This document shows, piece by piece, positions 1 through 32,403 of a stretch of DNA of 32,403 nucleotides (within the stretch, counting starts at the first letter, position 1; every line of letters starts with the position of its first letter). The stretch lies in NCBI GenBank assembly GCA_021794195.1, contig JAJYRG010000026.1, forward strand, positions 1 through 32,403. Reading direction: 5' to 3'. Both the position numbers and the translations under genes were made by a program. The stretch is from Bacteroidota bacterium (GTDB lineage: Bacteria; Bacteroidota; Bacteroidia; Sphingobacteriales; Sphingobacteriaceae). The notes beneath the pieces are model-generated. The model was given only the letters and a program-made list of their open reading frames with translations, had not been told where the DNA came from and searched no databases.

Positions 1-447
1 TATAACAGAGTCTTATCCCCTTTTGCTGTCTTGAAAATGTAACACAGCGCAGTGAAGAACTTCGATGCTAAAAGTTTCAGACAACTGCGATAGACACTGC
101 TGTTTTTCCTTTTTGGTTTGAGACTTTCTTCTTTCATTCGGAACAAAGTGGGAAGTGACGGGTATTTTCGTGCTGCCGACCAGGGGTTAAAAAAACAAAT
201 TTGGCGAAGTACAGCTGCATATTAAAAGTTGCGCTACAAAGACGTAGATACCCTCTCTACAGCGCAACGGGGTTTTGGCCATGGAGAAGATATTTGCTGA
301 AATAAGTAGTGCTTTCTATAAACCTGAGCTCGATTATTATTTTGTACTCAGAAAGCTGGGTACCCAAATCTTAACGATTAGAGATGGTATGTATATATTA
401 AGGAACCTAAGTACAGTCTGATTCCTACGCTTTGTGTTCTATATGGA
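1..447. other. Gene-free left end of the window
   Basis: I see no convincing coding region here. A 46-codon open frame on the + strand (281-421, ATG to TGA) has no recognisable motif and no clear ribosome binding site, so I do not call it a gene. A reading frame open from base 1 stops at 42 and could be the tail of an upstream + gene, but that is too short to judge. The stretch contains the inverted repeat listed separately at 228-268. Confidence 0.5.
228..268. repeat. Perfect 8-bp inverted repeat with an inner stem
   Basis: Arms GTTGCGCT (228-235) and AGCGCAAC (261-268) are perfectly complementary. A second short pair, GTAG (244-247) and CTAC (257-260), nests directly inside the right arm, leaving an 8-base bulge on the left and a 9-base loop. 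On the + strand the hairpin is followed by GGGG and a short T run. It could be a terminator for a gene beyond the left edge, or a structured RNA element. Function unknown. Confidence 0.45.
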
Positions 448-1233
448 TTATCCAGTATTCGTAATCACCCGTAAGCTGCCTCCACTCTCTTTTAACTCTT
501 TATTTTTAATAGGGTTGTTCTTAAGCAAAGACCGGGTATCATATTTTGTAGTTAGGTATTCTAATGCATTGAGATGCTTCTTATGGTGCAAATCGGTGCC
601 CACAAAATCATACATCCCTGATTTGATCAGACTTAATGCGACTGTTTTTACAGAATCATTATAGTACCGGGTAACGGACAATAAATTCAGTTGCAGCAAA
701 CATCCCGCATCTTTAATCCTTCTATAAATATCAAAATTATGATGGTAATAATTATACCTTTCCGGATGCGCTAATATAGGTTGAATTCCCTTTCCCAAAA
801 GGTCTTGAATAATTAAAAATAAATTTTGCGATTCCTGCAGGTACGACATCTCTATTAACACGTGTTTATTTGGCAATAAACACATTTTTTTCTCTTTGAT
901 TAACGAAGACAGTTCGCTATCGATCATGTGTTCTGCCGCATACCCTAAATCGAAAGCTATATTTCTATCTGATAACGCCGTTACTAAAGTATCGTATGCG
1001 TTTTTAATAGTTTCCTGTGTATTGGGGTGTACCTCTGCCATAATGTGCGGTGTAGCAATAGCTTCATGAATCCCTATACCTTTAAGCCCTTTTATCAATG
1101 AAATGGAATCTTCGACGGATGTGGCACCATCATCTATAGCAGGTAGAAGGTGGTTGTGGATATCCAAGCCTATCCAATCAAGAGGATAAATCTGCTTATT
1201 TTTTTTTGAAAATATTCTTGTAAAAAAACCCAT
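448..1233 (-). CDS. CpsB/YwqE-type tyrosine-protein phosphatase (PHP domain)
   Basis: Manganese-dependent phosphotyrosine phosphatase of the PHP family, which in other bacteria dephosphorylates tyrosine autokinases (Wzc type) controlling capsule or exopolysaccharide export. The PHP metal ligands are all visible: the HxH of DIHNHLLP near the N-terminus followed by AIDDG, the His of ATPHI, the HPER motif of ILAHPERY, and the DxH of VGTDLHHKKH near the C-terminus. The open frame extends to 1266, but I place the start at 1233: the protein then begins MGFFTRIF, as relatives do, and an AAAAGAAAG stretch lies just upstream. It stands alone; its kinase partner is not in this window. No signal peptide, so cytoplasmic. 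Substrate is inferred from the family. Confidence 0.85.
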   Translation of the reverse strand: MGFFTRIFSKKNKQIYPLDWIGLDIHNHLLPAIDDGATSVEDSISLIKGLKGIGIHEAIATPHIMAEVHPNTQETIKNAYDTLVTALSDRNIAFDLGYAAEHMIDSELSSLIKEKKMCLLPNKHVLIEMSYLQESQNLFLIIQDLLGKGIQPILAHPERYNYYHHNFDIYRRIKDAGCLLQLNLLSVTRYYNDSVKTVALSLIKSGMYDFVGTDLHHKKHLNALEYLTTKYDTRSLLKNNPIKNKELKESGGSLRVITNTG

Positions 1234-1370
1234 ACGCTTTCTTTTATGGTACTTGATAAGAAACAAGTTTATTCATTATTTTATTGAGTATAACGACACG
1301 GAATCAATATTCGCTACAATTTTATTTAAAATCACGCGAACACTCTTTTATTTCAATTACTTGACAACTT

Positions 1371-1400
1371 CAAATGTACCACAAAGAACGTGCAAACCTA
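1371..1400 (-). promoter_or_regulatory. Two candidate -7 boxes for the PHP phosphatase gene
   Basis: On the - strand two matches to the Bacteroidota -7 box TAnnTTTG occur upstream of the phosphatase gene: TAGGTTTG (1400-1393) and TACATTTG (1378-1371). Neither has a well-spaced -33 TTG, so the call is weak. The resulting leader would be about 130-155 bases. The rest of the 1234-1504 gap is AT-rich with no other feature I can support. Confidence 0.35.
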
Positions 1401-1504
1401 TCTTTGTATCAATTTAGTTACATAGCAATATAATTAATTCTCTTTTATTTAATGTAGGAGAGTTATTTTTAAACAGCTATAAGCGGTTATAAAATTAAAT
1501 TCGT

Positions 1505-2839
1505 TTATTTTATTTTATTAATTTTTAATTTTCCATTTTCTCTTCCCTCAGTAAGATCCAATATAAATTCATAGGTTGCACCTGCCTCAAAAGATTTTCC
1601 CTCGTAGAGCCCTAAATTACCCGGATCCCGATCGTTATCTCCGTCCCCTATATATACAATCTCACTGTCCGTATCAAGTTCACTGTTTGTAAATTCTCCT
1701 CCCCATCCTTTCTGGTGGAAAAACTTAAAATTAATATCCTCTACATTAATCTGCTGGTCCGCTACAACGGTAAGCCGGTATACTTTTTCCGTTACCGGAG
1801 CCATACAAAATGCTTTATCTGTGTCCCATCCTACCTCATTGCTCAAACTTGGTTTTCCGACTCCTTCACCAATAATCCACACTGCTCCTGTTCCGTCGTT
1901 GTTAAGTTCAGCAAGATGGTTTCCGCTCATCACTTCTGCAGACAGATAACGTTTGTCAAAGTCAAAATTAAGCCTGTATTTTCCATTCATTGCATTAAAA
2001 GCATAACCTTCCTCATCCTTCTTTAAAAAATAATCCGGATCTATCCACCATTCTTCTATATCTTCAATACCTTCTATTTCAATCTCTTCATCTTTTTTCA
2101 GCTCTATATCTTTTTCATAAAAATCGTCATTCACACGATCCAAGGACTGTCCGTTAACACTATAACCTATCAGGAATGGGCTGGCAGAAAAATTCTGGGT
2201 ATTAAACTTTATTGTGTAGTTGCCTGCGGTAACATTGGAAAATGGAATGGGTTCAGCCCCTTCTATTGCGACCTTATTGTCCGTCCAACCGAAGTTTATT
2301 TTACTTTGATTTTCCCCAAAAGCAGGAGTTTCGATATACGCACCGATTTTTAATGGAAATTCATCTGTGATTTCGTATTCAAAATCCCCAACTTTTTGCA
2401 TCGTATAAGATTCGTTATCGATGATTAAGTTTAGATAAGGGAAATCAGGCCTTTCCAAAGGGAGACCAACTGTTTTTTCTTTTTTGGTCAAGCTTATATT
2501 CTGTAGTACAAATTTTAATTTTGCGGTACCATCCGGGATATTTTCTAAGAAAGGAATATAGATTTTCCCTTCGTATGTCCCATATTCTTTCGTGCGTATC
2601 ACTTCTTCTGACACTTTCTCTTCATCAAAAAACAACTGCACTTTTAAAGTAGATAAACTCACTCCCTCATCGCTGGTTTCCGCCATAAACTGTAAGCTAT
2701 CTCCAAATAGATGTTTGATTTCATCATTAATTGTCACTTTCAAATCAGGTTTCCCCAAAGGTTCTTTTACATCCTCTTTGCAGGATAAGACCGTTGATAC
2801 AATCGCCAACAGAAATAAGAATTGTTTTATGTTTTTCAT
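1505..2839 (-). CDS. SusE/SusF-like surface glycan-binding lipoprotein
   Basis: Probable outer-membrane lipoprotein that binds the glycan handled by the adjacent SusC/SusD/GH30 system. Starting at 2839 the product begins MKNIKQFLFLL and has a lipoprotein signal ending in VLSC, followed by acidic residues. The rest is rich in beta-strand-forming stretches and aromatic residues, with no catalytic motif that I recognise. The C-terminal part (KFFHQKGWGGEF, then an acidic DGDNDRDPGN segment) resembles the SusE/SusF outer-membrane families. The frame could open at 2860, but that start overlaps the upstream gene and would bury the signal peptide, so I prefer 2839, 11 bases after the GH30 stop. Exact family membership is uncertain; the role is inferred mainly from position. 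Confidence 0.7.
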   Translation of the reverse strand: MKNIKQFLFLLAIVSTVLSCKEDVKEPLGKPDLKVTINDEIKHLFGDSLQFMAETSDEGVSLSTLKVQLFFDEEKVSEEVIRTKEYGTYEGKIYIPFLENIPDGTAKLKFVLQNISLTKKEKTVGLPLERPDFPYLNLIIDNESYTMQKVGDFEYEITDEFPLKIGAYIETPAFGENQSKINFGWTDNKVAIEGAEPIPFSNVTAGNYTIKFNTQNFSASPFLIGYSVNGQSLDRVNDDFYEKDIELKKDEEIEIEGIEDIEEWWIDPDYFLKKDEEGYAFNAMNGKYRLNFDFDKRYLSAEVMSGNHLAELNNDGTGAVWIIGEGVGKPSLSNEVGWDTDKAFCMAPVTEKVYRLTVVADQQINVEDINFKFFHQKGWGGEFTNSELDTDSEIVYIGDGDNDRDPGNLGLYEGKSFEAGATYEFILDLTEGRENGKLKINKIK

Positions 2840-2850
2840 ACTATTTTTCT

Positions 2851-4341
2851 TTATTTCCACTTAAATGAAGCTACAGATTTGGAAGGCAAATCGTAAGCAA
2901 AGTATTTTTCCTTGTTAGAAACATTAATTCTGTGGGTTTCACCCCCCTTATTTAACAGAACTATAGAATAGGAATCATCAGGATTTTTAAATGCCGTGTA
3001 TATAATATCCGGATTAGTGAACCCTGTCGCCCCTATTCTCACTGCATCGGGCTGGATAACAGAAGAAAGGTGACCGGTCACAAAATAATGGGAGTTTTTC
3101 TGGAGGGTTTTATAATCATTCCCGATATCCACCGCACCATAACAGGTTTTACATCCTTTTTCTCTATTTGGTCCCCGGTTTTCATCCAACATCAAATTCC
3201 ACACAATAACACCTTTAGACCAATTATTTAAAGTTCCGAGCCCTATCTCTTCCATATCCTCTATTAATCTTTTTTCCAGATTATGCCCGTCATTCCAGGT
3301 TCCTATGGAAGTTTCTGTAAAAACTAATTCTTTATCAGGCGCTTGCTCGTGAACATGCATGAGCTCTGCCTTATCTCCTCCATAATTATGGTAGGCAGCA
3401 CCCGCAACATATTTTTCAGCCTCTTTGTCTTCATAAATTTTAAGAGGGTATTGCATTTGATCATTCATATTGTCGTAATTATAATTGTGATCAAACACAT
3501 ATATTTTTGTTTCTATTCCATTGCTTTCAAGTTCGGGTCCCAAAGCTTCTTTTATAAAGTTTGTTTGTTCTTGCCAAGTCATGACCATGGAAGCCGAATT
3601 TTTATCGTTTAACGGTTCATTCTGCGGGGTAATGGAATATATGGGCACTCCATTTTCATCCATAGCTTTAATCCATTTGACAAAATACGTTGCATAATCT
3701 TGATAATACACTGGATTTAGATGGCCGCCCGTCCAAGAGTTATAAGGATTTTTGTTTTCTAAATTATCAACTTTCATCCACCGTGGAGCGGTCCACGGTG
3801 ATCCCATTATTTTCACATCCGGATTGATAGCTAGAACTTCTTTTAAAATAGGGATTACATATTTCGTTTCTTCTTCTTGCAGCGCGAAATTTTCGATCCC
3901 CGGTTCGTCAGCTAACGTATATTCACTCAATGAGAAGTCTGAGCATCCGATTGAGATCCGAACGTAACTTTGTCCCATGCCTTTATCCTTAGAAAAAGTT
4001 TTAGTCAAAAACTCTTTTCGGTCAGATTCCTGCATTTGCATCAGGTTAAAACAGGTCGAGCCTGTCAACGCAGCTCCAAATCCATCCATCTTTTGAAATT
4101 TTTCATCTTCATCTAACGAAATGGTTTTCGGCGACATACTGGATCCTTCTTTAAGATCCACGTATGATTTCACAAATTCATGTTGCCTGTCCGCCGTAGT
4201 TAAATAAACGTGTACATCTTTGTTGCCTTCCTCGTTGTTTTCTTCTTGGTCTACAGGCGCATCTTCTTTCACTGCATTGCAAGAAGAAAAGCCGATTAAA
4301 AAAAGGGCTATGACTAATATTGTTTTTAAATTAATATTCAT
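2851..4341 (-). CDS. Glycoside hydrolase family 30 lipoprotein, probable endo-beta-1,6-glucanase
   Basis: Retaining glycosidase of the GH30 family. It has a lipoprotein signal with the lipobox Cys at residue 21 (IGFSSC), so it probably sits on the outer membrane. Core motifs: MDGFGAALTGS (about 85-95), YVRISIGCSDFS (about 126-137), the acid/base Glu242 in TPQNEP, the nucleophile Glu343 in FTETSIG, and VIVWNLMLDENRGP. Its 496 residues and complete catalytic pair fit an active enzyme. GH30 includes glucosylceramidases, xylanases and beta-1,6-glucanases. The SusCD context and similarity in gene order to the beta-1,6-glucan locus of Bacteroides thetaiotaomicron make beta-1,6-glucan the best guess, but subfamily needs a profile search. 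It is followed closely by the SusE-like gene and preceded by susD with 34 bases between. Confidence 0.85.
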   Translation of the reverse strand: MNINLKTILVIALFLIGFSSCNAVKEDAPVDQEENNEEGNKDVHVYLTTADRQHEFVKSYVDLKEGSSMSPKTISLDEDEKFQKMDGFGAALTGSTCFNLMQMQESDRKEFLTKTFSKDKGMGQSYVRISIGCSDFSLSEYTLADEPGIENFALQEEETKYVIPILKEVLAINPDVKIMGSPWTAPRWMKVDNLENKNPYNSWTGGHLNPVYYQDYATYFVKWIKAMDENGVPIYSITPQNEPLNDKNSASMVMTWQEQTNFIKEALGPELESNGIETKIYVFDHNYNYDNMNDQMQYPLKIYEDKEAEKYVAGAAYHNYGGDKAELMHVHEQAPDKELVFTETSIGTWNDGHNLEKRLIEDMEEIGLGTLNNWSKGVIVWNLMLDENRGPNREKGCKTCYGAVDIGNDYKTLQKNSHYFVTGHLSSVIQPDAVRIGATGFTNPDIIYTAFKNPDDSYSIVLLNKGGETHRINVSNKEKYFAYDLPSKSVASFKWK

Positions 4342-4375
4342 GTTTGTTTTAGCAATTAATATGTTTCTCCAGAAA

Positions 4376-5899
4376 TTAATATCCCGGGTTTTGTTCGATC
4401 TTCGAGTTTTGATCTATCACGGTTTGCGGAATAGCCAATTTATACGAAAACTCATTATAAGGATATACTTGATTTTTTCTTCCGGGGTCTTTTGCATAAA
4501 CCGCATTCATTACTTCTTCCACTTTATCCAACCTGACCAAATCAAACCATCTCTGCCCTTCAAAAGCAAGTTCTAACCTTCTTTCTTTAAGCAAAGCTTT
4601 TAATAGGGATTCTTTATTGCTTTTTTCAGAAACGTTTAAAGGTGAAAGCTCTACTCTCTTTCTAATTTTATTTATTATGTCAGCTGCTTCGTTCAAATTG
4701 GGGCTGTCCTTCATAATCAAAGCTTCGGCTTTCAGCAAAAGCAAATCTGCGTAACGTAATTTAATGATGCTATTTACTCCGGACCGCAATTTATACATAA
4801 ATGGATAATTGTCTGATGGATAATAATTACTCCAGGTCGTTTTATAATAGACGACAGACTCTTTAAAACGTATCTCATCTCCTTCAGTTTGAAATAAAGA
4901 AATAAGGTCTCTCGAAGGTGTGACCCATTTTGCCCACGTAAAATTCTCGTCCCAATTCACCAGATTCCGGCCGAACATCCAACTTGCCCAGTTGCCCGAT
5001 CCCGGAAAAAACTGTACCTCTAAAATAGATTCTTGGGTATTCCTAATCTTTATATCCGAATTATCACCGTTCATGGCAAACAGATCCGAAAAATCTTCAT
5101 TTAAATCAAAACCATCTTCTTCCAGTTCATCAATATACTGGATCACTTTTTCATAGTTTTGAATCGGTTTTTCCGCATATATTTTTGCTAACATAGCTTT
5201 TGCTACAGATTTGGAAAACTTTGTTTTGTCTGCCGCATCATTATCGGGAGCATAATTCAATGCTTCCAATAAATCTACCTCAATCTGTTCATAAACTTCT
5301 GATTCGGAACTTTGAGCCGGGAAATATTCATCAAAAACTTCTCCTATGGTTTCGGAAGTGATATCTCCTGCTTCTGTCAATATCAAAGGAATATTGCCCC
5401 ATATCCTTACCATATCGAAATAAACCAAAGATCTGAAAATCAGAGCTTGGGCTTTCACACTCTGTCTCTCTTCCGAAGTAAAAGAGTCATCCTGCACCGA
5501 ATCAATGTTTACTATTAATTTATTGGCCCGCCCCACATCTTCCATATACCGCTCCCAATCTCTCTGTAAGACAGAGTTAGAACCTTCTATAGAATTGTTT
5601 TCAAAGGGCAGCACCTCAGCGCCAGTAGTGCCTGCATAAGCATTGTCCGAATGAGATTCTGATAGCAACAATAAATCTATATACCAATGTTCTTGTCTGT
5701 CTTTCATTTGGCGGTATAAAGTTTTCAAATGGCTTTCAACTGCTGCTTTGTCTTTGAAGGCTATCTTTTCGCTTTCTTCTTCATATCCTTCTGTAACATC
5801 AGAATAAGTATCTACCGGATCATAGACCAAAGAACAGCCAGATAACGCCAGGGCAAACAGTACGGCATGTATATAAATCTTCATATTATTAAGTTTCAT
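4376..5899 (-). CDS. SusD/RagB family nutrient-binding outer membrane lipoprotein
   Basis: SusD-type lipoprotein that forms the lid over the paired SusC channel and captures oligosaccharides at the cell surface. A lipoprotein signal ends at Cys22 (LALSGC). Family landmarks are visible: the N-terminal helical part with NIPLILTEAGD, the central ADKTKFSKSVAKAMLAKIY helix, and the C-terminal KLRSGVN, LRYADLLLLKAEAL, AADIINKIRKRV and ERRLELAFEGQRWFDLVR segments that are typical of RagB/SusD. Length (507) is normal. It begins 14 bases after the susC stop; an internal ATG at 5884 is possible, but AAAGAAA upstream of 5899 favours the longer form. Confidence 0.93.
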   Translation of the reverse strand: MKLNNMKIYIHAVLFALALSGCSLVYDPVDTYSDVTEGYEEESEKIAFKDKAAVESHLKTLYRQMKDRQEHWYIDLLLLSESHSDNAYAGTTGAEVLPFENNSIEGSNSVLQRDWERYMEDVGRANKLIVNIDSVQDDSFTSEERQSVKAQALIFRSLVYFDMVRIWGNIPLILTEAGDITSETIGEVFDEYFPAQSSESEVYEQIEVDLLEALNYAPDNDAADKTKFSKSVAKAMLAKIYAEKPIQNYEKVIQYIDELEEDGFDLNEDFSDLFAMNGDNSDIKIRNTQESILEVQFFPGSGNWASWMFGRNLVNWDENFTWAKWVTPSRDLISLFQTEGDEIRFKESVVYYKTTWSNYYPSDNYPFMYKLRSGVNSIIKLRYADLLLLKAEALIMKDSPNLNEAADIINKIRKRVELSPLNVSEKSNKESLLKALLKERRLELAFEGQRWFDLVRLDKVEEVMNAVYAKDPGRKNQVYPYNEFSYKLAIPQTVIDQNSKIEQNPGY

Positions 5900-5913
5900 A
5901 ATGTATATTTCTT

Positions 5914-8886
5914 TTATAACCCGATATTAATTCCCAAAACAAAAGATTTACTGTGCGGATATGTCCCCCAGTCTATTCCCTGTACAGCTCCGCTGTTCCC
6001 CCATTGGTTGACCTCTGGATCGATACCTTTGTATTTGGTAAAAGTCAAAATGTTATTTAAAGAGATAAATGGTTGGATCTTATTAATACCAATATTTCTT
6101 ATAGATTCTATATCCACATCATAAGATAAAGAAACATTTTTCACTCTCAGATAGCTCCCGTCTTCGACAAAATAAGTAGAGTTTTTCATGTCAAACCCTG
6201 CTTTAGGCACCTCTTTGATTTGACCAGGCACTCTCCATCTATCCAACACTCTCGTTGATTGATTTTGGCCATTATACATCCCTTCTGTTTCCATTCTGGA
6301 AGCATTGAAAATATCATTGCCATATGAACCTTGAAGAAACACATTCAGATTAAATCCTTTATAAAAAAAGTTGTTCGTCAAACCAAATGTAAATTTCGGG
6401 TTAGGGTCTCCTATATATGTTCTATCACTTGAAGATATCTTCCCATCGTCATTTAGATCCCGGTAGAGCAATTCTCCTGTTTCTGGATCAACACCATCGC
6501 TTATATATCCAAAAAAGGAACCCATAGGTCTTCCCGGCTCATTCCTTACCACATAATCATCTACAAAATCAACTGTTTTTGCCGTATAATATATTTTTTG
6601 AAGATCCAGGCTTTCTAATTTATTTCGATTAAAAGAAATATTGAAATCAGTGCTCCAGTCTAAAGTTCCCTGAATATTTTCACTATTTATATTGAACTCT
6701 ACTCCTTTATTTGTCATTACACCTTCATTTCTTTCTATTGAGTTTGCTGCAGCAGCTCCGGGTGGAAGACTGACATTCATCAGCATGTCTTTGGTGCGTT
6801 TGTAATAATAATCTACATTGATATTCAAGCGGTTTTCAAAGGCGCTGAGATCTATTCCTATATTAGATTGCTGGGTTGTTTCCCACCTCAAATCGGGGGT
6901 ACGCAAGTTCGATTGATTAATGACCGGAACTGCATTTTCCTGTCCCTCTTCAAACCACTCAATTCTGCTGATACTATACCGTTGCAAATAGGCATAATCT
7001 CCTATGCCCGATTGGTTTCCTGCTTCTCCCCACCCTCCCCTTATTTTTAAATCATGTATCCAGCTGACGTCTTCCATAAAGGGCTCGGATGATAACCGCC
7101 AAGCTGCTGATACGGAAGGAAAATAGCCCCATCTATGCTTGGGATGAAGTTTGGAAGATCCATCTGCCCGTATGTTTCCTGTTATCAAATATTTACTTTC
7201 ATAATTGTACGACACTCTACCAAAATAAGACATAATGCCCCATGTGGATGCGCCTGATCCCGTCCCTGTCCAGGAAATTTTGTTGGCTGCGTTTAGAGTT
7301 TGTATAGAACCATCTCTAAAATGTGAACCGTCAATATAGTTGTTCTTATATTCCGAGTCGGTCCAAGATGAACCCAACATAGCTTCTATCTGATTCAGTC
7401 CGAATGATTTTTCATAATTCAAAACATTATCGAAAGTGATAACTGTATTCATGTTTCTCGAGTCCGAGGCTTCTCCATATTGGTTTCTGCCCCAAGAAGT
7501 AGTGATAGGATCTAAAAAAGAAGTGTTTATTCCATTTCTCCTATCCACCGCCAGCATCGTTTTAAATTTTACTGTCGGAGAGAATTTGATTGCAGCGCTT
7601 CCAGAAGCTAACAACCGATTTTCATGATTACGGCTGTTTTTGCTTCTCTCCATATTTTCCAAGGGATTGGTTATATTACTGATCCCATAAAAATTGTTAT
7701 AATACTGTCCGGGCTTCTCCGGATCCCAGATAGGTGCATACATAGGGGTGTTAACAACAGATAATACCACCCCACCTCTATTCGAGCCCGTACCCGTCGT
7801 AATGCCGTTATTAACATTATCGGAATAAGATACGTGGGCATGGACATCTAGCCAATCTCTAATTTTATTTTCAATATTGGCACGTACGTTATACCTTTTA
7901 AAAAATGCAGCGTCCAATACACCTTTTTCATTTATATAACCGGCTGATAAATGATACTTTAATTTATCTGTTCCGTCGGAAATAGAAACCTGATTGTCCT
8001 GCATTTTTCCGGTCTGGTAAGCCGCTTTAAACCAATCTGTTTGATCCTCCAGGCCATCGGGTAGTGAAACAATGCCGATTTCTTCCTGAAGCTCAGCATA
8101 CTGCTGCGTATTTAGAGGTTTTATTTTATTTTGAACATAATTTTGTGTGAAGTGAGATTTAAAATCAATTCGGGCCTGTCCGCTCTTTCCTTTCTTTGTA
8201 GTAATTAAAACCACTCCATTGGCCGCCCTTGACCCATATATGGCAGCTGAAGAAGCGTCTTTCAATATTTGGATATCTGCTATATCACTGGGTGATAAAA
8301 AATTAATATTATCCACAGGAACATCATCCACCACATATAAAGGATCATTGCTTCCATTAAAAGAAGTGGTTCCCCTGATCCGGATAGATGTTTCGCCACC
8401 GGGTGCACCATTCGGCTGAATTACAGATACCCCAGCAGCTTTACCTTGAATAGCTTGGGCCGTAGAGACTACCGGACGCTGATCAATATTATCCAAGGGA
8501 ATACTTGAAATAGCTGTGGTAACATCTTTCTTACGGACACTTCCATAACCAATTACAACAACATCTTCTAATAGACCGCTGGAAGGTAACAACCGGATAT
8601 ATATCGGGGACTCTGTTACTTCCTGAGAGAAAGACTCATAACCGAGATAGTTAACTGTTATACTATCTTTTGGGGAGAAATCGGAAAACACAAACCTCCC
8701 ATCGTCATCAGAAACAGTCTGTCTGTCCGAATTTTTCAAAGAGATAGTTGCTCCCGCTATGGGTTCTTCTGTTTCTGCATCTATTATCTCCCCCTTCAAA
8801 TCAAAACCTGAATTTTGGGCCTGAAGATTGACAAAAGTAAAAACAAGAAATAATAGCAAACTGATTTTAAAAAGTAGTCTAATCAT
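5914..8886 (-). CDS. SusC/RagA family TonB-linked outer membrane transporter
   Basis: TonB-dependent beta-barrel importer for oligosaccharides. A signal peptide (residues 1-23, ending NLQAQ) leads into a carboxypeptidase-D-like regulatory domain (about 28-105, GEIIDAETEEPIAGATISLK). Next come a TonB-box-like DVVVIGYG and the plug domain with the hallmark SusC/RagA stretch PLYVVDDVPVD and KDASSAAIYGSRAANGVVLI. The rest is the barrel, ending in the usual aromatic-rich strands (SFVLGINIGL). At 990 residues it is at the usual size for this family. It has no N-terminal STN domain, so an anti-sigma partner is not expected; control is more likely by the DUF6377 protein encoded just upstream. First gene of the transport module, with a good promoter at 8905-8934. 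Confidence 0.96.
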   Translation of the reverse strand: MIRLLFKISLLLFLVFTFVNLQAQNSGFDLKGEIIDAETEEPIAGATISLKNSDRQTVSDDDGRFVFSDFSPKDSITVNYLGYESFSQEVTESPIYIRLLPSSGLLEDVVVIGYGSVRKKDVTTAISSIPLDNIDQRPVVSTAQAIQGKAAGVSVIQPNGAPGGETSIRIRGTTSFNGSNDPLYVVDDVPVDNINFLSPSDIADIQILKDASSAAIYGSRAANGVVLITTKKGKSGQARIDFKSHFTQNYVQNKIKPLNTQQYAELQEEIGIVSLPDGLEDQTDWFKAAYQTGKMQDNQVSISDGTDKLKYHLSAGYINEKGVLDAAFFKRYNVRANIENKIRDWLDVHAHVSYSDNVNNGITTGTGSNRGGVVLSVVNTPMYAPIWDPEKPGQYYNNFYGISNITNPLENMERSKNSRNHENRLLASGSAAIKFSPTVKFKTMLAVDRRNGINTSFLDPITTSWGRNQYGEASDSRNMNTVITFDNVLNYEKSFGLNQIEAMLGSSWTDSEYKNNYIDGSHFRDGSIQTLNAANKISWTGTGSGASTWGIMSYFGRVSYNYESKYLITGNIRADGSSKLHPKHRWGYFPSVSAAWRLSSEPFMEDVSWIHDLKIRGGWGEAGNQSGIGDYAYLQRYSISRIEWFEEGQENAVPVINQSNLRTPDLRWETTQQSNIGIDLSAFENRLNINVDYYYKRTKDMLMNVSLPPGAAAANSIERNEGVMTNKGVEFNINSENIQGTLDWSTDFNISFNRNKLESLDLQKIYYTAKTVDFVDDYVVRNEPGRPMGSFFGYISDGVDPETGELLYRDLNDDGKISSSDRTYIGDPNPKFTFGLTNNFFYKGFNLNVFLQGSYGNDIFNASRMETEGMYNGQNQSTRVLDRWRVPGQIKEVPKAGFDMKNSTYFVEDGSYLRVKNVSLSYDVDIESIRNIGINKIQPFISLNNILTFTKYKGIDPEVNQWGNSGAVQGIDWGTYPHSKSFVLGINIGL

Positions 8887-8904
8887 TACACATTAATTGA
8901 ATCT

Positions 8905-8934
8905 CAAAAATATTTTGTTTGATTATTGGAACAA
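8905..8934 (-). promoter_or_regulatory. Bacteroidota-type promoter of the susC operon
   Basis: On the - strand, TTG at 8934-8932, then exactly 19 bases, then TATTTTTG at 8912-8905, a full match to the -33/-7 pattern TTG-N19-TAnnTTTG. The start codon of susC at 8886 lies 18 bases beyond the -7 box, giving a very short leader. The remaining gap up to 9129 is AT-rich and may hold the regulator's binding site. Confidence 0.75.
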
Positions 8935-9101
8935 GTTTGAAAATGTATGACGAAAACTATATTGATTTGAAATCGCTCATATAAACATCATAATTTTATA
9001 TTCTCAAAGCTATTGGCAATCGTGAACAAAATAAAATAAAATACAAAAAAGTAACTCCAGACAACAATCAATTACCTGATAATAAACGATATACTATATT
9101 C

Positions 9102-9117
9102 TAAAATCCTCTTTTAG
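9102..9117 (-). terminator. Weak hairpin after the DUF6377 regulator gene
   Basis: Arms CTAAAA and TTTTAG (9102-9107 and 9112-9117) with a 5-base loop lie just downstream of the regulator's stop codon. The stem is short and AT-rich with no strong U tail, so termination is only a possibility. Confidence 0.25.
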
Positions 9118-9129
9118 GTAAAAAGAAAA

Positions 9130-10782
9130 TCACGAAAAATCCCTTTCTCCACCGATGTTTTTAATTTTTGATTCAAAATATTCTTTGGAGACAGCAAGTT
9201 TGGCTCTGACTTTTGCAGTATAATTATAAACGGTTCTCAGAGAATATCTCAAAAACCCAGCGATTTTTTTACTATCATGAATCCCGAGGCGTATCAATGC
9301 ATAAATTCTAAGTTCATTGTTCAACAGCTCATTAGGTTTTAAAACAATTTGGGAGTCTTTTCGGAGCAGCTCGTTAAAATCTTTAATAAAATTTGGGTAT
9401 AAATGAAGGAAGATAATATCAAAATTGTGGTATAGCTCTGAGAGTTCATGCTGAATCAAATCCGGGGATTTTAATAAGTTTTTTATTTTTCTATGATTAT
9501 TTAAATTGAACTCTTTCAACAAGGTTACCCTGTAAGACTCTATTTTGTCAATATAAGAGGAACATATATCAAAAAATTGTGCGATATATTCTTCTTTTAT
9601 ATGGTTTGCTTCTTTTAAAGAGTCGTTCAGAAATAACAGTTCATTATTTAACTCTTTTAACTCTATGTTTTTATCAGATAAAACTTTTCTTATCTCTTTT
9701 AACCTGGTATTTTGCCTGTACAAGCTAAATATCAGTATAAATAATACGATAGAAAGCAGTGAAATGACCAAAAGCATGGCTTTCAACTCCTCTTTCTGTT
9801 TCTGCTCTTTCTCTTGCAGAGAATCATTAATCAAAGTATAGAAAGAAGAGGTTTCTGCATTTCTAAACCGCACATTACTGAACTCTGAGTCTTTAAGGGC
9901 TTCATTGATAACTAAAAAAGCTTCATCGATATTTTCGTTATTATACAAAGCCATCGCTAAAGAATGCAAGGAGGCATTATCTTTTGTACTTAAGCGGGTA
10001 TCTATTGTCGCCGAGATCTCTAAAAACTTAATTTCTTTTAAAATATCTTCTTTTTCATGGTAATACAACCCTAATAAATAAGCTATATAAGCTTTTTCTC
10101 TATCATCATATAGATCGGAATATAAATTTTTCAGCAAAAAATCAGCTGCTTGTTCTCTTCTCCCATTATAAAACTGTTTAGTCGCATTGAGCAATTTATA
10201 TTCTTTGGAGTTTTTCGGAAGAAGATATAAAAGAGAATCCCGGTACAAATTGCTCAGTTCAAAGAATTTTCCTGATTGCGAGTTTTGAGCATATTGGCTA
10301 CAAAAATCGGAATAGGTCGTGTAATATTCTTTTAAAACCAGAGTGTCTAAACCAACTGATTGAACCTGGTTCAATATGTCTTCTGCTTCGATATATTTGC
10401 CTTGAGCAGAAAATACACTTGCTAATTGAATTTCACTGAGCGCGGTAAGCATTGCATCATCTAAGGCTGTGGCTATATTATGAGATTGGTATGCGTAATA
10501 TTCAGCAGAATCCAAAAGATATTTTTTATACTCCTCATACAGCTCTTGACTAAATGAAAATTTTTGTTGTAAATCGTCTTCGGCAGATAAGAATTTACGA
10601 CGTATCCCTTCCATTCTTTTTTCTTTTCTTTGATCATAAAAATCTTTTTTGGACAAAGTTTCATTTAATGTTTTCAAAGAGTTCGTCTGAGGAAAAGCAG
10701 CAGAACTTATGGAGTCAACAAAAATAAAGACTAAGCTAAAAAAAGAAACAAAAAGGATATTTTTCTTAGACATGGAGCACAT
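9130..10782 (-). CDS. DUF6377-type membrane-bound transcriptional regulator with TPR sensor region
   Basis: Predicted one-component regulator that senses a ligand outside the inner membrane and controls the adjacent locus. A signal or anchor segment (about residues 5-25) is followed by a helical, TPR-like region (about 80-320) that should be periplasmic. A clear transmembrane helix follows (about 335-355, LLVISLLSIVLFILIF), then a coiled coil (about 358-400) rich in Lys, Glu and Leu. The C-terminal part carries FLHLYPNFIKDFNELL and LLNNELRIYALIRLGI, then IAGFLRYSLRTVYNYTAKVRAK. This last stretch (about 490-530) looks like a LuxR-type helix-turn-helix and is the DUF6377 hallmark. The start may be at 10773 instead. 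Only 23 bases separate it from the ThuA gene upstream, so its promoter lies within that gene or it is co-transcribed with it. Confidence 0.8.
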   Translation of the reverse strand: MCSMSKKNILFVSFFSLVFIFVDSISSAAFPQTNSLKTLNETLSKKDFYDQRKEKRMEGIRRKFLSAEDDLQQKFSFSQELYEEYKKYLLDSAEYYAYQSHNIATALDDAMLTALSEIQLASVFSAQGKYIEAEDILNQVQSVGLDTLVLKEYYTTYSDFCSQYAQNSQSGKFFELSNLYRDSLLYLLPKNSKEYKLLNATKQFYNGRREQAADFLLKNLYSDLYDDREKAYIAYLLGLYYHEKEDILKEIKFLEISATIDTRLSTKDNASLHSLAMALYNNENIDEAFLVINEALKDSEFSNVRFRNAETSSFYTLINDSLQEKEQKQKEELKAMLLVISLLSIVLFILIFSLYRQNTRLKEIRKVLSDKNIELKELNNELLFLNDSLKEANHIKEEYIAQFFDICSSYIDKIESYRVTLLKEFNLNNHRKIKNLLKSPDLIQHELSELYHNFDIIFLHLYPNFIKDFNELLRKDSQIVLKPNELLNNELRIYALIRLGIHDSKKIAGFLRYSLRTVYNYTAKVRAKLAVSKEYFESKIKNIGGERDFS

Positions 10783-10805
10783 AGACTTTTCTATCTACTT
10801 TGGTA

Positions 10806-11645
10806 TCATTTCTTTCCAAACCTCACTCCTTCATCAAAGTCCCTTGCGTAAGCTTTTGCATAATCCAGTTCCGTGACCTGCGAAGCAACATACTCCAGCC
10901 CTCCGGTAAGATGGGTCAAAAACACAGGATCGGTATACGCTTCTTTATCATGCCCCAAAGTAGTCATCCACATCACTCCCCCGTCAAAACCCTGATGCCA
11001 GACGACAGGATGAAGATTGTCAAAGCTTGTTCGGTGCTCCCGGACGGCTTTCTGATCGGCAGGATCCAGCCTGTCCAAATGAGCAACCATTAAAGTCCGA
11101 ATGCCCGGATAATAGGTTTTCGAAAAGTAACATTCATCAGACCATTCCCAGTCAGCAGGTGTTCCTTCTGTGCTCTCATGCCTGACAATCCGGGTCAAAT
11201 AAAGGTCTTGTTTCTTGGGGTGCCAGGTGAAGCTGCCACCTTTCAGCTGATTGAACCAGGCCCAGTCCCGCTCCGTCCCCAAAGCCGAATGAATGCCCAC
11301 CATGCCCCCGCCTGCCTGTATAAAACGGCGGAAGGCCAGACGCTGTTGATCGTTGTCAAAGACCTCATTATTGGTATTGGCAAAAACGACAAAATGGTAT
11401 TTTTTTAGTTTCTCTTCTGTAAACACCGCTGCTTCATCGCTCACATCAACCGCAAAACCGAACTTCTTCCCCAGATCGGCAATGGCCTGCGCAGAAACCG
11501 CTACATTATCGTGGACAAAGCCTTCCCCGTTCCGGGTGTAAACCAATACGTTTTTGCCCGCCAGAGCAGAACTTTGTCCCGCTGCCCCGGAAGGGACACT
11601 CCATACCAAAAGCAGAAACGGTACAAACCTCATTAAAATATGCAT
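10806..11645 (-). CDS. ThuA-like domain protein, exported
   Basis: Member of the ThuA family (trehalose-utilisation-like, a class I amidotransferase-like fold), often found with sugar dehydrogenase or cytochrome c genes in Bacteroidota and Planctomycetes. An N-terminal hydrophobic stretch (about residues 5-23) suggests export. Family segments: NVLVYTRNGEGFVHDNV, YHFVVFANTNNEVFDNDQQ, FRRFIQAGGGMVGIHSALGTE, then the HPVVWHQGFDGGVMWMTTLGHDKEAY stretch near the C-terminus. The biochemical activity of this family is not settled. Gene is 27 bases downstream of the cytochrome c gene and shares its elevated GC content, so the two look like one unit. An alternative ATG exists at 11633. Confidence 0.85.
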   Translation of the reverse strand: MHILMRFVPFLLLVWSVPSGAAGQSSALAGKNVLVYTRNGEGFVHDNVAVSAQAIADLGKKFGFAVDVSDEAAVFTEEKLKKYHFVVFANTNNEVFDNDQQRLAFRRFIQAGGGMVGIHSALGTERDWAWFNQLKGGSFTWHPKKQDLYLTRIVRHESTEGTPADWEWSDECYFSKTYYPGIRTLMVAHLDRLDPADQKAVREHRTSFDNLHPVVWHQGFDGGVMWMTTLGHDKEAYTDPVFLTHLTGGLEYVASQVTELDYAKAYARDFDEGVRFGKK

Positions 11646-11672
11646 AATATCTTGTTTTTATTGTTCCATAAA

Positions 11673-14480
11673 TTATAAAGTCTTGATAAATAAAACAAGT
11701 GACTCTACTTCACTGTCTTTTAATACCCCTAAATAAGAAGGCATTTCATCCCCGTACCCTTTGACAATTTTCTTTTTCGAATCCAGTATGGATTCCCTCA
11801 GGTAGTCCCCGTCGGCCACAGCGCTGGTCCCGTCCGTAAAGTGGCGGGTAGATCCATATACCCCCACTAAGGCAGGCCCGTATTTTCCCTTCACGCCCGC
11901 ATCCAAAGAATGACAGCCTTTGCACGCATATTTCTCAAATAAGGCTGCGCCCCGTTTTTCCGAGGCCTCCCCTTCATTGTCCTCCAGTAAGGTCAATTCT
12001 TCTTCTGATAGGACAAGGCTTTCCGGATCAATGTTTACAGCTTTGAAAGCTGTCCCCAAATCCATTTCCCCGGCATCATTCACCGTAAAATAAAATTCAT
12101 CGGAAAAAGAATGCCCCGCTTTTGTGCGTAAAGAATAGTCTACTTCCATCTGCATGACTTCTGTCATATTGGGGAGGATTAAGAGAAGGGATTTACCGTC
12201 ACTGCCCAGATGGCTTTCGAGTACAGGCAGGGTCTCTTCCCCCGGCTCTCCATTGAGCAGAAAATGGCCGGACCCATATTTTTCCGTACGCTCATAATTC
12301 CACCTTTTCACCTGAAAGTTATCAATGTCTTCTGCGGATTTCTCATCCAGCGCTTCCGAAAACCTAAGGAGGACGCCCTGTTTCCCTGCTTGAAACCTGG
12401 TAGGCAGGTAATAAGGCTTCCCTGTGTACCTCATACGGGTCAGTGCACTGACCCCGTCCGAATTAGATCCCCATAAATTGAAACCGGCAATATACAGCTG
12501 CCCGTCTTTTGGATGTAAGGCACCTTTCAGAACCGGCGCAGGATAGTCCGCCCGTATATAGGCCACTCCGCCCTGCATGCGCTGCCTGTCCGTGCTGTCT
12601 ATTAAGACCGTAAACACGCCCGGGCGCCCAAAAGAAAAATGTACCATGGAATTATTTAAAGGCCCCATCTCATCCCCCGTCAGCCAGAGCTGGCTTATGC
12701 TGGACTGATCGATACGGTGCGGGATCCAGGTAATCGGCCTTTTGATGTCCTCTCCTTTGTGAAAGTGATCGGCGGGGATGACCCCGAAATAATCATCTTT
12801 TTTGGCATGGTAAATGGGCGTTGCCGGCACATAATTTCCCTGCTGGTCGGATAGGGTGACAAAACCTGTAGTAGGGTTCAAGCCCATAAAAGGCACTCGC
12901 AGACCGGTTGAGAAGATTTCAGTATGCTCCCCGTCCGGACTTATTTTCAAGAGGGTACCGGCGTGCACCGAACTGGCCCTGAAACCTTTTGGCTTTTCAT
13001 CTGCTATGGATGCAAAACCTTCGGGAATCGTCCCGCCCCCTTTCGCCAGATAGACATACCCTTTATCATCTATGCCCATATCGCCCGCCCATTCCCTCGA
13101 ATCTATGGACTGTACCACGTCCGCCGCAAAATTTTCATAATAGTCTGCATTGCCGTCTTTGTTCAGGTCATGCAGGCGCGTCACCCCTTCTCTTCCAAAA
13201 ACAAATACCTCATCTTTGTAAACCTCTATGCTCAAAGGTTCAAAAAAGCCAGAAGCAAATCTTGTCCACTCCAGTTTGTTCAACCCGGCATCGATTTTAT
13301 CGAGCAGCCATACATCCCCGGAAAAAGTGAGTACGGCAGCGCGCCCGTCCTTAAAAAAGGCAATATCTGCCGCACGGAAATTCCGGTTCCAGGGGTTGGG
13401 CACAGGCAGGGTCAGCTCATCCAGAACATAGGCCGCCGTATCCGGGGCTGCTTTGCCTTTTGTGTACACCTTCTCCTTCCAGTACGCTTTACCTCCTTTT
13501 TCAAATTTCGGAAAGTCTGCTTTCAGCTTCATCCCTTTGCCTTTGACACTGTCCTGCAAAGCTTCCGGCCCATCCCAGAACTGTATCTGAAAAATGCTTT
13601 CTTTGTCCTGTGGCAACAGTTCCAAAACCACGTACCGGCCGTCAATGACGGCAAGCTTAGCATCCTGCTCCTTTTTCGAATGTATGCGGACGAGGGCGAC
13701 ATCTCTTTCTCCTTCCCCCTGGCCGCCGGCATCATGATAAATATGCAGCCAGCCGTCTTTCTCTTCGGTGGCCGTTATGTCCCGAAACTCTCCTATCACA
13801 TTGTACAGCTTCTTTTGAAACGGCCCGATCCGGACTGTCCTTGTAAACAGACCTTTTGCAAAGTCATCTGCAGAGGGCATTTCATAAATATCCGTCCCCT
13901 CTCCCCCAACCGAATAATGCAGGACTGCCTGAGCCCCATGAGTATGTATCCCCTTATATCGCCCATAAGAAGACGGAAGAGGCCCCCATTTCAAAGAGTC
14001 TGCTTCGGTTATGGCCGTCCGGACATCCTCAAACCCCGGGCTTCCCTCTGTCCATCCCGGATAGAGGCCCGTCGCCATCGCCGGCTCGCCCAATATTTCG
14101 GGAAAACCGTCGTTTTTATTAAAAAAATCATGGTAGGAAACCTGGGCAACCCCTTTCATGCTCACAAAATCCCCTTCCCAGGCAGCTGCCCACCTCAGCA
14201 GGTCCGGGTCAAACGCCATGTGGAGTTCATTGCCCAGCTGTATGGCTACGGCTCTCGGTGCATAGTTATGTTCCGGAAACCTTGGGCCGGTATTCCTGAG
14301 ATCCAAAGAGGTACGGATAAAGGGAAAGTCTTTTTCCACGAAGCCGGCAAACTCCAGACTGTCAAAATCATTGTCGGTAATGATATCTACAGCTCCCTGA
14401 CGGCACGCCGTAAGGGACATACATAAGAAAAAAACATACAGAAAAAGAAGCGTCAAACCACTTCTTGTCATGTCAGCCAT
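11673..14480 (-). CDS. Large lipoprotein with DUF6797-like region, beta-propeller and C-terminal cytochrome c domain
   Basis: Probable periplasm-facing, membrane-anchored haem protein related to PQQ-type sugar (sorbosone/glucose) dehydrogenases. A lipoprotein signal ends at Cys26 (LTAC). The N-terminal third resembles DUF6797 regions; the middle (about 370-680) has propeller-like repeats (AADIAFFKDGRAAVLTFSGDVW, GMGIDDKG-like strands, LKISPDGEHTEIFSTGLRVP). The C-terminus carries a single haem motif CKGCH at 853-857 and a likely distal ligand Met913 in GDEMPSY. Together these suggest electron transfer from a carbohydrate oxidation step; substrate is unknown. First gene of the pair with the ThuA-like gene. 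GC is clearly above the flanks (30-31 of 60 bases in two lines counted at 13021 and 13441). The start could be at 14471. Confidence 0.82.
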   Translation of the reverse strand: MADMTRSGLTLLFLYVFFLCMSLTACRQGAVDIITDNDFDSLEFAGFVEKDFPFIRTSLDLRNTGPRFPEHNYAPRAVAIQLGNELHMAFDPDLLRWAAAWEGDFVSMKGVAQVSYHDFFNKNDGFPEILGEPAMATGLYPGWTEGSPGFEDVRTAITEADSLKWGPLPSSYGRYKGIHTHGAQAVLHYSVGGEGTDIYEMPSADDFAKGLFTRTVRIGPFQKKLYNVIGEFRDITATEEKDGWLHIYHDAGGQGEGERDVALVRIHSKKEQDAKLAVIDGRYVVLELLPQDKESIFQIQFWDGPEALQDSVKGKGMKLKADFPKFEKGGKAYWKEKVYTKGKAAPDTAAYVLDELTLPVPNPWNRNFRAADIAFFKDGRAAVLTFSGDVWLLDKIDAGLNKLEWTRFASGFFEPLSIEVYKDEVFVFGREGVTRLHDLNKDGNADYYENFAADVVQSIDSREWAGDMGIDDKGYVYLAKGGGTIPEGFASIADEKPKGFRASSVHAGTLLKISPDGEHTEIFSTGLRVPFMGLNPTTGFVTLSDQQGNYVPATPIYHAKKDDYFGVIPADHFHKGEDIKRPITWIPHRIDQSSISQLWLTGDEMGPLNNSMVHFSFGRPGVFTVLIDSTDRQRMQGGVAYIRADYPAPVLKGALHPKDGQLYIAGFNLWGSNSDGVSALTRMRYTGKPYYLPTRFQAGKQGVLLRFSEALDEKSAEDIDNFQVKRWNYERTEKYGSGHFLLNGEPGEETLPVLESHLGSDGKSLLLILPNMTEVMQMEVDYSLRTKAGHSFSDEFYFTVNDAGEMDLGTAFKAVNIDPESLVLSEEELTLLEDNEGEASEKRGAALFEKYACKGCHSLDAGVKGKYGPALVGVYGSTRHFTDGTSAVADGDYLRESILDSKKKIVKGYGDEMPSYLGVLKDSEVESLVLFIKTL

Positions 14481-14595
14481 AGCGGTATTTCAGGTTTTAA
14501 ATTTTAAATCCGTTCGTTAGGTTCCATTTCTTATAGCCTGACATCCCAACTAAAGAGAGGGATAATAAAAAATGTGCAATTATGTTGTGTGTTAC

Positions 14596-14621
14596 CTAAC
14601 CTCTTTTTCAAAAAAGGTTAG
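14596..14621. terminator. Hairpin downstream of lepB
   Basis: Arms CTAACCT (14596-14602) and AGGTTAG (14615-14621) enclose a T5/A5 inner stem with one mismatch. It lies 13 bases past the lepB stop codon on the - strand. The U-rich tail is missing on that strand, so it is a weak intrinsic terminator at best. The rest of the 14481-14633 gap shows nothing I can name, and I found no TAnnTTTG box for the cytochrome gene. Confidence 0.45.
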
Positions 14622-14633
14622 ATATATGTATTT

Positions 14634-16082
14634 TTAGTGTATTCCTTTAAACAATCGGTTCCACCTTATCTTAGAGAATAAACTGCCATATTCGTCCCAG
14701 CTCATCCAAACAAAAAGCGCTTTTCCAACAATATGATCTTCAGGCACGAAGCCCCACCCACGGGAATCGAGCGAGTTATGCCTATTATCTCCCATCATCC
14801 AGTAATAGTCCATTTCAAATGTGTAATTGTCTATTTTCTTTCCATCAATATAAATACCGTCGTCTTTTTCGTCCAAAACATGTCCTTCATAAACGGTAAT
14901 GGCTCTTTTATATATAGGCAATGTCAAACTATCTAACTGTACCGTCCATCCTTTCTCGGGCACCTTTATAGGTCCGTAGTTGTCATAATTCCAAATTATA
15001 CTGTCATTTTCATAAAAAGGGAAAGCTTGGACACTTTCTGCTGTATCTTCCGGATCGAAAATATTGGCTTTTACTTCTTTTACACTTGACCAACCTTTCA
15101 ACATTTCAGCTTCTTTTTTTGTCATGTGGATCAAGTAAATCCCTTGTTCAGGGGCAGAGTTTATTTCATCTAACTCCAGACGGAGGTCTATTAATCTTCT
15201 CGGGTTAAGACCATTGGGTTCTGCGAAAACAATATAAGCCATCTGGAAATCGTCATTTGTGAAGCCTCTTTCACCATTTACCTTGACTACTCCTTTATTC
15301 ATTTCTACTTCATCACCTGGTATCCCAATTGCTCTTTTTATATAGTTCTCACGTTTGTCCACTGGTCTGTTAAAAGGTTCATCCGCTTCCATAGGGTAAT
15401 TGAATACCACTACATCATTTCGCTCGATTTTTTGAAAGCCTGGCAAACGTTTGTAAGATAGCTGGATAAACTCTGAATAGGCTTTACCTCCTGTTACTGG
15501 CATCGTGTGGTGTGCAAAAGGGAAAGCAATAGGGGTCATCGGAACTCTCGGACCATAATTCAACTTACTGACAAACAAAAAATCGCCTACAAGCAAACTC
15601 CTTTCCATTGATCCTGTGGGGATCATATAAGCTTCTATTAAAAAACCGCGTATTAAAGTGGCCGCTACAGTGGCAAAAATAATGGCGTCCGCCCACTCAC
15701 GCGCTACAGATTTTTGATAAGGATATTTTTCTCTAAACTCCTGGGTACTCGCTTTACCCAAATATGTAACTAATGGATCTCTTCCCCATAAAGGCAAAAC
15801 TACAAAAGGAAACAAAACTGCTGCCGCATGTTCCCAAAATCTACGCTTCCCAAAAGATTTGATTAAATCTAAATATAACCCGTAAAAAATAAATATATTA
15901 ACAATAGGTATCAGTAATAATATCACCCACCAAGTAGGGCGACCCGTCAATTGCGCAAGTACGTATTCTCTATAAAACGGAATGATGGCTTCCCAACCTT
16001 GTTTTCCAGCTTTACGGAAAAGCAAATATAAACCGTAAAGAGCAATAATTGTCAGAACACCAAATACTATAACGAACCACAT
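14634..16082 (-). CDS. lepB: Signal peptidase I
   Basis: Membrane serine protease that removes signal peptides from exported proteins. The N-terminus has several hydrophobic segments (about 1-22, 50-70, 85-98, 133-150). The catalytic Ser158 lies in IPTGSMERSLLVGD and the general-base Lys249 in YIKRAIGIPGDEV. The box E motif MGDNRHNSLDSRGWG is near the C-terminus, followed by VGKALFVWMSWD. At 482 residues it is much longer than the E. coli enzyme, as is usual in Bacteroidota, because of an insert of about 150 residues between the Lys motif and box E. Last gene of the parA-parB-DUF5683-dapB-lepB run, 14 bases after dapB. Confidence 0.95.
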   Translation of the reverse strand: MWFVIVFGVLTIIALYGLYLLFRKAGKQGWEAIIPFYREYVLAQLTGRPTWWVILLLIPIVNIFIFYGLYLDLIKSFGKRRFWEHAAAVLFPFVVLPLWGRDPLVTYLGKASTQEFREKYPYQKSVAREWADAIIFATVAATLIRGFLIEAYMIPTGSMERSLLVGDFLFVSKLNYGPRVPMTPIAFPFAHHTMPVTGGKAYSEFIQLSYKRLPGFQKIERNDVVVFNYPMEADEPFNRPVDKRENYIKRAIGIPGDEVEMNKGVVKVNGERGFTNDDFQMAYIVFAEPNGLNPRRLIDLRLELDEINSAPEQGIYLIHMTKKEAEMLKGWSSVKEVKANIFDPEDTAESVQAFPFYENDSIIWNYDNYGPIKVPEKGWTVQLDSLTLPIYKRAITVYEGHVLDEKDDGIYIDGKKIDNYTFEMDYYWMMGDNRHNSLDSRGWGFVPEDHIVGKALFVWMSWDEYGSLFSKIRWNRLFKGIH

Positions 16083-16096
16083 AAGCTTTTTCTCAA

Positions 16097-16843
16097 TTAG
16101 TTATTAAAATCAAAAATATCAGTCACCTCGTAGAATCCTTTTTTGTCTAAAAGCCATTCTGCTGCAATAATTGCGCCTAAAGCAAAACCGTCTCGAGTAT
16201 GAGCGGTATGCTTAAGCTCTATCTGATCCACTTCTGAACTATATAGCACAGTATGTGTACCGCGTACATCTTCTATACGCAAGCTTTCAATCAACAATTC
16301 ATTTGGTTTTGGAACAATTGTATGTTCTTCATCCACTACATAGTTTACCCAACCAGACTTATCTTCTATATTGCCTAAAACACCTTCTGCTAAGGTAATA
16401 GCTGTTCCGCTCGGAGCATCTTTTTTTTCGGTATGATGAATTTCTTCTACCTGGACATCGTATTGTTTGTAAGGATTCATCACTTTCGCCAAAAGTTTGT
16501 TGACATGGAAAAGAATATTCACCCCTATGCTGAAATTAGAACCGAATAAAAATGAATTTCCTGTTTTTAAACATTCCTCTTTGACTTCATCAAGGTGGTC
16601 ATACCAACCCGTAGTGCCCATGACTAAAGGTATATTAGCTTCAAAACAAAGCTTTATATTGTCCAAAGCTCCGTCGGGAATGCTAAAGTCAATAGCTATA
16701 TCCCCTTTTCCATGTAAGTCCTCAGCTGTTATCTGCTCCCGATTATTTTCATCAATAATGAAAGAGATTTCATGTTGTTTTTTGTCGGCAAACTTTTCAA
16801 CCAGTTGCCCCATTTTACCATATCCGAAAAGTATAATCTTCAT
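16097..16843 (-). CDS. dapB: 4-hydroxy-tetrahydrodipicolinate reductase
   Basis: Reduces hydroxy-tetrahydrodipicolinate to tetrahydrodipicolinate with NAD(P)H in the lysine and diaminopimelate pathway, so it supplies both lysine and peptidoglycan. The Rossmann motif is GYGKMG near residue 8, GTTGW lies about residue 77-81, and the catalytic region EIHHTEKKDAPSGTA carries the His pair and Lys. The length (248) is at the short end of the family, normal for this phylum. Lies 17 bases after the DUF5683 gene and 14 before lepB, so almost certainly in one transcript with them. Confidence 0.95.
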   Translation of the reverse strand: MKIILFGYGKMGQLVEKFADKKQHEISFIIDENNREQITAEDLHGKGDIAIDFSIPDGALDNIKLCFEANIPLVMGTTGWYDHLDEVKEECLKTGNSFLFGSNFSIGVNILFHVNKLLAKVMNPYKQYDVQVEEIHHTEKKDAPSGTAITLAEGVLGNIEDKSGWVNYVVDEEHTIVPKPNELLIESLRIEDVRGTHTVLYSSEVDQIELKHTAHTRDGFALGAIIAAEWLLDKKGFYEVTDIFDFNN

Positions 16844-16860
16844 ATTAAATTAATTTAGGA

Positions 16861-17652
16861 TCAATGCAGAGATAAAGTTAATTTTAATCCGGGTGTGAGC
16901 ATATTTCCAAACCCGTGATTTATTGTCGTAGGAGGCATGCCCACAATAAGCGAAGGGCTAACTTTCACAGCTACCTCATCGCCAATACTCCAACGATTCT
17001 TCAACATAGAGTTGACATAGGCTTCTACGACATTTAAACCGTACCAACCTACAGTGGCTAAAATAGTAAGATCCCGATTTCGGCGGGCATAATCTTTTTG
17101 TTTGATCATTCCGTCCATGCTGTCAAAAAACTGCAAATCCGGATCTCTTCTATCGCCATTATTTTCCATTCTATAAGTAATCTCATTTAGAAACTTCTTA
17201 TAATACCATTGCCAAAAATCAAAAACTAAAAAAGACGTGACGAATCCTCCGTAAATAATAGGTACTTTGATCCACCATAATCCTCCATTTGTATATTGTC
17301 CCCATCCCGGCACAAAGATAGAGCGTTGCCAAGCAATACGGGACACTCTCTCGATTTCTAAGCGCGCAGAATCTTTTTTAATCCCCTTATAATACAATCT
17401 ATCGTGTTCTTTTTCCGCTTTTTTCCGCGCCCGGCGTTCTTGGCGGGTTTCATTTTTCTTTATGGTATCTTGGACAATACTCATCCCGTCTATAGAGCTT
17501 TCTGACAAAGAATCTACAGAGGTTTTTAAATCAGAAGACAAAGCCCGTACAACAGTATCTTGTAAGCTTTTCAGAGCTGTTGTATCCACTTCTTGGGCAT
17601 ATAGTACAGTTCCGGTAAAAAACACAAACGTAATGAGTAGGGGTAATTTCAT
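16861..17652 (-). CDS. DUF5683 domain protein, exported
   Basis: Conserved Bacteroidota protein of unknown function that usually sits next to parB. A signal peptide ends near VLYAQ, followed by a low-complexity acidic/serine linker and a basic stretch (RQERRARKKAEKEH). The DUF5683 hallmark is SRIAWQRSIFVPGWGQYTNG, followed by hydrophobic segments (VPIIYGGFVTSFLVFDFW and LTILATVGWYGLNVVEAYV) likely to cross the membrane. The open frame begins with a TTG at 17658, but the ATG at 17652 is the better start: its A is the last base of the parB stop codon (TAATG), giving stop-start translational coupling. Function is not known. Confidence 0.85.
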   Translation of the reverse strand: MKLPLLITFVFFTGTVLYAQEVDTTALKSLQDTVVRALSSDLKTSVDSLSESSIDGMSIVQDTIKKNETRQERRARKKAEKEHDRLYYKGIKKDSARLEIERVSRIAWQRSIFVPGWGQYTNGGLWWIKVPIIYGGFVTSFLVFDFWQWYYKKFLNEITYRMENNGDRRDPDLQFFDSMDGMIKQKDYARRNRDLTILATVGWYGLNVVEAYVNSMLKNRWSIGDEVAVKVSPSLIVGMPPTTINHGFGNMLTPGLKLTLSLH

Positions 17653-18578
17653 TACCAATCTAATAATTCTAAAATTCGATTTAGATCTTCCTCTGAATTA
17701 AAAGGGATCTCTATAGCTCCCTTTCCTTTTTCGCTTTTTACATTTACGCGTACGCGGCTAGAAAACTTTGAGGCTAAATCATCTTCTACTTTTTGTAGTT
17801 GGAAAGAAAGTCCTGGTTTTTCCCGTTTTGTTTTTTGCGTTTTCTCCCCTTGCTGAAGCTCTCTGACCATTTCTTCTGTTTTACGTACAGACCATCCTTT
17901 TTTCAGAATATTATCAAGTAAATACAGTTGTTTGTCTATCTCTGCGACATTAATCAGCGCCCGGGCATGCCCCATTGATATTTTCCCATCCCGGATTGCT
18001 ACCTGAATATCAGGTGGTAACTTCAAAAGACGCAGATAGTTAGTAACAGTAGAACGGTTTTTACTTACCCGCTTTCCTAATTCTTCTTGTTTTAAATTGC
18101 ATTCATCAATCATACGCTGAAAGCTCAAAGCCACTTCAATAGCATTCAGGTTTTCACGCTGTATATTTTCAATTAAAGCCATTTCCAGCATTTGCTGGTC
18201 GTTAGCGGTACGCACATAAGCGGGAATATTGCGTATACCTGCAAGTTTTGTGGCTTTCAGCCGTCTTTCCCCACTAATAAGCTGATATTCTCCTCTGCTT
18301 ACCTGCCTGACGGTGATCGGCTGTATCAGACCCTGCAGTTTAATGGATTCTGAAAGTTCCTGCAAAGCCTCTTCATCAAACTCTGTCCGCGGCTGAAACG
18401 GGTTGACGCTTATCGCTTCTACATCAATAAAATTAATCGAACCGGCTATCGGTGTTTTCCGCCCACCTGTAGGATCCGTTCCTTTTTCTGTGTCTTGTGA
18501 CTGGGCAGAAGCATTGTCCTCTTCTTTCAATAATGCGCTCAGTCCTTTTCCTAAGCCTATTTTTCGTTTTTGAGCCAT
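17652..18578 (-). CDS. parB: Chromosome partitioning protein ParB
   Basis: CTP-dependent DNA clamp that loads at parS sites and partners ParA in chromosome segregation. The N-terminal part is a Lys/Gly-rich ParA-contact peptide (KRKIGLGKGLSALL). The ParB/sulfiredoxin-like domain follows (about 55-140) with NPFQPRTEF, GLIQPITVRQ and the CTP-binding ISGERRLKATKLAG. The central helix-turn-helix is KQEELGKRVSKNRSTVTNYLRLLKLP, then ISMGHARALI. The C-terminal dimerisation segment ends ELLDW. One base separates it from parA upstream, and it overlaps the DUF5683 start by one base. I found no good parS sequence in the window. Confidence 0.95.
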   Translation of the reverse strand: MAQKRKIGLGKGLSALLKEEDNASAQSQDTEKGTDPTGGRKTPIAGSINFIDVEAISVNPFQPRTEFDEEALQELSESIKLQGLIQPITVRQVSRGEYQLISGERRLKATKLAGIRNIPAYVRTANDQQMLEMALIENIQRENLNAIEVALSFQRMIDECNLKQEELGKRVSKNRSTVTNYLRLLKLPPDIQVAIRDGKISMGHARALINVAEIDKQLYLLDNILKKGWSVRKTEEMVRELQQGEKTQKTKREKPGLSFQLQKVEDDLASKFSSRVRVNVKSEKGKGAIEIPFNSEEDLNRILELLDW

Positions 18579-18579
18579 A

Positions 18580-19377
18580 TTAACCTGATACCTTTTCTAC
18601 ATTTTCTTCCATCAGCCCGTTTTTCTGTAAAATTTCACGTGCTAAATTCAAATAATTAATCGCGCCCTTACAAGATGCATCATGCATAATGACAGATATC
18701 CCAAAACTCGGAGCCTCACTCAATCGAGTATTACGTTGGATAATTGTTTCGAACACTAAATCATCAAAGTGATTACGAACTTCTTCGACTACTTGATTGG
18801 ATAAACGCAAACGCACATCATACATCGTTAGCAAAATCCCCTCAATCTCCAACTTAGTGTTCAAACGATTTTGGACAATTTTTATGGTGTTAAGAAGCTT
18901 GCCGAGTCCCTCTAGCGCGAAATACTCGCATTGCACGGGGATAACCACCGAATCTGCAGCTGTCAATGCATTAATGGTAATCAGCCCTAAAGAGGGAGAA
19001 CAGTCAATGATGATAAAATCATAATCGTCCGCTACCTGATCCAGTAGAAACTTCATTTTGAACTCTCTTTCCGGCAAATTAATCATTTCAATCTCCGCAC
19101 CGACCAAATCGATGTGCGCAGGCAATAAATCTAAATTCGGTGTTTCTGTGGCTTGAATAGCATCCCGGGGGTCCACATCATTGACCAGACATTCGTACAC
19201 ACTGTTATTTATAGTCCGGGGATCAAAACCAATCCCCGAAGTAGAGTTTGCCTGGGGGTCAGCATCTACTAACAAAGTTTTCTTTTCCAGCACCGATAAA
19301 CTCGCCGCTAAATTTATACTTGTGGTCGTTTTGCCCACCCCCCCTTTTTGATTCGCTATTGCTATAATTTTTCCCAT
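18580..19377 (-). CDS. parA: Chromosome partitioning ATPase ParA (Soj)
   Basis: MinD/ParA-type ATPase that moves ParB-parS complexes across the nucleoid. The deviant Walker A motif KGGVGKTT lies at about residues 10-17, the switch I/Walker A' region at LLVDADPQAN, and Walker B at DFIIIDCSPSLG. Length (265) is normal for the chromosomal Soj type with no N-terminal DNA-binding extension. Heads the operon parA-parB-DUF5683-dapB-lepB. Chromosomal parAB usually lies near the replication origin, so this window may be origin-proximal. Confidence 0.96.
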   Translation of the reverse strand: MGKIIAIANQKGGVGKTTTSINLAASLSVLEKKTLLVDADPQANSTSGIGFDPRTINNSVYECLVNDVDPRDAIQATETPNLDLLPAHIDLVGAEIEMINLPEREFKMKFLLDQVADDYDFIIIDCSPSLGLITINALTAADSVVIPVQCEYFALEGLGKLLNTIKIVQNRLNTKLEIEGILLTMYDVRLRLSNQVVEEVRNHFDDLVFETIIQRNTRLSEAPSFGISVIMHDASCKGAINYLNLAREILQKNGLMEENVEKVSG

Positions 19378-19442
19378 GAACCTGACATCCTTTTTCTTAA
19401 AAAAGCTCCGTTGATTTCCTCCTCGTCGTTGTTGCTTGTCTG

Positions 19443-19471
19443 CAAACTTACAACAGTAATCCTATACTGTT
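19443..19471 (-). promoter_or_regulatory. parA promoter -7 box with adjoining inverted repeat
   Basis: On the - strand TAAGTTTG (19450-19443) matches the -7 consensus TAnnTTTG and lies about 65 bases before the parA start. Immediately upstream, arms AACAGTA (19452-19458) and TACTGTT (19465-19471) form a perfect 7-bp inverted repeat with a 6-base spacer. The repeat covers the -10 to -30 region, where a repressor would block polymerase. No clear -33 TTG was found. Confidence 0.5.
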
Positions 19472-19537
19472 CATTAAAACTTGTTAAAATCAATATATCC
19501 GGAAACTCAAAAAACCTTCCTATCCTAAAATGCTAAG

Positions 19538-19860
19538 ATACAAAAAATCATGAACCCATCCGTACATTATAATAGGGCTTTTTATATGTTTTTTCAGGAT
19601 AAAGAAAAAGATAATATTCTTCTATCTTTATCAGAGGTTATTCCATGCTATGAGATGCATGGAGGTACAAAAACATAGGCCCCGGCCAGAAAGTAAATAC
19701 ATAAACGCCTCCATATAAAAGGATAAGCAAAAGTTACTCGTAAAGAAGCTCTTAGCCCCTATAGTACGAAAAAATTACACAATTTTGTTTCTTTTATTTT
19801 CACATTTGAATACTGAAATTGTATATTGATCATTCGCATCCTATTTAAAACAAAAAGAAC
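19538..19860. other. Gene-free gap between parA and usp with several inverted repeats
   Basis: No open frame of interest. GATAAAGA (19598-19605) pairs with TCTTTATC (19625-19632). TCCATGC (19642-19648) pairs with GCATGGA (19657-19663), whose bases also belong to ATGGAGG (19659-19665), which can pair instead with CCTCCAT (19708-19714). I could not assign a convincing TAnnTTTG box for the usp gene. Confidence 0.4.
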
Positions 19861-20721
19861 ATGAAAACAATTATAATTACCACTGATTTTTCAGATTTTG
19901 CCAATCATGCTGCTCAATATGGGTTACGGTTTGGTCAAAGTTTAGGCGCGAGCCGATTTATATTATATCATGCTTTTGAAATCCCCACTATTATGGTAGA
20001 TGTCCCCATTTCCGAATGGGAGCATCAAAAAGAATATAAGGAAAGCATAAAAAAATTAGAAAAGCTCAAAGCCGATATATCTCAGTATGCTAACCCAGAC
20101 ACAAAAATAGATACCGTAGCCAATGCGAATCATCTTTTGGCCGGTGTAGAAAGATTAGCAAGTGTAAACAACGCTTCTTTAATCGTGGCAGGAAGTTCAG
20201 GAAAGAGTAACTTCGCTAAGTTTTTCTTAGGAAACAGCACCAAAATTTTGATGAAGTCCGTTTCTTATCCTTTGCTTATCGTCCCCCCGAGAGTAAGCTT
20301 CGCAACAATTGATAACATCGTATTTGCATGCGACATAAAACACGCCTTAAAAACCACTCCTACGGATTTTTTAAGACTATTAACCAAAAAACTGGATTCA
20401 AAATTATCCGTAGTGAACGTGGAGCCTGAAAACCAGCCTTCTGCAACCAACATTATAGAAGTTCAAGCTGCTCTACAAGAACTATTAGGAGATATCCCTA
20501 CCGATATTCACTTTATTAAAAGTAAAAATCCGGCAGAAGGAATATTGAGTTTTTCAAGTGAAAACAACGCAAAGCTCGTAGTGGCAGTGGCCCGCTCTTA
20601 TTCTTTCTTGGAAAATATTTTCCATAAAAGTGTAACCCAACAATTGTCCGATTTATCTGAAGTCCCTTTATTGATTACACGGCTTAAAAAACAGAAAAGC
20701 AACCCGGTTTCACACATTTAA
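19861..20721 (+). CDS. Tandem UspA-domain universal stress protein
   Basis: Cytoplasmic stress-response protein with two UspA domains in one chain. Domain one (about 1-143) begins MKTIIITTDFSDFANHA and ends with the typical glycine-rich nucleotide-binding motif IVAGSSGKSNFAKFFLGNSTKILMKS and PLLIVPP. Domain two (about 150-275) begins NIVFACDIK and is more divergent, ending LLITRL; its glycine loop is degenerate (VAVARSYSFLENIF), so it may not bind nucleotide. The tandem form of about 280 residues is common in Bacteroidota. It reads divergently from parA. Confidence 0.9.
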   Translation: MKTIIITTDFSDFANHAAQYGLRFGQSLGASRFILYHAFEIPTIMVDVPISEWEHQKEYKESIKKLEKLKADISQYANPDTKIDTVANANHLLAGVERLASVNNASLIVAGSSGKSNFAKFFLGNSTKILMKSVSYPLLIVPPRVSFATIDNIVFACDIKHALKTTPTDFLRLLTKKLDSKLSVVNVEPENQPSATNIIEVQAALQELLGDIPTDIHFIKSKNPAEGILSFSSENNAKLVVAVARSYSFLENIFHKSVTQQLSDLSEVPLLITRLKKQKSNPVSHI

Positions 20722-20753
20722 AAGCAATATTTATTCCCCGTCAAACTTTTATG

Positions 20754-20761
20754 TACTTTTG
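20754..20761 (+). promoter_or_regulatory. -7 box of the acylphosphatase gene, close to the start codon
   Basis: TACTTTTG is a full match to TAnnTTTG and ends only 6 bases before the acylphosphatase ATG. Transcription from it would give a leaderless or nearly leaderless mRNA. A -33 TTG at normal spacing is not evident. Confidence 0.5.
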
Positions 20762-20767
20762 TAGTGT

Positions 20768-21037
20768 ATGAAGCACTATAATATTTTGGTTAAAGGGAAA
20801 GTACAAGGAGTTTATTATCGAAAAACTGCCAAAACTGTAGCAGAAGATATGAATATACACGGTTTTGTACAAAATAATACAGATGGAACCGTGTATATAG
20901 AGGCCGAAGGAGAGGATGAAAATTTAAATCAATTTCTCGAATGGTGCAAAGAAGGTCCAGAACGGGCAAAAGTAAGTGAACTGGAGGTGAAAGAAACATC
21001 TACAAAAGGCTTTCAAAGTTTTAATATTAAACGCTAA
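20768..21037 (+). CDS. acyP: Acylphosphatase
   Basis: Small cytoplasmic enzyme that hydrolyses the carboxyl-phosphate bond of acyl phosphates. The 89-residue length, VQGVYYRK with the phosphate-binding Arg18, and GFVQNNTDGTV with catalytic Asn36 are diagnostic of the family; these match the Arg/Asn pair of animal and bacterial acylphosphatases. The C-terminal part (KGFQSFNIKR) is also typical. The gene is followed 17 bases later by the flippase gene, so the two are probably co-transcribed. Confidence 0.95.
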   Translation: MKHYNILVKGKVQGVYYRKTAKTVAEDMNIHGFVQNNTDGTVYIEAEGEDENLNQFLEWCKEGPERAKVSELEVKETSTKGFQSFNIKR

Positions 21038-21054
21038 ACATAAGTCCCCAGCCT

Positions 21055-22563
21055 GTGTCTAAAATTAAGAAGTTCGTCAATGACACTGTTATTTATGGCC
21101 TGAGCACCATTATCTCACGGATACTGAATTTCCTGCTTACCCCTTTATTTGTCAGCCAATTTAGGCCCGCTGTCTATGGAATATTCACCAATCTCTATGC
21201 GTGGTCCTCTATGGTCAATGCTTTGTTGGCTTTCGGCATGGAAACCACTTATTTCCGATTTTTAGATAAAGTAGAATCGAACCGCAAGCATAGAGTCTTT
21301 AATGCCAGTTTTTTTATTACCTTAATTTCTGCCGTTTTATTCCTTCTTATTGTATTTAGCTTCGCTGGACCTATTGGGTTGTGGCTGAGCGAAAATCCTA
21401 AGCTAAACCCGGATTATATTCGTTTTACAAAATATTTTGCGGTTATACTCTGTGCAGATGCCTTAGCAGTAGTGCCTTTTGCAAAATTAAGAGCAGAGGG
21501 CCGCCCTATACGCTATAGTCTTTTAAAAATCATCAACATTGCCATACTTATTGGCTTTAATCTGTTTTTTCTTATTCTTTTGCCCAAGCTCATCAAACAT
21601 TCAGATGCATGGATGCAACTTGCACGACCATGGTTTGAAGAAGGCTGGCTAGGTTACGTTTTCATTTCTAACCTCATTGCAAGTGTAGTAACACTACTGC
21701 TCTTACTCCCGGAAATGCTAAGTTTCCGATTCTCATTAGACCTGCCTTTGGTACGGCAAATGTTGAATTATAGCTTCCCAATCCTTGTGGCTAACATTTC
21801 TTTCATTATCAACGAACATTTGGACAAAATGTTATTTCCCAAACTCTTGCCCGGCGAACAAGGTGAGATAGATTTAGGGATTTACGGAGCCGTATCAAAA
21901 ATTGCTGTTTTCCTTAATCTTTTTGTGACTGCTTTTCGTTTGGGAGCAGAACCATTTTTCTTTTCTTATGCCAAAAATGAAAATGCGAGAATGGTCTATG
22001 CTAAAATCATGGAGTATTTTGTCATTGCTATGGTGTTGGTCATGGTAGGAATCTGCGCAAACTTAGAATGGTTAAAGTATTTTGTACGCGGACAAGGTAT
22101 CCAACAAGAAGTCTACTGGTCGGGACTGTATATAGTGCCTATTCTACTTCTCAATTTTGTACTCTTGGGTGTGTATATGAATCTCAGTATATGGTATAAG
22201 CTTTCCGATCAAACCCGTTATGCCGTTTATATTGCCGGTATAGGAGCTCTACTGACGCTCATTCTTAGCGTTATATTCATTCCAATGTATTCTTATTTAG
22301 GAGCTGTATTAGTCACTACAATGGCTTACCTTGTAATGATTGTCATCTCTTATATTTGGGGACAAAAAAATTACGCTATACCTTACAACTTAAAGAAAAA
22401 TATATTTTACATATTTTTGGGAACACTGCTTTCCTGGGTTTGCTACAGTTTATTAGATAGCCATGTATGGCTTGGGAACGGAGTACTTATTTTACTTAGC
22501 TTAGGTATAGCTTATTCCGAAAGAGAGAATTTACAAATGATGTTACGAAAACGAAAAGAATAA
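21055..22563 (+). CDS. Polysaccharide biosynthesis flippase (Wzx/MOP superfamily)
   Basis: Inner-membrane protein with about 12-14 hydrophobic helices, typical of the MOP-superfamily transporters that flip lipid-linked glycans. The N-terminus KKFVNDTVIYGLSTIISRILNF is the usual start of this family, followed by a conserved PLFVSQF region and repeated membrane segments to LLSLGIAYSE. The start codon is GTG; no ATG occurs nearby in frame. No glycan cluster is adjacent, so the cargo (capsule, lipopolysaccharide or other) is unknown. It ends facing dusB convergently. Confidence 0.88.
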   Translation: MSKIKKFVNDTVIYGLSTIISRILNFLLTPLFVSQFRPAVYGIFTNLYAWSSMVNALLAFGMETTYFRFLDKVESNRKHRVFNASFFITLISAVLFLLIVFSFAGPIGLWLSENPKLNPDYIRFTKYFAVILCADALAVVPFAKLRAEGRPIRYSLLKIINIAILIGFNLFFLILLPKLIKHSDAWMQLARPWFEEGWLGYVFISNLIASVVTLLLLLPEMLSFRFSLDLPLVRQMLNYSFPILVANISFIINEHLDKMLFPKLLPGEQGEIDLGIYGAVSKIAVFLNLFVTAFRLGAEPFFFSYAKNENARMVYAKIMEYFVIAMVLVMVGICANLEWLKYFVRGQGIQQEVYWSGLYIVPILLLNFVLLGVYMNLSIWYKLSDQTRYAVYIAGIGALLTLILSVIFIPMYSYLGAVLVTTMAYLVMIVISYIWGQKNYAIPYNLKKNIFYIFLGTLLSWVCYSLLDSHVWLGNGVLILLSLGIAYSERENLQMMLRKRKE

Positions 22564-22591
22564 AATCAGTTTGAAAACGAATGAGGAAGGA

Positions 22592-22606
22592 AGGGTTTTC
22601 AACCCT
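22592..22606. terminator. Short hairpin between the convergent flippase and dusB genes
   Basis: Arms AGGGTT and AACCCT with a 3-base loop, followed on the + strand by AT-rich sequence with TTTTT some bases on. It could end flippase transcription and perhaps dusB from the other side. Short stem, so confidence is low. Confidence 0.35.
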
Positions 22607-22659
22607 AATAACCTTAACTTTTTGATTGTTTCCGCTACCGAAACGATTTAACTCCTAAG

Positions 22660-23661
22660 CTAAGCAACAAAGGCTTCTGCTTTAGCATACTTATCTTCAA
22701 TCTCTTCCAACACTTGCAATATTGCCTCTGGATCTTCCAGCTGCACTAACTTCGTTCTGTATTCTTTAAAATTAGGCATTCCTTTAAAATACTTAGCATA
22801 ATGCCGACGCATTTCGAAAACGCCTACACGCAGCCCTTTCCACTCCAGAGATTTAGTAAAATGTGTACGGCAAGTATTCACTCTTTCTTGAAGGGAAGGT
22901 TCTGGCAGTATCTCCCCTGTTTCAAAATAATGTTTTATCTCTCTGAAAATCCAGGGGTATCCTATAGAGGCCCGGCCAATCATAAGGCCGTCCACACCAT
23001 ACGTCTTACGATATTCTGCAGCTTTTTCGGCTGAATCAATATCGCCATTCCCAAATATAGGAATATGAATACGGGGGTTTTCTTTCACTTTGCGAATCAA
23101 GGTCCAATCGGCTTCTCCTTTATACATTTGCGCACGCGTACGCCCGTGGATAGAAAGGGCTTGAATACCGATATCCTGTAACCTTTCCGCCACTTCATAG
23201 ATATTCTTGGTATTGTCATTCCAGCCTAACCTTGTTTTTACTGTGACTGGCAAATGGGTGGATTCAATAACAGCCTTGGTCATTTCAACCATACGGTCTA
23301 TATCTTGCAAAAGACTGGCTCCTGCCCCTCGGCAAGCCACATTTTTCACAGGGCATCCATAGTTGATATCAATCAAATCCGGCTCCGCTTTAGAAGATAT
23401 TTCAGTAGCTTTGCGCATAGAATCTATATCCGAACCGAAAATCTGGATGCCTATAGGGTGCTCATATTCAAAAATATCCAGCTTCTGTGTAGATTTTGCC
23501 GCATCTCTAATTAACCCTTCGGAAGATATGAATTCAGTGTACATCATATCCACTCCGTTTTGTTTACATACATAACGGAAAGGAGGATCACTCACATCTT
23601 CCATGGGAGCAAGCAAAAGCGGGAATGCTCCTAAATCAATTTCACCTATCTTTACTGACAT
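22660..23661 (-). CDS. dusB: tRNA-dihydrouridine synthase
   Basis: FMN-dependent enzyme that reduces uridines in tRNA to dihydrouridine. FMN-site segments: LLAPMEDVSDPPFRYVC near the N-terminus, IQIFGSD, DINYGCPVKNV with the catalytic Cys, PVTVKTRLGW, IHGRTRAQMYKG, IPIFGNGDI and GLMIGRASIGYPW. This order is that of the DusB/NifR3 group. The open frame extends to an ATG at 23685, but that ATG lies inside the promoter's -7 region (ATG TAT CTT TG), so I place the start at 23661, giving MSVKIGEIDLG. The gene follows trpC by 76 bases and has its own promoter. Confidence 0.93.
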   Translation of the reverse strand: MSVKIGEIDLGAFPLLLAPMEDVSDPPFRYVCKQNGVDMMYTEFISSEGLIRDAAKSTQKLDIFEYEHPIGIQIFGSDIDSMRKATEISSKAEPDLIDINYGCPVKNVACRGAGASLLQDIDRMVEMTKAVIESTHLPVTVKTRLGWNDNTKNIYEVAERLQDIGIQALSIHGRTRAQMYKGEADWTLIRKVKENPRIHIPIFGNGDIDSAEKAAEYRKTYGVDGLMIGRASIGYPWIFREIKHYFETGEILPEPSLQERVNTCRTHFTKSLEWKGLRVGVFEMRRHYAKYFKGMPNFKEYRTKLVQLEDPEAILQVLEEIEDKYAKAEAFVA

Positions 23662-23674
23662 ACCTATATTTTTG

Positions 23675-23701
23675 CAAAGATACACATTTAAAAATGTGTA
23701 T
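23675..23701 (-). promoter_or_regulatory. dusB promoter overlapped by a perfect palindrome
   Basis: On the - strand TATCTTTG (23682-23675) matches the -7 box TAnnTTTG; the dusB ATG follows 13 bases later. Arms ATACACATTT (23680-23689) and AAATGTGTAT (23692-23701) form a perfect 10-bp inverted repeat with a 2-base centre, overlapping the -7 box by 3 bases. The arrangement is that of a repressor operator. No -33 TTG at ideal spacing was seen. Confidence 0.6.
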
Positions 23702-23737
23702 AAAAAATCAATCGGATACTGAATTCATCGGCAGGCC

Positions 23738-24523
23738 TCAACTGATGTGCTGAACAAAATCTGCTATGGCTTCGGCAGGTCGCTCCTGCTTCATAAAACT
23801 CTCCCCGATTAAAAAACCTTGAAAACCTTTACTCCGAAGCTCGGTAATTGTTTTAGGTTCTGAAATCCCACTTTCTGATACTTTTATGTATTTATCAGGA
23901 ATTTTATTGACCAAACCATATGAAGTTTCTAAACAAACCGTAAAATCTTTTAAATTACGATTGTTCACTCCTATTGCGCTTACATGAGGATGAAGGCTTT
24001 TCTCCAGTTCCTTTTCGTTATGTACTTCCAAAAGAACAGACAAGCCTATCTCGTGAGCTTCTGCAGCATATTCTGCCAATTGATTCTCCTCTAAATAAGC
24101 GGCTATTAATAATATGATATCTGCACCATAAGCTTTTGCTTCTATGATCTGGTAAGGATCCACTATAAAATCTTTACGTAGTAAAGGAATTTGTAATACT
24201 TCTCTAGCACTTGTCAAATCCTGTAAAGAGCCTTGAAAAAACGGAGTATCTGTCAATACAGATACGGCACTGACGCCGACAGATTGGTAAGCGGAAACAA
24301 CTTCCGCAACAGAAGATTTTCCATTGATCAGCCCTTTAGAGGGGGATGCTCTTTTAAATTCTGCGATTATTCCGTTTCGAGAAGTATCTTCAAAAGATTC
24401 TTTTAAAGAATAACACTCACGGGAAAAGCCACTCATATCTTTTAATACAGAAAGAGGTGTGTTTTTTTTGGCGATATCAACCTCTCCAAATTTATGCTGA
24501 ACTATTTTATCCAGTATAGTCAT
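23738..24523 (-). CDS. trpC: Indole-3-glycerol-phosphate synthase
   Basis: TIM-barrel enzyme that closes CdRP to indole-3-glycerol phosphate in tryptophan synthesis. Family motifs are intact: IIAEFKRASPSKG (catalytic Glu and Lys), VSVLTDTPFFQGS, LLRKDFIVDPYQ, GADIILLIAA, LLEVHNEKEL, IGVNNRNLKDF and VSESGI. The length (261) is normal and there is no TrpF fusion. It begins 4 bases after trpG stops. The usual trpD gene is not between them, and no trpF, trpB or trpA follows; the next gene is dusB. Confidence 0.96.
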   Translation of the reverse strand: MTILDKIVQHKFGEVDIAKKNTPLSVLKDMSGFSRECYSLKESFEDTSRNGIIAEFKRASPSKGLINGKSSVAEVVSAYQSVGVSAVSVLTDTPFFQGSLQDLTSAREVLQIPLLRKDFIVDPYQIIEAKAYGADIILLIAAYLEENQLAEYAAEAHEIGLSVLLEVHNEKELEKSLHPHVSAIGVNNRNLKDFTVCLETSYGLVNKIPDKYIKVSESGISEPKTITELRSKGFQGFLIGESFMKQERPAEAIADFVQHIS

Positions 24524-24527
24524 GTGT

Positions 24528-25100
24528 TTATAATTCTAACCAATTTTTAATCAAAATAATACCGTTATCTGAGAGTATAGAGTCGGGACTAAATTGCACT
24601 CCTTTTACAGGAAGATTTTTATGAGAAACAGCCATGATCAATCCCTCTTCATCTTCGGCAGTGGCTTTTAATTCTTCCGGGAAACCGTCTTTGCTAACCC
24701 CCCAGGAGTGATAACGTGCAATCTTCGATCCGGGAGAATAGCCTTCGAAAAGAGTTTCGGTAGAGTCTATTATCTTAATCCCTGTAGCTACCCCATGAAA
24801 GGGCTCCTCTAAAGGAAATAGTTCGCCTCCGTATAAGACAACAATTGCCTGCATACCTAACCCTATACCTAAAATATGCTTTTCAGATCCATATCGTTGT
24901 AAAACTTCCATTAACAGCCCAGCCTCCGAAGGAAGACCTGGTCCTGAGGAGAGGATAATATAATCAAATTGCTCTACAGCATCTACTTCAAACCGATCAT
25001 TTCTCCAGACCGTATACCCAATACCTAATTCGCCCAAGAGTTGCACTAGATTATAGGTAAAAGAGTCGTAATTATCTATTATCAATACGTTTTTATTCAT
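24528..25100 (-). CDS. trpG: TrpG-like anthranilate synthase component II with a lost catalytic triad
   Basis: Class I glutamine amidotransferase-type subunit beside trpE. The fold is well kept: IIDNYDSFTYNLVQ at residues 7-20, the oxyanion-type SSGPGLP at 51-57, RYHSW at 129-133, and VKGVQF at 165-170; 190 residues is the normal length. But the catalytic positions are all changed. The nucleophile motif GxCLGHQ reads GIGLGMQ (Gly80 for Cys, Met83 for His), and the HPE motif reads SPD (Ser171 for His, Asp173 for Glu). I checked these codons in the DNA; the reading frame is intact and there is no stop. Glutamine hydrolysis should be impossible by the known mechanism, so TrpE would have to use free ammonia or another amidotransferase, and this protein may serve a structural role. 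It is 53 bases after trpE and 4 before trpC. Confidence 0.85.
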   Translation of the reverse strand: MNKNVLIIDNYDSFTYNLVQLLGELGIGYTVWRNDRFEVDAVEQFDYIILSSGPGLPSEAGLLMEVLQRYGSEKHILGIGLGMQAIVVLYGGELFPLEEPFHGVATGIKIIDSTETLFEGYSPGSKIARYHSWGVSKDGFPEELKATAEDEEGLIMAVSHKNLPVKGVQFSPDSILSDNGIILIKNWLEL

Positions 25101-25153
25101 GGTGGATGTTTTTCAATTCTTCTTTAATAATAACCGGGTCCGACAAAAGCAAA

Positions 25154-26560
25154 TCATATAGTTTCTGCTAATTCTAAGGCCTTTCGTAAGGCTGCAATTT
25201 TATTATTTACTTCTTGCAGTTCATTTTCCGGATCAGATTTTAACACGATTCCTCCGCCTGCCTGATAATGTAAACGGCTCTTTTTACTTAAAAAAGAGCG
25301 GATCATAATGGCGTGATTAAAATCCCCATTAAACCCCATAAAACCTATCGCGCCACTATAAAACGAGCGCTGTAAACCTTCATGTTGGTCAAGTAAAGTA
25401 AGGGCTCTATGCTTAGGCGCTCCGCTTAATGTGCCGGCTGGGAAAGTATCTGCAACGACATCAAAAGGGCTGGCGTCTTTACGCAATTGCCCAGTGACTT
25501 TAGATACCAAGTGTACTACATGCGAATAATATTGTGCCTCTTTGAAAGATTTCACCTGTACATTTTCGCAATGCCTGTTCAAATCATTTCTTGCTAAATC
25601 GACAAGCATGACATGCTCAGCAGTTTCTTTATCATCCTCTTTGAGTTTTTTGGCTATTTTCCTATCCTCTTCCTTATCTCCTGTGCGTTTAAATGTGCCT
25701 GCAATAGGATAAATAGCAGCTTCATTTCCAGCTAAAGTGATTTGTGCTTCGGGCGAAGAGCCAAAGAGTTTAAAGTTTCCATAATCAAAGTAAAACAAAT
25801 AGGGTGAAGGGTTTATTGATCGTAAAGCTCTGTACACATTAAACTCATCCCCTCTAAAATCGGTTGAAAAAGCCCGGGAAGGCACTATTTGAAAGACATC
25901 ACCTCTTTTTATATGCCGTATCATTTTTCTCACCAATTCCCTATGTTCTTCATCATTGCGATTTGACTTTTCTTCCCCGATCCTTTGAAAAGTATATTCC
26001 GGGAAATTTTTATTCTGTATAAAATTTTCTATTTGTTCAATCTCGGAAGTCTCTTTTTCGCTGAGTGTATTTTCAAAAATATGTAAACGATTGTGAAAGT
26101 GATCTATAGCAATCACAAATTTATATACGTGATATTGCAGATGGGGAATATTCCGCTCGGAATCTAAAGGCGTATTTATTTTTATATCTTCAAAATGGGT
26201 AATGGCATCGTACGTGAAATAACCAAACAAACCATTGGGCACTACGTTAGGGATAGTAGGGGCTGAAGATGAAAAAGAACGCGAAAAATCATTAACTTCT
26301 TTACGTAAGTCAATCTTTCCTGCTTCTTTGCTTGTTTTCTTTCCATCCGGAAAATAAGTCTCTAAGCTTCTTTCAGTTAGCTGAATGCCGGCCAAAGGTT
26401 GACAACAAATATAGCTTATGTTGTTATCCCTACTGTGGTAATCCGAACTTTCCAATAAAAGACTGTTAGGAAAAATATCCCGCAGTCGTAAATAAATACT
26501 GACCGGAGTAGCTGTATCTGCCAAAAGCTCCTTATAATTTGTGTGAAATGTATATTTCAT
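25154..26560 (-). CDS. trpE: Anthranilate synthase component I
   Basis: Converts chorismate to anthranilate, the first committed step to tryptophan. The N-terminal region carries the LLES motif (residues 35-38) that forms part of the tryptophan feedback site in studied TrpE proteins, so the enzyme is probably still inhibited by tryptophan. The chorismate-binding part is complete: RGDVFQIVPSRAF, SPEAQITL, PIAGTFKRTGD, EHVMLVDLARNDLN, FPAGTLSGAPKHRAL, and GFMGFNGDFNHAIMIRSF then YQAGGGIVLKSDPENEL. Length 468 is normal and no TrpG fusion is present. It is the first long gene behind the trp attenuator and is therefore expected to be controlled by tryptophan supply. Confidence 0.96.
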   Translation of the reverse strand: MKYTFHTNYKELLADTATPVSIYLRLRDIFPNSLLLESSDYHSRDNNISYICCQPLAGIQLTERSLETYFPDGKKTSKEAGKIDLRKEVNDFSRSFSSSAPTIPNVVPNGLFGYFTYDAITHFEDIKINTPLDSERNIPHLQYHVYKFVIAIDHFHNRLHIFENTLSEKETSEIEQIENFIQNKNFPEYTFQRIGEEKSNRNDEEHRELVRKMIRHIKRGDVFQIVPSRAFSTDFRGDEFNVYRALRSINPSPYLFYFDYGNFKLFGSSPEAQITLAGNEAAIYPIAGTFKRTGDKEEDRKIAKKLKEDDKETAEHVMLVDLARNDLNRHCENVQVKSFKEAQYYSHVVHLVSKVTGQLRKDASPFDVVADTFPAGTLSGAPKHRALTLLDQHEGLQRSFYSGAIGFMGFNGDFNHAIMIRSFLSKKSRLHYQAGGGIVLKSDPENELQEVNNKIAALRKALELAETI

Positions 26561-26590
26561 TCTCTACTTTCTTAAATTTTATCTTCTTTA

Positions 26591-26625
26591 CAAAAATAGC
26601 CCGATGTTTTCCATCGGGCTATTTT
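26591..26625 (-). terminator. Intrinsic terminator of the trp attenuator (segments 3:4)
   Basis: On the - strand a perfect stem is formed by AAAATAGCCCGATG-type arms: + strand positions 26593-26606 against 26612-26625, 14 bp with a GC-rich core AGCCCGATG and a 5-base loop. It is followed by a run of Ts (TTTTTG) on the - strand. It lies between the leader peptide and trpE, 31 bases before the trpE start codon, where an attenuator terminator belongs. Confidence 0.88.
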
Positions 26626-26699
26626 TTCTGTTTTTATAGTCTATATGCTTTTAAAAATGCATCATACCCAGATGGTTCTGTCGAAAACACTCGCAGAAC
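26611..26699 (-). promoter_or_regulatory. trp attenuator: leader hairpin 1:2 and possible antiterminator 2:3
   Basis: Hairpin 1:2 on the - strand: GTTCTG (26699-26694) pairs with CAGAAC (26680-26675), with CGA/TCG pairing inside and one bulge. Segment 2 continues as CCATCTGGGT (26675-26666), which can pair with GCCCGATGG of segment 3 (26619-26611): five pairs, one bulged T, three G-C pairs and a G-T wobble. Segment 3 is also the 5' arm of the terminator, so 2:3 and 3:4 exclude each other. This is the geometry of ribosome-mediated attenuation. The pairing is read by eye; no energies were computed. Confidence 0.75.
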
Positions 26700-26733
26700 G
26701 CCACCAGAATATATGAGATGTATGTATGTTCAT
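26662..26733 (-). CDS. trpL: trp operon leader peptide with tandem Trp codons
   Basis: A 23-residue open frame starts with ATG at 26733, 19 bases after the -7 box of the promoter, and ends with TGA at 26664-26662. It begins MNIHTSHIF, then has two adjacent TGG codons (Trp10, Trp11), then RSASVFDRTI, a third Trp codon at residue 22 and a final Val. Three Trp among 23 residues is far above chance, and the frame sits exactly between the promoter and a hairpin/terminator array ahead of trpE. A ribosome short of tryptophanyl-tRNA would stall at the two TGG codons and uncover segment 2, favouring the antiterminator. The AAGAA stretch just before ATG is a plausible ribosome site. Confidence 0.88.
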   Translation of the reverse strand: MNIHTSHIFWWRSASVFDRTIWV

Positions 26734-26751
26734 TTCTTAATTACAATTAAG

Positions 26752-26781
26752 CAAATTTAAGTTTTTTTTTGAAAAGACAAA
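26752..26781 (-). promoter_or_regulatory. Promoter of the trp operon
   Basis: On the - strand TTTG (26781-26778) is followed after 18 bases by TAAATTTG (26759-26752), a full match to the Bacteroidota -7 box. The start site would lie about 5-8 bases on, some 12 bases before the trpL ATG. An AT-only perfect palindrome, arms ATTTTTTC and GAAAAAAT (26781-26798), touches the -33 box; it may be a leftover terminator for trmD or a protein site. Confidence 0.72.
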
Positions 26782-26800
26782 TTTTTTCAAGAAAAAATAT

Positions 26801-27478
26801 TTAATCTTTTAACAAATCCGGTCTCCGTTCCCTTGTTCTTTTTACCTGTTCATCGTGTCTCCACTCTCTGATTTTCGTTTCATGGCCGCTCAGTAAAATA
26901 TCTGGAACTTTATGTCCGCGCCATTCTGCCGGGCGCGTATAAATCGGTGCATCCAATAGATTGTCTTGAAAAGAATCCGAAAGGGCAGAGGTTTCGTCGG
27001 ATAGCACACCGGGAATCAGACGGATAACCGCATCCGTAAATATAGCTGCCGGCAATTCTCCGCCCGAAAGCACATAATCTCCTATGGATATCTCGTGGGT
27101 CACAAAAACATCTCTGATACGCTGATCTATACCCTTATAATGCCCGCAAAGAATCATTAGATTTTTTTTTGTGGAAAATGAATTTGCAATACCCTGATTA
27201 AAAACTTCACCATCGGGTGTCATAAAGACGATGGCATCATATGTTCTTTCGGATTTTAACTTTTCTATACAGTTTGCAAAAGGCTGTATCTGCATGACCA
27301 TTCCTGCGCCACCTCCATATTGGTAATCGTCCACGGATTTATGTTTGTTATCTGCATAATCCCGTAGATTGTGAACATGAATTTCAGCTATATTTTTATT
27401 TTGAGCCCTTTGTAATATGGAGTGAGCAAAAGGGCTTTCTAAAAGAGAAGGCAGTACAGTAATAATATCGAAACGCAT
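26801..27478 (-). CDS. trmD: tRNA (guanine-N1-)-methyltransferase, position 37
   Basis: SPOUT-family enzyme that methylates G37 of tRNAs and prevents frameshifting. The N-terminus [22 protein letters not shown], the substrate-loop [13 protein letters not shown], and the trefoil-knot cofactor site [23 protein letters not shown] and [16 protein letters not shown] are all present. I start at the ATG 27478; the frame extends to a TTG at 27493, but that stretch is the promoter's -7 box. Length then is 225, as usual. No ribosomal protein or 16S processing genes are adjacent, unlike many bacteria. Confidence 0.95.
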
Positions 27479-27482
27479 AGGA

Positions 27483-27490
27483 CAAATATA
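27483..27490 (-). promoter_or_regulatory. -7 box 4 bases before the trmD start codon
   Basis: TATATTTG on the - strand is a full match to TAnnTTTG and is followed by just four bases before the trmD ATG. If used, the transcript would start at or next to the start codon, so it would be leaderless. No -33 TTG is visible at normal distance. Confidence 0.5.
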
Positions 27491-27566
27491 CAACTTTGAA
27501 GGAGCCCTAAAAGCTTTAAATCGTAGAATTAAAACAACTTGTAAAACTCCTTCAAAATAGTATTTC

Positions 27567-28556
27567 TTATACTTCTACAGCCATGTCCATTTTGAAATCC
27601 TCATCTTTAAGATGGACAATCTCTAGTGCCTTTTCGTAGTTTGTAGATTTTTTCGAGAAAAAATCGTGCTGAGTAGTCTCTGTATTCAGCCCATTAAGTA
27701 CAATAGGGTTTACCTGTTTTACTTCAAAGATGGGCTCAAAACCCATATTCATCAAAGCTTTATTCCCATTATAGCGTACATACTCTTTTACTTCGGCGGT
27801 CAATCCTACTTCGGTATAAATCTCCTCGGTATATTTCATTTCATTTTGATAGAGCTCATCCAATACACTCAAAAACTTCTGCTTCATCTCTTCTTTATTA
27901 TCCAGGGTCTTATAAACATCTTGCGCTATTAAACCCACGAAAATACCGTGTATAGACTCATCAGCAACAATTTTTTTAATAATATCTGCTGAAGCGACCA
28001 TCTGTCCTTGTCCACATAACCAAAGTGGCAGGAAAAACCCAGAATAAAACAAGAAAGACTCCAGCAAAACCGACGCTCCTAAAGCCATAAATAAATCTTC
28101 GTCTGTCGCATCCGGCTTATCTACTCCTCTGTAATACGAATCAATCGTTCTCGCCTTAAACTGTAAATATTTATTTTCCCGTACCCAGCCAAACACATCA
28201 TTGATTTCATTCGTGGAGGCAACGGTCGTAAAGATCGTCGAGTAAGATTTAGCATGAATAGCTTCCATCATACACATATATGACAATACAGCTTTATTTT
28301 GCAAGGAGTCGACATGATCAATAATCTTGGGCATACCGGTGTGGCTCTGCAATGTATCCAAGAGGGTCAAGCCACCTAAAGCTTTTTTATAAGTAGACTT
28401 CATCTCATAGCTCAGCCCTTTCCAGCTATCCATATCTTTGGATGGGATATATTCCGTATCTATCCAAAACTGCTTAATATTCTGCTCCCAAAATACCTGT
28501 GCATAATCGTTATCCGGTTTATTCCAGTTTACCGCATTAAATACTTTATTCTCCAT
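27567..28556 (-). CDS. nrdF: Class Ib ribonucleotide reductase small subunit
   Basis: Dimetal-tyrosyl radical subunit that supplies the radical for NrdE. Metal ligands and radical residue are in the expected order: Asp67, Glu98, His101, tyrosyl radical Tyr105 (MEAIHAKSY), Glu166 ([11 protein letters not shown]) and Glu200/His203 ([12 protein letters not shown]). 329 residues is normal for NrdF. Assignment to class Ib rests on this sequence plus nrdI and nrdH in the same operon. It begins 113 bases after nrdE; that gap shows no gene or clear promoter. Confidence 0.93.
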
Positions 28557-28669
28557 TTTTTTCGATTCAATTTAAGTAGAAAGAGATTCAAAATATTTCC
28601 ATTCTTTTATATTTGATGGATTTTATTTTAAATCTCCTTCTTTATTTCTTTCATTATTACTTCCTCATC

Positions 28670-30775
28670 TTATGCTGAGCAAGACACACACTCGTCAATA
28701 GACGATTTACGCGTACGGGTATAATACAAAGACTTTAGCCCTAATTTATGTGCATATATATAATATTTCGCCAAATCCCGTGTCGTATTCTTCGAATCGG
28801 TGTGCAATATCGTAGAAACCCCTTGATCTATATGTCTCTGAATAACCGATATCATTTTCAACACTTTTTTCTGATCCATATCATAGGCGGATTTGAAATA
28901 GAAAAGGTTGTCATTCGTCAGGTACGGCATAGGATAATATGTAGTAGAATCTCCGTATTCCCTTACCTCTATAGCGTCTACAATCGGCATCACAGAAGCT
29001 GTGGAGTTCATGATATATGAAGTAGATTGATTCGGCGCAATAGCCATCCGGTATGCGTGATAAACGCCGTGTTCCTGTACCTTTTCTTTCAAGTTTTGCC
29101 AATCTTCTATGGACGGGATGTGAATCCCTTCAAACATTTCTTTGACCTTATCCGATTGTGGCAAATAATCTCTTTCTAAGTACATATCAAAATAACGGCC
29201 ATTCGCATATTCGGATTTGTCAAAGCCTTTAAATGTTTCATTTCGCTCTTTTGCAATCTCCATAGAGGTTTCCAAAGAATAATAATTCACCATCATGAAG
29301 AAAGTATTCGCAAAATCCAAAGCTTCAAAAGATTCATACATGACAAAGTTTTTTGCCAAATACCCATGCAGATTCATTGCTCCCAAGCCTACAGAATGTA
29401 GCTCTCTATTCGCTTTTGCAATAGACGGAACCATATTAATATCCGTCACGTCGCTAACCACAGTCAAAGCATGCATAGCAGATTTCACAGCCTCTTTTAC
29501 GCGTTTGTTGTCCATTACTGTAGCGATATTTAACGAACCGAGATTACAAGATATCCCATACCTAATGGTATCTTCCTGTCCGTAAATATTAATATCCGAA
29601 ACTTCAGAAACCTGCATTATCTCCGTGCACAGGTTAGAAAACTTAACAGAGCCCACTTCGCGGAGCGGGTGTACGCGATTGGCATTTTCTTTAAAGAAAA
29701 TATAAGGATATCCTGATTCTTTTTGCGTCTGTGCAATGCGTACCAGCAAGTGGCGGGCATTTACTTTTTTCTTCTTTATATTCGGATTTGTAATGAGCTC
29801 GGCATACATTTCATCCATATCCATTTCATCCAGATATTTGCCGTATTCAGTCATGACAGTATGCGGATAGATCAAATAGCAAACTTCGTCCTTCTCCGCC
29901 AGCTCCATGAACTTGTCCGGAATAATAATACCTATGGATAGGGATTTGATGCGTATTTTTTCGTCAACATTTATCTTTTTACAGTCTAAAAACTCTTCAA
30001 TATCTGCGTGAAAAATATTGAGGTATACAGCACCTGCACCCGGTCTTTGTCCAAGTTGGTTGGCATAAGAAAATGTATCTTCCATTATTTTCATAATCGG
30101 CAATACACCTCCCGCACGGCCATCTACCCCTTTGATAGCTTCTCCTCGGGCACGGATTTTAGAAATATTAAAGGCTACCCCTCCTCCTATTGAAGAGAGC
30201 TTCATAGCCGAGTCAACTGCATAGCCAATTCCATTCAGATTGTCCCCAACTTCATCCAAAAAACATGAAACCAGTTCACCGGAACGTTTTTTACCTGCAT
30301 TCAAAAAAGTAGGTGTTGCCGGCTGATATTCTTGGTTGATAAAAGTTTCAGCATACTCTATGGCTTTTTTCGGGCCTTTCCCTCTTGCTAAAAACAAAGC
30401 TACCGCAACAACTCTGTCTTCATATCTTTCTAAAAAATTCTTCCCCGAATCATCTCTAAGAGCATAGCTTTGAAAAAACTTAAAAGCACTCATAAAAGAT
30501 TGGAAACGGAATTTTTTGGCATATATATAATTGTACACCTCTTCCATTTCTTCAAAAGTGTACCACTCATAGAAATTGATATAATAATCATTTTCTATTA
30601 AGTAATCTATCTTTTCTTTGAGCGTATAAAAGAAAACGGTGTTTTTGTTTACGTATTCTAAAAAATAGGCTCTTACTGCTTCTTTATCTTTATGCAAGCT
30701 GAATTCATCATCTTGCTTAACCATTATCTCATTGTTAAGCAATATCCAACTCTTCGCTACGTCGTTTGCTATCAT
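28670..30775 (-). CDS. nrdE: Class Ib ribonucleotide reductase large subunit
   Basis: Catalytic subunit that reduces ribonucleoside diphosphates to deoxy forms. Active-site residues: Cys171 (GELVSCFL), Asn381-Cys383-Glu385 (NLCTE, with the thiyl-radical Cys383), Cys410 (GISCNLGSLNI) and the C-terminal redox pair CVSC. The N-terminus lacks the ATP cone, as in most class Ib enzymes. I keep the start at 30775, which overlaps nrdI by 41 bases: residues after it (SWILLNNEIM) align in pattern with the N-terminus of known NrdE. An internal ATG at 30724 would avoid the overlap. Confidence 0.94.
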   Translation of the reverse strand: MIANDVAKSWILLNNEIMVKQDDEFSLHKDKEAVRAYFLEYVNKNTVFFYTLKEKIDYLIENDYYINFYEWYTFEEMEEVYNYIYAKKFRFQSFMSAFKFFQSYALRDDSGKNFLERYEDRVVAVALFLARGKGPKKAIEYAETFINQEYQPATPTFLNAGKKRSGELVSCFLDEVGDNLNGIGYAVDSAMKLSSIGGGVAFNISKIRARGEAIKGVDGRAGGVLPIMKIMEDTFSYANQLGQRPGAGAVYLNIFHADIEEFLDCKKINVDEKIRIKSLSIGIIIPDKFMELAEKDEVCYLIYPHTVMTEYGKYLDEMDMDEMYAELITNPNIKKKKVNARHLLVRIAQTQKESGYPYIFFKENANRVHPLREVGSVKFSNLCTEIMQVSEVSDINIYGQEDTIRYGISCNLGSLNIATVMDNKRVKEAVKSAMHALTVVSDVTDINMVPSIAKANRELHSVGLGAMNLHGYLAKNFVMYESFEALDFANTFFMMVNYYSLETSMEIAKERNETFKGFDKSEYANGRYFDMYLERDYLPQSDKVKEMFEGIHIPSIEDWQNLKEKVQEHGVYHAYRMAIAPNQSTSYIMNSTASVMPIVDAIEVREYGDSTTYYPMPYLTNDNLFYFKSAYDMDQKKVLKMISVIQRHIDQGVSTILHTDSKNTTRDLAKYYIYAHKLGLKSLYYTRTRKSSIDECVSCSA

Positions 30776-31142
30776 AGTGGTTGTTTTTAATAATGTCTAT
30801 AAATTTGTTAATATCCTCCATTGTTCCCGAAAGCTCAAATTTGAAAGCTATGGGTATATCTAACTCTTCTGATATTTTATCGGCTGCTACCGCATAGTTT
30901 TGCCCCCAGTTCATATTCCCACTTGAAGACACAGAATAGATCATATTAGATGCTCTATCCAAAAACTCTTCGGTGGCTTCTGGGATTTGCCCAAAGTTTG
31001 TCGTAAAAGTCACAAGATGTCCCGGTTCCTTTGCTTCTAACTCTGGCGATATCTTATATGCCTCCCACCCTGTAATCTGCGTAACTTTGTTTATAAAGCG
31101 TTGCACATTACCTGTTCGCGAATCATAATATATATGTACCAT
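30735..31142 (-). CDS. nrdI: NrdI flavodoxin-like activator of class Ib ribonucleotide reductase
   Basis: Small flavoprotein that in studied systems supplies oxidant for building the dimanganese-tyrosyl radical of NrdF. The FMN phosphate loop is YYDSRTGNVQRFI, the isoalloxazine-binding loops include FTTNFGQIPEAT, and the SSSGNMNWGQNYAVAADKI segment is the NrdI signature. 135 residues is normal. Lies between nrdH and nrdE and overlaps nrdE by 41 bases. Its presence suggests the reductase can work with manganese. Confidence 0.93.
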   Translation of the reverse strand: MVHIYYDSRTGNVQRFINKVTQITGWEAYKISPELEAKEPGHLVTFTTNFGQIPEATEEFLDRASNMIYSVSSSGNMNWGQNYAVAADKISEELDIPIAFKFELSGTMEDINKFIDIIKNNHYDSKRRSEELDIA

Positions 31143-31174
31143 AATAGGACTCTTTTAAATAATACGTTTTAAAA

Positions 31175-31408
31175 TTATTGTGCTATTCCTTGTAATTCAT
31201 CTGGCCTGAAACCAATGATTCTCTGTTGCACCACTTCCCCATCTAACACCAATACCGTGGGTACTGTTCGAACTTTATACTTTACGGCTAACTCCGGATC
31301 ATCAAACGGGTTAATCCGCTCGTAAGACACACCCTTCTCGTCCAAAAAAGCAGACACTTGGTCGCATGGAACACAATCATTCTTTTCAAATTTAATTACT
31401 CTTGACAT
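31175..31408 (-). CDS. nrdH: NrdH-like glutaredoxin/thioredoxin for ribonucleotide reductase
   Basis: 77-residue thioredoxin-fold protein that is probably the electron donor for NrdE. The redox motif is CVPC (Cys12, Cys15), followed by the cis-proline TVPT and the C-terminal GEVVQQRIIGFRPDEL, typical of NrdH. The usual NrdH motif is C-M/V-Q-C, so Pro in place of Gln makes it closer to classical thioredoxin-like. First gene of the nrdHIEF operon, 32 bases ahead of nrdI. Confidence 0.88.
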   Translation of the reverse strand: MSRVIKFEKNDCVPCDQVSAFLDEKGVSYERINPFDDPELAVKYKVRTVPTVLVLDGEVVQQRIIGFRPDELQGIAQ

Positions 31409-31443
31409 GTTTATCTTCTTATATATTTTTGTCGACTCTCTTC

Positions 31444-31484
31444 GTCTTTTTGAATCCCTTCTCTTTATGAAAGAGAAAAAAGAC
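31444..31484 (-). promoter_or_regulatory. Nested hairpin in the nrdH leader
   Basis: On both strands TTCTCTTT (31459-31466) and AAAGAGAA (31470-31477) form a perfect 8-bp stem with a 3-base loop. Outer arms GTCTTTTT (31444-31451) and AAAAAGAC (31477-31484) extend it with an asymmetric internal loop. It begins about 36 bases before the nrdH start codon, with no U tail, so it is more likely a leader structure than a terminator. Confidence 0.4.
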
Positions 31485-31505
31485 CGAGTTTACTATTGTT
31501 CTTTT

Positions 31506-31534
31506 CAAATCTCTGCGTACAGAACGTCCGCAAA
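31506..31534 (-). promoter_or_regulatory. Possible nrd operon promoter
   Basis: On the - strand TTTG (31534-31531), 17 bases, then GAGATTTG (31513-31506), which matches the TAnnTTTG box at all fixed positions but one. About 100 bases of leader before nrdH would include the nested hairpin. Another 7-of-8 type box, CATATTTG, lies at 31549-31542. Confidence 0.3.
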
Positions 31535-31579
31535 ACCATCACAAATATGCCTTTTAATAAGAGGGGATAAAAACGATAC

Positions 31580-31676
31580 TTTTCCACACATCTGTGGAAA
31601 ACATAGCCGGAAGGGCGATAAAAACTAAAAGCACAATATAAATCACTGATAAACAACACGAAATAAATGTGGATAA
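31580..31676. promoter_or_regulatory. Three DnaA-box-like sites upstream of the nrd operon
   Basis: TTTTCCACA (31580-31588) and its exact inverse TGTGGAAAA (31593-31601) flank a 4-base centre, making a perfect 9-bp inverted repeat. TGTGGATAA (31668-31676) is the perfect E. coli-type DnaA box TTATCCACA on the - strand. They lie between the nrdH and surE genes, in a 666-base gap. Confidence 0.5.
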
Positions 31677-31883
31677 CTCGCATCCCCCTTCTCTTCGCTC
31701 CAAAAAGGTGCAAGACTACAATATAACAAAATCATGCTATTCAAACAAGGCTAAAAAGAACCCGTTTTTGATTATGGCATTCAGATGATACATCTCTTAT
31801 CCTCTCCCGGAAGATACCGGACCCTTTCCATCTCAAAATGTGTTCGAAGCTTTAATTAGAAAGAAAAACACTTCCTGTTTAGG

Positions 31884-31901
31884 TTCTATTTTCAAATAGA
31901 A
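31884..31901. repeat. Inverted repeat in the nrdH-surE gap
   Basis: Arms TTCTATTT (31884-31891) and AAATAGAA (31894-31901) with a 2-base centre. No T run follows. The role is unknown; it might be a terminator remnant or a protein-binding site. Confidence 0.35.
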
Positions 31902-31929
31902 AAGAGAGCAGGGCGGTTCTTCCTTTTTA

Positions 31930-31992
31930 TCCTTATACAGCACACGTATAAGGAGCGATTTAGAATGACTGTAAAAAAATTACGTACTTTTG
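31930..31992 (+). promoter_or_regulatory. Candidate surE promoter with upstream inverted repeat
   Basis: TACTTTTG (31985-31992) is a full match to the -7 box and lies 82 bases before the surE ATG. About 30 bases upstream, TCCTTATAC (31930-31938) and GTATAAGGA (31946-31954) form a perfect 9-bp inverted repeat with a 7-base loop, placed like an operator or activator site. No good -33 TTG was found. Confidence 0.45.
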
Positions 31993-32074
31993 CTTCTATC
32001 GCTATTAAAATGTGAAAAGCATATAATAAGATTTAAGTTTTGAACTTATATATAAAAATAAAGAGCATCGTATT

Positions 32075-32403
32075 ATGAGGAAAGCCGATCCTAAAATTTT
32101 GGTAGTTAATGACGACGGCATCACGGCTCCCGGAATTAAAGTATTGATAGAAGAAATGCAAAAAATCGGAAAGGTGACAGTGGTGGCTCCTGACAAACCA
32201 CAATCCGGTATGGGTCACGCGATAACCATCGGTGAGCCTTTACGTTTGGATCATATTGATTTATATAGTGGAGTTGAAATGTATAAATGTTCGGGAACGC
32301 CAGTGGATTGTGTAAAACTGGCTGTCAACAAAATTTTTGGCGGCAAAAAACCAGACATATGTGTATCAGGTGTTAACCACGGTCTAAATAATTCAATAAA
32401 TGT
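32075..32403 (+). CDS. surE: 5'-nucleotidase SurE (N-terminal part, runs off the window)
   Basis: Metal-dependent nucleoside monophosphate phosphatase of the survival protein family. The first 109 codons are present. They carry VNDDGITAPG with the adjacent Asp metal ligands, the Ser of APDKPQSGMGHAIT, then SGTPVDCVKLA and VSGVNHGLN with the Asn ligand, all in family order. The start is ATG at 32075 (MRKADPKILVVNDDG). The gene is cut by the right edge of the window; nothing indicates it is broken. Divergent from the nrd operon. Confidence 0.95.
   Translation, partial: MRKADPKILVVNDDGITAPGIKVLIEEMQKIGKVTVVAPDKPQSGMGHAITIGEPLRLDHIDLYSGVEMYKCSGTPVDCVKLAVNKIFGGKKPDICVSGVNHGLNNSIN

Follow-up and report, generated by a model that had tools for sequence, protein, structure and literature searches.

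A very probable ribosome-mediated tryptophan attenuator ahead of the trpEGC operon in a member of the Sphingobacteriaceae

In the leader of the Escherichia coli trp attenuator, codons 10 and 11 are both for Trp, the RNA has segments 1-4 with the stop codon by segment 2, and a terminator stands before trpE. Tryptophan attenuators of the Bacteroidota are also already known, from the Rfam family Bacteroid-trp (RF01692, listed in 2010), for which the Weinberg 2010 table has a 'y' both under RNA and under cis-regulation; from a passage of PMC6414381, in which Bacteroid-trp precedes the trp operon of Flavobacterium psychrophilum and is described as resembling the leader of E. coli; and from a passage of PMC9723704, in which clues to leader-peptide attenuation ahead of amino-acid operons are given for the same species. 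The initial annotation of the locus described here, which knew of no well-studied example in this phylum, was therefore partly right at most, given RF01692 and its discussion in PMC6414381; no direct experiment on RF01692 was found in the literature searched, which lay mostly outside subscription journals. The main text of Naville and Gautheret 2010 contained none of the Bacteroidota or trp terms looked for, and no Sphingobacterium was among the matches listed in the literature on trpE leader peptides, with subscription journals mostly outside the search. A further point of comparison is the Sinorhizobium meliloti leader RNA rnTrpL, which, according to a section of PMC7298713, arises by attenuation, lowers the stability of trpDC mRNA and has its 5' end at its own ATG.

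The window (the whole stretch of 32,403 nucleotides analysed) comes from a genome of 2.84 Mb in 155 contigs, 90.3% complete, which from its sequence appears to be a Sphingobacterium: most of the best-matching named records for trpE come from this genus, and in the same-genus genome G005 the coordinate of trpE (C3:1084446) is identical to that in the S. multivorum NCTC11343 record. The element ahead of trpE in the window is very probably a ribosome-mediated transcription attenuator of the trpEGC operon. Its parts all lie on the minus strand, in the order promoter, leader open reading frame (ORF), hairpin 1:2, antiterminator 2:3, terminator and trpE, and the gene order after the leader is trpE, trpG, trpC and dusB:

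26778..26781, minus strand: -33 element TTTG, from the sequence, about 31-34 nt 5' of the predicted start site
26752..26759, minus strand: -7 box TAAATTTG, with a predicted transcription start at about 26747
26662..26733, minus strand: leader peptide ORF MNIHTSHIFWWRSASVFDRTIWV, 23 codons, from translation of the sequence, with Trp clusters kept in relatives
26701..26706, minus strand: adjacent Trp codons 10-11 (TGG TGG), predicted control codons, within the 5' arm of hairpin 1:2
26668..26670, minus strand: third Trp codon (TGG, codon 22), within segment 2
26664..26712, minus strand: hairpin 1:2, -18.5 kcal/mol, its 5' arm including Trp10-Trp11
26666..26675, minus strand: segment 2 CCAUCUGGGU, 5' half of the antiterminator, from folding and the swap control
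26611..26620, minus strand: segment 3 AGCCCGAUGG, common to antiterminator and terminator, from folding and the alignment
26592..26626, minus strand: intrinsic terminator 3:4, 15 bp with a loop of 5, -23.5 kcal/mol, with covariation in 49 leaders
25154..26560, minus strand: trpE, anthranilate synthase component I, best match NCBIfam TIGR00564 at 421.5 bits, under the 517.7 cut-off
24528..25100, minus strand: trpG, glutamine amidotransferase subunit whose catalytic residues (Cys, His, Glu) are substituted, TIGR00566 above cut-off
23738..24523, minus strand: trpC, indole-3-glycerol phosphate synthase, NF001377 above cut-off

The anatomy proposed in the initial annotation was recovered in full: the promoter with its -33 TTTG (26781-26778) and a -7 box, the 23-codon frame with a pair of adjacent TGG codons (10-11) and a third near its end (22), the 1:2 hairpin, and a segment 2 able to pair with segment 3. 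The stop codon of the leader ORF lies just past the third Trp codon. Segment 2 (CCAUCUGGGU) pairs with GCCCGAUGG of segment 3 (26619-26611), with one bulged U, and the minimum free energies computed for the 1:2, 2:3 and 3:4 structures are -18.5, -13.5 and -23.5 kcal/mol, respectively. A terminator before trpE had also been called correctly, but its stem is of 15 bp and not 14, and the T run described with it amounts on the minus strand to a short run of 5 U, counted within the stem and followed by GUAAAG; a terminator scan called the 26592-26626 site on the plus strand only. The fold of the window leader has a z of -5.87, and 0/200 shuffles were equally stable. As in E. coli-type attenuators, a Trp-cluster ORF is found between the promoter and the first structural gene, a 3:4 terminator, albeit with a short U run, is found as well, and in the fold of the window leader segment 1 of the 1:2 hairpin holds the control codons.

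To describe the RNA under a stalled ribosome, the covered RNA was left out of the fold, with an assumed footprint reaching 12 nt past the start of the A-site codon. With the ribosome at Trp10 or Trp11, and segment 4 not yet made, 2:3 is the stable fold (-14.2 and -12.3 kcal/mol, respectively); with the ribosome at the stop codon or at Trp22, -0.5 kcal/mol remains, and then the terminator forms at -23.5 kcal/mol. As soon as segment 4 has been made, every state computed, stalled states included, is most stable when folded into the terminator, so that antitermination must be kinetic, i.e. take place during transcription. In the mechanism that these folds suggest, the polymerase would start near 26747 and make a leader transcript some 155-160 nt long, the leader ORF of which is presumably translated. 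When charged tRNA-Trp is ample, the ribosome would pass codons 10-11, reach the stop codon and cover segment 2, and segment 3 would then be left to pair with segment 4, leading to termination ahead of trpE. When charged tRNA-Trp is scarce, the ribosome would stall at Trp10-Trp11 in the 5' arm of 1:2 and free segment 2, which would pair with segment 3 before segment 4 exists, delaying or blocking the terminator and allowing trpEGC to be transcribed in what would be a response to tryptophan. Codons 10-11 would be the control codons, and with the ribosome halted at Trp22 termination would be the favoured outcome.

The same arrangement is found among relatives. A trpE match at E 1e-60 was present in 34/35 of the other same-genus genomes drawn, and upstream regions were collected from 121 loci, 110 of them distinct (101 obtained via trpE searches and 9 fetched by RF01692), two copies of the window (L001, L002) and identical upstream regions or leaders being left out of the counts. 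A short ATG-initiated ORF with WW or WxW occurs in 108/110 distinct trpE upstream regions, as compared with 1.2% of dinucleotide shuffles; relatives devoid of Trp codons, which according to the initial annotation would speak against attenuation, are thus not what is found. The two misses, both among the trpE-search regions, are L065, in which an adjacent Trp pair is found in a GTG-start frame, and L096, with two separated Trp codons. A terminator lies behind the Trp-cluster ORF in all 119 loci that have the ORF (of 121). Outside the family, a Trp-cluster ORF was found on the right strand in 8/11 fetched trpE upstream stretches from 10 genomes (L200, L201, L203, L205-L208 and L210). Since nearly every close relative examined has an attenuator of this kind, that of the window is very probably real.

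Alignment A1 consists of 49 representatives of 90 distinct leaders, and the same 49 Sphingobacteriaceae trpE leaders served to build model R1. R1 matches the window at 49 bits (E 4.8e-6), as it must by construction, the window being one of the 49 training rows. It matches 10/10 same-family genomes drawn (own included), and matches are found in 65/295 genomes across the class, but plain terminators at other sites are picked up as well. The second of the matches in G313 (50.8 bits) was rejected, being a common terminator that lacks a Trp ORF, and, among the R1 matches fetched outside the family, a Trp leader was judged present at the match in G117 only. R1 is therefore not used to claim spread.

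How far the arms of the leader have changed together was assessed on A1 and, for 2:3, also independently of register. In the core of the 3:4 terminator, 91.5% of the cells are paired and 30 double changes are seen, each value being reached by 0/500 column shuffles; the covariation score was likewise reached by none of the 500 and the number of covarying pairs by one, while further pair types did not go beyond chance (256/500). The terminator exceeds all 500 shuffles, therefore, on three of five measures. The 2:3 helix is paired in 74.8% of the alignment, as compared with 27-40% when slid, but it is not clearly above column shuffles, which reach its percentage of pairing in 24/500, its double-change cells in 92/500 and its covariation score in 179/500 cases. 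This weak result is due in part to shifts in the register of segment 2 in some genera (Mucilaginibacter and some others). In a register-free swap test, each segment 2 was scored against its own segment 3 and those of others in 50 leaders (the 49 and L109): own 2:3 pairing averages -12.15 kcal/mol, as opposed to -10.51 +/- 0.28 when swapped, a difference found in 0/20,000 permutations, uncorrected for the kinship of the leaders. With relatedness again uncorrected, p is 0.0014 for 16 Sphingobacterium leaders, and 0/20,000 permutations reach the value of 32 others. For the window segment 2, its own segment 3 is a better partner than any of the other 49, but for the window segment 3 the segment 2 of three other leaders is slightly better still. 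In L109, segments 2, 3 and 4 have changed in concert relative to its neighbours. Finally, 2:3 reaches z <= -2, against shuffled intervening sequence, in 79/92 trpE-search leaders and is weaker in 13/92; it does so in 0/9 RF01692 loci. The compensatory changes that the initial annotation had expected in the stems are, thus, seen in 3:4, whereas for the 2:3 antiterminator folding, the swap test and the z of relatives are favourable and the column shuffles on the family alignment are not. The main proposal of the initial annotation, namely that the locus works by ribosome-mediated attenuation of the type established in Proteobacteria, is supported by the Trp codons of relatives, the covariation of the terminator and the swap test.

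The remaining trp genes of the source genome, trpD, trpF, trpB and trpA, are on another contig (C37), and they too are preceded by a Trp-rich frame:

L133:5865-5927 (contig C37), minus strand: second Trp-rich leader ORF MNYIKNTYGWWNYNLNCSGA, followed by a terminator and then trpDFBA

The 207 nt ahead of trpD contain MNYIKNTYGWWNYNLNCSGA and a hairpin of the GGCTTGCC type. Of the 36 genus genomes with a trpD match, the source genome being one, trpD loci were fetched from 30, and every one of these loci has such a leader, 27/30 with a run of three Trp codons. With RF01692, the trpD leader of the source genome scores 28.7 bits, under the 49-bit cut-off, and those of relatives come near to it from below, with 38.4-47.5 bits in 6/13 genus loci and 46.5 bits in L125; with RF00513 they score up to 34.4 bits, under the 41-bit cut-off.

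No Rfam family reaches its gathering score anywhere in the window, and 22 sub-threshold matches, most of them to look-alikes of terminators (suhB, Thr_leader, MicC), were rejected. The window leader is not matched by Bacteroid-trp (RF01692; gathering score 49 bits) even at E 10, and Trp_leader (RF00513) gives 15.6 bits, under its gathering score of 41. As neither model is reached, the window leader belongs to a Sphingobacteriaceae group missed by Rfam; since the trpD leaders score nearer the cut-off, the trpEGC leader is also the less RF01692-like of the cell's two Trp leaders. Across the class, RF01692 was met in 14/295 genomes, in 10 above cut-off, at sites before trpE, trpB or trpD and mostly with WWW leaders.

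The spacing between promoter and leader frame is a further feature of these loci. The motif TA..TTTG is found no more than 60 nt from the leader ATG in 83/90 distinct trpE leaders (window included), and in 80/90 (e.g. L033-L112) the distance from the start of the -7 box to this codon is 13-18 nt. Among the 484 long ORFs that these loci contain, the starts of which are unverified, the motif is found within 60 nt in 97 and at 13-18 nt in 24; in the trpD leaders the exact motif is absent in 27/30 and lies at 25-26 nt in 3/30. As the Flavobacterium -7 box is placed at -12 to -5 in a passage of PMC9723704, and likewise in one of PMC6847099, a spacing of 13-18 nt predicts a 5' UTR of 1-6 nt. In the window leader, which is an exception, this distance is 26 nt, and the same box position predicts a start near 26747 and a 5' UTR of 14 nt. 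For comparison, published work gives leaderless mRNAs as 5.5% in F. psychrophilum (PMC9723704), 5' UTRs of less than 10 nt as about 3.7% in B. thetaiotaomicron, and leaders longer than 10 nt on 87% of transcripts in F. johnsoniae (PMC6847099). The chances seem to us evenly balanced that these observations form one picture for the Sphingobacteriaceae, in which the trp genes are split between trpEGC and trpDFBA, each with its own Trp attenuator of different sequence, and the trpEGC leader peptide is near-leaderless, its promoter being fused to the ORF and its ATG lying 1-6 nt from the RNA 5' end, with the window leader as a divergent case whose 5' UTR is longer.

Between segments 2 and 3 (A1 columns about 85-100) relatives carry a loop like AATCAACC-AAAACC; the strings ATCAA and AAACC/AAGCC occur together in 71/90 distinct leaders and are absent from the window leader. 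The loop region may be part of an inner antiterminator helix in some genera. A loop of this kind has no role in a simple attenuation model, and it could be taken as a hint that Trp or a Trp-binding protein acts directly on the RNA, as a riboswitch or in a TRAP-like fashion, with no ribosome stalling. The retention of Trp codons in nearly all relatives, the missing loop strings in the window and the failure of every Rfam family to reach its gathering score (the lower-scoring matches being chiefly terminator look-alikes, with Trp_leader at 15.6 bits) make this scarcely credible. The recurrence of the loop in 71/90 leaders, and the presence of the second trp operon (trpDFBA) elsewhere in the genome, would also suit an attenuator whose terminated leader RNA or leader peptide additionally acts in trans, by analogy with S. 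meliloti rnTrpL/peTrpL. However, the loop region can belong to an inner antiterminator helix in several genera, and the window has no such loop, so that an added trans function appears unlikely.

It might also be supposed that the hairpin is a mere intrinsic terminator of trmD, which lies upstream on the same strand, and that the Trp-rich frame is accidental; indeed, the hairpin by itself is a strong stem. Between trmD and the hairpin, however, lie a -7 box and a Trp-cluster ORF, for which the chance expectation is 1.2%, and segments 2 and 3 match each other in the swap test. Moreover, the arrangement recurs in 58 loci that have trpE, trpG and trpC and no upstream trmD match, although a few of them (e.g. 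L090 and L107) hold only about 400 nt upstream. As the leader persists where trmD is not the upstream gene, the hairpin is not simply a trmD terminator, and a fortuitous frame is very improbable; ribosome-mediated attenuation of trpEGC is the preferred reading.

As for the genes of the operon, TrpG has LGIGLGMQ in place of the (L/F)G(I/V)CLG.Q of relatives and QFSPDS in place of QFHPES, the replacements being Cys to Gly, His to Ser and Glu to Asp. A TrpG without the Cys and HPES was seen in 2/109 readable alignments, both being copies of the window gene, and no other TrpG/PabA above the family cut-off was found in the source genome (90% complete). From these replacements, the anthranilate synthase may depend on ammonia. 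Elsewhere in the window, a 500-aa plus-strand frame (12924-14426) lies inside a 935-aa minus-strand gene (DUF6797, cytochrome c domains); it is probably not a gene, as it has no Pfam match and the minus-strand gene has one.

Overall, comparison among relatives strongly supports an extension of tryptophan attenuation to a family of which the trpE leader tested escapes current Rfam models. Furthermore, precise attenuator coordinates are now available in a phylum whose mRNAs, to our knowledge, are without Shine-Dalgarno signals. If the near-leaderless arrangement is real, a unit made of promoter, ORF and attenuator would suit such a phylum, and would provide a natural system for how Bacteroidota ribosomes load leaderless RNA fast enough for coupling to transcription.

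With the E. coli trp attenuator (RF00513), the window shares the Trp pair at codons 10-11, segments 1-4, a stop codon near segment 2 and a terminator before trpE; it differs in its Bacteroidota-type promoter, its 23 codons, the third Trp codon in segment 2 and an operon of trpEGC only. The likeness to S. meliloti rnTrpL/peTrpL, as described in a section of PMC7298713, lies in an attenuated trpE, in trp genes split over operons and in a leaderless ORF resembling the short 5' UTR predicted for relatives; unlike in that system, both trp operons here have their own Trp leader, and the window 5' UTR is predicted to be of 14 nt. RF01692 and the window have in common a Trp-rich leader ORF and a terminator at the head of trp operons, the leaders of RF01692 loci being e.g. 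MKTILNNTWWWNNLRQSS. However, the terminators of the 9 RF01692 trpE loci are mostly AAGGCTTGTC-like, while those of Sphingobacteriaceae trpE leaders are mostly CCCGACG-like, and the 2:3 pairing downstream of the Trp codons, which was not found in the 9 RF01692 trpE loci, is present in the window.
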